Source: Chloroflexota bacterium (GTDB lineage: Bacteria; Chloroflexota; Anaerolineae; Anaerolineales; Villigracilaceae). From it: a stretch of DNA of 64,000 nt. Numbering within the stretch: position 1 is the stretch's first letter; every line of letters starts with the position of its first letter. A program made the translations under genes and the position numbers. The notes beneath the pieces are model-generated. The model made no database searches, was not told the origin of the DNA, and worked only from the letters and a program-made list of their open reading frames with translations. The stretch covers positions 62,001 to 126,000 of the forward strand of contig JACAEM010000016.1 of assembly GCA_013388855.1 (NCBI GenBank), in the 5' to 3' direction. Below, piece after piece: positions 1 to 64,000 of the stretch.

Positions 1-725
1 CCGCCATTGCCCAATCGGTGGCGATCGCTGCCATGCCAACCTTCTCCGCGCAGCATGCCTTGGGAAAACTGGATGAAATGCGTTCATCTCTCGCCTCGGC
101 TTTACGCGGGATGCTTTTACTGTCGCTTCCTGCCAGTATGGGACTGATCCTGCTTGCCAGACCGATTGTTTCCATGCTGTTCGAGCGCGGAGAATTCACC
201 GCCACCACCGCCGAAATGACCGCCTGGACGCTGATCTGGTACGCGGCAGGGTTGGTCGGTCACTCTGTCATGGAAGTGCTGACGCGCGCCTTTTACGCCC
301 AGCAAGACACGAAGACTCCTGTCATCATCGGTGTGGTCGCCATGGGATTGAATGTGGTTTTCAGTATTACGTTCTCGAAACTCTTTGCGCAGATCGGATG
401 GATCCCCGTTGGCGGACTGGCACTGGCCAGTTCACTGGCGACCGCCCTCGAAGCGACCGCTTTGTTCATCTTCATGCACAGGCGTTTGAATGGAATCGAA
501 GGCAAATCCATTGCGGATGGCGCGTGGCGCGTCTTGGCTGCGACGCTGGGGATGGGAGTCGGCCTGTGGTTCTGGATTCAGGCAACGGGAGGAATGAACC
601 GCTGGATCGTCGCCTTGGGCGGGGTCGCGTTGGGAGGGGCTGTCTATTTGGCAGGCATGATAGTTCTCAAAGTCCCCGAAATAAACATGCTCACGAATGC
701 TGTGAGGCGACGCATAAAAAAGTGA
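1..725 (+). CDS. murJ: Lipid II flippase MurJ, C-terminal part (cut by window start)
   Basis: This is the last ~240 residues of a MviN/MurJ polytopic membrane protein, which flips lipid II across the membrane for peptidoglycan synthesis. The reading frame is open to the left edge (AIAQSVAIAAMP precedes the first internal start at 18), so the N-terminal half lies outside the window. Family features seen are the ...AAMPTFS stretch, the ARPIVSMLFERGEFT segment and the YAQQDTKTP motif, followed by several hydrophobic helices and a short basic tail (RRRIKK). It ends convergently with the PAP2-like gene on the other strand, only 7 bases away. Confidence 0.9.
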   Translation, partial: AIAQSVAIAAMPTFSAQHALGKLDEMRSSLASALRGMLLLSLPASMGLILLARPIVSMLFERGEFTATTAEMTAWTLIWYAAGLVGHSVMEVLTRAFYAQQDTKTPVIIGVVAMGLNVVFSITFSKLFAQIGWIPVGGLALASSLATALEATALFIFMHRRLNGIEGKSIADGAWRVLAATLGMGVGLWFWIQATGGMNRWIVALGGVALGGAVYLAGMIVLKVPEINMLTNAVRRRIKK

Positions 726-732
726 CCGAAAA

Positions 733-1185
733 TTATTTCCAGATCAACCATTGCGCGGTCGCGACAATGAGGCCCAGCAAAATCCCACCAACCACTTCAA
801 GCGGCGTATGCCCCAACACTTCGCGCAAATCTTTTTCACTGATGGGATGCCCGTGAAGCAGTTCATCAAACAGCACATTGATGCGCTGTGCATGGATGCC
901 TGCCTGTCTGCGCACACCTGCCGCATCGTAAGTCACGATCATGGTGATTGCCACGCCCAACGCGAACGCCGGATGATCGAACCCATGATACAAGCCAATG
1001 CCAAACACAGTGCCGGTCATGAGCGATGAATGCGAACTGGGCATTCCGCCGGTGGTAATCATCAACGCCCAATTCCAGCGGCGGGTGCGCAAATAATCGA
1101 GCGGTAATTTGATGATCTGCGCCAGCAGCCACGCAATGAGACCGGCGATGAGCGCCTTGTTTTGAAACAACGCTCCCAGATTCAT
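733..1185 (-). CDS. Divergent PAP2 family protein (DUF212/YuiD-like)
   Basis: A 150-residue membrane protein with four to five hydrophobic segments. It carries the phosphatase-like signature GGMPSSHSS near residue 47 and a second motif around DAAGVRRQAG, typical of the DUF212 branch of the PAP2 acid phosphatase superfamily. The substrate is unknown in the family; a lipid phosphate is plausible. Its ATG overlaps the last codons of xseB by 4 bases, so the two are probably co-translated in an xseA-xseB-PAP2 operon. Confidence 0.8.
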   Translation of the reverse strand: MNLGALFQNKALIAGLIAWLLAQIIKLPLDYLRTRRWNWALMITTGGMPSSHSSLMTGTVFGIGLYHGFDHPAFALGVAITMIVTYDAAGVRRQAGIHAQRINVLFDELLHGHPISEKDLREVLGHTPLEVVGGILLGLIVATAQWLIWK

Positions 1186-1433
1186 TCGGACTCTTCCTCG
1201 AAGGGAACCGCCGTGTCCCCGGCGACCTGCTTCACCTTGAGTTCCGCCGCTTCGAGCAGCACGCCGCAGCGCGCCGCCAGAGCTTGCCCCCGTTCAAATA
1301 ACTTGATCGCCTCCTCAAGTTGACCTTGTTCCCCTTCCAGCACGGAGACGATGTTCTCCAGTTCAGCCAGCGCTTCTTCATATGACAATTCTTCGACGGG
1401 CTTCTCGGTCTTTTTTGCAGTTGATTTAGGCAT
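1182..1433 (-). CDS. xseB: Exodeoxyribonuclease VII small subunit
   Basis: A short acidic helical protein (83 residues) with the XseB core SYEEALAELENIVSVLEGEQ and the second helix EAIKLFERGQALAARC. It assembles with XseA to degrade single-stranded DNA from both ends. The ATG at 1433 is chosen because AGAGG lies 5 bases upstream; a GTG two codons earlier is possible. The N-terminus has a Lys/Thr-rich extension (residues 1-15) and the C-terminus is acidic. It lies downstream of xseA, with the PAP2-like gene overlapping its stop. Confidence 0.9.
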   Translation of the reverse strand: MPKSTAKKTEKPVEELSYEEALAELENIVSVLEGEQGQLEEAIKLFERGQALAARCGVLLEAAELKVKQVAGDTAVPFEEESE

Positions 1434-1493
1434 AAGCACCTCTGACGATTGACTATTGACGATTTCTACAAATCACATTTCACCATTTACCAT

Positions 1494-2717
1494 TCACTTT
1501 TCATCCACCGTCGCATCGAACCGCCCATCCGACACACGCACTTGAATGGATTGCCCATTTTTCGCCTGTGCAACGCGCGAGATGACTCTGCCGTCACTCT
1601 TTTGAGTCACCACGGCGTATCCGCGTGACAACACCGCCAGCGGATTCAAGGCGTCGAGCCGGTTCCGCATCCCGGCGACATGCGCAGATTGCAATTGCAC
1701 TCGATGAAGCAGGGATGAATACACACGACGCGCCAGCTCATCCAAACGCTGACGTTCGGATTGGATGCGGCGCTCAGGGGAAAGATAACGCAGTTCAGTG
1801 GTCAGGGAGGAAAGCATGTTTTTCTGTTCCGCGATCAGGTTCAGAATGGATGTTACGAGGCGGTTTTGATAGTTCTGTACCTCCGCTTGTAAATCGAGCA
1901 GCGTAATTTGCGTGGCAAGCTCGGCCGCGGCGGTTGGGGTCGGAGCGCGCAGGTCGGCGACAAAATCACACAGGGTGAAATCCGTTTCGTGACCGACACC
2001 TGAGATCACCGGGACCTGTGACGCGGCAACCGCACGTACCACCCGTTCATCGTTGAATGCCCACAGGTCTTCCATGGAACCGCCTCCACGTGCAATGATG
2101 ATAATGTCCGGCCGCTGGCGGTTAAGCGACTGGATGGCTTTGACCAACGCGGGCGGCGCCTCCGTTCCCTGCACGGGAGAGGCAGCGAGGATTACCTCCA
2201 CAAGCGGCAGGCGGCGACGCAGGGTATTCAGCATGTCGCGCAGCGCCGCGCCCGTCGCGGAGGTAACGATCCCAATTTTTTTCGGAAATTCAGGGACGGG
2301 GCGTTTGCGCTGCGGGTCGAAAAGTCCTTCGGCTTCGAGCATCGCCTTCAGTCGCATGAACTCCTGATATAACGCGCCTTCCCCCACCGGTCGGATCTGA
2401 TCCGCATAAAGCTGGTACTGTCCCGCCGGTTCATAGATTCCGATCCTGCCGTGAACTTCCACCTCCATACCGTCACGCAAGGAAAGTGTTAGCCGAGCGG
2501 CGCTCGTCTTCCACATCACACACTTGAGCGCGGCGCTGGAATCCTTCAGCGTGAAATATACGTGCCCCGATGCCGGGCGCGACAGGTTCGAGAGCTCTCC
2601 CTGCACCCACACATCCTGAAGCGCCTCGTTCTCCTCCAGCAATTTGCGGATGAGGAAGGTGAGTTTGGACACGGTGAAGGTCAACGGCATCGGTGAAGGG
2701 AACAGGGATGGTTGCAT
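1494..2717 (-). CDS. xseA: Exodeoxyribonuclease VII large subunit
   Basis: Catalytic subunit of ExoVII, which cuts single-stranded DNA into acid-soluble oligonucleotides. There is an N-terminal OB fold (FTVSKLTFLIRKLLEE, then VQGELSN and GHVYFTLKD), then the catalytic core with GIVTSATGAALRDMLNT, ARGGGSMEDLWAFNDE and GVGHETDFTLCDFVADLRAPTPTAAAE, then a long helical region and the ending LSRGYAVV. The ATG at 2717 gives the usual family N-terminus; an upstream extension to 2783 would run into the divergent HIT promoter. A TATCCT -10-like box lies 7 bases upstream of this ATG, with TTTCAC 17 bases before it. Confidence 0.93.
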   Translation of the reverse strand: MQPSLFPSPMPLTFTVSKLTFLIRKLLEENEALQDVWVQGELSNLSRPASGHVYFTLKDSSAALKCVMWKTSAARLTLSLRDGMEVEVHGRIGIYEPAGQYQLYADQIRPVGEGALYQEFMRLKAMLEAEGLFDPQRKRPVPEFPKKIGIVTSATGAALRDMLNTLRRRLPLVEVILAASPVQGTEAPPALVKAIQSLNRQRPDIIIIARGGGSMEDLWAFNDERVVRAVAASQVPVISGVGHETDFTLCDFVADLRAPTPTAAAELATQITLLDLQAEVQNYQNRLVTSILNLIAEQKNMLSSLTTELRYLSPERRIQSERQRLDELARRVYSSLLHRVQLQSAHVAGMRNRLDALNPLAVLSRGYAVVTQKSDGRVISRVAQAKNGQSIQVRVSDGRFDATVDEK

Positions 2718-2771
2718 CTTTGGTAGGATACCCGAAAATTCAAAAAGGTGAAAGTAGGATAAATTGGCAAA

Positions 2772-2798
2772 TTGCCCGGTCAATTTCTCTGCTACAAT
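2772..2798 (+). promoter_or_regulatory. Promoter of the HIT gene
   Basis: TACAAT at 2793-2798 is a good -10; TTGCCC at 2772-2777 is a weak -35 with a short 15-base spacer. The ATG at 2811 follows 12 bases later, leaving a leader of only about 5 bases. It is divergent from the xseA start region. Confidence 0.5.
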
Positions 2799-2810
2799 TC
2801 ACCCACTCCC

Positions 2811-3299
2811 ATGAATCATCTCTGGTCACCCTGGCGTATGGAATATATCGAAAATACTGACAAAGTGGATGGCTGCATCTTTTGCCTTGCGCAGGCGATG
2901 GAGGACGGCGCAGAGAACCTCATCGCCCTTCGTGGAAAACATGCTTTTGTGATTCTCAACCGCTACCCCTACACCAGCGGTCATTTGATGGTTGTCCCGT
3001 TCGAGCACCAGCCCGATCTGGAAACGCTCGACTCCGTAACTCGCGCTGAAATGATGGAACTCACTTCACGCTGCACCACCATTCTGAAAAACATCTACAA
3101 ACCGCAGGGGTACAACCTCGGCGTGAACATCGGTGAAGCGGCGGGAGCGGGCGTGCCGGGACACGTCCACATCCATATCGTCCCGCGCTGGCGAGGCGAC
3201 ACGAATTTCATGTCCACGGTTGGGGGGGCACGCGTCCTGCCGGAAGCGCTCGAAGTGACCTATCAACGCGTCAAAGATGAATTTCAAAAGAATAAGTGA
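2811..3299 (+). CDS. HIT family nucleotide hydrolase/transferase
   Basis: A 162-residue histidine-triad protein, close in layout to diadenosine tetraphosphate phosphorylase-like HIT proteins. It begins MNHLWSPWRMEYI, has a CIFC pair near residue 20, RYPYTSGHLMVVP, and the triad GHVHIHIVPRW near residue 120, where the middle His is the nucleophile that attacks the alpha phosphate. The ATG at 2811 is preferred over an upstream start at 2772 because the family N-terminus begins there and a -10 box sits just upstream. The last 23 bases overlap the start of the DUF3048 lipoprotein gene. Confidence 0.88.
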   Translation: MNHLWSPWRMEYIENTDKVDGCIFCLAQAMEDGAENLIALRGKHAFVILNRYPYTSGHLMVVPFEHQPDLETLDSVTRAEMMELTSRCTTILKNIYKPQGYNLGVNIGEAAGAGVPGHVHIHIVPRWRGDTNFMSTVGGARVLPEALEVTYQRVKDEFQKNK

Positions 3300-4851
3300 C
3301 TGTCACTTTATCCTCTGGGTCATCCTACTAACCATCTTCGCGGGCAGTTGCAATCCAGTCCCTGCCACAGCAACCACCGTTCCCGTCACACAACCTGCCG
3401 GGATCGAGCCGACTGCAACGACGGAAATAACGACTCCCACGACTCAACCCACGCCAATTCCCCCTTCCAACAATCCGCTCACGGGGCTTCCCGTCGAAGA
3501 CCCATCCCTGCTGAACCTGCCCGCTCTGCTTGTCTCGATCTCGCATTTCCCGGCTACGGCACGCCCGCAGGCAGGATTGTCCTTCGCGCCATACGTCTTC
3601 GAAATCTACATCACCGAAGGCGCCACGCGTTTCCTGACGACTTTCTACGGCGAGTTTCCTGCGCCGGAAATCACACTCGCCGGCAACTGTGACGTGCGAA
3701 CCAAGCCGTTCTCGCAAACCGGCGAGATCATTCTGGGCAATCGAATCTGGCATGACGCCAACACCAATGGCATCCAAGAAGCCTGGGAGCGCGGCGTCGA
3801 AGGGGTGTGCGTCAATCTCTACGACGCGAATCTCGACCTGCTCGAACAAACCACCACCGATACCAACGGCTATTACGGCTTCAACGTCGAGGCGGGAATC
3901 TACCACATTGCGGTGGCAAAACCGGACGGGATGGAATTTGCCCAGAAAAATGCCGGGGAGGAGGAAAACGACAGTGATGTGGATCAGGCGACGGGGTGGA
4001 CGGAGGCGCTCCACGTCACCTCCCCGCTTCTCAACGTGGATGCAGGCTTGATCCCGTTGGAACTTCCCGCGCCCGCCTCCGAACCTGTCCCCGCCAAGGT
4101 CGGACCGATCCGTTCGGGGCGGCTGGTCTATGCCGACATCGCGGCGTTCTTCCCGGACTCCTGTCTCATTTATGCCTTCGCTTCGGCGGAGGTGCTGGTC
4201 GAACTTCCGAAATGTTTTTTCGTGAACCATGATGTGCAGGGAGGCGGGTACATGCTCGACATCGACGAGATGACCCGGCTCATCAGGAACAGGGAAACCA
4301 CCGGCAGGATCGATTATTCCGGCAACATCTATTCCTCCATAGCGCCCGAAGGCGGCAGGAACGCGTCACGGCTTGATGTGTACATCGCCTGGCTGAATCA
4401 ATCGGCATGGGTCTATGACCCGCTGTACGAAAGCTGGTGGCGCTACGTGGATACCAGCGACCCGCAATTGGCGGGCGAACTCCACCCCGAAATCGACAGG
4501 CTGACAAAACGACAATTGCACTTCGAGAACGTCATTGTGGTGTATGCCCTGCACGATGTGATCTCCCCCACCAACCTGGATATTCACATGGAGCAGGATT
4601 GGGTCGGCGACGCCTTGCTGTTCCGTGATGGGAGGCAATACAAAATCCGTTGGAGCACGCGTGCCACACCGGAGGAAGTGCAATCGGGCCGGCGCAAACC
4701 CATCCAGTTCTACCATCCCGACGAAGAGACTCTCTTCCCGCTCAAGCCCGGCCACACGTGGATCATCGTCGTCACACCGCAAACGCCGGTCATGGAAAAG
4801 AAACCGGGCGAATGGTTGCTGCAATTCAGCCAGCCGCCGGGTGCGAAGTGA
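3277..4851 (+). CDS. DUF3048 (YerB-like) lipoprotein with inserted Cna/SdrD B-like domain
   Basis: A secreted lipoprotein of 524 residues. The N-terminus is hydrophobic and ends in a lipobox (FAGSC, Cys near residue 25), followed by a Thr/Pro linker. DUF3048 begins with NPLTGLPVEDPSLLNLP and RPQAGLSFAPYVFE...EGATRFLTTFYGEF, is interrupted near residues 148-260 by a beta-sandwich-like unit (GNRIWHDANTNGIQEAWERGVEGV..TTDTNGYYGF), and resumes with VGPIRSGRLVYADIAAF. The C-terminal DUF3048 half ends FPLKPGHTWIIVVTP. Function of the family is unknown. The start overlaps the HIT gene; the interruption of one domain by another is unusual. Confidence 0.8.
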   Translation: MNFKRISDCHFILWVILLTIFAGSCNPVPATATTVPVTQPAGIEPTATTEITTPTTQPTPIPPSNNPLTGLPVEDPSLLNLPALLVSISHFPATARPQAGLSFAPYVFEIYITEGATRFLTTFYGEFPAPEITLAGNCDVRTKPFSQTGEIILGNRIWHDANTNGIQEAWERGVEGVCVNLYDANLDLLEQTTTDTNGYYGFNVEAGIYHIAVAKPDGMEFAQKNAGEEENDSDVDQATGWTEALHVTSPLLNVDAGLIPLELPAPASEPVPAKVGPIRSGRLVYADIAAFFPDSCLIYAFASAEVLVELPKCFFVNHDVQGGGYMLDIDEMTRLIRNRETTGRIDYSGNIYSSIAPEGGRNASRLDVYIAWLNQSAWVYDPLYESWWRYVDTSDPQLAGELHPEIDRLTKRQLHFENVIVVYALHDVISPTNLDIHMEQDWVGDALLFRDGRQYKIRWSTRATPEEVQSGRRKPIQFYHPDEETLFPLKPGHTWIIVVTPQTPVMEKKPGEWLLQFSQPPGAK

Positions 4852-4860
4852 ACCTTTGTG

Positions 4861-4875
4861 TATAATTCCATCATG
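4861..4875 (+). promoter_or_regulatory. Leaderless-type promoter: TATAAT, 6 nt, ATG
   Basis: A consensus -10 box at 4861-4866 ends exactly 6 bases before the ATG at 4873, where the transcription start would normally fall. No Shine-Dalgarno sequence is present, so the mRNA is probably leaderless. Confidence 0.6.
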
Positions 4876-5697
4876 AAATTTGAAACACTCCCCGGCTTGA
4901 CCCTCCCTAAAATCGGATTCGGCACCTGGAGCATCGGCGGCGGCTCCCGCCCGGACCCGAAACTCGACACCGTTTCATTGACCGCCCTTCGCACCGCGCT
5001 GGAAACCGGCTACACCCACTTCGACACCGCCGAGGTGTACGCCGACGGTCATTCGGAGGAATTGATCGCGCGCGCCCTGCGGGAAACGAATACGCCGCGT
5101 GAACGCGTCTTCCTCACATCGAAGGTCGATCCTGCACATCTCAGCTACGAGGATGTTTTCAAAGCCTGTGAAGGCAGTCTGCGCCGATTGAAAACGGATT
5201 ACCTCGATCTCTATCTCATTCACTGGCCCCCGCGTTCCCTGTCTGCCCTTGACGAGGCCTTCCGCGCGTTGAACAAACTCGTGCGCGATGGCAGGGTAAG
5301 ATACCTGGGCGTGAGCAACTTCAACCTCAGGTTCCTCAAACGTTCGCAGGAGCTTTCCGAAACGCCAATCATTACAAATCAGGTTCCCTATCGTCTGCCC
5401 GATAAATCCTACGTTGAGAACGGTGTGCTGGAATATTGCCAGCAAAATGACATTTTGCTCACAGCCTATTCACCGGTGAAATTCCGTAGTATGCGCGTCA
5501 ACAAGACGCTGGCAGAGATTGCCCAGGCTCATGCCGCCACACCGTTCCAGATCGCGCTGGCTTGGCTGGTAATGCAGCCGCGCGTCGTCACAATCCCCAT
5601 GTCTTTCAACCCGCAGCACATCAAAGAAAACTTCGACGCCGCAGACATCGAACTCACTGAACAGGAAATGTCGCGGCTCTCCAACGCGTGGAATTGA
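4873..5697 (+). CDS. Aldo/keto reductase
   Basis: A 274-residue NADPH-dependent aldo/keto reductase of the AKR3/5 type. Visible are the opening LPKIGFGTWSIGGG, the catalytic FDTAEVYADG (Asp and Tyr), the Lys in FLTSKV, the His in YLIHWP, VRYLGVSNFNL and the late TIPMSFNPQHIKEN cofactor segment. The substrate cannot be told from sequence. The ATG at 4873 is selected over one 15 bases upstream because the upstream one lies before the -10 box. ClpS follows 18 bases downstream. Confidence 0.88.
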   Translation: MKFETLPGLTLPKIGFGTWSIGGGSRPDPKLDTVSLTALRTALETGYTHFDTAEVYADGHSEELIARALRETNTPRERVFLTSKVDPAHLSYEDVFKACEGSLRRLKTDYLDLYLIHWPPRSLSALDEAFRALNKLVRDGRVRYLGVSNFNLRFLKRSQELSETPIITNQVPYRLPDKSYVENGVLEYCQQNDILLTAYSPVKFRSMRVNKTLAEIAQAHAATPFQIALAWLVMQPRVVTIPMSFNPQHIKENFDAADIELTEQEMSRLSNAWN

Positions 5698-5715
5698 TCC
5701 TCTTGCTGGTAAGAA

Positions 5716-6021
5716 ATGATTTTCCAGACCCTTCCCGAAATTGAAATCATCGAGGCGACCGAAACAGAACTCGAGCCGCTTTATCGTGTGATCATTCACA
5801 ACGATGACGTCACGCCGATGGATTTTGTGGTGCATGTATTGAAGAGCCACTTCTATTTGTCGAACGACAAAGCCGCAGATATCATGCTTACGGCACATGT
5901 GTATGGCGCCGCCTACGTGCAAACGCTTGCCAAATCAGAAGCGGAGAAACGCATCGACAAGGCACATCTTGAATCAAGCCATGCCGGGTATCCGCTAAAA
6001 TTCTCCATGGAACCCGAATAG
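5716..6021 (+). CDS. clpS: ATP-dependent Clp protease adaptor ClpS
   Basis: A 101-residue N-degron adaptor that hands substrates with destabilising N-termini to ClpA/ClpC. The core YRVIIHNDDVTPMDFVVHVLKSHF holds the N-end binding pocket; the second half (AADIMLTAHVYGAAYVQTLAKSEAEKRIDKAH) matches the usual ClpS helix pair. An 18-residue N-terminal arm precedes it. The gene ends with TAG, which shows that amber works as a stop in this genome. Confidence 0.9.
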   Translation: MIFQTLPEIEIIEATETELEPLYRVIIHNDDVTPMDFVVHVLKSHFYLSNDKAADIMLTAHVYGAAYVQTLAKSEAEKRIDKAHLESSHAGYPLKFSMEPE

Positions 6022-6047
6022 GCTCCCACTTTCCACTACCCTTCCAA

Positions 6048-6938
6048 ATGTCATCCCGACTCGATACCCTCACCCAGATCAACCTTGACGACCTGGTCTC
6101 CTCCTTCGGTTGGGAAAAACAGCCGCTGCTTGCATCCCTTTTACGGAAAGCCTTTGCCGCCCCCGCGCAAAAATTCGCCGGGCAAATGGTGGATTTCGAC
6201 AACCGCGTTGGACAGTTAGGGCTTAGTGAAGGTTCGCGCCAGGTCATGCAGAAGCAATACGTGCGCGATGTACGCGTGTATGGCTGCGAGCATATTCCCC
6301 ACACCGGGGCCGCCCTCTTCCTCTCCAATCATCCCGGCATGGCAGATACGATCAGCCTCTTCGCCGCCATCAACCGCCCGGATTTAAAAATCATTGCCTT
6401 GCACCGCCCCTTTCTGGTCTCGCTGGTCCATGTAACGCAGAATCTCTTTTACATCAGCGACGACCCGGCAGAACGGATGCGCGCCGTGCGGCAGGTCTCG
6501 GCACATCTGAAGGAGGGGGGCGCGGCGCTCACCTTCCCTGCCGGGAAGATCGAACCCGACCCGGATGTGTACGAAGGCGCACTGGACTCCCTCGATTATT
6601 GGACCGACTCCGCCGGGATTTTTGTGCGCTTCGCTCCAAAGACGAACATTGTCCCTGTTTTGGTAAGCGGCGTCATCTGGGAGCGGACCGCGCGCCACTG
6701 GCTGACGCGTTTCAAACGCACGCGGGAAGAACGCGAGAAATTCGCCGCAGCGTTGCAATTGCTCGCCATGATCGCGCGCGGCATCCGCCCGACGACTGTG
6801 CACGTGCGGTTTGCGGAACCGGTCACGGTGGAGGAAGTTGGCTCGACGGACGCTCAGGCGATTCATCAGGCGGTTATTGCCAGGATGCGCAGTTTGATCA
6901 AAACTAAACCGGAAGGACAGGGGGAATCGGCGCTTTGA
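6048..6938 (+). CDS. 1-acylglycerol-3-phosphate acyltransferase-like protein (PlsC family)
   Basis: A 296-residue phospholipid acyltransferase relative. The catalytic NHx4D motif is present as NHPGMAD near residue 91, with LHRPFLVSLVHVTQNLFYIS downstream and FPAGKIEPDP as the counterpart of motif III. It lacks clear membrane helices. The stop overlaps the TTG start of the next membrane protein gene (TTGA), so translation is probably coupled. The acyl acceptor is not determinable from sequence. Confidence 0.78.
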   Translation: MSSRLDTLTQINLDDLVSSFGWEKQPLLASLLRKAFAAPAQKFAGQMVDFDNRVGQLGLSEGSRQVMQKQYVRDVRVYGCEHIPHTGAALFLSNHPGMADTISLFAAINRPDLKIIALHRPFLVSLVHVTQNLFYISDDPAERMRAVRQVSAHLKEGGAALTFPAGKIEPDPDVYEGALDSLDYWTDSAGIFVRFAPKTNIVPVLVSGVIWERTARHWLTRFKRTREEREKFAAALQLLAMIARGIRPTTVHVRFAEPVTVEEVGSTDAQAIHQAVIARMRSLIKTKPEGQGESAL

Positions 6939-7954
6939 AAGAAAACAAATCAACAAAGCGAAAGCCAAATTGGTTCACGCGCATTCTGTGGGTCATTCTG
7001 CTGGCAAGTCTGCTTTTCTTCGCCCTCCGCAATGCGCCCCTGCCGGAGATTTGGAACGCCCTCACGCATTTGAAGTTATGGCAGATTGGCGTTCTCCTCC
7101 TCTTGAACGCGGCGGTCATCGCCCTGATGACGGCGCGTTGGTGGGTCATCGTCCATGCGGAGAATCCTTCGGTGCCGTTCCTGCCGCTGATTGGGTACCG
7201 CCTGGCGGTGTTCGGGTTGAGTTACTTCACGCCGGGTCCGCAGGTGGGCGGGGAGCCGTTACAGGTATTGTATCTGCAACGCCGATACGGTCTGACTCTT
7301 GCCCGCGCCACCTCCGCGGTCATTATGGACAAATTGCTGGAATTCCTGGTCAATTTCCTGTTGCTCGGCGTAGGCGCGTGGGCGATTGTCAGGGTTGGTT
7401 TAATTTCCAATAACGGGATCAGCCTCGACCTGAGTCTGATCGGGCTGGCTCTCGTGCTGGTATGGCCCCTCGTTCACATCATCTTGTTATATCACGGACG
7501 ATTGCCTGTTTCCACGATCCTGCGAAGCCAGCCGTTCCTCCTGCAGAAAAATAAAGCCATCCGGTTAATCAAGGTTGCGGAACGATTGGCGTCCGCATTC
7601 TGCCGGAGGCAGTTGCGCGCGATGAGTGTTTCCATCCTGTTCTCGGCGCTGGCGCTGGCGGGCATTGCCGCGGAGTATTATTTGATGGTGAGTTTTCTCG
7701 AGATGAAAATCAACGCGGTGGAGGTGTTCGCCGCGCTGACCGCCATGCAAATTTCGTTTTTATTCCCGCTGCCAGCCGGGCTGGGCGCGCTGGAAGCCAG
7801 CCAGGTGCTTGCCCTGAGCGCGTTCGGGCAACCCGCCTCCGCCGCAATCAGCCTGACGCTTCTCATCCGCGGGCGCGACATATTGACCGGCGGGTTGGGT
7901 TTGCTCCTTGCGAGCCGCGGCATCGAGAGGGAAGAACGAAAACCCGTAGGGTAA
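6935..7954 (+). CDS. Flippase-like integral membrane protein (LPG synthase TM / YbhN family)
   Basis: A 339-residue protein with about eight hydrophobic segments. The family-typical parts are ALTHLKLWQIGVLLLLN, GYRLAVFGLSYFTPGPQVGGEPLQ and FLFPLPAGLGALEASQ, which match the lysylphosphatidylglycerol synthase membrane-region family (DUF2156-less). Such proteins are thought to move lipids or glycolipids across the membrane. The start is a TTG overlapping the upstream stop, with GGAAGGACAGGGG as the ribosome binding region. Upstream is an acyltransferase; downstream is the glycosyl/pterin cluster. Confidence 0.75.
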   Translation: MKENKSTKRKPNWFTRILWVILLASLLFFALRNAPLPEIWNALTHLKLWQIGVLLLLNAAVIALMTARWWVIVHAENPSVPFLPLIGYRLAVFGLSYFTPGPQVGGEPLQVLYLQRRYGLTLARATSAVIMDKLLEFLVNFLLLGVGAWAIVRVGLISNNGISLDLSLIGLALVLVWPLVHIILLYHGRLPVSTILRSQPFLLQKNKAIRLIKVAERLASAFCRRQLRAMSVSILFSALALAGIAAEYYLMVSFLEMKINAVEVFAALTAMQISFLFPLPAGLGALEASQVLALSAFGQPASAAISLTLLIRGRDILTGGLGLLLASRGIEREERKPVG

Positions 7955-7966
7955 AATGGGAGTGTG
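7952..7966 (+). promoter_or_regulatory. Leaderless-type promoter: TAAAAT, 6 nt, GTG
   Basis: TAAAAT at 7952-7957 lies 6 bases upstream of the GTG at 7964. The same -10/start-codon spacing recurs at several other genes in the window. Confidence 0.5.
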
Positions 7967-9006
7967 AACCGCAAAACCGTCTATTTCATCGCACCGCGTC
8001 AGGTGGAACTTCGTGAAGAGCCCCTGCCTGCCCTCGGCGCGGAGGACGTTCTCGTAGAGACGACCTGCTCGGCAATCAGCGCCGGAACGGAGATGCTCAT
8101 TTACCAGGGGCGCTTCCCACGAGACCTCGAAACGGACTCCGTCATATCGAGTCTGCGCGGCGGCTTCGAGTATCCACTGGCGTATGGGTACGCGTGCGCG
8201 GGTAAAGTGGTGGAAGTTGGTAAGGGAGTGAACGGGAAATGGTTGAACAGGCATGTGTTCGCTTCCAGCCGCATACGACTCACTTTATCGCGAAACTCGA
8301 TTCTCTGTTTCCCATTTCAGACTCCATTACCCCTGAGAACGCCTGCTTTCTTCCCAATATGGAGACTGCGGTCAATCTTGTTCAGGATGGCGCGCCTATG
8401 TTGGGTGAACGTGTACTCGTCCTTGGGCAGGGTGTGGTTGGCTTGTTGACGGCATCGCTGCTCAAGGAGTTTCCGCTGGAGAGTTTGGTCACGGCAGATC
8501 GGTTTGAGTTACGGAGGAGAACCTCCGAGAGAATTGGTGTAAATGAATCATTCGATCCCGATTTTCTTTATAAAAAAAATGGCTCTGAAACCAGTGGTAC
8601 TGAAATGACACGCCACTTTGCCTATACGCAGTGTTTTGACTTAACCTACGAACTAAGCGGTTCTCCTTCTGCTCTGAACGATGCCATAGCCTTGACGGGA
8701 TTTAGCGGTCGCATCGTCGTCGGTTCGTGGTACGGAGAAAAGAAAGCGCCCGTTGACTTGGGCGGCTCGTTCCATCGCTCGCGCATCAGGTTGATTTCCT
8801 CCCAAGTCAGCACGATTGCCCCAGAGTTGTGCGGCCGCTGGGATAAGGCACGCAGGTTCGGGGTCGCGTGGGAGGCGTTGAAACGAATCCAGCCGCAAAA
8901 GTGGATCACGCACCGCTTCCCCGTCGAAGAAGCAGATAAAGCCTATCGGTTGCTGGATGAACGCACACAGGAAACAATACAGGTAATTTTTGATTACAAA
9001 CGATGA
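7964..9006 (+). pseudogene. BchC-like zinc-type medium-chain dehydrogenase, frameshifted
   Basis: Two overlapping frames together encode one medium-chain dehydrogenase of ~345 residues. The first frame (from GTG 7964) gives PRQVELREEPLP, SAISAGTEMLIYQGRFP and YPLAYGYACAGKVVEVG; homology breaks after NRHVF and continues in the next frame as FQPHTTHFIAKLDSLFPI, PENACFLPNMETAVNLVQDG and the Rossmann motif VLVLGQGVVGLL. A single missing base near 8261-8264 explains it. The AISAGTE start resembles bacteriochlorophyllide dehydrogenase BchC more than true alcohol dehydrogenases. The break may be a sequencing error, since the rest is intact and the stop overlaps the next gene (ATGA). Confidence 0.75.
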
Positions 9007-9689
9007 AATTTTATTACACCGATCTTGAAACCTGTCATGAAGCAGCCGGTGTGGTCGTGGTCATCGACGTGCTGCGCGCCTTTTCGAACGCAGCGTTCGC
9101 GTTTTCACGCGGCGCAAAGGAAATTAATCCTGTCGGCACCGTGGAAGAGGCGCTGCAATTCAAGGCACAGACTCCCAATTCACTGGCATGCGGAGAAGTG
9201 GGCGGGCTTCCGCCCGAAGGGTTCGACTTCGGCAACTCTCCCTCTCAAACAGAGGCGCTTGATCTGACCGGAAAGATCATTGTTCAACGCACTGGCGCCG
9301 GGACACAGGGGATTGTCCGCAGTGTGAATGCAGAGACCATGCTGGCGGCGAGTCTGGTCGTGGCGAATGCGACGGTGAAGTACATTCACAAACTGGCGCC
9401 GGAGGCGGTCACATTCGTGGTCACGGGCCAAACGGAAAATGGCAGAGGCGATGAGGATCTCGCTTGTGCGGAGTATCTCGAGTCTTTGTTGAAAGGCGGG
9501 CAGCCCGACCCTGCTCCATTCATCGAGCGTGTGTTCAGATCGCGTGACGCCTTTCAACACCTTGACCCAAATGCAACTGAATTTCCACGGACAGACCTGG
9601 ATCATTGCACAACCATTGATATGTTCGAATTTGCCATGCTTGTTACGAAAAAGAATGGACGCCATATCATGCGCGCCATCCGCCCCTGA
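9003..9689 (+). CDS. 2-phosphosulfolactate phosphatase family protein (ComB-like)
   Basis: A 228-residue member of the ComB family. Family segments are VVVIDVLRAFSNAAFAFSRGA, CGEVGGLPPEGFDFGNSP, QRTGAGTQG and the later FVVTGQTENGRGDEDLACAEYLE. In methanogens ComB removes phosphate from phosphosulfolactate during coenzyme M synthesis; bacterial relatives without that pathway have no agreed role. The ATG overlaps the dehydrogenase stop. In this run of genes it could act on another phosphorylated intermediate, which is inference. Confidence 0.82.
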   Translation: MKFYYTDLETCHEAAGVVVVIDVLRAFSNAAFAFSRGAKEINPVGTVEEALQFKAQTPNSLACGEVGGLPPEGFDFGNSPSQTEALDLTGKIIVQRTGAGTQGIVRSVNAETMLAASLVVANATVKYIHKLAPEAVTFVVTGQTENGRGDEDLACAEYLESLLKGGQPDPAPFIERVFRSRDAFQHLDPNATEFPRTDLDHCTTIDMFEFAMLVTKKNGRHIMRAIRP

Positions 9690-9714
9690 CCTGACACTTG
9701 ACTTGGAGGACTGA

Positions 9715-10101
9715 ATGTACACACTGGGAGTTCGTCGCGATTTCATTGCAAGACATTTTCTGATCGGCGGTGATTGGGGTCTGGAAAATTATCCCAACTC
9801 GCACTATTATGTTCTTGAGCTGCAACTTGAGGGAAAGGAACTCGACCAACACGGCTATCTCGTGGATATCGTAGAAGTCGAAAAACATCTTGATGAGATT
9901 GTCCATTATTACAAGGATCAGATGTTGAATGACAAGCCCGAATTTGCGAGGTTGAATCCATCCATCGAGCATTTTTCTCGAATATTGGCAATAGCACTCA
10001 GTGAAAGAATCAAAGCGCCAAACATCCTGATGCTGAAAGTTGTATTGTGGGAGAATGAATCGGCATGGGCGGCATATCGGATTGACAGGCCGACAAGTTA
10101 A
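9715..10101 (+). CDS. 6-pyruvoyl-tetrahydropterin synthase / QueD family protein
   Basis: A 128-residue tunnelling-fold protein. It shows RRDFIARHFLIGG (His14), SHYYVLELQLEG (His30), HGYLVDIVEVEKHLDEIV and the late NPSIEHFSRILA, in the order of PTPS/QueD. Canonical enzymes bind zinc with three His (one before, two in HxH); here the first of the pair is Asn28, and the usual catalytic Cys between them is not seen. It therefore belongs to a divergent branch and may not make carboxytetrahydropterin. GGAGG precedes the ATG by 6 bases. A GT4 gene follows. Confidence 0.72.
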   Translation: MYTLGVRRDFIARHFLIGGDWGLENYPNSHYYVLELQLEGKELDQHGYLVDIVEVEKHLDEIVHYYKDQMLNDKPEFARLNPSIEHFSRILAIALSERIKAPNILMLKVVLWENESAWAAYRIDRPTS

Positions 10102-10147
10102 CCATTTGAAACATTCAACCCTGCCAGCCTTCAAGCTTTCAGGCTCG

Positions 10148-11239
10148 ATGAAAATCGGATTTATCATCTACGGCTCGCTGGATACCGTCAGTGGCGGATA
10201 TTTGTACGACCGCAAACTGGTGGAATATCTTCGCACGCAGGGTGACACAGTGGAGATTATCTCCCTGCCATGGAGAAATTACGCCGCGCATCTGATGGAC
10301 AATCTACGCTTCCGCCTCCCGCGTGACTTCGACCTGATCATCGAAGACGAACTCAACCATCCATCCCTGATTCTTGCCAACCGCAAGCCACATCCCTGCC
10401 CGGTCATCAGTCTGGTTCACCATCTGCGTTATTCCGAACTACGACCGAAATGGCAAAATAACCTGTATCGTGTCATCGAGAAGATTTATCTGCAAAGCGT
10501 GGACGGTTTCATTTTCAACTCCAAAACAACCCGGGGTGTGGTTCAAGGATTAATTGGCAATGGCAAACCAAGCATCCTTGCCTACCCTCCTACAGACAGG
10601 TTCGGGAGTGCCGTTTCAGAGGAGGAAATCAGAGAGAAAGCAAAAATTTCCGAGTTAAGGATTTTGTTCCTCGGCAATGTGATCCATCGAAAGGGACTTC
10701 ACACCTTGCTTAAGGCGCTTGTTCAAGTAGAACGAGATGGAACTGCATCCTACAGACTGGATGTGGTTGGCGGATTGAGCGCAGAACCGCAATATGCCTA
10801 TGAGATGGAAAGATATATGCTCACACACCATCTGTCATCCAAGGTCAGATTTCATGGCACGTTGGATCATCAGCCACTGATCGAGAGGTACAAGCATGCA
10901 CATATCCTGGCTGTACCATCGAGCTATGAGGGCTTTGGGATTGTTTACCTTGAAGGGATGGGGTTTGGTCTACCAGCGATTGGAACCACGGCTGGAGCGG
11001 CCAGCGAGATCATTACACATGGTGAGAATGGGTATTTGATCAAACCTGACGATGTTGTGAAGTTGGCAAAACATCTCAAAGAACTTGCCAATGACAGAGA
11101 ATTGTTGGTAAGGCTGTCGTTGAATGCAACAAAGCGATATAGATCCCAGCCGAAATGGGATGAGACGGCAGAAAACATCAAAGGATTTTTATCTCGAATT
11201 GCAGGGGCAAACAGCCATTCACTCCTACCCAAGGCATGA
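10148..11239 (+). CDS. Glycosyltransferase family 4 protein
   Basis: A 363-residue GT-B retaining glycosyltransferase. N-terminal half: [28 protein letters not shown] and [11 protein letters not shown]-terminal half: [20 protein letters not shown], the donor-binding [25 protein letters not shown] with the EGFG..E motif, and [11 protein letters not shown]. The start at 10148 matches the family N-terminus; an in-frame start at 10040 would overlap the PTPS gene and add unrelated residues. The stop overlaps the methyltransferase ATG. The acceptor is unknown; pterin or lipid are guesses from context. Confidence 0.87.
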
Positions 11240-12138
11240 TTATGGAATATTCCTTCTCCCGTTATCTCCTCGCCAAGCAATCGGTTGATGACCGCGCGCT
11301 TAATAAGGATGTGCTAAGCGCCTTGAGAGCAAATCTGCCTGATCAACCTATTCGAATCATTGAAGTCGGTGCAGGGATCGGGACGATGCTCAGGCGGCTG
11401 GTCCGCTGGGATGTGATTCGACAGTGCGAGTATGTACTGGTGGATGAGATGGCGGAGAACATCGAATACGCCTCAGGGTGGATCCCGCAATGGGCAACGG
11501 AAGCGGGCCTGGGCGTGGAAGGAAGCGGGGAGAATATTCTGCGGGTGTTCGGACATTCCCATAATGTCCGAATCCAATTGGAGCAGGCAGACGCCTTCGA
11601 TTTTGTCCAGAAAAATCAGGAGCCCGCAGATTTGCTGATCGCACATGCATTTTTGGACCTGTTGCCGATGCCTGAATCGTTGCAGAAATTGTTGTCGTTG
11701 ACAAAGGGACCGGCATGGCTGACAATCAATTTCGACGGAGTGACGACGTTCGAGCCAATAGTTGATATCGCGTTGGATGAGCAGATCGAGCAGTTGTATC
11801 ATCGAACGATGGATACGCGTCAAACAGGCGGCGACAGCCGAAGCGGACGACATCTGTTTGGGTATCTGCGAAGCGCAAATGCGGAGATACTTGCCGCAGG
11901 TGCGTCAGATTGGGTGGTGCATGCTGTGAATGGGAAGTACCCTGACGATGAAGCATATTTTCTGCATTTTATTTTGCACTTCTTTGAGGAGTCTTTGGAA
12001 GGACATCCGGAGTTGAATACCCGGGCATTTTCACGTTGGGTGCAGGAACGCCGCGCACAGATCGAGCGCGGTGAGTTGGTTTACATCGCGCATCAGATGG
12101 ATTTTCTGGTGAAACGAAACGGGAAAAAATCCGTATAA
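11236..12138 (+). CDS. SAM-dependent class I methyltransferase
   Basis: A 300-residue protein with the SAM-binding motif [15 protein letters not shown] near residue 37, the acidic post-I residue at [13 protein letters not shown], and [15 protein letters not shown] as motif IV-V. The substrate cannot be inferred. It overlaps the GT4 stop (ATGA), which supports a functional link with the glycosyltransferase. A TATAAT box lies inside its last codons and probably drives the next gene. Confidence 0.8.
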
Positions 12139-12139
12139 T
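12134..12139 (+). promoter_or_regulatory. -10 box upstream of the papain-fold hydrolase gene
   Basis: Consensus TATAAT at the very end of the methyltransferase gene, 15 bases before the ATG at 12155. It could allow separate expression of the hydrolase; no convincing -35 is seen. Confidence 0.4.
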
Positions 12140-12154
12140 GAATACGGAGTCGAA

Positions 12155-12769
12155 ATGATTTACACGTACGCAATCGAAGGCATCGCCCTGCAAACAGGCG
12201 ATATCATCTGCACGATGAACGGCAAGCCCGACATTTTGCCGGGCGAATTTTGGCGTCTCGTGGGACGGCTCGTACCCGGCGACGTGGATCATGTGGCGAT
12301 TTATACCGGTCCCGAAGGACGCTGTGTGGAGGCAGGCGCGCGCGGTGTGATTAAGTTTACCGTTTTCAATGGGCAGTGGAACACCGAACGAATGGCGCGT
12401 CGCCGCGGGCATCTGTTTGATACCTTTTACGGAGTCGCTTCTCCACTGGATGGGCTCGGCATTTCAGAGGAGGAAGAACATCAGATGCGGCAGATCGTTG
12501 CCGCGTACTGTCTTGCTCAGGTTGGCAAACCCTACAACCTGAACTTCCTGAACGCAGAAACGGAAGAGGCTTTTTATTGCAGCCAATTGGCATATAAGGC
12601 GTATCAGCAGGTGGGTATCAACCTGAATACCGGACTGGCGATGGAGCAGCTCCCCGGCACAAACAATATCATTTACCCGCAGGAAATCTGGAATGGGTTT
12701 AGCCACAGGATGGCAGAAACGAAGGTGTCGGTAAACAGTGCATCGTTAGCGGTCAACCCGTCGATTTAG
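12155..12769 (+). CDS. YiiX/YebB-like permuted NlpC/P60 cysteine hydrolase
   Basis: A 204-residue protein of the permuted papain-like fold. The His comes first (GDVDHVAIYTG, His46) and the Cys later (AFYCSQLAYKAY, Cys142), the reverse of classical NlpC/P60 order. LQTGDIICT at residues 12-20 is the usual opening. Such proteins act as amidases, peptidases or acyl hydrolases, sometimes on cell wall or lipids. No signal peptide is seen, so it may be cytoplasmic. It is the last gene of the 7.9-12.8 kb run, 16 bases after the methyltransferase. Confidence 0.78.
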   Translation: MIYTYAIEGIALQTGDIICTMNGKPDILPGEFWRLVGRLVPGDVDHVAIYTGPEGRCVEAGARGVIKFTVFNGQWNTERMARRRGHLFDTFYGVASPLDGLGISEEEEHQMRQIVAAYCLAQVGKPYNLNFLNAETEEAFYCSQLAYKAYQQVGINLNTGLAMEQLPGTNNIIYPQEIWNGFSHRMAETKVSVNSASLAVNPSI

Positions 12770-12805
12770 TTCTGCCATTGCAAGGGCGATGTTCTTCCAC
12801 CCGGC

Positions 12806-12855
12806 GCTTAACGCGGTGTGCACCTGCCCCGGACGCAGGTGCCGGGGGGTTAGGC
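12806..12855 (+). repeat. Palindromic element resembling a short attC site
   Basis: GCTTAAC (12806-12812) and GTTAGGC (12849-12855) fit the integron consensus RYYYAAC...GTTRRRY and can pair with each other. Between them is a perfect 8-bp inverted repeat, GCACCTGC/GCAGGTGC, with a 7-base loop, flanked by unpaired 6-7 base spacers. Overall this is the attC layout, but at 50 bases it is shorter than usual and no integrase or cassette array is nearby. It may instead be a terminator hairpin of the upstream gene. Confidence 0.35.
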
Positions 12856-12897
12856 ATTGCCATCGTTTCGCTCCCCTCCGATACATAGCTTATAGTG

Positions 12898-12903
12898 TAT
12901 AAT
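12898..12903 (+). promoter_or_regulatory. -10 box of the DEAD-box helicase gene
   Basis: TATAAT about 110 bases upstream of the TTG start, giving a predicted ~100-base leader. The leader has no strong hairpin that I can see. Confidence 0.45.
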
Positions 12904-13012
12904 CTCTCTATCAATTTATCATTATCAGCAGTCCATCGCTGTTTTCGTTTTGAGCAAGAAACTCAATTCCCCGGAAAAACGCACAATCGACTTCTGAAGA
13001 ACAGGAAAACCT

Positions 13013-14245
13013 TTGAACTTCCAACAATTTAATTTGGATTCCCGCCTGATGCAGGGAATCAAGGTCGCGGGTTACGAAACCGCAACCCCTATCCAAGAGG
13101 CGGCAATCCCTGCCGCCCTGCGCGGACGTGACATCATCGGCACGGCGCAAACCGGCACCGGCAAGACCGCAGCGTTCGTCCTCCCCATTTTGAACAAACT
13201 CCTCAATGGATCCAAAGGGATGCCGCGTGCACTCATCGTCACGCCGACGCGCGAACTTGCTGAGCAGATCAACCAGGTCGTCCACCAGTTAGCGGTGGGA
13301 ACCGGGCTGAGGAGCGCAACCATCTACGGGGGTGTCGGAGCCGATCGTCAAATCAAGGCATTACGTCACGGGGTGGAAATCCTGGTGGCGTGTCCGGGTC
13401 GTCTGCTCGACCTCATCCAACAGAGACATGCCAAAATGGAGCGCATTGAGATTCTGGTGCTCGATGAAGCCGATCGCATGTTCGACATGGGCTTTTTGCC
13501 CGATGTGCGGCGCGTCATCAAAGCTGTGCCTGAGCAGCGACAAACGATGCTATTCTCTGCGACATTCCCACCGGAGGTGGAACAACTCGCGTCGCAGTCG
13601 CTGATTGAGCCGCAAAAAATCTCGATGGGCATCAGCAAACCCGCCGTCACAGTGGCGCACGCGTTGTATCCCGTGCCGCCGCATTTGAAATCGGCGTTGT
13701 TGGCCAAACTGCTTAAGCAGATCGACTCTGATTCAGTGTTGGTCTTCACGCGCACCAAGCATCGCGCCGATAAGGTGGCGCGGCAGATCGCGCATGCCGG
13801 GTTCCGCGTCACGGCCCTGCACGGAGACCGCACACAAGGACAGCGCGAGCGCGCCCTGCATGGTTTCAAGACCGGGCACTTCCCTATCATGGTCGCCACC
13901 GATATCGCCGCGCGCGGTCTCGACATCGACAGCATCACACACGTTATCAACTACGATATGCCCGACACCGCCGACGCCTACATCCACCGCATCGGACGCA
14001 CGGGACGCGCACAACGCACCGGCGACGCATTCACCCTCGTTACGCCGGAAGATAACGACATGATTCGGACTCTGGAACGCATCATGAAAACCCCGCTCGA
14101 ACGGAAGACCCTCCCCGATTTTGACTACTCGCCGCCTCCGCCGCCCAAGCCTGCTCCTCACCATCGGAATGGATCGCGCCCCTCGCGCCCGGCTCCCACA
14201 CCGACGAGTTACACAAAGAACCGTCTGGCGCCGCGAAGAAGATAG
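13013..14245 (+). CDS. DEAD-box ATP-dependent RNA helicase (RhlE-like)
   Basis: A 410-residue two-domain RNA helicase. Motifs in order: Q motif FNLDSRLMQGIKVAGYETATPIQ, I AQTGTGKT, Ia PTRELA, II DEAD, III SAT, IV VLVFTRTKHRADKV, V ARGLDI, VI HRIGRTGRA. The C-terminal tail is rich in Pro, Arg and His, as in RhlE-type proteins that work in RNA turnover or ribosome assembly. The start is TTG, with AGGAAAA upstream. A hairpin terminator follows directly. Confidence 0.92.
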   Translation: MNFQQFNLDSRLMQGIKVAGYETATPIQEAAIPAALRGRDIIGTAQTGTGKTAAFVLPILNKLLNGSKGMPRALIVTPTRELAEQINQVVHQLAVGTGLRSATIYGGVGADRQIKALRHGVEILVACPGRLLDLIQQRHAKMERIEILVLDEADRMFDMGFLPDVRRVIKAVPEQRQTMLFSATFPPEVEQLASQSLIEPQKISMGISKPAVTVAHALYPVPPHLKSALLAKLLKQIDSDSVLVFTRTKHRADKVARQIAHAGFRVTALHGDRTQGQRERALHGFKTGHFPIMVATDIAARGLDIDSITHVINYDMPDTADAYIHRIGRTGRAQRTGDAFTLVTPEDNDMIRTLERIMKTPLERKTLPDFDYSPPPPPKPAPHHRNGSRPSRPAPTPTSYTKNRLAPRRR

Positions 14246-14252
14246 ATCGCAA

Positions 14253-14280
14253 CCCGTCTCGATAAGAGGCGGGCTTTTGA
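14253..14280 (+). terminator. Rho-independent terminator of the helicase gene
   Basis: Stem CCCGTCTC/GAGGCGGG (one G-T pair) with a 5-base loop, followed by CTTTT, starting 8 bases after the stop. Confidence 0.8.
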
Positions 14281-14309
14281 TTCTCTATATGAAAACTTCA
14301 AATAGATGT

Positions 14310-14351
14310 GAATCAAAAGGAGCCCTGCAATTGCAGGGCTCCTTTTGATTC
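14310..14351. terminator. Perfect 42-base palindrome, bidirectional terminator
   Basis: Two 21-base arms (GAATCAAAAGGAGCCCTGCAA and its exact complement) with no spacer, lying between the convergent helicase and cold-shock genes. A-rich and T-rich flanks inside the arms suit termination in both directions; its main job is likely to end the csp transcript. Confidence 0.85.
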
Positions 14352-14357
14352 GGTAGA

Positions 14358-14570
14358 CTAGCTCGCCATGGTGACATTGCTTGCCTGCGGTCCTTTGGGT
14401 CCCTGTTCAACATTGAACTCGACCTTCTGACCTTCCTGCAGGTTGCGGTATCCATCACCCTGAATGGCGGAGAAATGGACGAAAACGTCCTTGCCGCCTT
14501 CGCGCTCGATGAAACCGAAGCCCTTATCACCGTTGAACCACTTAACCGTACCGACTATTCTTTCAGACAT
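14358..14570 (-). CDS. Cold-shock domain protein
   Basis: A 70-residue single CSD protein that binds single-stranded RNA/DNA. RNP1 is KGFGFIE and RNP2 is [23 protein letters not shown] is the standard opening. The ATG at 14570 has GGAGGC 5 bases upstream; an upstream in-frame start 18 bases earlier would swallow that site. The gene has its own sigma-70 promoter and a leader of about 135 bases with a terminator-like stem, suggesting leader control as in other cold-shock genes. Confidence 0.93.
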
Positions 14571-14639
14571 GTTTGCCTCCTTTGGCAAAATAAAAAGTTT
14601 TTAGGCGTCTTGTTCGTTCCATCGGAGGGTAAAACAAAA

Positions 14640-14666
14640 CAGCCCACGGAGTCAAACCGTGAGCTG
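14640..14666 (-). promoter_or_regulatory. Terminator-like stem in the cold-shock gene leader
   Basis: Read on the minus strand: CAGCTCACGG, a 7-base loop, CCGTGGGCTG, then TTTTGTTTT. It lies between the csp promoter (14715-14743) and its ribosome binding site, so it would act as an attenuator or a thermo-responsive structure. Confidence 0.65.
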
Positions 14667-14714
14667 TGGTTGTTCTTCAAACCAACGTAACTTACCGTTA
14701 TCCTACTGAGCTTC

Positions 14715-14743
14715 ATAATAACAGACTAATGGGAATGAGTCAA
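14715..14743 (-). promoter_or_regulatory. Sigma-70 promoter of the cold-shock gene
   Basis: On the minus strand TTGACT (14738-14743), a 17-base spacer, TATTAT (14715-14720). Transcription would begin near 14708, leaving a leader of ~135 bases before the ATG at 14570. Confidence 0.7.
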
Positions 14744-14860
14744 TCAAATTAGGGTACCAATACTCAAAGACATCGCTATCGCTTCCAGACCATATAACTC
14801 TTTTCAGGAGCCTTTCAATCCGGGTGAGAGAATTTGCAGTATCCTCCTACCATTAAAGTA

Positions 14861-14884
14861 AAAGACCCTCTTGCGAGGATCTTT
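14861..14884 (-). terminator. Terminator downstream of tRNA-Pro
   Basis: Minus strand AAAGATCCTC, GCAA loop, GAGGGTCTTT, then TTACTTT. It sits 4 bases past the tRNA 3' end. Confidence 0.75.
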
Positions 14885-14886
14885 CT

Positions 14887-14962
<76 letters not shown>

Positions 14963-15021
14963 ATGTACTTTTTGTTCAGCAGGGCAACATTATAGCCGCA
15001 TTTGAATATTCTGGCAACTCG

Positions 15022-15050
15022 GTGACAGGGAACATCGAATATGCTAAAAT
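15022..15050 (+). promoter_or_regulatory. Promoter of the BFN-dnaB-dnaD-dnaC operon
   Basis: GTGACA (15022-15027), 17-base spacer, TAAAAT (15045-15050) preceded by TGC, giving an extended -10. Predicted start near 15057, about 100 bases before the first gene. Confidence 0.6.
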
Positions 15051-15160
15051 ACAAAGTACGTGAGCGAACGACCTGAACGTTCACCCCACGGCAACGAACA
15101 CAGAGACCAACTTATCTTTCAAAACAAAAGAGCAACAAGCAAATTCTTGTTGGAGTCCCC

Positions 15161-15757
15161 ATGCCTGACATGATCGAAGTTCAAATCGATAGTGTACGCG
15201 TCCACTTGATGACCCCTCAGCGTTTAGTGGTACTAAAGCAGCTTAACTCGGATCGTTACCTGCCCATCTGGGTGGGACCCTACGAAGCTGAAGCCATCAC
15301 CGTCGCCCTGCAGGAAGTGGAAATGAGCCGCCCACTCACCCACGACCTGCTCAAAAACGTCTTCGGCGCGTTCAACGCGCGCATCCTCCGCATCGAGATT
15401 GTCAAGCTGCAAAACGACATCTTCTACGGCAACATTGTCGCGGACCTGAATGGAAAAGAAATCCACGTCGATTCGCGTCCATCGGATGCCATCGCGTTGT
15501 CGGTTCGCGCGCACGTGCCGATCCTCGTTCACCCGAGCGTGATGAACGAGGCGGGCATCGTCCCGGAGCAGGATATACCCGAGGGAGCGCAGGAAGAGCC
15601 CGAGAAAAGCGAACCAGCTCCGTTATCTAAGGAAGGAGCCGAGCGGTTGTCCGTCTTCGAGGACTTCCTCGGCAAACTCGACCTCGATAAACTCGACTCC
15701 AAAGACAACCCGGACGATGATCCATCCGACCAGCCGAAAAAGCCGAAGAAGAAATGA
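15161..15757 (+). CDS. Bifunctional nuclease (BFN/DUF151) family protein
   Basis: A 198-residue protein whose first ~130 residues form the BFN domain: PDMIEVQIDSVRVHLM, YLPIWVGPYEAEAITVALQ, RPLTHDLLKNVF and the signature DSRPSDAIALSVRAHVPI. Members have been reported to have DNase/RNase activity, but the cellular role is unclear. The tail is acidic and Lys-rich (DNPDDDPSDQ..KKPKKK). The stop overlaps the dnaB ATG, which ties it to the replication operon. Confidence 0.88.
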   Translation: MPDMIEVQIDSVRVHLMTPQRLVVLKQLNSDRYLPIWVGPYEAEAITVALQEVEMSRPLTHDLLKNVFGAFNARILRIEIVKLQNDIFYGNIVADLNGKEIHVDSRPSDAIALSVRAHVPILVHPSVMNEAGIVPEQDIPEGAQEEPEKSEPAPLSKEGAERLSVFEDFLGKLDLDKLDSKDNPDDDPSDQPKKPKKK

Positions 15758-17127
15758 CCGACTACCTGCCACAAGAAGAAACCACCGCCCCCACCTCGAC
15801 GGCAGTGCCGCACAGCCGGGAAGCCGAAGAAGCCGTCGTCGGGGCGGTCTTTATTAACCCCGAAGTCTATTATGACGTCGCGCAGTTCCTGACTGCCGAC
15901 GATTTTTACATTCATCGCCATAAGTGGATCTGGGAGGCCTTCACCAGCCTGCACGAACAACGCATCCCCATCGACCTGTTGACTGTCTCCGATGAACTGG
16001 AGCGGCGCGGGCAACTGACGGAGATCGGCGGCCCCGCCTACCTGACATCTCTTGTGAACCAAGTGCCGTCGTCCCTCAATGCCGAATCCTACGGTCATAT
16101 CGTGGAAGGGTATTCGGTTCGACGCAAGATGATCAACGCCGCCAACCAGATCGCCTCCATCGCCTACAACGAGAAGACCTCCATCGACGATGTGATGAAC
16201 GAATCGGAGAAGGCGGTCTTCAATGTCAGCGAACGGCGGCTCAAACACGACCTGGTTCCAATCAAGAAGGTTGCCAGCGATTTCTACGACCGCATCGACG
16301 ACCTCGCCAAACGCCCAAATGACATCGTCGGAGTACCGACAGGATTTATCGACCTTGATAAGATGCTGACTGGTCTGCAGCCTTCCGACCTGTTGATCAT
16401 CGCCGGGCGTCCGGGTCAGGGTAAGACCGGTTTCCTGCTTTCCATTGCCAAGAACGCCGGGCTCACCCACAAGAAGCATGTGGCGATCTTCTAGCTGGAA
16501 ATGTCGAACGATCAGGTGGTGCAGCGTCTGATCTCGCAGGAAACTGGCATCGACTCGCAGACCCTGCGCACAGGTAAATTAAAGGAGCACGAGTGGCCCC
16601 TGTTCACACACGCCATCGAGGTATTCGGCGACACCCACATCTACCTGGATGATACCCCCGCCATCACCCCGCTTCAACTGCGGACGAAATGCCGCCGCCT
16701 GCACATGGAATTTGGTCTTGACCTGATCATCATCGACTATCTCCAGTTGATGGGTGGCGATACGCGCACCGACAACCGCGTGCAGGAAGTTTCGTACATC
16801 TCCCGTAATTTGAAGGTGCTGGCGCGTGAATTGAATGTACCCGTCCTTGCCGCGGCGCAATTGTCGCGCGCCGTGGAACAACGCACCGACAAACGTCCCG
16901 TGCTTTCGGACTTGCGCGAATCCGGCTCCCTCGAGCAGGATGCCGATATCGTGATGTTCATCTACCGCCCCGACCAGTATGAGAAGGATACGGTCAAGCA
17001 GAACATCGCAGAGATCATTGTGGCGAAGCATCGTAATGGTCCTGTCGGGAGTGTGGAATTGGTCTTCCGCGGCGCACAGGCGAAGTTCGAGAACGCCGCG
17101 ACGCGGGTGTTCAAACCAAATGAGTGA
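15754..17127 (+). CDS. dnaB: Replicative DNA helicase DnaB, interrupted by an in-frame TAG
   Basis: The full 457-codon frame encodes the hexameric replicative helicase. N-terminal domain: [24 protein letters not shown]. RecA-like domain: [34 protein letters not shown] (Walker A), IIIDYLQLM (Walker B) and [22 protein letters not shown]. At 16492-16494 TAG replaces the Ser of the conserved FSLEMS motif, cutting the frame into 246- and 208-residue parts. Everything after the stop is conserved and intact, so an error (TCG to TAG), a very recent mutation or suppression are the options. ATG overlaps the BFN stop. Confidence 0.85.
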
Positions 17128-17162
17128 CCCTCACCCCCGCCCTATCCCAAAGGGAGAGGGGG
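17128..17162 (+). repeat. REP-like palindrome between dnaB and the dnaD-like gene
   Basis: CCCTCACCCCCGCCCTATCCC-AAA-GGGAGAGGGGG begins right after the dnaB stop. The same sequence pattern recurs at 24088 and 46779. Its 3' arm (GGGAGAGGGGG) lies 6 bases before the ATG of the next gene and acts as its ribosome binding site. Confidence 0.7.
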
Positions 17163-17168
17163 TATGCA

Positions 17169-17822
17169 ATGAATAAATTCAAAGGTTTTACCGATTCAGA
17201 AACGTTCACCCAACTCCCCGACAAGTTCTTTCACCAGTTATTGAAAGAGATCGATGACCCGGCGGAATTGAAGGTGACATTGTACTTCCTGTGGCGCGTC
17301 GAGCACATGGACGGTCCGTTTCGGGCGTTGAGCAAGATGGACTTTGACGTGAAAGCTCTGGGGCTGTCGGCGGACGAGATCAAGCAGGGGCTGGAGAAAG
17401 CGGTGAAGCGCGGCAGTCTGCTCAAGGTCCAGAAAGAGGCGCAGGTTTTCTTCCTGTTGAATTCTCCGCGCGGACGGGCGGGTGTCCAGGCAATCGAAAG
17501 TGGAAAGTGGAATCCACAAGCTGGACAATCTGCCCCGCCGATGGAACGCCCAAATGTGTTCAAGTTGTACGAGGAGAACATTGGTCCACTGACGCCGTTG
17601 ATCGCGGACGCCTTGAAGGATGCGGAAGAGTTGTATTCAGACGAGTGGATCGTCGATGTGATCGAAATAGCGGTGAAGAACAACAAGCGCAATTGGAAGT
17701 ATTGTGAAGCGATTTTGAAACGTTGGAAAGAAGAAGGAACGCATGGACAAAAAGATCAGCGCGGCGCTCGACAAGGTTCTGAGCGCTACACAAAAAGCGA
17801 ATTCGCAGAATATCTCGACTGA
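17169..17822 (+). CDS. DnaD-domain primosomal protein
   Basis: A 217-residue protein with an N-terminal winged-helix-like half (FTQLPDKFFHQLLKEIDDPAELKVTLYFLWRVEHMDG) and a C-terminal DnaD/DnaB2 domain (KLYEENIGPLTPLIADALKDAEELYSDEWIVDVIEIAVKNNKRNWKYCEAILKRW). It likely remodels origin DNA and recruits the helicase loader. The ATG at 17169 starts after the palindromic repeat; an earlier GTG would translate the repeat itself. The last 80 bases overlap the AAA+ loader gene in another frame, and both frames look real. Confidence 0.82.
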   Translation: MNKFKGFTDSETFTQLPDKFFHQLLKEIDDPAELKVTLYFLWRVEHMDGPFRALSKMDFDVKALGLSADEIKQGLEKAVKRGSLLKVQKEAQVFFLLNSPRGRAGVQAIESGKWNPQAGQSAPPMERPNVFKLYEENIGPLTPLIADALKDAEELYSDEWIVDVIEIAVKNNKRNWKYCEAILKRWKEEGTHGQKDQRGARQGSERYTKSEFAEYLD

Positions 17823-19260
17823 GAATGCCGCGCCATTGCTCGGCAAACCGGATTGCCCGCACTGCGGAGGCGTTGGCTTTTTGCGCGTGGATGTGCCGCT
17901 GGGCCATGAAAAATTCGGCAAGTTGGAGCCATGCGTCTGCCGCGCTAACGAGATCGCCGCCAATGCCCGCCAGCGGCTATACGAGATGAGCAATCTGGAA
18001 CGGCTGAGTCATTTGACATTCGAGAATTTCAACCGCACCGGCAACCCCAAGGCGGAATTTGTCTCGCCGCAGGAAGTGGCAAGTTTGAGCGACGCGTTGA
18101 ATTCAGCAGAGGAATTTGCCAGAGAGTTGAAAGGCTGGCTGCTGCTCGAAGGCGCGTACGGATGCGGGAAGACCCATCTCGCCGCGGCGATTGCCAATGC
18201 CTGCGTGCAGCGCGGCGTGCCGACGTTATTCATCACTGTGCCTGACTTGTTGGATTCCCTGCGCTTCGCCTACAACGACCCGGAGACGACCTTCGAACGA
18301 CGCTTCGATGACATTCGCGCGGCAGACTTGCTGGTGATGGATGATTTCGGAACCCAGAACGCCACTCCCTGGGCGCAGGAAAAATTGTTTCAGATCATCA
18401 ATTACCGTTACATCAACAAACTCCCCTCTGTGATTACAACGAATCTGATTTTGGATGAGATCGAAAGCCGCATTCGTTCGCGCTTGCAGGATGCGGAGTT
18501 CGTGAAGTATGTGCGCATCACCGCGCCGGATTACCGCCGCCCGACCGAGACGAGCAACCCGGGCATCTCGATGCTGTCGCTGCCGCACATCAAGGAGATG
18601 TCGTTCGGCAATTTCGAGACGCGCGATGATGAGGTCGGCAAGGAAGTTGTGACCACCATCGTCAAGGAAAAACAGGATCGCTATGGTCGCCCGGTAAAGG
18701 ATAAGGAGATCATCCGCGAGAAAGTCACGCCTCAGCATATCAAGCGGCTGCACGAAGCGCTGGATGCATCCGTCCACTTTGCGGAGAATCCCAATGGCTG
18801 GCTGGTGCTGCTGGGAGGTTCGCACTCCGGGAAAACGCATCTCGCCGCGGCGATTGGAAATTACCGGCTCCTTCTGGGCGGACAGGCGATCCTGACCGAG
18901 GTCTCGACCTTGCTCGATTACTTGAAAGCCACCTTCCGCCCCAACTCGGATGTGACCTTCGACCGGCGCGCTTACGAGATCCGCACCACCCCCCTGCTCA
19001 TGCTCGATGATCTCAAGGAGAGCGGCATCAGTTCCGTGTGGGCGGAGGATAAACTGCACCAGATACTCAATCACCGCTACTACGCCAACCTGCCGACGGT
19101 CATCACCTCCACGCTCGACCCGGAGAGTTTTGCGAAGAGCTATCCCAGCCTGTGGAATAAGTTACTGGATGGGAGCAAGTGTCAGATCTGCGTGATCGAT
19201 ATGCCTCCGTATCGGAGGGCGGCTAAGGTGAAGAAGACAACACCCAAGAAAAGCAAATAA
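17743..19260 (+). CDS. Helicase loader-like protein with two DnaC-type AAA+ modules
   Basis: A 505-residue protein. Residues 38-66 hold a Cys cluster (CPHC, then CVC). The first AAA+ module has Walker A GAYGCGKTHLAAAI (~136-149), Walker B LVMDDFG (~200), VITTNL and the SRLQD sensor-2/arginine region. After a ~90-residue linker, a second module has Walker A GGSHSGKTHLAAAI (~357-370), Walker B LMLDDLKE (~420) and VITSTL, but the sensor-2 segment reads NKLLDG rather than SRL. DnaC/DnaI loaders normally have one module and ~250 residues. AGAAGGA precedes the ATG. Position after dnaB and dnaD supports helicase loading. Confidence 0.85.
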   Translation: MDKKISAALDKVLSATQKANSQNISTENAAPLLGKPDCPHCGGVGFLRVDVPLGHEKFGKLEPCVCRANEIAANARQRLYEMSNLERLSHLTFENFNRTGNPKAEFVSPQEVASLSDALNSAEEFARELKGWLLLEGAYGCGKTHLAAAIANACVQRGVPTLFITVPDLLDSLRFAYNDPETTFERRFDDIRAADLLVMDDFGTQNATPWAQEKLFQIINYRYINKLPSVITTNLILDEIESRIRSRLQDAEFVKYVRITAPDYRRPTETSNPGISMLSLPHIKEMSFGNFETRDDEVGKEVVTTIVKEKQDRYGRPVKDKEIIREKVTPQHIKRLHEALDASVHFAENPNGWLVLLGGSHSGKTHLAAAIGNYRLLLGGQAILTEVSTLLDYLKATFRPNSDVTFDRRAYEIRTTPLLMLDDLKESGISSVWAEDKLHQILNHRYYANLPTVITSTLDPESFAKSYPSLWNKLLDGSKCQICVIDMPPYRRAAKVKKTTPKKSK

Positions 19261-19272
19261 CAAAACCTATTG

Positions 19273-19318
19273 AACGCTGATGAACGCTGATTTCGCTGAT
19301 AAAACGAGATCAGCGTTT
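19273..19318. repeat. Short repeat cluster AACGCTGAT
   Basis: In the 226-base gap before the FTR1 gene: AACGCTGAT occurs twice in tandem (19273, 19283) and its complement ATCAGCGTT once (19309), so it can fold into a hairpin. It may serve as the terminator of the loader gene or be a dispersed repeat. No gene is seen in the gap. Confidence 0.5.
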
Positions 19319-19486
19319 CCTGTGTTAATCTGCGTCCTTTTCAGTTCGTATTTTTCAACCTGGTTGAAAACTGAAATCAACTGGGCTGGCCGTGATTTTC
19401 ATCCACTGGTCTGGATTCTTCGCACTGGGTCGGGTATAACACCGCCAATCCGATAAACATCCTCTATTTAGGAGAAATAAGAGACA

Positions 19487-20338
19487 ATGTTACCCACCTA
19501 TCTACTTTCTCTGCGCGAAGGACTCGAAGCGGCGCTCATCATCGGCATTGTGCTTGGCGCAGTCAACAAGATCCATCGCAAGGACCTGGCTCCCGCCGTG
19601 TGGCTCGGCACGCTGAGCGCGGTGATCGTCAGCATCCTGACCGCCATCGTGTTGACCAGTTTCGGCATGTCCCTCGAAGAACGTGCCGAGCAAATCTTCG
19701 AAGGCATCACCATGCTTGCCGCGGCGGGCATCCTGACCTGGATGATCTTCTGGATGGGCAAGCAAGCCCGCTTCCTCAAAGCCGAACTGGAGGAAGGCGT
19801 GAACAAAGCCGCATCCACTACCGGCAAGAGCGCGGTCTTCTGGCTGGCGTTCGTGGCGGTTGTGCGCGAAGGCGTGGAACTGGCGATCTTCATCACGGCG
19901 GCGTTCTTCGCTGGGAACTCGGCTGAAACGGGCAATACTCTCATCCAAGTGCTGGCAGGGACGATCCTCGGTCTCGGCACGGCGGTGCTGCTTGGATACA
20001 CCATTTTCGCCACCACGGTCCGCCTTGACCTGCGCAAATTCTTCCAGGTGACGGGCATCCTGCTGATCCTGTTCGCGGCGGGATTGGTCGCTCATGGCGT
20101 GCATGAGTTCAACGAGGTCGGCTGGATTCCCTCCATCGTGGAGCACGTCTGGGATGTGAACATGATCCTCGACGAGAACTCGGTGGCAGGTCTGCTGCTC
20201 AAGACGTTGTTCGGTTACAACGGCAACCCATCCCTGACCGAGATGATCGCCTACGTTGTGTACATCGCGGTCGTGGCTGTCTTCTGGCGACGGGAGAATA
20301 CGATCCCTGTCAAGGCGACGGCTGCCTCACAGGCATAG
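19487..20338 (+). CDS. FTR1 family iron permease
   Basis: A 283-residue membrane protein with about seven helices. The two ferric-binding motifs are both present: REGLE at residues 8-12 and REGVE near residue 127. FTR1/EfeU permeases bring in ferric ions produced by a partner oxidase. No EfeO/EfeB or ferroxidase gene is adjacent, so the partner is elsewhere or absent. AGGAGA lies upstream of the ATG; two strong hairpins follow the gene. Confidence 0.92.
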   Translation: MLPTYLLSLREGLEAALIIGIVLGAVNKIHRKDLAPAVWLGTLSAVIVSILTAIVLTSFGMSLEERAEQIFEGITMLAAAGILTWMIFWMGKQARFLKAELEEGVNKAASTTGKSAVFWLAFVAVVREGVELAIFITAAFFAGNSAETGNTLIQVLAGTILGLGTAVLLGYTIFATTVRLDLRKFFQVTGILLILFAAGLVAHGVHEFNEVGWIPSIVEHVWDVNMILDENSVAGLLLKTLFGYNGNPSLTEMIAYVVYIAVVAVFWRRENTIPVKATAASQA

Positions 20339-20349
20339 ACGACAGACAA

Positions 20350-20383
20350 CATCCCGAAGGTTTTCTTGAAAACCTTCGGGATG
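20350..20383. terminator. Hairpin CATCCCGAAGGTTTTC / GAAAACCTTCGGGATG
   Basis: A perfect 16-bp inverted repeat with a 2-base centre, 12 bases after the FTR1 stop. The outer sequence CCCGAAGG..CCTTCGGG recurs at 24443-24494, so it is both a terminator and a dispersed repeat. Confidence 0.75.
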
Positions 20384-20392
20384 TCTTAACGG

Positions 20393-20429
20393 AAACAGGC
20401 TCCGGCGCAGAAGGATACGGAGCCTGTTT
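20393..20429. terminator. Terminator AAACAGGCTCCG / CGGAGCCTGTTT
   Basis: A second 12-bp hairpin followed by TTGATT, between convergent FTR1 and DUF1501 genes. A-rich and T-rich sides allow use in both directions. Confidence 0.75.
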
Positions 20430-20452
20430 TGATTCCTTAACCGACGGCAGAA

Positions 20453-21682
20453 TCAGATCGTTCGAAATATCCCCAAATCCGGTGTCGGTGAAAATCCCGG
20501 AAACACGTTCGAGATGTTCGTCTCGCCCATCCGCCGCGTGAGCAGTTCGCTCAACACCTGACGGTAATCCGTTGTAATGGCAAGGTCGGCATGATCGTAT
20601 AACTGGTCGTTATGCAGACCGGGCCACGCGCCATACACTTGCCCGCCGTTGACACCGCCACCAAGCGTGAACATGACACTGCCGTGTCCATGATCGGTTC
20701 CGTAATCTTCGTTTTGCACGAGGCGGCGACCGAACTCGCTGATGACAACAACCGATAAACGATCCGTATAGCCCGAATCGAGGTCGAGATAAAAATTGGA
20801 AAGCCCGGAGGCAAGGTTGCCCAACAGGTCCGCGATGTAACCGCCGTTGCCGTCGGTTTCGTATTCATGTGTATCCCAGCCGCCGTAATCGACCGTCGCC
20901 ACGCGCAGACCCGCGTCCAGTTTGATCATGCGCGCGACCGTTTTAAGTTGAAGACTCAACTCATCGTCGTTGTAAGAGGCGCCGTTGGAGGGCTGGTATT
21001 CCTGCTCCACCAACGGGCTGACAATGCTCATCGACTCCAAAGTTCGCAAGCCTGCGCGGTGAAGAAGCGTCTCGCCATTGTACATTTGCCGCAGGGCGGC
21101 TTGCTGTGACCCGGCAAGCCCATTATCCCATTGCGAGAAATCGGCGGGATCGTTCAAGTTCACGGTAGGGACAAAATTGAGCAACGAAGAGGGCGCGCCG
21201 GAGGTGGACAGGGCGGGCAAAATGGATGAGACGCCGCTCCCCTGCAGGTGGCGCGTGATCCAGCCTGACGTTGTACCCTTCGAACCGGGTGTACCGAGTT
21301 CGATGAATTCCTGCGCATCGAAGTGGCTGCGCGTATCGTAGTTCAATCCCACCGCATGGATGACAGCCATCCTGCCATCCTGATATAGTCCATGCAAAGG
21401 AGCCAGCGCGGGATGCATCCCAAACTGGTCACTCAAAGGAAGGAGGTCCGATATTTTGATATCGGGTCGCGCTTTTTCATAAAAGCCGCGGTCGTCGCCG
21501 TCCATCGGCGGGACGACGTTGAGCGCGTCCCAGCCGCCGCGCAAAAAGACGACGATCAGTGTGTCAGTCGGGTCGTCCTGCTGGGCAAAGGCGACGTTTG
21601 TCAGTCGCGCTCCAGCCATCGCGGCAATCGCGGAAGAACATCCTTGTAGAAAATTACGGCGGGTCAGTTTTAGTGTGGGCAT
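20453..21682 (-). CDS. DUF1501 protein, Tat-exported
   Basis: A 409-residue sulfatase-fold-like protein of the DUF1501 family. The N-terminus carries a twin-arginine signal (LTRRNFLQGCSSAIAAMAGARL) with cleavage expected after VAFA. Core stretches are LIVVFLRGGWDALNVVPP, MHPALAPLHGLYQDGRMAVIHAVG, DTRSHFDAQEFIE and VVISEFGRRLVQNEDYGTDHGHGSVMFTLGGGV. The function is unknown, but it is almost always paired with DUF1800, as here 140 bases upstream. AAGGA precedes the ATG at 21682. Confidence 0.85.
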   Translation of the reverse strand: MPTLKLTRRNFLQGCSSAIAAMAGARLTNVAFAQQDDPTDTLIVVFLRGGWDALNVVPPMDGDDRGFYEKARPDIKISDLLPLSDQFGMHPALAPLHGLYQDGRMAVIHAVGLNYDTRSHFDAQEFIELGTPGSKGTTSGWITRHLQGSGVSSILPALSTSGAPSSLLNFVPTVNLNDPADFSQWDNGLAGSQQAALRQMYNGETLLHRAGLRTLESMSIVSPLVEQEYQPSNGASYNDDELSLQLKTVARMIKLDAGLRVATVDYGGWDTHEYETDGNGGYIADLLGNLASGLSNFYLDLDSGYTDRLSVVVISEFGRRLVQNEDYGTDHGHGSVMFTLGGGVNGGQVYGAWPGLHNDQLYDHADLAITTDYRQVLSELLTRRMGETNISNVFPGFSPTPDLGIFRTI

Positions 21683-21822
21683 AGTTGATTCCTTGTCATT
21701 GGTTGAGTGGGCGGCGCTCGTCCGCCATATCGAAGCCAACAGGTGTCAAAGGTTGCTTTACGGCGTGGTGGTTTCGATAGGTCCCGCGAACATCACGCGG
21801 GATTACTCAATCACCGAAGTCT

Positions 21823-23559
21823 TTATTTCCACTGAAAATCCGGGCTCATGAGAATGACCTCGACCATGGCAGGCAGAACCCAGTTGATGTGATCCTGGTC
21901 CAGTTCTTCCTGCGGTCCGCGGTCCTGCGCCATGACGGAGATGACAGCCTGACGATCCGATTCGGACATTGTCCGATTCAGGATGCGGGGAATCCAAAAG
22001 TCGGCGAGGGATTCGGCGGTGCGGAGTTCGGCGGGCGTCTGCCCGACGATGTCTGTTCTGATGAAACGCTGCTGGTCTTCGTCGTCCAGCCAGTTCTCGG
22101 AGATGCCCACGGCAAAATTCCAGCGGTACAACAGCGACATGGAATTCGCCCATGCCTCTTTCACGTCGGCGTATCCATCGGGGGAACGTTTCTCGAACAT
22201 GGGCTGCCCCATCATCGAACACATCCACGGGATGCCGCCGGGCAGTCTGGTAAAGTCGGTGTTGAGGGCGCGCATCATCGAAATGGCGGCTTCGATGGGA
22301 CGCTTGATTTTCGCTCCCCAGGTCTGTTTGAATTCGGGCGAGAGCAGGATCGCCTCCACCACGCGCTTCAACTGGTCGGGCGCGTCCCGGTACTCCATAA
22401 AAACGGACGCGGCGGTTTGGACAACGGAATCAGGCGGGTTGTCCGAGATGAAGCGGCGGGCGAGTTTGCGCGAGATGAACCGCGCCGTGCCGGGATGATT
22501 CGCCAGCAGGTCCAGCACGTCGCGTCCATCCTGCATATCGGGCTGGTCGGGCGGGATGTATTTTCCCAGCACCAGTTTGTTGAAGCGGTCGTGCCAGGGT
22601 TTGTAATACAAAAAGCGACCGGTCTTCTCGACGCCGTCTTCGTACTCATAGATGTCATCATCCACGCGCCAGCCGGTGAACGCGCGTGCGGATTCATAGA
22701 CATCGTTATCGACATATCCAATGGCAATACCGTTCGCATCTTTCTGGATCGCGTTCGGATCCTGAACCCCGAAATAATTCTCCGCTCCGAGCGTGTGCAG
22801 TTCAAAGAGTTCGCGGGCGAAATTCTCGTTCGGTCCCGCATCGGAGGAGTTATTCTGGTTCAGATAGTACAACATGGATGGATGCGTCGCGACCGCTTCG
22901 AGCATCTGACGGAAATTACCGAGCATGTGCCTGCGCAAAACGTCACGGTTATATGAGACCAGCAGGGGCACACCGTCATCCTGCCAGAAATAGACGTTGA
23001 AATGATTGTGCCAGAAATCCGCCAGCACTTCGACAAGCTGCTTCTTGCTGTAGACGGCGCGCAGGAAGGAGGCGTCTACGAGTTCATAGGCGGGCAGGCT
23101 GTACCATTCCCAGTAGGCGTCATCGTTCGAGTTATACGGGTTGTTGGCAATGTGGTCAAAGTACAGTTCCTCCAGCGATTTGTGGAGGGTCTCAAAGCCC
23201 GCCGCGGCGTAACGCGTTTCGAATTCGCTATCATCAATCGAGTCAGGATTCAACTGCTGCGCCACATAGTTCCGCAGCCGCTCCTCGTCGGTCGCCCCCA
23301 ACGCATTGAACGCTTCGATGTCCCCCGGACGCGGACCGTACCCCATGCGGTTCAAGGCGATGATCCCCAACGAGACAGGTGGCAGAACCGGCTCCGGCGG
23401 AACGCCTGTCGGGTTGACGACAACCGGCGGAACCTGCGTCGGGGCGGGCGGCGGGATCTGCTCCGGTGCGCAAGAGGCGAGTGCAGCGGACGCGCCCGCA
23501 AACGTACCCATCAATTTCAAAAAGTCGCGGCGATTCATTTTGCTTTGATATAGAGCCAT
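21823..23559 (-). CDS. DUF1800 protein, Tat-exported
   Basis: A 578-residue protein with a Tat signal (MNRRDFLKLMGTFAGASAALASC) that also contains a lipobox-like Cys, then a Pro-rich linker. DUF1800 motifs include LNRMGYGPRPGDIEAF, DFWHNHFNVYFWQ, LYYLNQNNSSDAGPNENFARELFELHTLG, LLANHPGTARFISRKLARRFISD and the C-terminal MSPDFQWK. The family is of unknown function and partners DUF1501. AAGGAGAG precedes the ATG at 23559. Confidence 0.85.
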   Translation of the reverse strand: MALYQSKMNRRDFLKLMGTFAGASAALASCAPEQIPPPAPTQVPPVVVNPTGVPPEPVLPPVSLGIIALNRMGYGPRPGDIEAFNALGATDEERLRNYVAQQLNPDSIDDSEFETRYAAAGFETLHKSLEELYFDHIANNPYNSNDDAYWEWYSLPAYELVDASFLRAVYSKKQLVEVLADFWHNHFNVYFWQDDGVPLLVSYNRDVLRRHMLGNFRQMLEAVATHPSMLYYLNQNNSSDAGPNENFARELFELHTLGAENYFGVQDPNAIQKDANGIAIGYVDNDVYESARAFTGWRVDDDIYEYEDGVEKTGRFLYYKPWHDRFNKLVLGKYIPPDQPDMQDGRDVLDLLANHPGTARFISRKLARRFISDNPPDSVVQTAASVFMEYRDAPDQLKRVVEAILLSPEFKQTWGAKIKRPIEAAISMMRALNTDFTRLPGGIPWMCSMMGQPMFEKRSPDGYADVKEAWANSMSLLYRWNFAVGISENWLDDEDQQRFIRTDIVGQTPAELRTAESLADFWIPRILNRTMSESDRQAVISVMAQDRGPQEELDQDHINWVLPAMVEVILMSPDFQWK

Positions 23560-23639
23560 ACTCTCTCCTTGGGAGTGATGACGAAATCTACCAAATTTAT
23601 CTTTCCCCCGGCAATCACCCATCGGTTTTAATCGCCATG

Positions 23640-24425
23640 TCACTCTGAGCGGCGCGGAGAGTCTCGCCTGTCGTGTTCGGGTTGGTCGAAGACATCTTCA
23701 AACGCTTTAATCACTTCCCGCTTTACACGTTCCATCGAAGGTGGCTCTTCCAACAAATCTGCGAGTGACGCGACGGGTTCGTCCTGCAAGCCGCAGGCAA
23801 TGATGCCGTCCCAGTATTCCATGTCAGGGTTCACATTCAGCGCAAAACCATGACGGGAAACCCCGCGCGCATCCACCTTGACGCCTATGGCCGCGATTTT
23901 GGCGGGCTTCCTGCGGTCTTCCGGTTTACAGCGTGGGCAGCGCGAATGGACATCGGCTTGAACCCAAACGCCAGTGAGACCGGGACGTTGCCCCGCCACA
24001 AGGCCGAGGTTTGCCAAGGCAATAATGAGGGACTGTTCGAGTTTGCGGACGTAGCCAACATAGTCGGCATCGGGGATTCGCGTTTCTCCCTCACCCCTTC
24101 GCTCCTCTCCTGGCGGGAGAGGGGTTGGAGTGAGGGGAATCAGCGGTATTAACGGATACCCCACCAATTGTCCCGGTCCGTGGTAGGTGACGTCGCCGCC
24201 GCGGTCCACCCAGTGGATGGCGATGCCCTTTTCTTTGAGCTGTGACTCACCCCAGAGAAGATTCTCCTGTTTGCCGCGCCGACCAAAGGTGTAGACGTGC
24301 GGATGTTCAAGAAGCAGGAGTGTCGGCGGGCGAATTCCTTCTGCGATCTCACGCGCGTATTCGTCCTGTAATTTCCACGCGGTTTCGTATTCAATCAAAC
24401 CCAGGTCTTCAACAATAAGGTTCAT
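23640..24425 (-). CDS. lipB: Octanoyltransferase LipB with in-frame repeat insertion
   Basis: A 261-residue enzyme that transfers octanoyl from acyl carrier protein to lipoyl domains. Catalytic and family motifs: LLLEHPHVYTFGRRG, WVDRGGDVTYHGPGQLVGYPL, GLTGVWV, KIAAIGVKVDARGVSRHGFALNVNP. In most LipB the residues after GYPL run straight to the DVGWYVRxLE helix; here ~20 extra residues (IPLTPTPLPPGEERRGEGET) are encoded by a REP-like palindrome at 24088-24139. A second extra loop with CPRC precedes KIAAIG. The active site appears intact. Confidence 0.88.
   Translation of the reverse strand: MNLIVEDLGLIEYETAWKLQDEYAREIAEGIRPPTLLLLEHPHVYTFGRRGKQENLLWGESQLKEKGIAIHWVDRGGDVTYHGPGQLVGYPLIPLIPLTPTPLPPGEERRGEGETRIPDADYVGYVRKLEQSLIIALANLGLVAGQRPGLTGVWVQADVHSRCPRCKPEDRRKPAKIAAIGVKVDARGVSRHGFALNVNPDMEYWDGIIACGLQDEPVASLADLLEEPPSMERVKREVIKAFEDVFDQPEHDRRDSPRRSE
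24088..24139 (-). repeat. REP-like palindrome inside lipB
   Basis: CCCTCACCCC...CCTCTCC-tggc-GGGAGAGG...GTGAGGGGA: nested arms of the same pattern as at 17128 and 46779. It falls in the coding frame without a stop. Confidence 0.75.
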
Positions 24426-24442
24426 ACGTATTTGTGATATAT

Positions 24443-24498
24443 CGTCCCGAAGGTTTTCGAAGCACGATCACAATCTCCATAGACCTTCGGGACGTTTT
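24443..24498. terminator. Hairpin CGTCCCGAAGGT / ACCTTCGGGACG
   Basis: A perfect 12-bp inverted repeat with a 28-base loop, followed by TTTT on the plus strand, in the 79-base gap between lipB and the FAD oxidoreductase. It shares CCCGAAGGT with the FTR1 terminator. Confidence 0.55.
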
Positions 24499-24504
24499 CA
24501 TTTG

Positions 24505-25908
24505 TTATTTGAATATCCTCCGATACAGATCAGATTCCAACAGCCCGTTCGGATCGCAGCGTTTCTTGAGTTTCTTGAACTTTGCAATTGTTTCATCGCC
24601 CAAAAACCGGCGCGCGCTTTCTGCGGAGGTCTCGCTGTTCTTGGCAAAATAGAATCGCCCGCCTGCATTGAGAACAATCTGGTCAAATTCCTGCAACAGT
24701 TCGCGGAGCTTGGCGCGGTTCCCGTCGGTCACTTTGAAGTCCATGGCGAGGGAGAAACCATCCACGCCGTGGGTGAGGAGGAACTTATCGGGGCGATGAC
24801 GCTTGGTCACACCGAGATAGGACGGGGTCCCGCGTCGATGCGAGAGTTCCAGCATTTCGCGCCATGCCGACTCAGCCGTCTGCTTCGGCAAAAATGACTG
24901 GTATTGGATCAACCCGCCCCGCCCAAAGGATCGCTCCCAATCGGGGACATAATCGAGCAAAAAATGAAACTCCGCGTGCGATTGCCGGAAGGTATGGTCG
25001 CGCAGAGCAGTGATGTACTTGGCTGTATTGATGCTCCACACACCCAGGTTATTCAGAAACGGATTCATAAAATAATGCAGCAGAGACTTCGGCATTACCC
25101 CAAACAGACGGTCAGGCAGGTGCTGGTTTTCAATCTGCATGGTGTGGCGGGCATTGGGATCCTCTCCCTCCTTCAAGTTCCGCGAAGCATGGATCTGTCC
25201 GCGCCCAAGGCTTTTGCCTTTGGCGGTCGTATCCAGCCAGCCCACGATGTAATCGTGATCGGGCGCGTGTTCGAGCAGGCTGTCCAACTGATGTTTGAGA
25301 TTTTTCACGTGCCAGGCGTCCACTTCGATCAACCCGGAATGAATGCGTTTCATCTTCAGTGTCACGGTCACGAACACACCTAGCATTCCCAGTCCGCTAA
25401 TCATCGCGTAGAACAGGTCGGCGTTCTTTTTGGGAGTGCAGGTCACCAGCGCGCCGGTGGGGAGCGCCGCGGTAAATTCGACCACATGCTCGCCGATGGG
25501 TCCCATCTTGAAATTGTTCTTTCCGTGGATGTTCGCCGAGAGACAACCGCCGAGCGTGGTCTTCATCGTGCCGGAGACGACGGGGGGCCACCAGCCATCC
25601 GGTTCGACGCGCTGCCACAATTGTTCGAGCGTGACGCCGGACTCGCATCGCACCAAACCGGAGGCTGGATCCCATTCCAGGATTTGGTTCATGCCGGTCA
25701 TATCCAGCACGATCCCGCCACCGTTGAGCGAGGCGTCGTTATAACTAAGTCCCGTGCCGCGCGCGGTGACCGTCAGTCCGTGCTTCCTGGCGAGTCGGAA
25801 GGTTTCGTAAATATTCTCGGCGTTCTTGATTTGAATACGATAGGACGGGGAGTGGAGAGAATGCCCGAAATTTTCCAGGTGTGTGAAAGAGCTGAGAGGG
25901 AGTGACAT
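24505..25908 (-). CDS. FAD-binding oxidoreductase, DprE1-like
   Basis: A 467-residue VAO/PCMH-fold flavoprotein. The FAD-binding half shows TVTARGTGLSYNDASLNGGGIVLDM and SGTMKTTLGGCLSANIHGKNNFKMGPIGEHV, the latter close to the IHGKNH segment of DprE1 (decaprenylphosphoryl-ribose 2-oxidase). The C-terminal part has FHFLLDYVPDWERSFGRGGLIQYQSFLP. The upstream neighbour is a short-chain reductase of DprE2 type, which would complete a two-step sugar epimerisation. Substrate and lipid carrier are inferred. No clear ribosome binding site precedes the ATG. Confidence 0.75.
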   Translation of the reverse strand: MSLPLSSFTHLENFGHSLHSPSYRIQIKNAENIYETFRLARKHGLTVTARGTGLSYNDASLNGGGIVLDMTGMNQILEWDPASGLVRCESGVTLEQLWQRVEPDGWWPPVVSGTMKTTLGGCLSANIHGKNNFKMGPIGEHVVEFTAALPTGALVTCTPKKNADLFYAMISGLGMLGVFVTVTLKMKRIHSGLIEVDAWHVKNLKHQLDSLLEHAPDHDYIVGWLDTTAKGKSLGRGQIHASRNLKEGEDPNARHTMQIENQHLPDRLFGVMPKSLLHYFMNPFLNNLGVWSINTAKYITALRDHTFRQSHAEFHFLLDYVPDWERSFGRGGLIQYQSFLPKQTAESAWREMLELSHRRGTPSYLGVTKRHRPDKFLLTHGVDGFSLAMDFKVTDGNRAKLRELLQEFDQIVLNAGGRFYFAKNSETSAESARRFLGDETIAKFKKLKKRCDPNGLLESDLYRRIFK

Positions 25909-25976
25909 GATAAAAAGGGATCAGAGACTCGAGAGTGAAACCAAATCTCCGGTCTCCAATCTCGAATGGCTGAATT

Positions 25977-26780
25977 TTAGAATGATAACCTTCTAAAAAT
26001 GAACGACGGTGTGTGCTGAATGGCAAGCATGATCCAACGCCAGATGGAGGCAGTGTAGATCTGCTGCTTGCGTCTTTTCATGGCTTTGAGGATATCCTCT
26101 GCGGCTTTGGACGGCTCGATGGCAAAGGGAGTCGCTCCCTGCGCGGCTTTGAGCATTTCCGTTTTCAGGAAGCCGGGCTTGACCGTCAACACATTCACGC
26201 CATGACGGGTAAGCCGATTGCGCAGGGCTTCGAGATAGGTTGCCAGCGCGGCTTTGGATGTGTTGTAACCGGGGTTGCCGACGCGTCCGCGGTCACCGGC
26301 AACGGAACCGATACCGACAATTTGCCCCGCCCCGGCAGATTGGAACATCTCTGCAATCGGATGCAACCACGCCATTGCACCGATGAGGTTGATCTCGATC
26401 ATCCTGCGGTCGTTCTCGAAGTTGTATTTGTCCATGCCGCCGGGCGGATAATTGACGCCCGCCATGAAAACGGCCACATCTAGTCCGCCCAAATCAGCGA
26501 CAATCCTGGGGAGTAAATTTGGTACTTCGTCGTAGTTGCTCACATCGTGAACATAGGGAAGGGCGGTTTGTCCTTTCGCGTTGATTTCACTGCAGAGCGA
26601 TTCAAGTTTATCCTTGCGGCGTGCAATCAGGGCAAGGGAATATCCTTCGCGGGCAAGTCTGCGCGCGAGTTCGGCGCCAAGTCCATCGGAGGCGCCGATG
26701 ATGAGTCCGCGTCGGCGTGGATTCAATGGGGTGGCGGGAGCAGGCCGGGGAGAGTCTGCTGCGGGGTAAATGTCAGGCAC
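25977..26780 (-). CDS. Short-chain dehydrogenase, DprE2-like
   Basis: About 267 residues with the classical SDR signature: cofactor motif GASDGLGAELARRLAREG, FMAGVN, GIGSVAGDRGRVGNPGYNTSKAAL (catalytic Ser, Tyr, Lys) and LTVKPGFLKTEM. The C-terminus is hydrophobic and basic, as in DprE2-like reductases. The GTG at 26780 is chosen since GGAGGA lies 4 bases upstream and a TGTTAAAAT extended -10 lies just before it; a longer ATG form from 26822 is possible. It probably reduces the keto sugar made by the downstream FAD enzyme. Confidence 0.75.
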   Translation of the reverse strand: MPDIYPAADSPRPAPATPLNPRRRGLIIGASDGLGAELARRLAREGYSLALIARRKDKLESLCSEINAKGQTALPYVHDVSNYDEVPNLLPRIVADLGGLDVAVFMAGVNYPPGGMDKYNFENDRRMIEINLIGAMAWLHPIAEMFQSAGAGQIVGIGSVAGDRGRVGNPGYNTSKAALATYLEALRNRLTRHGVNVLTVKPGFLKTEMLKAAQGATPFAIEPSKAAEDILKAMKRRKQQIYTASIWRWIMLAIQHTPSFIFRRLSF

Positions 26781-26872
26781 ATTGTCCTCCAGAAAGGGAT
26801 GTATCCATTTTAACATATCCATTCTCGATGGGCTGTAACGTGCATGCAATACACCATCCAGAGGCGAGTGAT

Positions 26873-26878
26873 TATAAT
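26873..26878 (+). promoter_or_regulatory. -10 box upstream of the GGDEF gene
   Basis: TATAAT about 80 bases before the ATG at 26960, in the divergent gap with the SDR gene. Confidence 0.4.
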
Positions 26879-26959
26879 GGCAACGAACCGGACAAATATG
26901 ATAGGACAAAAGAGCCAGAAAAGATCTGACATAACCATGGTTAAATGCCGCACTGACGA

Positions 26960-28210
26960 ATGGAAAGAATGGGCGATATTCGATTAAGTATTCTGGCGGA
27001 CGCGCGTCGTCTGCTTGAGGCGAAAGGCGGATCCCCCTCGGAGCGCGAACTGCTTTTTCAGTTGCTTGAGATTCTGGCGACATCCCTTGAAAAGTATTCC
27101 GCCGCCACGCCGGAGACCATTCAACAGATTGCCAAGGGGTTGATCGAACATCAGGCATTACTCGCCCTGCTCAAACAACAGACCGCCGAACTGGACGCGC
27201 TTAAAAAGTTAAGCATTAACCTCACCTCAAGCCTGGATCTGCCAGACGTGCTGGATGCCGTCGTGACGGAAGCCATGCGCCTGATCGAGAACACCCGCGA
27301 TGTGAACATTTTTCTTTACAAAAACGGACGGCTTTCCTTCGGCGCGGCGCTCGATTCGGACGGCACGCGGAACAAGCCGTGGTCCAAACCGAGATCGAAC
27401 GGACTGACCTACACTGTCGCCCGCAATGGAAACATTATCGTTGTGGAAGATATGCAGGACCATCCACTTTTCACCACCGCCCCCAAGGATTGGATTGGTT
27501 CGATCATCGGCATTCCCCTCAAGGTTGGGGAAACGGTTGTCGGCGTCATGAACCTCTCGCGCAGCACAACAGGCGGTTTTTCGTCATCGGAGTTGCGTCT
27601 GCTTGGGTTGCTTTCGGATCAGGCGGCAGTGGCGATCTCGAACGCCAGTCTGCATCAGATGATCAGCCGCCAGGCGTACAGCGATACGCTGACCGGACTT
27701 CCCAACCGCCGCGCGCTGGATGAACGGCTCGAAGAGGAAGTGCAGGCGGCGCGGCGCAATAATTATTCCTTTGCAGTCATCATGATGGACCTCGACGGTT
27801 TCAAAGATGTAAATGACACCTATGGACACGCGACAGGCGACGATGTTCTGCGGATGGTCTTCAGCCAGATGGCGCGCGGTGTACGCAACACGGACTTTCT
27901 TGCCCGTTACGGAGGCGATGAATTGACCTTGATCCTCAGTCAGTCGGATATGTCTTCGGCGCAGATCGTAGCGGAGAAGATCATCGAAGGCATGAAGAAT
28001 TTGAAATACAAATTCCCCGACGGCAAGCGCCTCAAACTTGGCATTTCAGGCGGGATCGCCATTTACCCTGTCAATGCGCGCAATGGACCCGACCTGTTAC
28101 GCGCGGCGGATGCGGCGTTGTACAGGGCCAAGCGTTACAACCGCGGGACATTCCAGATTGCGCGCGGCATTACCGGTCCATTGGCAACGCATCAGGTCGG
28201 AGGCGAATAG
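26960..28210 (+). CDS. GAF-GGDEF diguanylate cyclase
   Basis: A 416-residue cytoplasmic signalling protein: N-terminal helical part (1-70), coiled segment, GAF sensor domain (~80-225) and GGDEF domain (~245-405). The active-site loop reads RYGGDELTLIL, so the last position is Leu in place of Phe. An I-site RNTD lies five residues before it, consistent with product inhibition by c-di-GMP. The catalytic Asp (MMDLDGFKDVND) and Lys residues are present. The signal seen by GAF is unknown. It ends in TAG. Confidence 0.87.
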   Translation: MERMGDIRLSILADARRLLEAKGGSPSERELLFQLLEILATSLEKYSAATPETIQQIAKGLIEHQALLALLKQQTAELDALKKLSINLTSSLDLPDVLDAVVTEAMRLIENTRDVNIFLYKNGRLSFGAALDSDGTRNKPWSKPRSNGLTYTVARNGNIIVVEDMQDHPLFTTAPKDWIGSIIGIPLKVGETVVGVMNLSRSTTGGFSSSELRLLGLLSDQAAVAISNASLHQMISRQAYSDTLTGLPNRRALDERLEEEVQAARRNNYSFAVIMMDLDGFKDVNDTYGHATGDDVLRMVFSQMARGVRNTDFLARYGGDELTLILSQSDMSSAQIVAEKIIEGMKNLKYKFPDGKRLKLGISGGIAIYPVNARNGPDLLRAADAALYRAKRYNRGTFQIARGITGPLATHQVGGE

Positions 28211-28233
28211 CCTCCGATTTGTTTTTTGGGGGT

Positions 28234-28305
28234 TATATTGCACAAGCAGGTGGCAGTCACTTTTGCGCAACACCTCCGACGAAGGGAGCGAAGTGACTGT
28301 CACTT
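28234..28305 (+). promoter_or_regulatory. Promoter -10 and large stem-loop in the leader of the lipid kinase gene
   Basis: TATATT at 28234-28239, then a 13-bp stem GTGGCAGTCACTT (28250-28262) / AAGTGACTGTCAC (28291-28303) with an inner CTCC/GGAG helix. It ends 21 bases before the ATG and leaves the GGAGG site free. The right arm belongs to AAGTGACTGTCACTT, a 15-base palindrome also present at 3294-3308. Confidence 0.5.
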
Positions 28306-28325
28306 ATTCTCATGGAGGCTACCTC

Positions 28326-29243
28326 ATGCACCGCAAAGTCAAGATCATCCTGAACCCTATGGCAGACATGGGCAATGCCTGGCGCGTCGCACGCGACCTG
28401 CGTTCCATTACCGAACAGCACGGCGGCGTGGATTGGAGCGGCACGGTTTACCCCGGTCATGCCATCGAACTGGCAAAACAAGCCGGAGAACAAGGCTACG
28501 ACATGGTCATTGCCATGGGCGGCGATGGAACCGTCCACGAGGTCGTGAACGGATTGATGAAGGTCCCCGGAGGTAAACGCCCCATCCTCGGCGTCGTACC
28601 TGTCGGTTCAGGCAATGACTTTGCACACAGCATTGGCGTCCCTAAAAATTCCAGCGAGGCCCTCCTACGCGCATTAGATGGCACCCCTTCCGCCATCGAC
28701 CTCGGCTTGATGACGGACAGTGACGGACGCAGGGAATACTTCGACAACACACTTGGAATCGGCTTTGGCGCCATTGTCACCATCCGTTCCCACCAACTCC
28801 CCCTCCTGCGCGGATTCCTCATGTACCTCACCGCGGTCATCCAAACCATCATTGTCGACCACAACCCCATCACCATGCAGATCGAAACCGATACGGAAAA
28901 GTGGGAACAAAAGATCATCTATCTCATCCTTTGCAATGGTCCGCGTGAAGGCGGTGGATTCCTTGTCGCGCCCGAAGCACAAATCGACGACGGCATCCTA
29001 CATTACGCCATGATCACCGATGTCAGCCGCCCCATGATGTTCCGCATCGTGCCGGAAGTTATGAAAGGCACGCATGGGCGTTTCAAACAAGTCAAAATGG
29101 GAACGTGCAAAAAATTCACCATCACATCCGACCGCCCCCTCTACATCCACGCCGACGGCGAGATATTTACCGGTCCCGGCACCGACCTGCGCAAAGTCTC
29201 CTTCGAAATCGTTCCCAATGCGCTCAAGGTGGTGCGCGGCTAA
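28326..29243 (+). CDS. Diacylglycerol/sphingosine kinase family lipid kinase
   Basis: A 305-residue DAGK-catalytic-domain protein of the YegS/DgkB type. Motifs are KIILNPMADMGNAWR, the nucleotide loop AMGGDGTVHEVVNGL, VVPVGSGNDFAHSIG, and the C-terminal beta domain with ...PLYIHADGEIFTGPGTD. It phosphorylates a membrane lipid, likely diacylglycerol. The ATG at 28326 has GGAGG 8 bases upstream. A conspicuous hairpin occupies the leader. Confidence 0.88.
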   Translation: MHRKVKIILNPMADMGNAWRVARDLRSITEQHGGVDWSGTVYPGHAIELAKQAGEQGYDMVIAMGGDGTVHEVVNGLMKVPGGKRPILGVVPVGSGNDFAHSIGVPKNSSEALLRALDGTPSAIDLGLMTDSDGRREYFDNTLGIGFGAIVTIRSHQLPLLRGFLMYLTAVIQTIIVDHNPITMQIETDTEKWEQKIIYLILCNGPREGGGFLVAPEAQIDDGILHYAMITDVSRPMMFRIVPEVMKGTHGRFKQVKMGTCKKFTITSDRPLYIHADGEIFTGPGTDLRKVSFEIVPNALKVVRG

Positions 29244-29301
29244 TCACCAATTACCAATTACCCATTACAATTATTTGTAACTGATAATTGGTAAATTCAT
29301 C

Positions 29302-30927
29302 ATGCCCGACCTCTTTCACTCCCTCCTCAAACAGGACATTGGACATCTCCGCATTGTGGCAGAGTTCTGGGGACTCGAACTGGAATCCAGCGAGGCAGAT
29401 TCGGCCCGGGAGGAACTCTCCGCCTCTCTCCTGGACTTCGAACTGCTCGCCGAGTTAATGGACTCGCTCTCCCCCCAAGCGCATTCCGCCATCACCGATC
29501 TCGTCAACTCAGGCGGACGAATTCCCTGGGCGGTCTTCACGCGCAAGTATGGTGACATCCGCGAGATGGGAGCGGGGAAACGCGACCGGGAACGCCCGCA
29601 TCTCAAACCATCCTCCACCGCCGAAATTCTTTTCTATCGCGGCATACTGGCACGAGCCTTCTTCGAAACCGACAAAGGACCACAGGAATTCGCCTACATC
29701 CCCGATGACCTGTTGTTGCTGATTGAAAGCCGTGAGGCAGGAGCAGAGGAAGGACATGCCACTGCAGAAGCGCTGGGACGCCCGGCATCTCCCAAGGAAC
29801 AGGGAACAATCATCCTCGCTACCGATCACATTCTCGACGATGCCACCACTATGCTCGCCGCCATCCGCATGGGCAGGTCGGATGATTGGTCCGACCCGCG
29901 CCTTCACACTCTTCTCACCTCCGCCAGACTCATTTCCTCCACTCCTTCCGTGAGAGGGGGTGGGGGGGAGTATCTCAACCCGGAAGCGGTGAAGACCTTC
30001 CTCGAATGCCCACGGCCGGAGGCGCTAAAAATATTGCAAGATGCATGGCTGGAAAGCCCCACTTTCAATGAACTGTGCCTTGTCCCCGGCATCGTCTGTG
30101 AAGGCGAATGGAGCAATCAGCCCCAGGAGACACGTGAATTCCTGTTGAACCTGCTGGATGCCATCCCCGAAGGCAAATGGTGGAGTTTGGGCGCATTCGT
30201 CCGTGATGTGAAAACAAAATATGCCGATTTCCAGCGCCCGGCAGGAGACTACGATTCTTGGTTTATCAAACGCAAATCAGACGGTCAATACCTGCGCGGC
30301 TTTGCTCACTGGGACGAGGTGGATGGCGCACTGGTCAAATTCTTTGTCACGGGCATTTTGCACTGGCTGGGGGAGGTGGACTTGTCCATTGCAGAAGGAG
30401 CAACAGAGCCGACTGCTTTCCGTCTTTCGTCTTTCGAGCCGATGAAAGAAGAAAGAGGCAAGATCATCGTCACTTCAAACGGCAGGATTTCCATTCCGCG
30501 CGATGCGCCGCGGGCTGTGCGCTATCAGATTTCACGGTTTTGCGAGTGGGATGAGCCGAAGGAGGATGTGTACCGCTACCACATCAGTGTCCGTTCGCTC
30601 GCCAAATCCAAAGAGCAGGGATTGAAAGCCGAGCATTTGCTGGTTCTGCTGTCGAAACATGCCGAGGCGGGGGTTCCGCCGTCGCTGGTCAAAGCCCTCA
30701 AACGCTGGGAAGTTCACGGGACAGAGGCGCGGGCGGAGACTCAGGTCGTTTTGCGGGTGACCAAGCCCGAGGTCCTGGAAGAGCTGCGAAAATCGAAGGC
30801 GGCAAAATATCTGGGCGAGGTGCTGAGTCCCACGGCGGTCATCGTCAAAGGCGGAGCCATCCAAAAAGTGATGGAGGCGATGGCAGAGTTGGGACTGCTG
30901 ATGGAGGATTTGACCGAAGAAAAATAG
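29302..30927 (+). CDS. Large protein, possibly helicase-associated (XPB N-terminal-like) domain
   Basis: A 541-residue soluble protein I cannot name with certainty. It has an alpha-helical N-terminus with repeated Leu-rich segments (DFELLAELMDSLSPQAHSAITDLVN), a winged-helix-like stretch (GRIPWAVFTRKYGDIREMG), a central part KWWSLGAFVRDVKTKYADFQRP and a C-terminal helical part ending MEDLTEEK. The layout resembles helicase-associated XPB/Ssl2 N-terminal domain proteins of Chloroflexota and Actinobacteria, which lack the helicase core. A G-rich run near 29950 (RGGGGEYLN) looks like a degenerate repeat insertion. It ends at a strong terminator. Confidence 0.5.
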   Translation: MPDLFHSLLKQDIGHLRIVAEFWGLELESSEADSAREELSASLLDFELLAELMDSLSPQAHSAITDLVNSGGRIPWAVFTRKYGDIREMGAGKRDRERPHLKPSSTAEILFYRGILARAFFETDKGPQEFAYIPDDLLLLIESREAGAEEGHATAEALGRPASPKEQGTIILATDHILDDATTMLAAIRMGRSDDWSDPRLHTLLTSARLISSTPSVRGGGGEYLNPEAVKTFLECPRPEALKILQDAWLESPTFNELCLVPGIVCEGEWSNQPQETREFLLNLLDAIPEGKWWSLGAFVRDVKTKYADFQRPAGDYDSWFIKRKSDGQYLRGFAHWDEVDGALVKFFVTGILHWLGEVDLSIAEGATEPTAFRLSSFEPMKEERGKIIVTSNGRISIPRDAPRAVRYQISRFCEWDEPKEDVYRYHISVRSLAKSKEQGLKAEHLLVLLSKHAEAGVPPSLVKALKRWEVHGTEARAETQVVLRVTKPEVLEELRKSKAAKYLGEVLSPTAVIVKGGAIQKVMEAMAELGLLMEDLTEEK

Positions 30928-30963
30928 AGCGATTGTCACCTCACATCAGTGACAATCGCTTTT
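30928..30963 (+). terminator. Terminator AGCGATTGTCAC / GTGACAATCGCT
   Basis: 12-bp perfect stem, 9-base loop, then TTTATG, right after the stop of the 541-residue gene. Confidence 0.85.
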
Positions 30964-30974
30964 ATGTAAGTCGC

Positions 30975-30980
30975 TATAAT
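30975..30980 (+). promoter_or_regulatory. -10 box of the kbl gene
   Basis: TATAAT followed by a ~45-base pyrimidine-rich leader and GAGGAG before the ATG at 31033. Confidence 0.5.
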
Positions 30981-31032
30981 GATAAGGAACGACCCACTAC
31001 TCTCTACTCTCCAATCTCTATGAGGAGTTCCC

Positions 31033-32214
31033 ATGTCCAAACTCGACTGGCTCACACAGGAAATCGAAGGCTTGAAGGAGCAGGGCCTGTACAACCGCAT
31101 CCGCACGATTGGCTCGGCGCAGGGCGCGCGGCTGATTGTGGACGGTAAGGATGTGCTCAACTTCTGCTCGAACAATTATCTCGGGCTGGCGAACCACCCG
31201 AAGATCGTGGAAGCCGCAAAAGAGGCGACGAAGAAGTATGGCGTCGGTCCCGCCGCGGTACGCTCGATTGCCGGGACAACCGACCTGCACGTGCAACTCG
31301 AGGAACGTCTCGCCAAGTTCAAGGGCGCGGAGGACGTCATCACGTTTCAATCGGGCTTCACCGCCAACCTCGGTACCATCTCTGCCCTCGTCGGAAAAGA
31401 GGATGTGATTTTTTCAGACCGCCTGAACCACGCCTCCATCATTGACGGATGCCGTCTCTCCGGCGCGAAGATTGTTGCCTACGAACATAACGATGCAGGC
31501 GCGCTGGAGGATGCGATCAAGGAACACGCCTCGAACTTCCGCCGCAGCCTGATCGTCACGGACGGCGTGTTCAGCATGGACGGCGACATCGCTCCCCTGC
31601 CCGAACTCGTGGAGGTGGCGAAGAAATACGATATCCTCTTCATGGTGGATGACGCGCACGGTGAAGGCGTGCTCGGCAAAGGCGGACGCGGCATCGTGGA
31701 TCACTTCGGCTTGCACGGCAAGGTGGATATCGAAGTCGGCACGATGTCCAAGGCGTTTGGCGTGGTCGGCGGGATGGTGGCGGGCGACCGGAAGATCATC
31801 GAGTGGCTGCGTCAGCGCGGACGCCCGTTCCTGTTTTCCTCTGCCGTCACTGCGCCCGATGCGGCGGCGTGCCTCGCGGCAGTTGACCTGCTCGAAGAAT
31901 CCACCGCACTGGTGGACAAACTATGGGATAACGCCAATTACTTCAAAGCCGAAATGAAGAAACTGGGATTCGATACCGGCGTCAGCCAGACGCCCATTAC
32001 GCCGGTCATGCTCGGCGAGGCGCCGCTGGCGCAGCAATTCAGCCGTGAGTTGTTCGAGGAGGGAGTCTTTGCCATGTCCATTGGCTTCCCCACTGTACCG
32101 AAAGGCAAAGCGCGGATTCGGGTGATGATTTCCGCCTCCCACGACCGCGACGATCTCGGTCAGGGGCTGGAAGCGTTTGCCAAGGTGGGGAAGAGGCTGG
32201 GAGTAATTCAGTAG
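31033..32214 (+). CDS. kbl: Glycine C-acetyltransferase / 2-amino-3-ketobutyrate CoA ligase
   Basis: A 393-residue PLP enzyme of the alpha-oxoamine synthase family. [34 protein letters not shown], the aldimine-supporting [11 protein letters not shown] and the PLP lysine in [12 protein letters not shown] are present. Kbl links threonine catabolism with glycine and acetyl-CoA; 8-amino-7-oxononanoate synthase (BioF) is the closest alternative, but no biotin genes are nearby and the [22 protein letters not shown] start fits Kbl. GAGGAG lies before the ATG. Confidence 0.85.
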
Positions 32215-32230
32215 TCAGTGAACAGAGATT

Positions 32231-32274
32231 GCTAAAACAAACCTCCGAGCGTTAGCCCGGAGGTTTGTTTTAGC
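32231..32274 (+). terminator. Strong terminator after kbl
   Basis: Two perfect 17-base arms (GCTAAAACAAACCTCCG and complement) with a 10-base loop, 17 bases after the stop; T-rich 3' arm. Confidence 0.85.
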
Positions 32275-32329
32275 GGCCACAGGCCGGATTGATTCCTCCC
32301 ATCAGAGAATAGGATAGAATAGGAACGCT

Positions 32330-33595
32330 ATGTTCATAGACCAGGTAGAAATCCACGTACGATCAGGCAAAGGCGGCGATGGCATGGTTCATTTCCATCG
32401 CGAAAAATTCGTCACGCACGGCGGACCCGACGGCGGCGACGGCGGCAAGGGCGGCGATGTCGTCTTTGAGGTCAAGTCCACGCTCAACACCCTCTCGTCC
32501 TTCCGGCAGAACCAAAAATTCAAAGCCGAGGACGGAGTCAGAGGCGGGCCGTCGCAAATGACCGGGCGCAATGGCAAAGACCTCGTCATCCACGTTCCGC
32601 CGGGCACGGTCATTTTCGACGCGGACACAGGTCGGATCATCGGCGACCTGACCCAGTCCGGGCAAAGACTGGTCGTTTGCAAGGGCGGGCGCGGCGGACG
32701 CGGGAACCAGCATTTCGCGACCTCCCGCAATCAAGCGCCGCGCACCGCTGAAAAAGGGGAGCCGTATGAGGAAAAACGCCTCAAACTGGAATTGAAGTTG
32801 ATCGCCGATATTGGGCTGATCGGCGTCCCGAACGCGGGCAAATCGACCCTGCTCTCGGTGCTGACGAATGCCCATCCCAAGATCGCGCCGTACCCCTTCA
32901 CCACGCTGGAACCCAATCTCGGCGTGGCAGAGATCGACGTGAACACGACCGTTGTGCTGGCGGATATCCCCGGGCTCATCGAGGGCGCCTCACACGGCGC
33001 AGGACTCGGTCACGATTTTTTGCGCCATGTTCAACGCACCCGCGTCCTCATCCATTTGCTGGATGGATTATCGGACGATCCTGTCGCAGATTACAGCCAG
33101 ATCAATACTGAACTGTCACTCTTCGACCCGAATCTCGGTAAAAAGCCCCAGCTGGTGGCGCTCAATAAAATAGATCAGCCCGAAGTCCAGGCACGACTCG
33201 CCGACATCCAGAAGAAGTTCAAAAAACTCAAGGTTGAATTTATGACCATCTCTGCGCTGGCGCGCACGAACACGCGCGAATTGCTCGTCAAAGCCTGCCA
33301 AAAACTGGCGGAGACTCCTCCCATGGAAGAGTTCGAGGCGCCGATGCCGGTCTACAAACCGAAGGAAGACCCGCGCGAATTCGTCGTCACGCGCGAAGGC
33401 GCCCACGAATGGCGCGTCTCCGGCTCTGCCATTGAGCGCGCTGCAAAGATGACCTATTGGGAACATGATGGCTCCCTGCGGCGTTTTCAGAAAATCATGG
33501 CAACGCTCGGCGTGGAAGAAGCCCTGCGGCAGGCTGGCGTGCAGGAAGGCGACACTGTCTCCATCGGCGAATTTGAACTGGAATGGCAGGACTAA
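32330..33595 (+). CDS. obgE: Obg GTPase (ribosome assembly, stress control)
   Basis: A 421-residue protein: glycine-rich Obg fold (1-158, with GKGGDGMVHFHREKFV, GGDGGKGGDVVFE and GGRGGRGNQHFATS), G domain (G1 GVPNAGKSTLL, G3 DIPGLIEGAS, G4 NKID) and a C-terminal OCT domain (REFVVTREGAHEWRVSGSAIER). It acts in late 50S assembly. A TAGAAT box lies 9 bases before the ATG, so the leader is very short. The next gene starts on the base after its stop. Confidence 0.95.
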   Translation: MFIDQVEIHVRSGKGGDGMVHFHREKFVTHGGPDGGDGGKGGDVVFEVKSTLNTLSSFRQNQKFKAEDGVRGGPSQMTGRNGKDLVIHVPPGTVIFDADTGRIIGDLTQSGQRLVVCKGGRGGRGNQHFATSRNQAPRTAEKGEPYEEKRLKLELKLIADIGLIGVPNAGKSTLLSVLTNAHPKIAPYPFTTLEPNLGVAEIDVNTTVVLADIPGLIEGASHGAGLGHDFLRHVQRTRVLIHLLDGLSDDPVADYSQINTELSLFDPNLGKKPQLVALNKIDQPEVQARLADIQKKFKKLKVEFMTISALARTNTRELLVKACQKLAETPPMEEFEAPMPVYKPKEDPREFVVTREGAHEWRVSGSAIERAAKMTYWEHDGSLRRFQKIMATLGVEEALRQAGVQEGDTVSIGEFELEWQD

Positions 33596-34036
33596 ATGAC
33601 ACCGGCAAGACAACGCGCTCTTACCATCGGTCTGATTGTCGTCGGGGTGTTGATCGTCGCATTCTTTGGACTGCGCGCTTTTTTTGCATTCAGGGAATTC
33701 CGCCGGCACGGCCCCCCGCCGCTCGCGCCGCTCGAAGCGCAGCAACAACAGGTTGAGACGGATGTTGAATTGATCCGCGATTGGATGACAATCCCATTCA
33801 TTGCAAGGATGTATCAAGTATCCCCCAAGCTGCTCTTTGACGCGGTCGGCGTTTCCCCCAGAGGCAACGGAGAAAAAAGCCTTGCCCAGTTGAATGAGAA
33901 ATACTTTCCGAATCAGCCGGGGATTGTACTGGAGGTCGTCAAAGCAGTGATACAGGCGAATCAACCCTCACCCACAGTTGTTCCGCCCGCCACCGCCGTT
34001 CCGCCGCTGACGCCCGTTTCGCCGGTCGCGCCGTAG
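33596..34036 (+). CDS. Single-pass membrane protein of unknown function
   Basis: A 146-residue protein not assigned to a named family. Residues 9-30 form one transmembrane helix (LTIGLIVVGVLIVAFFGLRAF) after a basic N-terminus. The middle contains a compact region (ETDVELIRDWMTIPFIARMYQVSPKLLFDAVG...KSLAQLNEKYFPNQPGIVLEVVKAVI) that resembles a small helical DNA-binding or LysM-like unit, followed by a Pro/Val/Thr tail. It begins directly at the obgE stop (TAAATG), so it is co-transcribed with obgE, and precedes a DedA gene. Confidence 0.65.
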   Translation: MTPARQRALTIGLIVVGVLIVAFFGLRAFFAFREFRRHGPPPLAPLEAQQQQVETDVELIRDWMTIPFIARMYQVSPKLLFDAVGVSPRGNGEKSLAQLNEKYFPNQPGIVLEVVKAVIQANQPSPTVVPPATAVPPLTPVSPVAP

Positions 34037-34048
34037 TCAAAGACTCTT

Positions 34049-34657
34049 ATGTCCGATTTTCTACTTACCCAGATTATTAATTACGGCGCTCCAACCCTTG
34101 GCGCGATTGTCTTCATCGGGGCGATGGGAGCCCCCTTCCCAGGCACGTTGATCGTGATCGCGGCAGGTGCTTTCGCCCGGCAGGGACTGCTCTCCTGGTA
34201 CACCACCGGACTGGTCGCATTAGTCTGTGTCGTCCTTGGCGACAGCCTGAGTTACGCAATGGGGCATTTTATTCGCGAACCCGTTTTACGCCGTTTTCAG
34301 TATGCACACAAATGGAAACAGGCGGAAGCGACCTTCAATCGCTGGGGGGGGATGTCTGTATTCTGGACGCGGTTCCTGATCACGGGCATCGCGGTACCGG
34401 TCAATTTGATCGCCGGTACAAGCGGATTCGGATTCAGGCGATTTTTAGTCTACGATCTGGTGGGAGAAGCCATCTGGGTCTTCGGCTACGGAGGTCTGGG
34501 CTATCTCTTCGGCACGCAGTGGGAAATGGTAAGTGAATTGCTTGGCAATATCAGTGGTCTTGCGCTGGGTCTTGTCATCCTTGCCATGGGAGTTTGGCTG
34601 GGAAGGAATTGGCTAAGAGCCGTTGATGCAAGAAAAGCGAAAGCCCATGAGGTGTAA
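34049..34657 (+). CDS. DedA family (VTT domain) membrane protein
   Basis: A 202-residue membrane protein with the DedA hallmarks: GAMGAPFPGTLIVIAAGAFA, GDSLSYAMGHFIREPVLRR and the FWTRFLITGIAVPVNLIAGTSGFGFRRFLVYD block. DedA proteins help recycle undecaprenyl phosphate or phospholipids and maintain proton homeostasis. The terminator stem overlaps the last codons. It lies 12 bases downstream of the unknown membrane protein. Confidence 0.85.
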   Translation: MSDFLLTQIINYGAPTLGAIVFIGAMGAPFPGTLIVIAAGAFARQGLLSWYTTGLVALVCVVLGDSLSYAMGHFIREPVLRRFQYAHKWKQAEATFNRWGGMSVFWTRFLITGIAVPVNLIAGTSGFGFRRFLVYDLVGEAIWVFGYGGLGYLFGTQWEMVSELLGNISGLALGLVILAMGVWLGRNWLRAVDARKAKAHEV

Positions 34658-34673
34658 AACTCACGGGCTTTTG
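34640..34673 (+). terminator. Terminator at the end of the DedA gene
   Basis: AAAGCCCATGAG / CTCACGGGCTTT with an 8-base loop and TTTG. The 5' arm overlaps the stop codon region. Confidence 0.8.
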
Positions 34674-34698
34674 TTCCAAGGCAGGGATGGGACTTCGC

Positions 34699-35340
34699 CT
34701 ACCCAAATCGTTCCTCGCGCCAGACATCGGCGCGGTTGTGGTAGCCAGCCTGCTCCCAGAATCCGCGCCGGTCGCGCGACATGAACTCCAATGAGCGAAG
34801 CCACTTGGCGCCCTTCCAGAAGTAGGGTGTTTCAAGATTTTCACGCCCGGGGATAAACCCCACCACACCGCGCAATGGGTAGCCATGGTCTGGTGTGATC
34901 GGTTCCCCGTTGAAATGAGTGGCAAGCAGGAAGTTATCCTGTAGGACGACCTCCAACGGCAGGTTGACAGTAAATCCGTACTCGGCGTGCTGCATCACAT
35001 GCGTGGCGGTCGGCTTAATCCTGAAAAGACCGTTTTCCACCATCGTTTTGACGGAAACCCCCTCCCAAACGGTATCGAACTTGCTCCAGCGCGTCACACA
35101 ATGGATATCCATCTGGATCTTCGCCCGCGGCAGTTTGTTGAATTCATCCCAGGTCCAGGTCCGTTCCTGTTCTACTTCCCCCCACACGCGGAAATCCCAG
35201 GCGGCGGGATTAAAATGTGGCACAGGTCCATAGTGCAAGACAGGGAATTTGAATGTTAGTGCCTGCCCAGGCGGCAGGCGACCCTCTTTACGAACCCGGT
35301 CTTCCTCTTTACGTCGGTCAGGTCCTTCAAATGAAAACAT
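34699..35340 (-). CDS. Sulfite oxidase-like molybdopterin oxidoreductase (YuiH type)
   Basis: A 213-residue single-domain molybdopterin enzyme. The molybdenum-ligating Cys lies in DIHCVTRWSK; other family segments are GRLPPGQALTFKFPVLHYGPVP, HVMQHAEYGFTVNLPLE, GEPITPDHGYPLRGVV and GAKWLRSLEF. No Tat signal or heme domain, so it is probably cytoplasmic with unknown substrate. GAGGAG precedes the ATG, and a TATAAT box lies further upstream on the minus strand. Confidence 0.88.
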   Translation of the reverse strand: MFSFEGPDRRKEEDRVRKEGRLPPGQALTFKFPVLHYGPVPHFNPAAWDFRVWGEVEQERTWTWDEFNKLPRAKIQMDIHCVTRWSKFDTVWEGVSVKTMVENGLFRIKPTATHVMQHAEYGFTVNLPLEVVLQDNFLLATHFNGEPITPDHGYPLRGVVGFIPGRENLETPYFWKGAKWLRSLEFMSRDRRGFWEQAGYHNRADVWREERFG

Positions 35341-35477
35341 GTTAAACTCCTCTCTGAATTATAACAATACCAGCACAAATTAGACTCAGCGACAGTTTCT
35401 TTTGTTACACTTGGAGTTATAACAAAATCATTAACTCTGCCATATCCCAGTATTGGGGCTGGACAAGTAAATCAGTT

Positions 35478-35483
35478 TATAAT
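35478..35483 (+). promoter_or_regulatory. -10 box upstream of the sigma factor gene
   Basis: TATAAT with TTGGGG 19 bases before it, about 97 bases upstream of the ATG at 35581. The 240-base gap otherwise holds no gene that I can see. Confidence 0.4.
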
Positions 35484-35580
35484 AGTATGGAAATCCGGGC
35501 AGATACACCATGCAACGACGGAACTTTTTCGCCATCATTAACGTCCTTTTCACACGGTATGCACACAGGAGCGAAGCCTA

Positions 35581-36138
35581 ATGAATGACGGCGTCGCCTT
35601 GTTGAAAGCCGCCCAAAAACTTGACGAAGATGCGCTGACTGCCATCTTCGATCAATTTGCGCCCGCCATTTACAAATACACTCTGCGCCTGTGCCACGAC
35701 CCAATTGTGGCAGATAACATCGTAGGCGACGTATTCGCCCAGTTGTTGGAGCAATTTGCCGCCGGGAAGGGGCCGCGGACAAATCTTCGCTCCTATCTCT
35801 ACCAGACGGCGTACCATCTGGTGGTAGATCGCTCCCGTGACAACCAGCACAACGCTCCGCTGGATGTAGCGGTGGGCACTTATGAAAAAGGTCAGATCGC
35901 GCCAACCCAAACGCAGATCGAAGAGCGCGTCATGATGGAGGCGCTCATTGCCGCGATGAATACAGAATTGACGGAAGATCAGCGGCATGTGATTATCCTG
36001 CGCTTTCTGGAGGATTTCAGCCTCAAGGAGACAGCGGAAATCATCGGAAAAGAAGTGAACAACATCAAAGTTATTCAAAATCGCGGCATTGCCAAGTTGA
36101 GGAAAGCCCTCGGTATGCAACTTGGCGATGGCTGGTAG
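35581..36138 (+). CDS. Sigma-70 family (ECF-type) RNA polymerase sigma factor
   Basis: A 185-residue two-domain sigma factor. Region 2: ALTAIFDQFAPAIYKYTLRLCHDPIVADNIVGDVFAQLLE, followed by LRSYLYQTAYHLVVDRSRD. Region 4: ELTEDQRHVIILRFLEDFSLKETAEIIGKEVNNIKVIQNRGIAKLRKAL. It should direct a small regulon. The next gene, 18 bases away, encodes a membrane protein that may be its anti-sigma partner. Confidence 0.87.
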   Translation: MNDGVALLKAAQKLDEDALTAIFDQFAPAIYKYTLRLCHDPIVADNIVGDVFAQLLEQFAAGKGPRTNLRSYLYQTAYHLVVDRSRDNQHNAPLDVAVGTYEKGQIAPTQTQIEERVMMEALIAAMNTELTEDQRHVIILRFLEDFSLKETAEIIGKEVNNIKVIQNRGIAKLRKALGMQLGDGW

Positions 36139-36156
36139 TGATCAAATTTTTTAAAA

Positions 36157-36804
36157 ATGGAAATAGAGCATCAGGAACAGATAATCATCGATTTACTGGC
36201 GAAACTAAAAAATGCCGAAGGGGGGTACCCTAAAAAATTACTGGCATCCCGCCGGCAAATATACTTGAAACAGATTGCCAATATGAGTCTTGGCATGGGG
36301 GCGGGAACTGGTTTAAAGAATTTAGCCGAGGGTCCGAAGGGAGGGCTCACTGGTTTGCATCTGCCTGCCATTCCCACCAGCACCTTCCTGGAGGCTGTGC
36401 TGGTTGTCGCCATTGTCATCGAAGCAGGTATCGTCGCTTATCGATACAGGGATAAAATTGTTGAGATCCTCACCTCCGCTCCGACTGCGAGGGCAGAAGA
36501 GGTCGTCCCGATACCCATTACCGGTTCATCCCAGCCCGAGGCTGCGACTCCATCTTTGACTCCCACGGCAACCCCAACTCCCTCCCCTGCAAATACACCG
36601 ACTTTCACGGTCACTGCGACGGATGCACAATTGCTCATTCAGAGTACCGACGCATCAGCCACGGCAACACCCATTCCCCAGAATGATAACGGCAACCATT
36701 ACGGTCAGACCCCCAAGCCAGACAGGACCAAGGTGAAAAACACGCCCAAACCCACCAAAGCCAAAAAAGATAGTGCGCCAACTGAAATATATGATAGACC
36801 TTGA
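36157..36804 (+). CDS. Membrane protein next to a sigma factor, putative anti-sigma partner
   Basis: A 215-residue protein: soluble N-terminal part with a short helical stretch (EHQEQIIIDLLAKLKNAEGGYPKKLLASRRQIYLKQI), one transmembrane helix (FLEAVLVVAIVIEAGIVAYRY, ~93-113) and a long Thr/Pro/Ala-rich extracytoplasmic tail. No named domain is recognised. The topology, with N-terminal domain inside and disordered tail outside, fits an anti-sigma factor, and the position after a sigma gene supports that, but no ZAS-type zinc motif is seen. Confidence 0.6.
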   Translation: MEIEHQEQIIIDLLAKLKNAEGGYPKKLLASRRQIYLKQIANMSLGMGAGTGLKNLAEGPKGGLTGLHLPAIPTSTFLEAVLVVAIVIEAGIVAYRYRDKIVEILTSAPTARAEEVVPIPITGSSQPEAATPSLTPTATPTPSPANTPTFTVTATDAQLLIQSTDASATATPIPQNDNGNHYGQTPKPDRTKVKNTPKPTKAKKDSAPTEIYDRP

Positions 36805-36829
36805 CCCGGCATGATACTTCCCACTCTGT

Positions 36830-36863
36830 CAGGCGGCGGTTTGTACCCGCCGCCTGTTTTATT
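36830..36863 (+). terminator. Terminator CAGGCGGCGG / CCGCCGCCTG
   Basis: 10-bp GC-rich stem, 7-base loop, then TTTTATT, 25 bases after the sigma-linked membrane protein gene. Confidence 0.9.
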
Positions 36864-36881
36864 CTAATGAAAGTCAAATAA

Positions 36882-36908
36882 TTGACGGGCATTCCTGCGT
36901 GCTATAAT
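36882..36908 (+). promoter_or_regulatory. secA promoter
   Basis: TTGACG (36882-36887) and TATAAT (36903-36908), with TGC directly before the -10. The spacer is 15 bases, short, but the extended -10 compensates. The leader would be ~13 bases and contains AAAGG. Confidence 0.65.
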
Positions 36909-36927
36909 TTTGCCCCGAAAGGTCAAA

Positions 36928-39900
36928 ATGCTAAAGAACTTCATCAAAATCTTCGGGGGCGACCCCAACAAAAAAATCATCGAACAATACAGCGGTATTG
37001 CCAATGAGATTAATTCATTGGAAGCGCAGTTCGAAGCGCTTAGTGATGACGCCCTGCGCGCCAAAACGGATGAGTTTCGGGCGCGTATTGCCGAATCGGT
37101 TGGGAATGTGGATGGGCTCGATGAACGGGAACAGTTCAAGGCGCAGCAGGAGGCGTTGAACGAGATCCTGCCGGAAGCGTTTGCGGCGGTCCGCGAAGCC
37201 GCCAAGCGCACGATCGGCCAGCGTCACTATGATGTGCAGTTGATCGGCGGTGTGGCGCTGCACCGCGGTTCCATCGCGGAGATGCGCACCGGCGAAGGGA
37301 AAACGCTCGTGGCCACCCTGCCGGTCTATCTCAACGCTCTGCTTGGGAAAGGCGTTCACCTCATCACGGTCAACGATTATCTGGCGCGCCGTGATGCACG
37401 CTGGATGGCTCCAATCTATGACATGCTCGGGTTGACGGTCGGCGTTCTGCAAATGGCAGCTGCTACTGAAAATGGCAAGAAAGCATTCCTCGTAGATTTC
37501 TCCAAAGAGTCGCCGCATGAAGACCAACATCATCTGCGCCTCGTGGATCGTCGTCTCGCCTATGAAGCGGACGTAACCTACGGCACCAACTCGGAATTTG
37601 GTTTCGATTATCTGCGCGACAACATGACCATGCGCCTGAGCGATCGCGTGCAACGCGGACATCATTTCGCCATTATCGACGAAGTGGACAACGTGTTGAT
37701 CGATGAAGCGCGCACGCCGCTCATCATCTCTGGACCTGCCTCGGGGAATCTGGAATGGTATGGAAAGATGGCGCAGGTGGTGAAACAACTCAAGCCTGAA
37801 GACTATGAAGTGAACGAAAAAGACCGCCAGGTCTCACTGACCGAAATCGGTCTGGCGCATGTGGAACAGATCCTCAACATGCCGCTCATGGATCCTGACC
37901 GTCCTGAAGATGTTTCGCCGGAACAGGCGCGTTTGAGAGGCTATCTCGAACAAGCCATGCGTGCACAGTTCCTTTTCAAACGCAACAAGGATTATCTCGT
38001 ACAGGCGGGCAAGGTCGTCATCGTGGACGAGTTTACCGGGCGCGTGATGCCGGGTCGGCGCTGGAGCGACGGTTTGCATCAGGCGGTGGAAGCCAAGGAA
38101 GGTGTGAAGGTCGAGCCGGAGAACGTGACCTATGCCACCATCACACTGCAAAACTACTTCCGCATGTACAAGAAACTTTCGGGCATGACCGGTACGGCAT
38201 TGACCGAAGCCGAAGAGTTTCACAAAATTTATAATCTTGAAGTCACGCCCATTCCACCCAACCTGGAATATCAAGCCTTCGGGAAAAATGCGCCGCTCGT
38301 GGAAGTCAAAGCCAAGGATGAAGACGGCTATACCTACAATTATTTTGCAAAGCGCGATGACCCGAAACAGGAGCCGCTTTTCTATCGCCGCAAAGATTAC
38401 CCGGACATCATCTACAAAACCGTCGAAGCCAAGCTTCGTTCCATCGTGACCGAGATCGTGCGCGAACATGTGCGCGGCCGTCCGCTGTTGGTCGGCACCA
38501 CGTCCGTCGAATCATCGGAACAACTCTCGGGTCGCCTCAAGGCGGAAGCTGTCCGCCGGTTAATGCAGATTGCCCTCGTCCGACGCGCCTGGATGAATGC
38601 CAACAAGCGCGAAGAGGATGGGCGTCTCATCCCCGAATTGCAGCAATTCAACGAACCGCTCGAAAAGATCACACCCGACGCCCTGCGGAAATTCATCCAG
38701 CCATTTGGAATCACAACCATCAATCCCGAAGACCCATCCAACCTGCCTGCCATTCTCGAAATCCTGCGGCTAAAACCAAGTGACACGAACCGACTGAAAT
38801 CGGTATTACAGGGTGGCGTACCCCATCAAGTGTTAAATGCCCGCAAACATACGGAGGAATCGCAGATCATCGCCGGTGCCGGCGCGTTCGGCGCGGTGAC
38901 CATTGCAACCAACATGGCGGGGCGCGGCGTCGATATCAAACTCGGCGGCGAACTGGCGGAGGAGGTCATTTCGGCGGTTAATCGTGTCCTGCGAAAAGCA
39001 GGGTTCGAGAATCCGTTTGATATGACACTCGAAGAACGGCGACAGGCGCTCAAGCAGGTCGACCCATCCAATTACGGCCTGTACGATGCCGAGGTCAAAC
39101 TCTTCCTGCAATACTTTGAAGACATGGAGCGCGTCAAAGAACTCGGCGGTTTGCACGTCATCGGCTCAGAACGCCACGAAGCGCGCCGCATCGACAACCA
39201 GTTGCGCGGTCGCGCCGCCCGCCAGGGCGACCCCGGTTCATCCCGTTTTTATCTCTCCCTGCAAGACGAACTCATGCGCATCCAAGGCGGGTCACAGGTC
39301 AGCAATTTGATGGAACGTCTCAAGGTGGACGATTCGCTCCCGCTGGAGGTGCGCCTCGTCGGCAACATCATCGAACAGTCCCAACACCGCATCGAGGGCG
39401 CGAACTTCGATGTTCGTAAACATTTGCTTGAATACGATGATGTCATCAACAAACAGCGCTCGCAGATCTACAGCCAGCGTGACCGCATCTTCCAAAAGGA
39501 AGACCTGAGCGGCGATATCGCTGAAATGCTGGAAGCCGAGATCAAACAACGCGTGGAGACCGGGCTTGCCGACGAGGAGGGTCCCTGGAAGTTGATCGCC
39601 TGGCTTGAACAGGTCCAGCCGCCATTCATGTCGGGAGAACGCCTCTTTCCCAGTTTCGGCTTGTCTCTGCTGTTGAAAGAACTATCCAACTCAGACGATC
39701 TCCACGAATCCGTGCTTGAGTTGATCACCCGCGCCGTTGAAGCAGAGAATGCTCATCACTTGCGCGCCATTGAAGCCTTGATCGACAAGACCGAGGAAGG
39801 ACTCGAAGCCCAGATCGCCTCCCGCACCGACTCGCTGGATGCCTACTTCGAAGGCTTGCGCGACATGGATAATGCAGAACGTCCGCGAGCACAGAAGATG

Positions 39901-40932
39901 GTGGATGAAATCAACGCCCTGATTGGTTTCCAACTGCGCCTGAACAACGATCAAATGAAACGCCTCGGCGAAGACCCTGAGGATGTTCGAGACGAAATCC
40001 AAAAACTTGTCACTGGTAATTTGACCGGCATGTACGCTTCACGTGTCATTGCCGCGGTGCAAAACCGCTTCGGTGAATCCATTGGCGATAAGTTTGAGAT
40101 CTCCGGCTGGGATGATGCCGCCGATAAGATCCTGGAAGCGGCACGAAACGCGCTTGAGCGCCGTCGCGAACGACTGGTTGGAAACAATGGACAGATTGTG
40201 CATGATATCGATAGTCTCATGCCTGCCACAGTCAATGACACAAGCAAGCTGCAATTGCTTCTTTCCCTCTCTCAAGGGGCACGCACCGTTTTCGACCAAA
40301 AGACTCACAAACAGGTCAAGCAGGTATTCAGCCGTTTCAGTTACGTCTTCCTGATCGCTCAATTGTTGGAGGGCGGGAACGTCGAGCAGGTCACCGAGGA
40401 TGTGTTAACCCACCTGGAGGAGGCGCAGGAATCCCTGCAAATGGCGTGGGGTGAGCGAGAATACGCACGTCTCGCCGCGAACGCTCAACGGCTGGCGGAT
40501 TTCGGCATCGCCGCGAAGATGGCTTTCGGGGAGGAGCGGCTCAACGACGCGGTGGCAAGCCTGGGTGAGTCCGATCGGGAGGCGCTGGTCGAGTCCATTG
40601 GCAAATATGTGCTGAACGAAGTCCATCGCCAGCTGCTCCTGAGCGCTACTACTGAATTATGGGTCGATTACCTGACCCGCATCGAAGCGCTTCGAGTGTC
40701 CATCGGTCTGGAGGCTTACGCCCAGCGCGACCCGCTGGTACAATATAAAGGTAGAGCTTCCGAAATGTTCGCCCAGTTGGTGGAAGACATCCGTGGACTG
40801 GTGATCAGCAGGTTGTTTGCCTATCAGCCCAGGCCTGTCGAGATCAAGCCGGTTGAGGCAATGCCCCCCCATGAGGAACCGCAAAATGCGGAGGCAGACA
40901 CAAACAGGAAAAAGAAACGGCGGCGGCACTAA
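36928..40932 (+). CDS. secA: Preprotein translocase ATPase SecA, oversized
   Basis: A 1334-residue motor that pushes preproteins through SecYEG. NBD1: MRTGEGKTLVATLPVYLNAL (~120) and DEVDNVLIDEARTPLIISG. Preprotein cross-linking part: KNYFRMYKKLSGMTGTALTEAEEF region. NBD2: GAGAFGAVTIATNMAGRGVDIKLGG and RRIDNQLRGRAARQGDPGSSRFYLS. Scaffold: LEYDDVINKQRSQIYSQRD. Most bacterial SecA have 840-1000 residues; extra residues lie inside NBD2 (about 550-630) and in a long C-terminal scaffold/wing area. The CxCx8CH zinc tail is absent; the end is KKKRRRH. AAAGG and a consensus promoter precede the ATG. Confidence 0.93.
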   Translation: MLKNFIKIFGGDPNKKIIEQYSGIANEINSLEAQFEALSDDALRAKTDEFRARIAESVGNVDGLDEREQFKAQQEALNEILPEAFAAVREAAKRTIGQRHYDVQLIGGVALHRGSIAEMRTGEGKTLVATLPVYLNALLGKGVHLITVNDYLARRDARWMAPIYDMLGLTVGVLQMAAATENGKKAFLVDFSKESPHEDQHHLRLVDRRLAYEADVTYGTNSEFGFDYLRDNMTMRLSDRVQRGHHFAIIDEVDNVLIDEARTPLIISGPASGNLEWYGKMAQVVKQLKPEDYEVNEKDRQVSLTEIGLAHVEQILNMPLMDPDRPEDVSPEQARLRGYLEQAMRAQFLFKRNKDYLVQAGKVVIVDEFTGRVMPGRRWSDGLHQAVEAKEGVKVEPENVTYATITLQNYFRMYKKLSGMTGTALTEAEEFHKIYNLEVTPIPPNLEYQAFGKNAPLVEVKAKDEDGYTYNYFAKRDDPKQEPLFYRRKDYPDIIYKTVEAKLRSIVTEIVREHVRGRPLLVGTTSVESSEQLSGRLKAEAVRRLMQIALVRRAWMNANKREEDGRLIPELQQFNEPLEKITPDALRKFIQPFGITTINPEDPSNLPAILEILRLKPSDTNRLKSVLQGGVPHQVLNARKHTEESQIIAGAGAFGAVTIATNMAGRGVDIKLGGELAEEVISAVNRVLRKAGFENPFDMTLEERRQALKQVDPSNYGLYDAEVKLFLQYFEDMERVKELGGLHVIGSERHEARRIDNQLRGRAARQGDPGSSRFYLSLQDELMRIQGGSQVSNLMERLKVDDSLPLEVRLVGNIIEQSQHRIEGANFDVRKHLLEYDDVINKQRSQIYSQRDRIFQKEDLSGDIAEMLEAEIKQRVETGLADEEGPWKLIAWLEQVQPPFMSGERLFPSFGLSLLLKELSNSDDLHESVLELITRAVEAENAHHLRAIEALIDKTEEGLEAQIASRTDSLDAYFEGLRDMDNAERPRAQKMVDEINALIGFQLRLNNDQMKRLGEDPEDVRDEIQKLVTGNLTGMYASRVIAAVQNRFGESIGDKFEISGWDDAADKILEAARNALERRRERLVGNNGQIVHDIDSLMPATVNDTSKLQLLLSLSQGARTVFDQKTHKQVKQVFSRFSYVFLIAQLLEGGNVEQVTEDVLTHLEEAQESLQMAWGEREYARLAANAQRLADFGIAAKMAFGEERLNDAVASLGESDREALVESIGKYVLNEVHRQLLLSATTELWVDYLTRIEALRVSIGLEAYAQRDPLVQYKGRASEMFAQLVEDIRGLVISRLFAYQPRPVEIKPVEAMPPHEEPQNAEADTNRKKKRRRH

Positions 40933-40943
40933 ACCTTAGAAGT

Positions 40944-41984
40944 ATGACAGAACGAGTCACGGCTTCCCTCAATACCTACCGGGCCCTCCCCAAAGTGGAG
41001 CTACACCGCCATTTGGAGGGCTCGTTGCGCCTCGACACCATGGTGGACATTGCCCGCCAGCACGGTATCACCATCCCTGCCGATGTATTGCGGTTGAGCA
41101 ATCTCGTACAAATTCAGGAAGAGGATAGTCTCACCTTTCAGAATTTTCTCGCTAAGTTCAACACACTCCGACTGTTCTATCGCTCGCCGGATGTGATCCA
41201 TCGCATCACGCGCGAAGCCATCGAGGATGCCGGCAGGGATAATGTCCGCTATATGGAATTGCGCTTTACCCCCGTTGCCCTGAGCCGCGCGGAACGCTTC
41301 CCCCTGCACGATGTGATTGACTGGGTTATTTCGAGCACGCAAGAAGCGTCGAATAAATACAATGTCAATGTCAAGTTGATCGTGTCGGTGAACCGCCACG
41401 AAGGGACCGACCTCGCCGAACAGGTGGCATGGCTTGCAGCTGAGCGCATTGCCGACGGCATTGTCGCGATAGACCTGGCTGGCAACGAAGCGGATTTTCC
41501 GTCCCAGCCGTTTTACGGGATCTTCAAAGAGGCAAAACAGGCTGGTTTGCATGTGACCATCCACGCGGGCGAATGGGGACCCGCGAGCAACGTCAGGGAA
41601 GCCATCGAAGAATTTAGCGCTGAGCGCATCGGTCACGGTGTGCGCGTGCTGGAGGACGACGGAATCACCAGACTGGCGCGGGAACGCAACACAGCGTTCG
41701 AGGTCTGCGTGACCAGTAATTATCAATCGGGTGTGGTCGCGTCGCTGGAAAGCCACCCTCTGGTCAAAATGTTCGAGAATGGACTCAATGTCACCATCAA
41801 CACCGACGACCCCAGCATCTCGCGCATCACGTTGAGCCACGAATATTACACAGCCTGCGATGAGCTGCACCTGCCGCAACACACGCTCAAGGAACGGATT
41901 GTGGCGGCGGCGCGGGCAGGCTTTTTGCACGAGAGTGAAAAAGAAAAACTGGTAACACAACTAACCAAAGAACTGAAATTGTAA
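40944..41984 (+). CDS. add: Adenosine deaminase
   Basis: A 346-residue TIM-barrel metal hydrolase of the adenosine/AMP deaminase family. Zinc ligands and catalytic residues: KVELHRHLEGSL (HxH), HVTIHAGEWG, ERIGHGVRV, and the late TINTDDPSIS. It converts (deoxy)adenosine to inosine for purine salvage; adenine deaminase is a close alternative in this family. It lies 11 bases after secA, so may share its transcript. Confidence 0.85.
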   Translation: MTERVTASLNTYRALPKVELHRHLEGSLRLDTMVDIARQHGITIPADVLRLSNLVQIQEEDSLTFQNFLAKFNTLRLFYRSPDVIHRITREAIEDAGRDNVRYMELRFTPVALSRAERFPLHDVIDWVISSTQEASNKYNVNVKLIVSVNRHEGTDLAEQVAWLAAERIADGIVAIDLAGNEADFPSQPFYGIFKEAKQAGLHVTIHAGEWGPASNVREAIEEFSAERIGHGVRVLEDDGITRLARERNTAFEVCVTSNYQSGVVASLESHPLVKMFENGLNVTINTDDPSISRITLSHEYYTACDELHLPQHTLKERIVAAARAGFLHESEKEKLVTQLTKELKL

Positions 41985-42099
41985 ATTCCACCACAGAATC
42001 AAGGATATCAAAGGCGCTCCTTTGTATTCTTCCTAGTGGTGTGAGTGTAATGCCGGATGACCCGGCGCTACGAAATTCTCATCACCAAAGGAGTTTCCT

Positions 42100-44793
<2,694 letters not shown>

Positions 44794-44812
44794 TTTGTGT
44801 TGATTATTGGGT

Positions 44813-44853
44813 AAAAAAGAGACGGTCACTTTCAATATGACCGTCTCTTTTTT
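44813..44853. terminator. Bidirectional terminator AAAAAAGAGACGGTCA / TGACCGTCTCTTTTTT
   Basis: 16-bp perfect stem with a 9-base loop between convergent acnA and the response regulator gene. It has A-tract and T-tract on the two sides, suiting both strands. Confidence 0.9.
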
Positions 44854-45487
44854 ATACCAACCCCTGTTTTCGCGCAATATCCGCGGCTTGGGTACGGTTC
44901 TCGGCTTGGAGTTTGGCAAGGATGTTCGAGACGTGATTTTTCACCGTGCCTTCGGTGATGAAGAGTTTCTCCGCCATGTCTTTGTTGGAGGCGCCTTGCG
45001 CCAGTAACACCAACACTTCCCTTTCGCGCTCAGAAAGCGATTCAATTGTGGAGGTTGTTGGTCGCATCATTTCGCGCAGGGCGCGCGAGGCGATCTCAGG
45101 CTGGATGAAGACTTCCCCTTCATGCACGCGACGAATCGTTTCAACCAATTTATTGGCGGGAGTATCTTTCAGCAAATATCCCAGCGCGCCAGCCCGCACG
45201 CCTTGATACACGTAATCATCGCGGTCAAACGTGGTGAGGATGATAACTTTTGCCTGCGCCCATTCGCGGCACAATTTGGCGGTCGCTTCGACGCCGTTGA
45301 GGACGGGCATTTGCACATCCATGAGTATGACATCTGGACGCAGTTCGAGCGCGAGTTGCACGCCGCGTTCACCGTCCCCCGCTTCGCCGACGACGTGTAA
45401 GCCCGGTTCCAGATCGAGAATCGTTTTCAACCCCTGACGCATCAGGGTCTGGTCTTCGACGAGGAGGATGTTGATGGGATTAGGCAT
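44852..45487 (-). CDS. NarL/LuxR-type response regulator
   Basis: A 211-residue regulator. The receiver domain shows ILLVEDQTLMRQGLKTIL, the phospho-acceptor in PDVILMDVQMP, and the switch residues and Lys in YLLKDTPANKL. The LuxR helix-turn-helix is SLSEREREVLVLLAQGASNKDMAEKLFITEGTVKNHVSNILAKL. Together with the sensor kinase 16 bases upstream, and two ABC exporter genes before that, it forms a likely export-stress operon. Confidence 0.92.
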   Translation of the reverse strand: MPNPINILLVEDQTLMRQGLKTILDLEPGLHVVGEAGDGERGVQLALELRPDVILMDVQMPVLNGVEATAKLCREWAQAKVIILTTFDRDDYVYQGVRAGALGYLLKDTPANKLVETIRRVHEGEVFIQPEIASRALREMMRPTTSTIESLSEREREVLVLLAQGASNKDMAEKLFITEGTVKNHVSNILAKLQAENRTQAADIARKQGLV

Positions 45488-45503
45488 GGGCGGAGAAAAA
45501 ACC

Positions 45504-46727
45504 TCAGAGGATGGGCAGTTTCACGTCGACGCGTGAGCCGCTGCCGTTGCCAGTTAATGTCAATGTGCCGCCGAGGCCTTCCACGCGTTCGCGCATGCCG
45601 CGTAATCCATAATGTCCGGGTTGGTTCTCGGCGTCGGGCGGAAGTCCGCGCCCATCGTCTTTGACCGCGAGCGTTGCATATTGCGATTCGATGTCTAGAT
45701 GTACATCCACGTTACGCGCGGCGGCGTGACGTTCGATGTTCGTCAGCGCTTCCTGCGCGACGCGCCAGATCGTTTCCGCATGAGCCGGCGAAAGTTGATT
45801 CGCGTCATCGTGAATATGACAAGTGATGGCAAGATGCGCGCGTTGGGCAACGTCCACGCTCAATGATTGCAACGCTTCGCGTAATTGGCGCTCGCCCAAC
45901 CCGGGCGCGCGCAGACCCGCAAGAGAACGGCGCAGATCGTCCATGCTGGCGCGCGTGAGATTCTTGAGTTCATCCACTTGCGCGGAGGCTTTTTCAGGGT
46001 CCACTTTATACAAACGCTGAATCGCTTCGAGTTGAACGGACAACGCCACCAACGAATGACCAAGACTGTCGTGGAGATCGCGCGCGAGACGCTCGCGCTC
46101 GCGCAAAGCGGCAAGTTCGCTATCGCGTTGCCGGGCAAGTTCCAATTCTTTTTGAGCGGCTTCCAATTTGGTGATCAGTTTTGCGCGCTCGCGGCTGGTG
46201 CGGATAATACCGTAAATAAATAGAAAGATCGCCATGCCCCCCAACCACTGAAACGAAAACCCAATAGCGGCGCCAAGCGGAATTTGCGTGATGTTCCAAT
46301 CGAAAATTATCAAGGTAGTCAGAAATGTGACGAGCGCAGTTCCCGGAACGACGGCTTGAATTGGCAACAATCCGAACATTTGTCCAAAGTAGGCGAAGCC
46401 CAGCCACCAAGCATACGGATTCAGCCGGCACGCCAACACCCACATACAAATTCCACCCACAAAATACAAGGCAAGATTTCGGCGGGAAATGGGCCAGCCG
46501 CCTCGCGTGATGCAGAAAAAATATAACAGTCCCTGTGCAATGGATAACCCCGCAACCGCCCACTCCCGCCAGGTCAGTTGGCTTGCATTCGCAATGAGAA
46601 CAGATGCGGCGGCTAAACTGAATATCAATAGAGATAATACATCCCAAAACCTGCCGTAGAGTTCAAAGTATCGGGCAGGCATTGGGAGTTCGCTGTCAGC
46701 CAAGTGAGATGAGCGTGGTTCGGTCAT
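45504..46727 (-). CDS. Sensor histidine kinase (HisKA_3, DesK-like)
   Basis: A 407-residue kinase with six hydrophobic segments in the first ~190 residues, a coiled segment (KLITKLEAAQKELELARQRDSELAAL), the phosphorylated His in RERLARDLHDSLGHSLVAL and an HATPase with WRVAQEALTNIERHAAARNV and HYGLRGMRERVEGLGG. There is no extracellular sensor domain, so it likely senses membrane state. The ATG at 46727 is 6 bases after a TACACT box on the same strand. Confidence 0.87.
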   Translation of the reverse strand: MTEPRSSHLADSELPMPARYFELYGRFWDVLSLLIFSLAAASVLIANASQLTWREWAVAGLSIAQGLLYFFCITRGGWPISRRNLALYFVGGICMWVLACRLNPYAWWLGFAYFGQMFGLLPIQAVVPGTALVTFLTTLIIFDWNITQIPLGAAIGFSFQWLGGMAIFLFIYGIIRTSRERAKLITKLEAAQKELELARQRDSELAALRERERLARDLHDSLGHSLVALSVQLEAIQRLYKVDPEKASAQVDELKNLTRASMDDLRRSLAGLRAPGLGERQLREALQSLSVDVAQRAHLAITCHIHDDANQLSPAHAETIWRVAQEALTNIERHAAARNVDVHLDIESQYATLAVKDDGRGLPPDAENQPGHYGLRGMRERVEGLGGTLTLTGNGSGSRVDVKLPIL

Positions 46728-46739
46728 AGGGAAAGTGTA
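46725..46739 (-). promoter_or_regulatory. Leaderless-type -10: TACACT, 6 nt, ATG (histidine kinase)
   Basis: On the minus strand TACACT (46734-46739) is followed by six bases and the ATG at 46727. No ribosome binding site lies between. Confidence 0.4.
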
Positions 46740-46778
46740 CTCTGGAAGAGTAAAAGTGGAAAGTGAATGCAAAACTCT

Positions 46779-46855
46779 CCCTCACCCTAGCCTCTCCCAA
46801 TGGGAGAGGGGATTGACCCCCTTCCCCCAATGGGGGAAGGGTTAGGGATGAGGGG
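46779..46855. repeat. REP-like double palindrome between ABC permease and kinase genes
   Basis: First hairpin CCCTCACCCTAGCCTCTCCC-AAT-GGGAGAGGGG, then a second CCCTTCCCCC-AAT-GGGGGAAGGG, then TTAGGGATGAGGGG, complementary to the start. It is the longest copy of the family also seen at 17128 and 24088. It might limit readthrough from the transporter genes into the kinase gene. Confidence 0.75.
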
Positions 46856-46860
46856 AATTA

Positions 46861-47589
46861 TTACGCTTTCGGCTCCCAGCGGAACAACTTTGCGGCGATG
46901 AGCATCGCGCCAGCCCCATACGTGACGAGCAACACGAAATGAGACACCCAATTCGCGTCGAGAGAGGCATCCAACAGAGCGGAACGGACCAATTGTGTGA
47001 CAGGATACGCAGGCAGATAAGGCACGACATTTTGCAGCCAGCCGGGCAGCATATCCAGCGGGAAGATCATGTCGCTGATGAACATGAGCGAGAAGTAGAC
47101 GGTCATGCCGATCGCGGAAGCGGCTCCACTTTTGGCGACAGCGCCGCTGATAATGCCTCCCAGCGCCATGAAGGCGAGCAAACCGGCAAGGATCATCGGG
47201 TAGGCAAGAAGCAAACTCGCCGCGCTGACCGGCACTTTATACAGCAATGCGCCTGTCGCAATGATGAGCGTGCTTTGCAGAATGCCGATGATGATGTTGA
47301 CCAAGAGGTACGAGCCGACGAGATGTCCGGCAGGGAGAGGCGTGGCTTGCAACCTTCGAAGCACGCTTTTTTCGCGCATTTCCAGCATCATGGTCGAACT
47401 GCTGACCAGCCCGAAACTCAAGGCGTTCAAAACGATGACGCCGGGCGTCATATAGTCCATAAATTGACTCATGATCGCGCCGTAGATGAACATGAGCAAG
47501 ACAGGGAAGGCAAAGTTCCAGAACAACACATAACCGTTACGCAGGTGCATGAGGGTCATGGCTTTGGTGAGGATAAGAAAACGTTTCAT
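46861..47589 (-). CDS. ABC-2 type exporter permease
   Basis: A 242-residue membrane protein with six hydrophobic segments in the ABC-2 pattern (LRNGYVLFWNFAFPVLLMFIYGAI, an early amphipathic part, then LMFISDMIFPLDMLPGWLQNVVPYLPAYPVTQLVR). It pairs with the ATPase immediately upstream (28 bases). The substrate is unknown; drugs, bacteriocins or lipids are typical. AAAGGA precedes the ATG. Confidence 0.88.
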   Translation of the reverse strand: MKRFLILTKAMTLMHLRNGYVLFWNFAFPVLLMFIYGAIMSQFMDYMTPGVIVLNALSFGLVSSSTMMLEMREKSVLRRLQATPLPAGHLVGSYLLVNIIIGILQSTLIIATGALLYKVPVSAASLLLAYPMILAGLLAFMALGGIISGAVAKSGAASAIGMTVYFSLMFISDMIFPLDMLPGWLQNVVPYLPAYPVTQLVRSALLDASLDANWVSHFVLLVTYGAGAMLIAAKLFRWEPKA

Positions 47590-47617
47590 CGTATAGTCCT
47601 TTCAAGAATAAACAACA

Positions 47618-48547
47618 TTAATTCGATTCGGCGAGCGCGTGACCCGTCAACTTGAGGAAGACATCCTCCAGATTGGGTTGGCGCAGCATCACATCACGAA
47701 TGGAGCGGCCCGAACGCGCCGCGAGTTCGTGGAGGGCGGTCAGAGTCACTTCGGGGCGGGCAGTTTCCACTTCCAAGTGTTGACCCGTGTACCGAGCGTT
47801 ACTCACCTCAGGCAGTGTGCGGACTTGTTCCAACGGCAACTCCACCGTCGCTTTCAACATCGAATTCAATTGGAGATTCGCGATCAACGCGCTGGGTGTG
47901 TCGCACGCCACGATCTGACCGCGGTCAATGATGGCGATGCGCCCGCAAAGCGCCTCCGCCTCTTCCATCGAATGGGTGGTCAACACAATCGTGCGCCCTT
48001 CATCGTGCAACTGACGGATGACATCCCACACTGCACGGCGCGCGTGAGGGTCGAGCGCGGAGGTCGGCTCGTCGAGCAAAACGATCTGCGGATCGTTGGC
48101 AATCGCAACTGCCAACGCGAGACGCTGCTGCTGTCCGCCAGAGAGGCGGCGCGCCAGCGTGTTGCGTTTTTCAACGAGGTCAAATCGTGCAAGAAGCGCG
48201 TCAATTTCCTTGGAGGTGAGATACACCTCATACAGCGCCGCGTACACTTCCACCAGTTCGGCGACGGTCAAATCATCGAGCAACGCCGTTTTCTGCAACT
48301 GGATTCCCAATTGTCGTTTCGCTGCGGCGGCGTCTGTTTGCACGCTGATTCCGCCGACGTGTACCTCTCCCTGTTTGGGTTTGTGCAAGCCTTCCACATT
48401 GGCGAGCAGAGTGGTCTTGCCCGCGCCGTTCGGTCCGAGCAAGCCAAAAATTTCACCCTTCGCCACGGTCAGGTTCACGCCGTTCAGCGCGGTCAGTGAG
48501 CCATACGCGGCGGTCAAATTTCTTACATCAATCATCGTTTGAGACAT
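47618..48547 (-). CDS. ABC exporter ATP-binding protein
   Basis: A 309-residue ATPase: Walker A GPNGAGKTTLL, Q loop LGIQLQKTAL, signature LSGGQQQRLALAVAIANDP, Walker B IVLLDEPTSALD and switch His in VLTTHSMEEAEALC. The C-terminal ~80 residues form a DrrA-like regulatory extension. It is the first gene of an exporter-two-component operon running down to 44852. Confidence 0.92.
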   Translation of the reverse strand: MSQTMIDVRNLTAAYGSLTALNGVNLTVAKGEIFGLLGPNGAGKTTLLANVEGLHKPKQGEVHVGGISVQTDAAAAKRQLGIQLQKTALLDDLTVAELVEVYAALYEVYLTSKEIDALLARFDLVEKRNTLARRLSGGQQQRLALAVAIANDPQIVLLDEPTSALDPHARRAVWDVIRQLHDEGRTIVLTTHSMEEAEALCGRIAIIDRGQIVACDTPSALIANLQLNSMLKATVELPLEQVRTLPEVSNARYTGQHLEVETARPEVTLTALHELAARSGRSIRDVMLRQPNLEDVFLKLTGHALAESN

Positions 48548-48700
48548 GGTTCAACTCCTTTTCCCGCTCGCTTCGATTCCCCCTTTAAGGGGACGAGCGG
48601 AACTTTGTGATGCCGCGATGATACGGTAACGGCGCTCAAAGCCCCAGTCTCCGAAGCACGATTGCGGCTATGCCAAAAGTCATATTGCGGGATATGAAAA

Positions 48701-48725
48701 AAAGAGACCGGTAACCAGTCTCTTT
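48701..48725 (-). terminator. Terminator of the NUDIX gene
   Basis: Minus strand AAAGAGACTGG, TTA, CCGGTCTCTTT followed by TTTTC, 4 bases after the NUDIX stop. Confidence 0.8.
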
Positions 48726-48729
48726 TCGT

Positions 48730-49155
48730 TTATTGAATCAATTTCAGCAAACCATCAGGATACAAAATGGACTTCCCCTCGCCAAACTCATCCAGATTCT
48801 TCCATAGCACACGGATTCTCTCCCCGTTCGCTTCTTCGACTTCCATTTCAGCCTGCGCATACAACTCACGCGTCTTCAACACCCCATCGTAGACCATCAC
48901 GATCTCGTGACCCGTCTTTCCGTTATGGACGAAGATATTTTCAAGAAACCCAAGATGTTTCAACTCTTCGATCTCGCTGTGCAACTCCTCCATGATCTCG
49001 CGGCGGACAGCCTCCTCCCCGCTTTCGCCAAATTCGATCCCGCCGCCCAACGGGCGGTAATAGGTTTCATTCTTAATTGAATCATGCCCTTCAAAGACGA
49101 GGATCCGATCATTATTCCGAAACACGCAGATTGCGATCGGGCGGATGTGATTCAT
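48730..49155 (-). CDS. NUDIX hydrolase
   Basis: A 141-residue pyrophosphohydrolase. The Nudix box runs GGGIEFGESGEEAVRREIMEELHSEI, with the REhxEE core intact and His in place of the usual Gly near its end. The opening RPIAICVFRNNDRILVFEGHD and TYYRPLGGG fit MutT-like members acting on nucleotides; the substrate is open. GAGGGA precedes the ATG. Confidence 0.87.
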   Translation of the reverse strand: MNHIRPIAICVFRNNDRILVFEGHDSIKNETYYRPLGGGIEFGESGEEAVRREIMEELHSEIEELKHLGFLENIFVHNGKTGHEIVMVYDGVLKTRELYAQAEMEVEEANGERIRVLWKNLDEFGEGKSILYPDGLLKLIQ

Positions 49156-49169
49156 TGTCCCTCAAAACT

Positions 49170-49197
49170 GCAGGGGCGGGGTAACCCCGCCCCTGCG
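49170..49197. repeat. GC-rich hairpin GCAGGGGCGGGG / CCCCGCCCCTGC
   Basis: A perfect 12-bp stem with a TAA-type centre, just after the miaB stop on its strand and upstream of NUDIX. It lacks a T-tract, so it is more likely a dispersed palindrome than a simple terminator. Confidence 0.6.
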
Positions 49198-49200
49198 GCA

Positions 49201-50544
49201 TTACAACGCGATCAATTCGGGCTGTCTTTGCAGATTCGCCTGCATGGACCACGGTCCCGTCCACGTGACGGTGACCGGGAGGATTTTCCCTTTCAAATCC
49301 TCGTCCGATTCGACGAAGACGAGTTTGTTGGTGGGAGTTCGTCCTTTCCAGCGATTCTTCACTTTTTCCTCGAACAACACTTCCACCGTTTCGCCGAGGT
49401 ATTTTTTGTTGATCTCCGCGACGATCTCTTCCTGCAATTCTTCCAACAAACGGAAGCGGCGCATCTTTTCCTCTTCGGTCACGTTGTCCGCCATGCGGCG
49501 CGTAGCGACAGTTCCCTCACGGGACGAATAACGCGCCAGATGAGCCACGTCAAGCCGAAGGTCCGAAAGGACGCGGTAGGTTTCCATGAACTGCTCTTCG
49601 GTCTCGCCGGGGAAGCCCACGATGATGTCCGTCGCGATGGAACAATCGGGTATCTTTTTGCGGATCTTTGCGATGAGGTCGCGGTAATCCTGTTGGGTAT
49701 AGCCGCGTTTCATGTTCGCCAGGACTTCGTCGTCGCCCGCTTGAATCGGCACTTCGATGTGCGGCATGATTTTGGGAAGTTCCGCGATGGTTTCCATCAG
49801 CTCTTCGGTGAAATAATTGGGATGCGATGTGAGGAAGCGGATGCGCTCGATGCCATCTACCTCGTGAACGATTCGCAATAGTTGCGCAAGGTTGGGTCCG
49901 TCGGGAATGTCTTTGCCATAACGATCCACAATTTGACCGAGCAGAGTCACTTCCTTGACGCCTTGCACGGCAAGCGAACGAATCTCTGAAACGATATCGC
50001 CCACCGGACGGCTGCGCTCGACGCCGCGCCGGAACGGGATGATGCAGAACGTGCAGGCATGCGAACAGCCGTACACGATCGGCACATGCGCGCTGACCAA
50101 CTGCCCGCGTTCGTGCTGCGGCAGGATGAGTTCGTCGTCCATCATCAAGAAGCGGCGGGCGGTTTCGGAATCTTCCAGCGAGCGGATTTCGCCTTGGGTG
50201 AGATAGGAGACGAGAGGTCCCGGGTCGGAGGGAGGCGAGAACACGTCCACGTAGGGAAGGCGTTCGCGCAATTTGTCCGCGCCGCGCACGCCGACCATGC
50301 AACCCATGAGATTGATGACGAGATTTGGATTCTGCCGCTTGAGCGGGAGCAGGCTGGAGAGGCGTCCGAGCGCCTTGTCCTCCGCAGACTGGCGCACGAC
50401 GCAGGTGTTCAAAACGATGACGTCCGCTTCTTCGGCTTTATCGGTAAAGGCGTAGCCAAGATGTTCCAACGACGAGCCGACACGTTGCGAGTCAGCCACG
50501 TTCATTTGGCATCCTTCGGTCCAGATGTGATATTTCTTTTCCAT
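49201..50544 (-). CDS. miaB: tRNA-2-methylthio-N6-dimethylallyladenosine synthase MiaB
   Basis: A 447-residue radical SAM methylthiotransferase that modifies A37 of tRNAs reading UNN codons. The auxiliary cluster Cys are in TEGCQMN, LNTCVVR and LMGCMVG; the radical SAM cluster is CSHACTFCIIP. HIEVPIQAGDDEVL and IVGFPGETEEQF are typical, and a TRAM domain ends the protein. The promoter (TGG-TATAAT at 50554-50559) stands 9 bases before the ATG. The TGA tRNA-Ser, a natural A37 substrate, is the divergent neighbour. Confidence 0.92.
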   Translation of the reverse strand: MEKKYHIWTEGCQMNVADSQRVGSSLEHLGYAFTDKAEEADVIVLNTCVVRQSAEDKALGRLSSLLPLKRQNPNLVINLMGCMVGVRGADKLRERLPYVDVFSPPSDPGPLVSYLTQGEIRSLEDSETARRFLMMDDELILPQHERGQLVSAHVPIVYGCSHACTFCIIPFRRGVERSRPVGDIVSEIRSLAVQGVKEVTLLGQIVDRYGKDIPDGPNLAQLLRIVHEVDGIERIRFLTSHPNYFTEELMETIAELPKIMPHIEVPIQAGDDEVLANMKRGYTQQDYRDLIAKIRKKIPDCSIATDIIVGFPGETEEQFMETYRVLSDLRLDVAHLARYSSREGTVATRRMADNVTEEEKMRRFRLLEELQEEIVAEINKKYLGETVEVLFEEKVKNRWKGRTPTNKLVFVESDEDLKGKILPVTVTWTGPWSMQANLQRQPELIAL

Positions 50545-50553
50545 AGAGCGCGA

Positions 50554-50562
50554 ATTATACCA
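50554..50562 (-). promoter_or_regulatory. Extended -10 of miaB
   Basis: Minus strand TGGTATAAT; the -10 hexamer at 50554-50559 is 9 bases before the ATG, so the leader is 2-3 bases at most. Confidence 0.55.
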
Positions 50563-50613
50563 AGATTATTTATGGTAAAATCGCATCCGCTCTGAAAAAC
50601 ATCCGGGCATTTT

Positions 50614-50698
50614 GGAGGGATGGCCGAGCGGCTGAAGGCGCATGTCTTGAAAACATGTTTGGGTCACACCAACGTGGGTTCGAATCCCACTCCCTCCG
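50614..50698 (+). tRNA. tRNA-Ser (anticodon TGA)
   Basis: Class II tRNA with acceptor stem GGAGGGA/TCCCTCC, anticodon arm CATGT-CTTGAAA-ACATG, a long variable arm and T arm GTGGG-TTCGAAT-CCCAC. Discriminator G. CCA is not encoded. Confidence 0.95.
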
Positions 50699-50717
50699 CT
50701 GAGAGTTGCAAGTTGGC

Positions 50718-50759
50718 ATGTTGACAGGTTTTCAGGTTGTACAATGAACATGTCAACAT
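50718..50759 (+). repeat. Inverted repeat between the two tRNA-Ser genes
   Basis: ATGTTGACA (50718) and TGTCAACAT (50751) are perfect complements with 24 bases between, containing a TACAAT box. It may be the promoter region of the second tRNA or a processing structure. Confidence 0.4.
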
Positions 50760-50789
50760 TCAAACCTGAGAACTTTCAAACAGACTATT

Positions 50790-50883
50790 GGGGAGGTGCC
50801 AGAGTGGTCGAATGGGGCCGCCTGCTAAGCGGTTACTGGGGCGAAATCCTCAGTCGCAGGTTCGAATCCTGTCCTCCCCGCCA
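50790..50883 (+). tRNA. tRNA-Ser (anticodon GCT)
   Basis: Class II tRNA with acceptor GGGGAGG/CCTCCCC, anticodon arm CCGC-CTGCTAA-GCGG, a long variable arm, T arm CGCAGG-TTCGAAT-CCTG, discriminator G and an encoded CCA at 50881-50883, unlike the neighbouring tRNA-Ser. Confidence 0.95.
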
Positions 50884-50887
50884 CAAG

Positions 50888-50918
50888 ACAAACGCATTCC
50901 GTGAGGGATGCGTTTTGT
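50888..50918 (+). terminator. Terminator after tRNA-Ser(GCT)
   Basis: CAAACGCATTCC, GTGA loop, GGGATGCGTTTTG followed by TTTT. Confidence 0.8.
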
Positions 50919-50969
50919 TTTAATTGCAAAGACGCAAGGGGTACAAAGAAAGAGGAAAGCAGGAAGAGG

Positions 50970-51437
50970 CTATTCGAGACTTAACTTCATCCCCAAATGC
51001 GAGCCTTTAAAGCCGAGACGTTCGTAAAAACGATGCGCGTCTTTGCGCGAGAGATGGGTCGTCAATTGGACGACATGCGCGCCGCGTTCCTTCGCACGTT
51101 CGATTGCCCAAAGCATCATTTTCCTCCCAACGCCTTGACTGCGGCATCTGCTATCTACACGCACAGACTCCACCTGCGCGCGCAACCTGCCGTGAAAACT
51201 GAGGGAGGGCAGGAACATAAGATGCAACGTACCGATCACTTCTCCGTTTAAGTCGGCAACAACCAGTTCATGATTTGGATCGCCGTCAATCTTCCTAAAT
51301 GCGGCATAATAGGACTCAGGCAACGGGTCGACAAGTTTTTCGCGCCGGCTTCCAAGTTCGTCATCCGCCAACATTCGGACAATCGATGGCAGGTCAGTGC
51401 GTTTCGCCATCCGAAAGATCAGCCCATCTCCCGTCAT
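50970..51437 (-). CDS. GNAT family N-acetyltransferase
   Basis: A 155-residue acetyltransferase. The acetyl-CoA loop is in VDSRCRSQGVGRKMMLWAIERAKERG, followed by VVQLTTHLSRKDAHRFYERLGFKGSHLGMKLSL, the classic GNAT end. ELVVADLNGEVIGTLHLMFLPSLSF forms the central beta strands. The acceptor is unknown. Its start overlaps the stop of the upstream small acetyltransferase by 4 bases. Confidence 0.87.
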   Translation of the reverse strand: MTGDGLIFRMAKRTDLPSIVRMLADDELGSRREKLVDPLPESYYAAFRKIDGDPNHELVVADLNGEVIGTLHLMFLPSLSFHGRLRAQVESVRVDSRCRSQGVGRKMMLWAIERAKERGAHVVQLTTHLSRKDAHRFYERLGFKGSHLGMKLSLE

Positions 51438-51742
51438 TCATCCGCCTGTTGTTTCATCAAATCGACATACTGTGGATTTCTACGAATGTATGCGGCGACA
51501 TACGAACACATGGGGATCACCCGTAGCTTATTGGCTTTGGCATATTCAAGCCCGGCCTGAGTGATCCTTCCCGCAAGACCTTGTCCCCTTAATTTGGGAT
51601 ACACGCCAACATGCGTGATGACAAAATTCCTTCCATCCCTGATGTAGTCCAGTTTTGAAAGATACCCATCGATCCACACTTCAAAGCGATTCTCGGCTTC
51701 ATTGTGAATGATTTCCAGCGCGGCAAGATCAAGTTGAGTCAC
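51434..51742 (-). CDS. YjdJ-type small GNAT-like acetyltransferase
   Basis: A 102-residue member of the short COG2388 branch. It has the ITHVGVYPKLRGQGLAGRITQAGLEYAKANKLRVIPMCSYVAAYIRRNPQY signature, where the RGQGLA segment binds acetyl-CoA and the Cys-Ser-Tyr stretch is characteristic. The physiological substrate is unknown. It is the first gene of a two-gene GNAT unit. Confidence 0.85.
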   Translation of the reverse strand: MTQLDLAALEIIHNEAENRFEVWIDGYLSKLDYIRDGRNFVITHVGVYPKLRGQGLAGRITQAGLEYAKANKLRVIPMCSYVAAYIRRNPQYVDLMKQQADE

Positions 51743-51829
51743 ATTGTCTCCTCAAGAATTTCGAGATTGTAGCCCTTAAAAACAAAAGCGGACAGTGCCA
51801 TATCACTGGCCGCTCGAAGTGAAACAATC

Positions 51830-52723
51830 TTACTTTGAGTTGATGAACGCGATCAATGCTTCTATTTCACCTTCCGACAACCCCAGGGTTGGCATCTCCG
51901 CATCCGATTTCACGGACGAAGGGTTCTTCAATCGCAGACGCAATGCTTCCGGGCTGGCAGAAAACCTGGATAAATTGGCCGCGCCCATGTCTATCGTCCA
52001 GTATTCAGACGAATTCTCAACCTTCGAATTGCGATGACAGGTGATACAACCCTTTGCAACGAATAACCGGCGTCCCAACTCGACCTGGGAGACGGAGAAC
52101 TCGCCGGATGATTTTGAAGCCATCTCGCCTTGCGCCTCCACCGCAGGGATGGTTGATCCCGTCATAAAGGACGCAATGCCAACAACCAAACATAACACCG
52201 TCAACGCCGCACCCAGACGAATCCGGTTTCGAAATGCCAGAGTCACACCGACCAGCCCGCCTGCAACAGCCGCCATGCGGACGATCATCAACCACAGAAT
52301 GGATTCTGCCGAGGGCTCTGCATTCACCGCAGGCTGTTCCGCAGACGCGGCAACCGGCGCAGCGACACTCAGCATGGGCATGGTTTGGTCCATGGTGAAC
52401 GCCTGAATGGACCACCGCCACTCCCCCTCTTTGGGAAAAGTCAATGTAGCCACATAATGGCCGGGTTCCCCATCCGATTCAGCGTTCACGACAAATTCGG
52501 TCTCCTTATTTAGATTCGCAGTAACGGTTGGGAAGATTCCGCTCATCGGTGTTCTGCCATGTTGCAAGACGGTAAAACCAACCGTAATCGGCTGACCAGC
52601 CACAACCCCTGTCGGCAATTCATCGAGTGTAATAACCGCCCAGCCGCCTGCAAAAACGGGAATCGTAAATAGCAAAGTCAATATGACGGCAATGGCAATC
52701 GAAACTCTAAAGTGCGAAAACAT
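51830..52723 (-). CDS. Membrane-anchored c-type cytochrome with FixH/CopC-like N-terminal domain
   Basis: A 297-residue protein: signal peptide (to ~VFAGG), a beta-sandwich region resembling FixH/YtkA-like domains (VAGQPITVGFTVLQHGRTPMSGIFPTV..EGEWRWSIQAF), two transmembrane helices (ILWLMIVRMAAVAGGLVGVTLAF; AALTVLCLVVGIASFMTG) and a C-terminal cytochrome c domain with the heme motif CITCH and a distal Met (AEMPTLG). AAAGGAGG precedes the ATG at 52723. It follows a sigma/anti-sigma pair, which may control it. Confidence 0.82.
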   Translation of the reverse strand: MFSHFRVSIAIAVILTLLFTIPVFAGGWAVITLDELPTGVVAGQPITVGFTVLQHGRTPMSGIFPTVTANLNKETEFVVNAESDGEPGHYVATLTFPKEGEWRWSIQAFTMDQTMPMLSVAAPVAASAEQPAVNAEPSAESILWLMIVRMAAVAGGLVGVTLAFRNRIRLGAALTVLCLVVGIASFMTGSTIPAVEAQGEMASKSSGEFSVSQVELGRRLFVAKGCITCHRNSKVENSSEYWTIDMGAANLSRFSASPEALRLRLKNPSSVKSDAEMPTLGLSEGEIEALIAFINSK

Positions 52724-52788
52724 GTGTGCCTCCTTTGGCGAATGGAAATTCAATATTCATACACCACCCGCGGAGGTTTGGTTCCGCG

Positions 52789-53586
52789 CTATTGGATCGG
52801 TTTGAGGGATTCTGCTATCTTGACCGCTTCTTCCAGGTTGAGATCAGTTTCGAGACGGTAGGTAATATTTTCATCCGCCCATATCAGTACATGACCATTG
52901 ATCAGCCGCTCAAACTGGAGGTTCCCGTTGCGCATCCGCAATGGATAGGATCCCATCGCCCAGATTGCACGGTGACCATTGACATCTGTCTCATCGATCT
53001 CAACCGGGCCCATCTTTTCGATCGCCCAACTTCCCTTCGGAATGAGATGCAGGCTCATCGTCACTTTCCCGGGCTGATGAGGGTCCACCCAGACAAGGAT
53101 GGTCATTGCACCGTCTGCATCTTGAACATAAACGCGGTCTGGCTGATCAAGGTCTGCAGGATAGGTCGGGAGCAGGATCGGGTATGGGACAATCTGTTGG
53201 GCATTGGCGAGTTTTGTCTCACCGGCAATTTGATCGAGGAGCGAGATGAGCGATACTGAAGCATCTTCGGGTGTGACAGTGGGCGAAGCAACGGCCCGGG
53301 GCGTGGCTGTGGTAATTACTTCCGGTGTCAGCTCATCTGTTTGAGGGAAGATGCGGACGATTCCGATCTGGATGAATTCGATGAGCGCCGCGCGAACCGA
53401 TGGAATGAGTATCAAGCTCGAGCAAAGAACAAGGACGGTGGCCAGCGACCCGGCAAGGGCTTTGGGCGCTACGCGGAAGCGTGGATTAGCCGGACGACGG
53501 AGGCGCATCATCACTGATCCCGCAACGTCGGGTGTGCGGGGATATTCCATCTCGCCGGCGACGGCGCGCAGTTTCGTTTCGTTCAT
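52789..53586 (-). CDS. Membrane anti-sigma-like protein (DUF4367-like C-terminus)
   Basis: A 265-residue protein with an N-terminal cytoplasmic part, one transmembrane helix near residues 43-62 (ALAGSLATVLVLCSSLILI), and an extracytoplasmic domain with TYPADLDQPDRVYV, GHRAIWAMGSYPLRMRNGNLQFERLINGHVLIWADENITYRLETDL, as in DUF4367/RsgI-type C-terminal domains. Overlap of its start with the sigma factor stop (4 bases) is the standard sign of a cognate anti-sigma factor. Confidence 0.75.
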   Translation of the reverse strand: MNETKLRAVAGEMEYPRTPDVAGSVMMRLRRPANPRFRVAPKALAGSLATVLVLCSSLILIPSVRAALIEFIQIGIVRIFPQTDELTPEVITTATPRAVASPTVTPEDASVSLISLLDQIAGETKLANAQQIVPYPILLPTYPADLDQPDRVYVQDADGAMTILVWVDPHQPGKVTMSLHLIPKGSWAIEKMGPVEIDETDVNGHRAIWAMGSYPLRMRNGNLQFERLINGHVLIWADENITYRLETDLNLEEAVKIAESLKPIQ

Positions 53587-54143
53587 ACTTCCAATCCTTC
53601 AATGAGAACAGGGAAATCCTGTTGAATAACCCTGCGTAGTTTGTCGAGGGCACGGTTCAAGCGCGATTTGACCGTCCCTTCGGCAACGTGCAAAACTTCA
53701 GCGGTCTCGGCAACAGACAGGTCAAGGAAAAACCGCAAATAGAGGATCTGCTGGTCAGATATGTTCAAGACTTGGATGGCTTTCCACAAGTCGCCTGCCT
53801 GCAGGTTCTGCACACTTTTTTCTTCGATTGTGTCAGTAAGTGGTTCGTTACGGAAGGCACGTGTGAGCGCTGCAAAATACCGTCCAGCGGAACGTCGTCG
53901 ATTGCTGGCGAGATTGGATGCAATACTTAACAGCCAGGGCCGAATGGGGCGCGATGGGTCAAAGCGCTTGAGATGCTTCCAGGCGCGAAGAAAGGTTTCC
54001 TGTGCAATATCCTCCGCGTCGTCGGGGTCGCCAAGGAGCAGGTACAACAGCCGGAAGACCGCCTCCTGATGCGCCCGCACCAGCGGCTCCCAAGCCATTG
54101 CGTCGCCGTTTGCGGCGTAACGGATTAATGTGGGTTCATCCAA
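53583..54143 (-). CDS. ECF sigma factor
   Basis: A 186-residue sigma factor. Region 2: AVFRLLYLLLGDPDDAEDIAQETFLRAWKHLKRFDPSRPIRPWLLSIASNLA. Region 4: LNISDQQILYLRFFLDLSVAETAEVLHVAEGTVKSRLNRALDKLRRVI. Between them is a linker of ~35 residues. Downstream lie an overlapping anti-sigma-like gene and a membrane cytochrome c, so the trigger may be redox or envelope related. Confidence 0.9.
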   Translation of the reverse strand: MDEPTLIRYAANGDAMAWEPLVRAHQEAVFRLLYLLLGDPDDAEDIAQETFLRAWKHLKRFDPSRPIRPWLLSIASNLASNRRRSAGRYFAALTRAFRNEPLTDTIEEKSVQNLQAGDLWKAIQVLNISDQQILYLRFFLDLSVAETAEVLHVAEGTVKSRLNRALDKLRRVIQQDFPVLIEGLEV

Positions 54144-54312
54144 ATAATACCTCTCCGGAGAGGGGATTTATAAAGGGTACACCGGCGGGCAGAAAATGGT
54201 TCCAAATTGGAAACGCCACCCTGACTTGAAGGCTTGTCAATTGTGATGGAGCTTCTTCACTTAACTCACACTATCTCAAAGCAATGTCTCTCTGAAAGAA
54301 GATCATAGATGG

Positions 54313-55173
54313 TTATTCAACCGGATAGTAGCACAACCCCGCCGTGCCGGGACCGGTGTGGACTGCCAGGGCGGGTGAAAGTTCGGCAAAGAACGATTCG
54401 ACCACATCCACTTTTGCTTCGACCAGTTCCTTGAGTTTCTCCACTTCCCGCTGCGCCCCGGCGTGAACGTAAGCAATCTTGGCTTTGCCCCTCCCCACTG
54501 CATCTGCAACCATATCCGCCATTTGCTGATAGGCTTGCCCACGGCTGTGGGCACGTCCCATGGGAACGATGACACCGTCATCCATGCCAACGATGGGCTT
54601 GATGTTGAGAAGGCTCCCCACAAGGTTTTGGGCTTTGCCGATACGCCCGCCAAGGTAGAGGTATTTGAGCGTGTCGGCGGTCTGGAGCATGCGCGAAATG
54701 GGGATCATCTTTTTCACCGTGGCAGTGATCTGGTTCAAGGAAAGACCCGCCAACGCGGCACGGGCGGCTTCAATCACCATCCATCCCTGACAGAGCGAAA
54801 CGTTGCGCGTGTCGATCACTTCGATCGTCACGCCTGGCGCTTCCTCTTTCATCATGGTTTGAGCGACGGTCGCGGCTTGAAATCCACCGCTGGCTTTGGA
54901 TGTCATATGGATGCTGACAATATCTTCTTTTCCCTCTTCGACCAGTTGTTTGTATGCTTCGAAATAATCACCCGGCCCTGGACTGGCGGTAGTCGGGACA
55001 AAACGGGCGGTCATCATCCAGCGCAGGAACTCGTCCCGTTGGATCGTCACAAGGTCCCGAAGGACCTCCTGCCCGCGATGAATATAGTAAGCAACCGTAC
55101 GAATGTGCAAGCGTTGTAGAATGTCTTCAGGAATGCTTGCGGTGGAATCAGTCAGAACGGCAACATTCGCCAT
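54313..55173 (-). CDS. DegV family fatty-acid binding protein
   Basis: A 286-residue two-domain protein that binds a fatty acid; in Gram-positives such proteins deliver fatty acids to kinase FakA. VAVLTDSTASIPEDIL, PTTASPGPGDYFEAYK, SIHMTSKASGGFQAA, IDTRNVSLCQGW and LKYLYLGGRIGKAQNLVGSLLNIKPIV are family motifs. No FakA gene is adjacent. The ATG at 55173 has AAAGGAG 6 bases upstream; a GTG two codons earlier is the alternative. Confidence 0.88.
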   Translation of the reverse strand: MANVAVLTDSTASIPEDILQRLHIRTVAYYIHRGQEVLRDLVTIQRDEFLRWMMTARFVPTTASPGPGDYFEAYKQLVEEGKEDIVSIHMTSKASGGFQAATVAQTMMKEEAPGVTIEVIDTRNVSLCQGWMVIEAARAALAGLSLNQITATVKKMIPISRMLQTADTLKYLYLGGRIGKAQNLVGSLLNIKPIVGMDDGVIVPMGRAHSRGQAYQQMADMVADAVGRGKAKIAYVHAGAQREVEKLKELVEAKVDVVESFFAELSPALAVHTGPGTAGLCYYPVE

Positions 55174-55233
55174 AGGCACTCCTTTTGTTCGATTCTATTG
55201 TACACACTTTCGATTAAAAAAGCGTGAGGGAGG

Positions 55234-56151
55234 CTAGTTCAAGACTTCGATATTCGGTTCCAGAGGGATTCGTTCGATCAAGTTCAAGAAATCGGTTTCG
55301 GTCACTTCTGACTGAGGCTTGTCCATCAGGGCGAGAAGAGTCGCTTCCATCACGTTTGTGCCAAAACTACGACCCTCCAGCCGCGGCGTGACGGTGACAA
55401 GGATGTGCAGGTTGCGCTTTCGCAATTCTTCGACATTCTTTGATGTTGTCGTGTTCGTGACGATGATCTTGCCGGTCAGGTCATCGGGCATGTATTGTCG
55501 GATCTGGATGAAATCGCCGCCCAACACCTGCGCCTGCTGATAATATTTTTTCCATTTGGGCTGCGGGGGCTTGTCCTGTTCGGAGCCAAGCGCGTAGAAC
55601 CATGAAAACGGCAGGTTCGTAATGACGGGCAGCAATGCCGCCGCCAATACACGCACCGTGGAGAGTCTCTTCACCGGGATGGGCAATCCCAAGGTGAACA
55701 TGAGATCGCCAATGGTCAGAGCAAGACCGGCATCCACCATGGCTTCTCCCATGCCGTAGCGGTCGACCGCAGTGGTCAGAAGCGCCGGCATGCCTTTCAA
55801 GGTCTTATTCTCTTTTTCATTGAGATGCTTTTCGAGCGCCTGGAAGGCGCGGCGCTCCAGCAACCCTTTCACACCGTTGCCGTCCCCCACCTTGCTGACC
55901 TTGATCGCCCGCCGGATGCGGCTTACATCACGAAAGTAATACCGCCTCTTTCCCACCCGTAGATAGAATTCCACACCGCCTACGCCGAAGGCATCCACCT
56001 TGCCGTCCATGTCGGCATAGCGTTGCACCGCTTCCTCGAAATCCCCATCCGTGCCTTGTCGGGAGAGTTCACACTCCTGACCAAGAAAAACATGCCGCGT
56101 GGTATGGTCCCGTGATGATGACCCCACGCTAATCGACAGAATTTTCTTCAA
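55234..56151 (-). CDS. Conserved protein often labelled quinate 5-dehydrogenase
   Basis: About 305 residues, starting KKILSISVGSSSRDHTTRHVFLGQECELSRQGTDGDFEEA and holding KVDAFGVGGVEFYLRVGKRRYYFRD and GKIIVTNTTTSKNVEELRKRNLHILVTVTP. I recall this family carrying the name quinate 5-dehydrogenase in related genomes, but no clear Rossmann signature is visible and the name should be treated with care. The TTG at 56151 is chosen because GGAGGG lies 4 bases upstream; a TTG at 56163 overlaps that site. A TATAAT box (56181-56186, minus strand) precedes it. Confidence 0.55.
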   Translation of the reverse strand: MKKILSISVGSSSRDHTTRHVFLGQECELSRQGTDGDFEEAVQRYADMDGKVDAFGVGGVEFYLRVGKRRYYFRDVSRIRRAIKVSKVGDGNGVKGLLERRAFQALEKHLNEKENKTLKGMPALLTTAVDRYGMGEAMVDAGLALTIGDLMFTLGLPIPVKRLSTVRVLAAALLPVITNLPFSWFYALGSEQDKPPQPKWKKYYQQAQVLGGDFIQIRQYMPDDLTGKIIVTNTTTSKNVEELRKRNLHILVTVTPRLEGRSFGTNVMEATLLALMDKPQSEVTETDFLNLIERIPLEPNIEVLN

Positions 56152-56298
56152 GTTACCCTCCAAAATTTGAGATATGGAACATTATACGAGCATTCCAATT
56201 TAACGGCATACCCCGCCATTACAGGCGGGGCAGCCAAAGACCAACTCAGAGGGAGGAGAGAGTTTGTATACAAAGCGGGCGTTGGCACCCACAATGTT

Positions 56299-56517
56299 TT
56301 AGAAAGGACGGTAATCGGGGTTCGTACCGCACCAGGCGCAGGTCGCTTTGTCCAGTTTATTACATTCCATCGCATTCGAACACCGATGAGCGATCACGCG
56401 AGGCGGATGATCGGGCATATATTCAGGCGGAAAAACAACCTGCGTCTCCAGTGCTATTTCATGCCCGACATGCTCACAGTAGCGGATCTTGCTGACTTGC
56501 CACTTCTTTTGAGCCAT
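56299..56517 (-). CDS. Small Cys/His-rich protein
   Basis: A 72-residue protein of unknown function with likely metal ligands: RYCEHVGHE, IAHRCSNAMECNKLDKATCAWCG. The spacing (C-x7-C... C-x5-C-x2-C) suggests one zinc site. The ATG at 56517 follows GGAGG; a 13-base palindrome overlaps the predicted transcription start, suggesting a dedicated repressor or self-control. Confidence 0.7.
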   Translation of the reverse strand: MAQKKWQVSKIRYCEHVGHEIALETQVVFPPEYMPDHPPRVIAHRCSNAMECNKLDKATCAWCGTNPDYRPF

Positions 56518-56529
56518 ACGCACCTCCAA

Positions 56530-56542
56530 ATTACGTCGTAAT
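56530..56542 (-). promoter_or_regulatory. Palindromic operator-like site ATTACG-n-CGTAAT
   Basis: A perfect 6+1+6 palindrome (extendable to AATTACGTCGTAATT) directly downstream of a TACAAT -10 on the minus strand and upstream of the GGAGG of the small Cys-rich gene. Confidence 0.5.
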
Positions 56543-56558
56543 TGTATGACAATTAAAA

Positions 56559-56580
56559 AACGCCTGCCAGTGACAGGCGT
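56559..56580 (-). terminator. Terminator of the GSDH-type dehydrogenase gene
   Basis: Minus strand ACGCCTGTC, short loop, GCAGGCGT followed by TTTTTAATT, ~46 bases after the dehydrogenase stop. Confidence 0.75.
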
Positions 56581-56625
56581 CATAGATTTGGATGACAATC
56601 CGCCTTTTGTAGATGATACTTGTCC

Positions 56626-57849
56626 TTATTCTCGGACAAGGCGATAGATGTTACCGATGTCGCTCAAGAGATAGATTTCTCCAGCCTCATCCTGCCCAAA
56701 CGAGGTGATGGGGACATCGACGTCGAATAACAACTGTTTCTGCCAGCCGCCGTCGGAATTGATCAACCCCCAAATGAATCCCGTGCAATAATCGCCGAAG
56801 AGGTAGATGCCGTTCCACTCGGTCATCGCGCCGCGATAGACATATCCGCCGGTGACAGAACATCCGCCCTCAGCATGGCTGTATTCGGCAACCGGGTCGA
56901 CCAGCCCGGCTGGCGCGGTCCCTTGATAATCGTGTGCACCCTCCCGGAAATTCCACCCGAAGTTAGCGCCGCCAGGAGAACCCGCAGGCAAAAAGTCAAC
57001 CTCCTCCCAGACGTCTTGCCCCACATCGGCAATGTATAGATCCCCCGTTTGCCTGTCAAACGACATGCGCCACGGATTGCGAAGCCCGTATGCCCAGACT
57101 TCGTTGCCAAAGGGATTATCCGCCGGAATGGCATAGGGATCTCCGTTGTTGACATCGATGCGAAGAACCTTCCCAAGCAACGAGTCCGTATTCTGTCCAT
57201 TGTCCAAGGGATCGCCTCTTGAACCGCCATCGCCAAGACCAGCATAGAGATAGCCGTCCGGTCCGAAAGCCAACACGCCGCCATTATGATTCGGGTATGG
57301 CTGATCGATGGTCAGCAATATCGTTTCGCTGTTCGGGTTGGCGGCATCTCCATCGGACTGAAAACGCGAGATGAATGTATTGCCGCCACTTCCGGTGTAA
57401 TTGACATAGAAAAATCCGTTTTGGGCATAATCCGGGTGGAACGCCAGCCCGAGCAGCCCCATCTCGTTTCCGCTGTTATCGACGCGGTCTGTGATATCCA
57501 GAAATGAGGTCAGGAGCAATTGTCCATCTTGAATGATGCGAATGCGCCCCACTTTTTCGATGACAAACAACCTTCCGGACCCATCCGCTTGCAGGTCGAC
57601 GGGACGTTGAAGACCGGCGACGAATAATTGCCAGGTGTATGCCTCCGGGCTGGGAAATATACTCGCGTCTGGAGGGATGGTCGGTGTGGCGGTGAAAGGA
57701 ATGGGTGTTGGCGTGGGTGTTTCCGGGATTGCTGTCGGTGGAGCCGACGTTTCGGTAACGGGGTCAAAAGTCGGGGTGGAGGGAAACGGTGTATTCAATC
57801 CGCTGCAGGCAAGAATGGGCAACATCAATAGGAACAGAAACCGCCTCAT
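56626..57849 (-). CDS. PQQ-dependent sugar dehydrogenase-like lipoprotein (GSDH family)
   Basis: A 407-residue exported lipoprotein (lipobox ILAC, Cys near 15; Thr/Pro linker to ~60) with a six-bladed propeller: GLQRPVDLQADGSGRLFVIEKVGRIRII, NEMGLLGLAFHPDYAQNGFFYVNYT, YPNHNGGVLAFGPDGYLYAGLGDGGSRGDP, DNPFGNEVWAYGLRNPWRMSFDRQTGDLYIADVGQDVWEEV. This matches the glucose/sorbosone dehydrogenase family; the His in YPNHNGG fits a catalytic position. Its true substrate and whether PQQ is made here are unknown. Its start overlaps the stop of the DUF1232 gene. Confidence 0.87.
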   Translation of the reverse strand: MRRFLFLLMLPILACSGLNTPFPSTPTFDPVTETSAPPTAIPETPTPTPIPFTATPTIPPDASIFPSPEAYTWQLFVAGLQRPVDLQADGSGRLFVIEKVGRIRIIQDGQLLLTSFLDITDRVDNSGNEMGLLGLAFHPDYAQNGFFYVNYTGSGGNTFISRFQSDGDAANPNSETILLTIDQPYPNHNGGVLAFGPDGYLYAGLGDGGSRGDPLDNGQNTDSLLGKVLRIDVNNGDPYAIPADNPFGNEVWAYGLRNPWRMSFDRQTGDLYIADVGQDVWEEVDFLPAGSPGGANFGWNFREGAHDYQGTAPAGLVDPVAEYSHAEGGCSVTGGYVYRGAMTEWNGIYLFGDYCTGFIWGLINSDGGWQKQLLFDVDVPITSFGQDEAGEIYLLSDIGNIYRLVRE

Positions 57850-58214
57850 TCCTTGCCGCCATCCACATCTGTCGACTCGGCGTCGACAACATCACCCGAT
57901 GCGTCAGAGTCAAGGTTGCTCGAAAGGTCCTTCATGTGTTCCTGCACGACATCTCTCGGACACAATTCAACAAACAGGGTTGAACCCACCCACAAGATGG
58001 CGGCATCATCCAATGCGCTGAGGAACGGCACCACGGGAATTAAGTCCGCCGGCAGGAAGAGATACGCCACGGAAGCAAGCGGCAATACTTTGAGAAGGAT
58101 ATTAACGCGACGGTCGCCCATCAGCCGGGCGATCAATTTGAGCCGGGCAACAAAATCGCGCATCATGCCGCCCTGCGGCGGGATCATCAAACTGCCGGGT
58201 TTTTTATCTGTCAT
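57846..58214 (-). CDS. YkvA/DUF1232 membrane protein
   Basis: A 122-residue protein with the DUF1232 core (ARLKLIARLMGDRRVNILLKVLPLASVAYLFLPADLIPVVPFLSALDDAAILWVGSTLFVELCP), which forms one or two membrane-associated helices, followed by an acidic tail. Function unknown. AAGGAG 6 bases upstream supports the ATG at 58214. It overlaps the sugar dehydrogenase gene by 4 bases and probably forms an operon with it. Confidence 0.82.
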   Translation of the reverse strand: MTDKKPGSLMIPPQGGMMRDFVARLKLIARLMGDRRVNILLKVLPLASVAYLFLPADLIPVVPFLSALDDAAILWVGSTLFVELCPRDVVQEHMKDLSSNLDSDASGDVVDAESTDVDGGKE

Positions 58215-58345
58215 GTCAATCTCCTTGGTCGGGTATATCTCATTATAAAACACATGCACAAAATCCGAATTTCGTCACAGTGATACTTACGAAAAACTCA
58301 TCTTGAAGATGCAAGCAAGGGTCTTCATCCCGCGACCGTCTCGTG

Positions 58346-58360
58346 TACAATTCGAGGATG
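58346..58360 (+). promoter_or_regulatory. Leaderless-type promoter: TACAAT, 6 nt, ATG (NYN gene)
   Basis: TACAAT at 58346-58351 is followed by 6 bases and the ATG at 58358. GAGG lies directly on the ATG, too close to act as a normal ribosome site. Confidence 0.55.
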
Positions 58361-58831
58361 CCCTATTTGATCGATGGTCATAACCTGATCCCTAAAATGG
58401 GTTTGCGGCTCGATTCAATCGACGACGAGATGGAATTGGTTGCCATCCTGCAGGAGTTCAGCCGGCTGGGGAGGAAGCAGGTCGAAGTCTACTTCGACGG
58501 AGCGCCAGCGCCTCATGCCGGGACCCGGAAACTGGGCACCATTACCGCGCATTTTGCCCCGCTCGGAACGACCGCCGATGACGCCATCCGCAAACGATTG
58601 CGGAAGATGGGGAAAAGCGCAAAAAACTGGACGGTGGTTTCCTCCGACAGACAGGTGCAGGCAGAGGCGCGTGCCGCACAGGCAGAGGTCATCTCGTCCG
58701 ACTCATTCGCAGGGACTCTGCAACATGCCCGAAACTCTGTTCCCAAAGCGGCAAACGACCACAAATTATCAAACCAGGAAATCGAGGATTGGCTGAAACT
58801 TTTTGAAGAAGGCGGGAAAAATAAACGGTAG
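58358..58831 (+). CDS. NYN domain protein (YacP-like, PIN-related nuclease)
   Basis: A 157-residue protein with the NYN/PIN fold: opening PYLIDGHNLIPKMG (first acidic residue), VEVYFDGAPAP, GTTADDAIRKRLRKMGKSAKNWTVVSSDRQVQAEARAAQAEVISSDSFAG. The Asp residues in IDGHN, DDAI and SSDRQ fit a metal-dependent RNase. The tail (SNQEIEDWLKLFEEGGK) matches NYN proteins of this phylum. The start was moved from 58343 to 58358 because of the -10 box. Confidence 0.82.
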   Translation: MPYLIDGHNLIPKMGLRLDSIDDEMELVAILQEFSRLGRKQVEVYFDGAPAPHAGTRKLGTITAHFAPLGTTADDAIRKRLRKMGKSAKNWTVVSSDRQVQAEARAAQAEVISSDSFAGTLQHARNSVPKAANDHKLSNQEIEDWLKLFEEGGKNKR

Positions 58832-58908
58832 TACATTTGTACGACAAATTCAGATAATTTATATCAAATTTCTAATCAATTTTTAATGTCGGTGTTTTTA
58901 TTCAGGGG

Positions 58909-58914
58909 TATATT
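58909..58914 (+). promoter_or_regulatory. Possible -10 for the candidate small RNA
   Basis: TATATT, about 8 bases upstream of the first stem; no good -35. Confidence 0.3.
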
Positions 58915-58920
58915 GAATCC

Positions 58921-59016
58921 ATCGACACCTGCCCTCCCCTTTACTGGTATTAGGTGTCCTACCACCGCCATCCTTAGCATGTCCCCCCCATGCTAATCGA
59001 AGGCGGTGGTTTTTTT
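58921..59016 (+). ncRNA. Candidate structured small RNA with C-rich loops
   Basis: Stem 1: GACACCT (58924-58930) / AGGTGTC (58952-58958) with a 21-base loop containing CCCTCCCC. Stem 2: ACCACCGCC (58961-58969) / GGCGGTGGT (59002-59010) enclosing TTAGCATG / CATGCTAA with loop TCCCCCC, then a run of seven T. The combination of two stable stems, exposed C-rich loops that could pair with GGGGAGG-like ribosome sites, and a terminator end resembles trans-acting small RNAs. It could also be only a terminator of the NYN gene plus chance pairing. Confidence 0.45.
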
Positions 59017-59082
59017 ATTCTCAATCTCAATCACATTCACTACATTCAAAACAGCCGTTTATGGATGACACGTTATGAGGGA

Positions 59083-59097
59083 TATAATGCACACATG
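59083..59097 (+). promoter_or_regulatory. Leaderless-type promoter: TATAAT, 6 nt, ATG (HDAC-like gene)
   Basis: TATAAT at 59083-59088, then GCACAC and ATG at 59095. This fixes the start of the gene, since an upstream in-frame ATG at 58990 lies inside the terminator stem. Confidence 0.6.
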
Positions 59098-60102
59098 CAA
59101 ACCGTTTATGCGTTCGTCCCATCGCCGGGACATCACTATCCTGATCATCCAGAGAGACCTGCACGGCTCGATGCTTTGGAGCCGAGGCTCTCATCGTTCG
59201 ATGCGGAACTACTCAAAGCCAGTCCTGCTTCACGAGAGGAAGTCGCACTCGTTCACGCGCCGAAATTGATCGCGAGACTCGAAGAGGTCTGCCGGAATGA
59301 AGCGCCGGGAATCATCGACTACGCCCCCACGTATGTGACCCGCAGTTCATTCGATGATGCCCTGCTCGCCGCAGGCGGAGTCCTTGCCTGTTCGCGCGCG
59401 GTGATGGGCGGGGATGCCCGGAATGCCTTTGCGATTGTCCGCCCGCCGGGACATCACGCAGAGCCGGATCGGGCAATGGGGTTCTGCATCTTCAACAATG
59501 TTGCCATCGCGGCGCGTGACGCGCTCACACGCGGCATGGACCGCGTCATGGTCATCGACTATGACGCGCATCATGGAAACGGCACACAAGCCGCGTTTCT
59601 GAACGATGAGCGCATGGCGTTTCTATCCGCCCACCAATGGGGGATTTATCCCGGTACGGGCTGGGTTACGGATGCTCCACATGCCAAGGGGAGGATTGTC
59701 AATGTGCCATTGCCGGCGCGGGCGGGGGATACAGTCTATGAGCGGGTCGCCGACGGGATCTTCAAGCCGTTCGTTGAGTCATTCCGCCCGCAGATGATTC
59801 TTGTCTCGGTGGGGTTCGACGCGCATTGGAACGACCCTATCACAATGCTCGGGCTGTCCACAGCGGGGTACTTCATGCTGGCGAAGAAAGTATTAGCGCT
59901 CGCGGAGGAATATTGCGGCGGGAAGGTTGTCTTTGTTCTCGAAGGCGGCTACGATCCGGTCAATGTTGCCAACGGGGCGGAGGCGGTCTTTATCGCGGCG
60001 ACAGGTAAAGGGGAGTCCGATGCGAAGGATCCAAATCCGCACAAGGAACCGGATTGTGAGTCGCGCATCGAAGAAGTTCGTCAATGGAATCATTTCCAAT
60101 AA
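59095..60102 (+). CDS. Histone deacetylase family protein (AcuC/HdaH-like)
   Basis: A 335-residue zinc deacylase of the arginase/deacetylase fold. Visible: HHYPDHPERPARLDAL, RPPGHHAEPDRAMGFCIFNN, zinc ligands in VIDYDAHHGNGTQAAF (Asp and His) and later VSVGFDAHWNDP, and EGGYD. Bacterial members remove acetyl groups from acetoin-pathway enzymes, polyamines or proteins; the substrate is not determinable here. A TAP-like hydrolase gene follows after 33 bases. Confidence 0.88.
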   Translation: MQTVYAFVPSPGHHYPDHPERPARLDALEPRLSSFDAELLKASPASREEVALVHAPKLIARLEEVCRNEAPGIIDYAPTYVTRSSFDDALLAAGGVLACSRAVMGGDARNAFAIVRPPGHHAEPDRAMGFCIFNNVAIAARDALTRGMDRVMVIDYDAHHGNGTQAAFLNDERMAFLSAHQWGIYPGTGWVTDAPHAKGRIVNVPLPARAGDTVYERVADGIFKPFVESFRPQMILVSVGFDAHWNDPITMLGLSTAGYFMLAKKVLALAEEYCGGKVVFVLEGGYDPVNVANGAEAVFIAATGKGESDAKDPNPHKEPDCESRIEEVRQWNHFQ

Positions 60103-60135
60103 TTGTTTGGGCTGGTCAAAGCAAAGGAGCGTTCA

Positions 60136-61791
60136 ATGAAAAGATTGGTCGTTGTTATCGTGATACTCAGCATTTTGTCGTTGTCCTGCAAGACGCTCAA
60201 TAATCTGCGGACGCCGACGGTTGAACCGACTTCCCTCTCCAATACAGATGTCACGTCGGCGCCGGCAACCCAACCTTCCGGTAATTTGACAGACATAACC
60301 AAAAAACTGGACGAACTGGGCGGAAAACCGTGCCTTGATAAACCAGAATTCACCTGCGTGACCATCACTGTCCCGTTGGATCATTTTGACGCGTCGAATA
60401 CCGAGACCATCGAGGTCGTATTCGCCGTGTCGCCCGCCCGGGGAGAGCGGAAAGGTATGTATGTGCAAGCCTTCCCCGGCGGACCCGGAGGCGAGGGCAT
60501 CAGTTACGCATCCACGTTCTATCATTCCTCACGCATCCTGGAGCACTATGATATCGTCTTCTTTGATCAGCGCGGGATCGGGCTCTCGAATCCGCTCGAG
60601 TGCAAGACTGCGTATGCCGAGTATTTCCTCGAATTTCTAAACCTGAACGACTCTATCGGCGAGGAGGGATTCGATACACCCGATGAACAGCAAGCCGCCA
60701 TCCAGAATGCGAAATCGTTCGTGGACGAGTGCATCGCCGAAATGAACATCGACCCGTCAAAATTGCAATTCTTCCGCACAGACCAGGTCGCGGAGGATAT
60801 CGAATCCTTCCGGCAAGCAATCGGCGATGACAAGTTCATGCTGTACGGCGTCAGTTACGGCACGTCTGTGGCACAAGCCTATGCCCGTGCGCATCCCGGC
60901 CATCTTTCCGGTCTGATCCTCGACGGCACGCAGGACACCACGCAATCGGGCGACGAAGTCGCCTTCTCGCAGTGGGAGGGGTTCAACACAGTGCTGTTGA
61001 AAGTGTTCGAAGCCTGTGACGCGGATTCCGAATGTTCCGCGGGAATGAGAGGCGGTTCACAAGCCGCGTATGATGAACTCGCTCAAAAGCTGGCGAATGC
61101 CCCCATTCCTTATGAATACCCGCTTTCGAACGGAAAGAAAGTGCAGCGCCTCTTCACGTTCAACATGTTCGACTACACCGTATCCTACCAACTATACGGA
61201 CTCAACAGTCGCATGGAGTTGATGCGCGCCATCGCCGCCACCAAAGCCGGAGACCTGATCCCGCTCGCTGACCTGTACTACGACAATGCCAATATCGACC
61301 CTGAAACCGGGCAATATTTGGGCGATCCCAATTTCTCAGACACCATGTACTACATCGTCTGGTGCAGTGACGACGCCTACTACAGCGGGACATCCGAGGA
61401 AAGGAGCGCAAAACTCATGGAAGCAGGGCAAAAACTCAACGGTCTCGACCCCCGCCTCGACCTGGATGTCCTGCAATTGGGTCTCACCTGCGCCTTCTGG
61501 CCCAGCGCGCCCACCGGTCCTGCAAACCTTCCTCCGCTCAAAGCCGAGGGCGTGCCGACCATCGTTCTCAATGCCACACTCGACCCCGCCACCCCATTCC
61601 ATGAAGGCAGGACCGTCTTTGAAAATCTGGAAAATGGGTATCACATCTACGTGGAGGGCGGCGTCCATTCCATCTATGGCTGGGGACAAGCCTGTCCCGA
61701 TCAATATGTCGAAGACTTCCTCGTGGACGGGCGTTTACCCGCACAACGAGAAATCGTCTGCGATTGGGGCGATGCGGTGATTCGTCCGTAG
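60136..61791 (+). CDS. Alpha/beta hydrolase lipoprotein with TAP-like C-terminus
   Basis: A 551-residue extracytoplasmic esterase/peptidase. Lipobox LSLSC (Cys near 18). The fold shows FPGGPGGEGISYAS, FFDQRGIGLSNPLEC, the nucleophile elbow GVSYGTSVAQAYARAHPGHLSGLILDGT, Asp in LNATLDPATPF and His in VEGGVHSIYGWG. The C-terminal part matches the TAP-like (tripeptidyl aminopeptidase) domain. AAAGGAG precedes the ATG at 60136. Likely involved in nutrient peptide or ester cleavage. Confidence 0.87.
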   Translation: MKRLVVVIVILSILSLSCKTLNNLRTPTVEPTSLSNTDVTSAPATQPSGNLTDITKKLDELGGKPCLDKPEFTCVTITVPLDHFDASNTETIEVVFAVSPARGERKGMYVQAFPGGPGGEGISYASTFYHSSRILEHYDIVFFDQRGIGLSNPLECKTAYAEYFLEFLNLNDSIGEEGFDTPDEQQAAIQNAKSFVDECIAEMNIDPSKLQFFRTDQVAEDIESFRQAIGDDKFMLYGVSYGTSVAQAYARAHPGHLSGLILDGTQDTTQSGDEVAFSQWEGFNTVLLKVFEACDADSECSAGMRGGSQAAYDELAQKLANAPIPYEYPLSNGKKVQRLFTFNMFDYTVSYQLYGLNSRMELMRAIAATKAGDLIPLADLYYDNANIDPETGQYLGDPNFSDTMYYIVWCSDDAYYSGTSEERSAKLMEAGQKLNGLDPRLDLDVLQLGLTCAFWPSAPTGPANLPPLKAEGVPTIVLNATLDPATPFHEGRTVFENLENGYHIYVEGGVHSIYGWGQACPDQYVEDFLVDGRLPAQREIVCDWGDAVIRP

Positions 61792-61837
61792 GCGAAACTG
61801 TCATTCGTTCTTAACCCGCGTTTCATGAGACATATTT

Positions 61838-61843
61838 TATAAT
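61838..61843 (+). promoter_or_regulatory. -10 box of the zinc-ribbon protein gene
   Basis: TATAAT 26 bases upstream of the ATG at 61870, leaving a ~20-base leader with GAAGGAG. Confidence 0.5.
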
Positions 61844-61869
61844 TATCACACTCAAGCGAAGGAGCATGG

Positions 61870-62934
61870 ATGGCAAGAAGACGAACCCTTGGCTATATCC
61901 AAAATGAATGGACATGCCCAAACTGCAACACCCGCAACAAGGGCGGCTCAAAAACATGCGAGAACTGTGGCGCCCCGCAGCCCGAGAACGTGCAATTCGA
62001 ACTTCCGTCGGATCAACAGTTCGTAAAAGATGAAAAACAGATCCAGGCGGCACAGGCAGGCGCAGACATCCACTGCGGATTCTGCGGTACGCGCAACCCC
62101 GCCACTGCGACAACCTGTTCCCAATGCGGCGCGGATTTGAAGGAGGGCAGGGCGCGTCAGACCGGGAAGGTCATGCAGGCGCCTCCCCCTCAGCCGAAAG
62201 TTGTCACCTGTACAAGATGCGGGACCGAAAATCCAGGCGCAACCTCCACCTGCTCGAACTGCGGAGCGCCGTTACCGAAGGTCGTCCCAACCCGGCCGAT
62301 GCAAACCACAACCCAAAGCGGAATGCCCGCCGCCCCGCCAAACGCAAAGACAAGCAACAAGCGGAACCTTTTCATCATTGCGGCAGTTTTCGTTTGTCTT
62401 GCCGTGGTTTGCGTCGGGGTGCTTGCATCATTGCTCCCATCTGCCACCGTCGAAGCCACCGTCGTGGATGTGCACTGGCAGACAAATGTTCCGGTGCAGG
62501 AAATTCAACCGGTACGGTACACGGATGAACGCCGCAGTCCGCCATCGGATGCATACAACGTCTTCTGCCGCGACGAAAGCCGCGACGTCTGCGAACAAAA
62601 GACCATCGACAGAGGCAACGGATATTCGGAGGTCGTGGAGGAATGCCACACGGAAACGGAAACTTATTGTTCCTACACCGTGGACGAATGGCAGACCATC
62701 CAAACCTACACGCTGGAGGGGAATGACCTGCGGCCGGTCTACGATAGCCCAAGCTATTCCAGCAATCAACGGCTCGGCACCCAGTCGGAGGAACTAACCG
62801 TCACCTTCTCAACCGAAAAAGGCGAGAAGACGTATTCCCCCGATACAGTCTCCGAATTTCAGCAATTCACCATCGGCAGTACATGGACGCTGAAGTTGAA
62901 CGCGCTCGGCGGCATTGTCAGCGTGGAACCGTAA
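61870..62934 (+). CDS. Membrane protein with three N-terminal zinc ribbons
   Basis: A 354-residue protein. Three zinc ribbons of the RanBP2/double-zinc-ribbon type: CPNC..CENC (~16-34), CGFC..CSQC (~69-87) and CTRC..CSNC (~114-132). One transmembrane helix follows (LFIIAAVFVCLAVVCVGVLASLL, ~171-193). The outer domain contains Cys pairs (FCRDESRDVCEQK; ECHTETETYCSY) and ends TIGSTWTLKLNALGGIVSVEP. The function is unknown; zinc ribbons point to protein or nucleic-acid contact inside the cell. Confidence 0.8.
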   Translation: MARRRTLGYIQNEWTCPNCNTRNKGGSKTCENCGAPQPENVQFELPSDQQFVKDEKQIQAAQAGADIHCGFCGTRNPATATTCSQCGADLKEGRARQTGKVMQAPPPQPKVVTCTRCGTENPGATSTCSNCGAPLPKVVPTRPMQTTTQSGMPAAPPNAKTSNKRNLFIIAAVFVCLAVVCVGVLASLLPSATVEATVVDVHWQTNVPVQEIQPVRYTDERRSPPSDAYNVFCRDESRDVCEQKTIDRGNGYSEVVEECHTETETYCSYTVDEWQTIQTYTLEGNDLRPVYDSPSYSSNQRLGTQSEELTVTFSTEKGEKTYSPDTVSEFQQFTIGSTWTLKLNALGGIVSVEP

Positions 62935-62957
62935 ACACAACCACATGGAAAACTCTG

Positions 62958-62988
62958 AAACTCCCGGCAGGTTCGGGAGTTTTTCTTT
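62958..62988 (+). terminator. Terminator AAACTCCCG / CGGGAGTTT
   Basis: 9-bp stem, 7-base loop, TTTCTTT tail, 23 bases after the zinc-ribbon gene. Confidence 0.88.
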
Positions 62989-63003
62989 ATGACCACAGCA
63001 TAC

Positions 63004-63018
63004 TATAATCATTGTATG
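63004..63018 (+). promoter_or_regulatory. Leaderless-type promoter: TATAAT, 6 nt, ATG (flavoprotein gene)
   Basis: TATAAT at 63004-63009 followed by CATTGT and ATG at 63016, with no Shine-Dalgarno sequence. Confidence 0.6.
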
Positions 63019-64000
63019 AACAAAACAGTTGCAATCATCGGCGGCGGACCTGCAGGATTAATGGCGGCAGAGGTTATCGGGGCACATGGCGTCAAAGCGG
63101 ATGTATACGATTCCATGCCGTCAGTGGGGCGAAAATTTTTGATGGCAGGCAAAAGCGGCTTGAATATCACCCACTCGGAACCGTTCGAGCAATTCGTTTC
63201 ACGGTACGGAAAACACCGCGCAAACATCGAACCTCTGCTGAAAATGTTTGGGCCGGACAATATCCGCGCATGGGCACATGAATTGGGCATCGAAACCTTC
63301 GTGGGGACATCGGGACGCGTCTTCCCGGCGGGGATGAAGGCAAGTCCGTTATTACGGGCATGGCTCAAGCGGCTGAGCGCTTCCCGCGTGACCCTTCATC
63401 TGCGTCACAAGTGGACAGGCTTCCTCCCCGACAAGTCTCTACGCCTTGAAACGCCGGATGGCGAAGCGAGCATCCAAGCCGATGCTGTGGTACTCGCTCT
63501 CGGCGGCGGGAGTTGGCGGCGGCTTGGTTCGGATGGCGCGTGGATTCCGTGGTTGAAACAGGTCGGGGTGGAGGTCGAACCGTTTCGTCCATCCAATTGC
63601 GGGTTCGATGTGGCATGGAGTCCTCACTTCCGCGAAAGGTTCGACGGTTATCCTATCAAGTCCGCGATCCTGACATTCGGAACATTCCGGCAACAAGGCG
63701 AATTCATCATCACAAAAGAAGGCGTGGAGGGAAGTTTGATCTATGCCGCGTCGGCAATGCTTCGTGATGAAATCGAGACGGGAGGCAAAGCCGTGATCGA
63801 ATTGGATATGGCGCCTGACAGATCGGTGGAATGGCTGATCGAAAAACTATCCAAGCCGCGCGGTTCGCGCACCATGGCAAGCCATTTGGAAAGAACGGTG
63901 GGCATCAAAGGGGTGAAGGCAGGTCTATTGCGCGAGTTCGTATCGAAGGAAGATTTCACGAACGCGGGGCGGCTCGCTCATGCCATCAAGCATTTACGGA
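63016..64000 (+). CDS. NAD(P)/FAD-dependent oxidoreductase, HI0933/TIGR03862-like (cut by window end)
   Basis: The frame stays open from the ATG at 63016 to the window end (328 residues, no stop), so the C-terminus is missing. The FAD-binding Rossmann motif is VAIIGGGPAGLMAAEVIG; next come the family segments VGRKFLMAGKSGLNITHSEP and GRVFPAGMKASPLLRAWLKRL, and DAVVLALGGGSWRRLGSDGAW before a conserved SNCGF. This is the BaiN/HI0933 group; TIGR03862 is the closest recalled branch. Reaction unknown. Confidence 0.85.
   Translation, partial: MNKTVAIIGGGPAGLMAAEVIGAHGVKADVYDSMPSVGRKFLMAGKSGLNITHSEPFEQFVSRYGKHRANIEPLLKMFGPDNIRAWAHELGIETFVGTSGRVFPAGMKASPLLRAWLKRLSASRVTLHLRHKWTGFLPDKSLRLETPDGEASIQADAVVLALGGGSWRRLGSDGAWIPWLKQVGVEVEPFRPSNCGFDVAWSPHFRERFDGYPIKSAILTFGTFRQQGEFIITKEGVEGSLIYAASAMLRDEIETGGKAVIELDMAPDRSVEWLIEKLSKPRGSRTMASHLERTVGIKGVKAGLLREFVSKEDFTNAGRLAHAIKHLR

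Follow-up and report, generated by a model that had tools for sequence, protein, structure and literature searches.

The window analysed here, a stretch of 64 kb from a Chloroflexota genome (G000), carries on its forward strand a run of closely spaced genes, and all six gene types named in the original prediction are present where it had placed them, on the same strand. The first is a BchC-like medium-chain dehydrogenase, divided between an N-terminal part (7964..8449; ADH_N, 19.1 bits) and a C-terminal part in another frame (8239..9006; ADH_zinc_N, 28 bits), both domain scores lying below the curated cut-off. It is followed by a ComB-like phosphatase of the 2-phosphosulfolactate phosphatase family (9003..9689), a lineage-specific member that exceeds the Pfam cut-off (2-ph_phosp, PF04029, 141.2 bits), reaches none of the NCBIfam equivalog cut-offs and is related to the solved structure 2yyv (8.5e-22). 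Next come a PTPS-fold (T-fold) protein devoid of the Cys-Asp-His triad (9715..10101; PF01242, 79.7 bits), which is the sole PF01242 match of its genome, and a GT4 glycosyltransferase (10148..11239; Glycos_transf_1, PF00534, 122.5 bits), for which the ATG at 10148 is favoured as start over the TTG at 10040. The closest solved structures to the latter are general GT4 enzymes (best 6kih, 6.9e-18), a match that does not tell the acceptor. The fifth gene encodes a class I SAM methyltransferase of a narrow family (11236..12138), with weak, below-cut-off matches to methyltransferase Pfam domains and a motif-I-like VGAGIGT stretch; the last, a doubtful member, encodes a permuted papain-like enzyme (C92, YiiX; 12155..12769; Peptidase_C92, PF05708, 43.3 bits). 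Comparison with solved structures gave nothing informative for these two proteins (best hits hemK, 0.014, and YiiX, 0.028, respectively). Upstream on the same strand lie a PlsC-like acyltransferase (6048..6938; PF01553, 29.3 bits against a cut-off of 23), probably an extra member of the unit, and an LPG_synthase_TM or flippase-like membrane protein (6935..7954; PF03706, 117.5 bits), possibly another. Judged by eye, further ORFs of this directon resemble ClpS, an aldo/keto reductase and a DEAD-box helicase.

The neighbourhood was compared across 165 non-duplicate PTPS loci, drawn from 60 regions of 83 genomes with a match and 40 of 104 in a further scan. The contig scan retained 80 of 213 relatives and 16 duplicate loci were removed, and the frequencies below are not population frequencies. 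A dehydrogenase lies within 4.5 kb of the PTPS gene in 78 loci, hereafter "core"; the 87 "other" loci are all that remain, including triad-less ones in which the dehydrogenase is farther away or absent. With profile models derived from the very loci being counted, the genes found within 7 kb of PTPS in core versus other loci were GT4 (cluster-derived model; 68/78 vs 8/87), the RibD-type reductase RibD_C (54/78 vs 2/87), FolB (33/78 vs 2/87), a methyltransferase termed MT12 (32/78 vs 1/87), the PlsC-like acyltransferase (31/78 vs 0/87) and GTP cyclohydrolase II (GCHII; 29/78 vs 3/87), while the queuosine genes queE (1/78 vs 33/87) and queC (1/78 vs 21/87) showed the reverse distribution. Carriers belong to Chloroflexota, Actinomycetota and Spirochaetes, and include Chloroflexus, Oscillochloris, Ca. 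Chloroploca, Thermoflexus, Rubrobacter and Spirochaetes records. The core count retains a Leptolyngbya locus (L154) with an intact triad, whose dehydrogenase is probably a chance neighbour; it falls into group C, which pools all core loci outside the other groups, including entries under the names Singulisphaera and Proteobacteria. ORF calling relied on a simple script, and antisense ORFs therefore appear in the gene-order strings. Scattered homologs would have refuted the original prediction, and this outcome was not seen; PTPS neighbourhoods are conserved across several lineages.

These comparisons show that the genes are real and their neighbourhood goes beyond chance, and that the true unit is not identical to the six genes listed. 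Within the window, four-base overlaps join the dehydrogenase to the ComB-like gene (9003-9006) and the GT4 gene to the methyltransferase gene (11236-11239), and the remaining gaps are 25 bases (ComB-PTPS), 46 bases (PTPS-GT4, with the start at 10148) and 16 bases (methyltransferase-C92). Conserved gene order points to dehydrogenase-PTPS-GT4 as the core of the unit. The ComB-like and C92 genes were rejected as core members, each occurring in 4 of the 13 loci of the window's family and in none of the 152 other PTPS loci, counts in which three loci (L033, L036, L044) are truncated at the end of a contig. The window-type methyltransferase is also patchy (4/13 family loci and three other loci); its relatives occupy the equivalent position in L033, L035, L043, L045, L047 and L135, and clustering separates it from MT12. 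The upstream acyltransferase, which the original prediction had omitted, recurs within 7 kb of PTPS in 8/13 family loci and 17/18 Rubrobacter-like loci. In the window its gene overlaps that of the LPG_synthase_TM protein by four bases, and the latter ends nine bases before the dehydrogenase; LPG_synthase_TM is found in 5/13 family loci and in L047, and a PF03706 stretch also lies inside the Actinomycetota cluster of L211. The unit may thus extend upstream to include both genes.

As had been noted, no GCHII (PF00925) is encoded in the 64-kb window. The search elsewhere in the genome that had been proposed returned a single PF00925 match, on another contig (C24), where it is paired with RibD_C. 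The two proteins share 53% and 36% identity, respectively, with their best cluster-type matches, and pairs of the C24 type also occur in two family members with no PTPS match (G046, G072); judging from these comparisons, the C24 pair may serve something else. Near the PTPS genes, GCHII was found in 2/13 family loci, 2/4 group-B loci and 1/18 Rubrobacter-like loci, and RibD_C in 0/13 family and 4/4 group-B loci. In family members G160 and G248, GCHII directly precedes the dehydrogenase, which bears out the suspected association of homologous clusters with this enzyme, and GCHII together with RibD_C takes that position in G104 and G276.

The dehydrogenase had been described as one gene. The gene type is right, and in the window it consists of two overlapping ORFs (7964-8449 and 8239-9006) in different frames. 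Alignment to relatives places the frame change at about 8263, near which homology of the N-terminal ORF in its own frame stops, whereas the gene is one uninterrupted ORF (332-360 aa) in the other 12 of the 13 family loci. For the C-terminal part, identity is 45-71% to the intact enzymes of 15 Chloroflexota loci and 36-41% to those of two more distant loci, L115 and L135. Among NCBIfam models, BchC comes closest to the N-terminal fragment; the scores against TIGR01202 (48.3 bits for the N-terminal and 37.9 for the C-terminal part) are under the cut-off of 291.25 and are lowered by the gene split. Records of Rubrobacter and Spirochaetes, groups for which bacteriochlorophyll synthesis is not known, contain the dehydrogenase too. 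Because the dehydrogenase frame is broken, the pathway may be idle in the window's genome, provided that the break does not stem from faulty assembly. It is conceivable, if not the likelier case, that the window carries a decaying remnant of a pathway formerly active in the family and now being lost here, a reading compatible with the one we favour below for the family as a whole. The broken frame against 12 of 12 intact family homologs, the absence of both GCHII and RibD_C from the window cluster and the lack of a PTPS match in 4/17 family genomes all point in this direction; on the other side, the remaining reading frames are open and have conserved relatives, and a lone frame break in an assembly of 46 contigs may be a sequencing error.

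The PTPS protein departs from the characterized subfamilies at the site of catalysis. At the position of the QueD CxxxHGH motif it reads ENYPNSH, within a fuller stretch WGLENYPNSH. The Cys-Asp-His triad is absent from all 21 window-type proteins (groups A and B plus Spirochaetes, joined by motif), with Glu in the Cys column in every one, whereas it is intact in 35/35 PTPS linked to queE or queC. It is also missing from 12 of 85 aligned non-core PTPS, so that triad loss and core membership coincide incompletely. The pterin-anchor Glu, the residue that holds the pterin ring, is kept in 78/78 core proteins. The window protein matches neither the PTPS-I/QueD signature (CxxxHGH plus triad), nor that of PTPS-II (CxxxxxHGH; ENYPNSH has neither Cys nor HGH), nor that of the folate enzyme PTPS-III (ExxHGH, against ExxxNSH with Glu at the Cys column). 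In a tree of 163 rows (two of the 165 PTPS were dropped for length), a supported set of 21 around the window comprises 13 family, four group-B and four unlinked proteins and no Spirochaetes; since it has only 124 columns and the core label needs 11 changes, the tree does not show a single origin of the core.

PTPS is described as a large and often misannotated family (PMC5041015), and the subfamily PTPS-IV (COG0720) as one with no established role and with PF00925 and PF01872 in its neighbourhood (PMC5445326, PMC5041015). The window protein resembles PTPS-IV in its fold, and some of its relatives have one or both of these neighbours. However, the FGPAQ signature is missing from the window (WGLEN), FGPA-type sequences occurring in relatives only; Cys is replaced by Glu, GCHII and RibD_C are missing from its own cluster, and the accessible description of PTPS-IV names no dehydrogenase, GT4, methyltransferase or acyltransferase partners. 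We therefore class the protein, on sequence grounds, as PTPS-IV-like and not PTPS-IV, because the PTPS domain is present but the FGPAQ signature is not.

Several known pathways were weighed against the gene content of 37 genomes. Riboflavin is disfavoured as product by five genomes (G104, G276, G303, G306, G307) in which the single GCHII lies within 4.4 kb of PTPS and lumazine synthase (PF00885) is absent. Lumazine synthase was likewise found in none of the 17 family genomes, including G000, with 14/14 controls positive; it is present in 12/37 genomes, some of them cluster carriers, among them G301, whose only GCHII may also serve riboflavin. Folate is disfavoured since G276 (99% complete) and the Thermoflexus record G301 carry a full cluster and lack FolE, FolE2 and FolK (of the 37 genomes, the search for FolE2 covered 12 and that for FolK 28); absences in G301-G313, records that have no completeness figure, weigh less than those in G276 or G104 (99%). 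In G000, FolE and FolK are encoded on contigs other than that of the window. Queuosine is disfavoured by the loss of the triad and the presence of QueE near only 1/78 core loci. The same observations, together with a core gene order repeated across several lineages and the genomes lacking FolE, FolE2 and FolK, make it highly improbable that an ordinary QueD, folate or biopterin enzyme merely sits here amid chance housekeeping neighbours, even though the frequent misannotation of the family (PMC5041015) and the ClpS-, reductase- and helicase-like ORFs of the directon would suit such a reading. A part in F420 biosynthesis is very improbable. PTPS-IV is assigned there on unpublished data, according to PMC5041015, and the F420 ligase family (PF01996) is found in 31/37 genomes and 17/17 of the window's family; but PF01996 is also present in four family genomes with no PTPS match, and this reading had already been weakened because the FO synthase is missing. 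CofH reached the cut-off in only two of the 37 genomes (G304, G308), had no match in G000, was likewise not found in G276 and stayed under the cut-off in G184 (best 301.6 vs 374.1 bits), all of which weakens the case for F420 as product. With the triad lost and key pathway genes missing from cluster-bearing genomes, riboflavin, folate, queuosine and F420 are thus unlikely products.

We consider it reasonably probable that the window encodes the later steps of a dedicated route by which the product of GCHII becomes a small molecule of pteridine or pyrimidine type, glycosylated, in many cases methylated and perhaps acylated; as judged by profile matches, a core accompanied by GCHII, RibD_C, FolB, methyltransferase and acyltransferase genes recurs in several lineages. 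In such a route GCHII, here available only from contig C24, would open GTP to 2,5-diamino-6-ribosylaminopyrimidinone phosphate, and the stand-alone RibD_C reductase would reduce this product or a ring formed later. Removal of the phosphate would fall to a phosphatase (here the ComB-like enzyme); the BchC-like dehydrogenase would oxidise a side-chain alcohol; and the triad-less PTPS would rearrange the side chain or close it on the ring without a Cys general base. GT4 would then add a sugar and the methyltransferase a methyl group, and the acyltransferase and flippase-like protein may have a role in anchoring or transporting the product. Against this stand the lack of GCHII and RibD_C in the window cluster, the broken dehydrogenase, the single GCHII among 18 Rubrobacter-like loci and the possibly different use of the C24 pair. 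Of the glycosylated, methylated, pterin- or nucleotide-derived product originally envisaged, the PTPS, glycosyltransferase and methyltransferase pathway finds support in the conserved neighbourhoods, and a pterin is a candidate for the product.

GCHII and a RibD-type reductase start the flavin branch. It is accordingly worth weighing, although we regard it as unlikely, that closure to a pterin never takes place and that the pathway yields a glycosylated compound of diaminopyrimidine, lumazine or flavin-like type, the PTPS fold just holding the pyrimidine ring for some other reaction. These two enzymes open the flavin branch and not the pterin branch of GTP cyclohydrolase I, the PTPS lacks the residues known for pterin chemistry, and the complete clusters of G276 and G301 occur without any type of GTP cyclohydrolase I. 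Yet FolB, of the dihydroneopterin aldolase family, lies near 33/78 core PTPS, and the ring-holding Glu is retained in all 78. A bolder form of the dedicated route, which we find doubtful, is a second pteridine pathway independent of GTP cyclohydrolase I and leading to a membrane lipid-anchored pterin glycoside in Chloroflexota, Rubrobacter relatives, other Actinomycetota and Spirochaetes. The triad-less PTPS would there rearrange and close the GCHII product ahead of reduction, oxidation, glycosylation and methylation, and the acyltransferase and flippase-like protein would put the product in the membrane. Tetrahydrobiopterin is made via GTP cyclohydrolase I and a triad-bearing PTPS. It is the substrate of the Chlorobium pteridine glycosyltransferase, which sets this enzyme apart from the pathway proposed here (PMC5683033); what the cyanobacterial and Chlorobium enzymes (cyanopterin and limipterin type) have in common with that pathway is the concept of a sugar on a pterin side chain.

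The cluster points to a conserved, probably GTP-consuming pathway in several bacterial lineages, with no known product in the literature found: among the matches listed, in a search whose coverage left out most subscription journals, no paper names the product or the gene set. Genomes in which lumazine synthase, GTP cyclohydrolase I or FO synthase is missing weigh against the pathways to which the shared first enzyme usually belongs, and they also define the remaining gene set.

The group of the window PTPS includes a solved yet unexplained structure, that of SCO6650, an 'uncharacterized protein' from Streptomyces coelicolor (PDB 3d7j). It is the top match for a profile of 15 window-type sequences (1.1e-16) and the nearest solved structure to the predicted model of the window PTPS (pLDDT 96.0; Foldseek E 4.5e-11, TM 0.90; Z 19.0, rmsd 1.3, 125 aligned), although identity is 24-26% and HGA replaces NSH in 7/8 Actinomycetota proteins of its kind. 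Related Actinomycetota loci also show the dehydrogenase-PTPS-GT4 order, with creatininase and GCHII; no creatininase or CDP-alcohol phosphatidyltransferase partner was found in the window. In the Actinomycetota loci with both a creatininase-type gene and GCHII, the GCHII loop reads YLRGHEGRG, with one extra residue, in 5/5 cases, against 0/20 other GCHII with a loop readable by the script (eight were unreadable). This combination would fit another way of reaching the same intermediate, with two enzymes, for which there is precedent.

The gene cluster at 7964-12769 belongs to a real, conserved and uncharacterised pathway, and the version carried by the window is a divergent one, from Chloroflexota, in which the dehydrogenase gene is broken. 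One report places PTPS-IV proteins, which bear the signature FGPAQ, next to PF00925 (GTP cyclohydrolase II, GCHII) and PF01872 (RibD_C) (PMC5445326); another gives PTPS-IV as F420-related from unpublished data and calls the role of PTPS-V unclear (PMC5041015). None of the literature matches listed named a product for the cluster.

The original prediction had proposed a gene-neighbourhood analysis around the PTPS gene, and this revealed conserved partners. A PTPS match was present in 83 of 301 same-phylum sample genomes; the window's own family accounts for 17 of the sampled genomes, and 13 of these had a match. We fetched 60 regions from this sample (of the 83 genomes with a match). An 84,980-species collection supplied 80 named loci (80 of 213 relatives), and the phylum to which a Rubrobacteraceae genome (that of locus L118) belongs supplied 40 regions; 165 loci were left once 16 duplicates had been dropped. 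The dehydrogenase lay ≤4.5 kb from PTPS in 78 of these, hereafter core loci, and the remaining 87 served as the comparison set. The core loci comprise 13 from the window's family, 4 from other Chloroflexota sharing the window's PTPS motif (group B), 29 from group C (mostly Chloroflexota), 18 Rubrobacter-like, 8 from other Actinomycetota, 4 from Spirochaetes and 2 others. Partners were counted ≤7 kb from PTPS with profile models made from the cluster genes. The counts describe rather than give probabilities, since the models were built on the very loci they scored, these loci are related to one another, and only 12 of the 18 Rubrobacter-like loci showed GT4. GT4 occurred in 68/78 core versus 8/87 other loci, RibD_C in 54 versus 2, FolB in 33 versus 2, the methyltransferase MT12 (a family separate from the window's own) in 32 versus 1, the acyltransferase in 31 versus 0, GCHII in 29 versus 3 and a short membrane protein in 17 versus 0, whereas QueE (1 versus 33) and QueC (1 versus 21) showed the reverse. 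A Chloroflexus-like genome has a cluster (locus L086; G238:C1, ~8257 and 12419) in which two PTPS and two GT4 genes lie within a few kb. A dehydrogenase-PTPS-GT4 cluster also occurs on a contig titled Methanosarcinales archaeon (L124), reflecting either horizontal transfer or wrong binning.

The positions originally assigned to the six predicted genes were confirmed on the window sequence. Pfam backs the dehydrogenase, ComB-type phosphatase, PTPS, GT4 and C92 papain-like enzyme, and weakly a class I methyltransferase. The dehydrogenase (7964-9006) is read in two frames with a switch near 8263; it is a single ORF in the other 12 of the 13 family loci, among which the frame break is unique to the window genome. 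The ComB-type gene, located between dehydrogenase and PTPS, and the C92 gene each occur in 4/13 family loci and 0/152 other loci, and the window's methyltransferase family in 4/13 family loci plus three of group B. To the left, a PlsC-like acyltransferase gene (6048-6938) overlaps that of an LPG_synthase_TM protein (6935-7954), which abuts the dehydrogenase; both are probably also members of the unit.

Residues were counted over 163 aligned PTPS sequences, and we assume for the Cys-Asp-His triad and the ring-holding Glu the roles they have in the PTPS family. The triad was intact in 35/35 queE/queC-linked PTPS and 38/50 other non-core PTPS, versus 0/21 of the window's motif type (WGLENYPNSH in the window itself), 0/8 from other Actinomycetota and 1/49 in groups C, D and G, that one (L154) being doubtful. 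The 12/85 non-core PTPS without the triad, some of which stand alone, count against the reaction scheme given below. In all 21 window-type PTPS the triad Cys is replaced by Glu, and in 12 of them Asn replaces one of the two HxH histidines; the ring-holding Glu is retained in 78/78 core PTPS. The window PTPS gave a confident predicted model (pLDDT 96.0, pTM 0.89), the best match of which was SCO6650, an uncharacterised Streptomyces coelicolor protein (PDB 3d7j), both in Foldseek and in VIA-align 2 (Z 19.0, rmsd 1.3, 125 aligned); E. coli QueD and human PTPS scored below it (Z ≤17.0). SCO6650 also ranked first in both profile searches of PDB sequences. A quick tree placed the window PTPS in two supported sets, one made up of the 13 family members and a larger one of 21 sequences, in which these are joined by 4 from group B and 4 unlinked ones. 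Loci L048, L049, L050 and L051 carry triad-less PTPS that share the motif of the window and are 49-60% identical; neither the dehydrogenase nor the GT4 of the window had a match nearby, and FolE had none in three of these four genomes (G145, G161, G184).

A GCHII gene, which had been suggested as something to look for elsewhere in the genome, is indeed present. The source assembly (G000; 4.03 Mb, 46 contigs, the window being part of contig C44) gave one PTPS, one GCHII and two RibD_C matches in a genome profile search. On contig C24 the GCHII adjoins one RibD_C, the next genes encoding a short-chain dehydrogenase and an EamA transporter. Such a pair occurs in 15/17 family genomes (L173:7403-10512, equivalent to G000:C24; others among L174-L189), often with the same two genes following; the 15 include G046 and G072, neither of which has a PTPS match. 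This presence in PTPS-less relatives, and the only distant relationship of the C24 pair to cluster-type GCHII/RibD_C, weigh against the proposed scheme for the window, so that the pair is only a putative in-trans source for its cluster. In this family, which gave no lumazine synthase match, the pair perhaps represents a second riboflavin-independent use of GCHII.

Riboflavin, folate and F420 are each unlikely uses of the GCHII product by the cluster, given the missing lumazine synthase, FolE/FolE2/FolK and CofH in cluster-bearing genomes. Among 37 chosen genomes, GCHII was present in 34, and lumazine synthase had no match in 25, including 17/17 of the family. Five genomes (G104, G276, Oscillochloris G303, and G306 and G307 of Ca. 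Chloroploca) lack lumazine synthase, and their one GCHII lies ≤4.4 kb from PTPS. In another Ca. Chloroploca genome, G305, the sole GCHII and PTPS lie on different contigs, the PTPS contig ending 1.5 kb past PTPS. FolE had no match in 7/37 genomes. In a FolE2 search of these seven and five more, G276 and G301 lacked a match, as they did for FolK, and both carry the cluster despite having no FolE, FolE2 or FolK match. G301 has lumazine synthase, and its GCHII may be common to the cluster and riboflavin synthesis. CofH reached the cut-off in 2/37 genomes, with G184 matching below it. G276 (99% complete) had none of the tested pathway markers. In Rubrobacter-like loci GCHII lies near the cluster in only 1/18, and the L118 genome has one GCHII, near lumazine synthase, so that the substrate would need to be shared. 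A PF01996 (F420-ligase family) protein is encoded in 31/37 genomes, including G000:C1:105597-106268, and is by sequence a predicted CofE-like enzyme, although the pathway that normally supplies its substrate is missing from most of them.

Family knowledge suggests a chemistry in which GTP would be opened by GCHII, the product reduced by RibD_C, a phosphate taken off by a phosphatase (ComB type in the window) and an alcohol oxidised by the dehydrogenase; the triad-less PTPS would then perform a rearrangement or ring closure, with decoration by GT4 and the methyltransferase. Once the compound is complete, it may be acted on by the acyltransferase and the flippase-like protein. In Streptomyces, a GCHII homologue goes no further than the formyl intermediate, and in archaea the formyl group is removed by a creatininase-family enzyme. 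The YLR-EGRG loop of GCHII has an extra residue in 5/5 Actinomycetota loci with both a creatininase-type gene and GCHII, and in 0/20 other readable GCHII (8 more were unreadable); with these precedents, the pairing would offer another way to the same intermediate.
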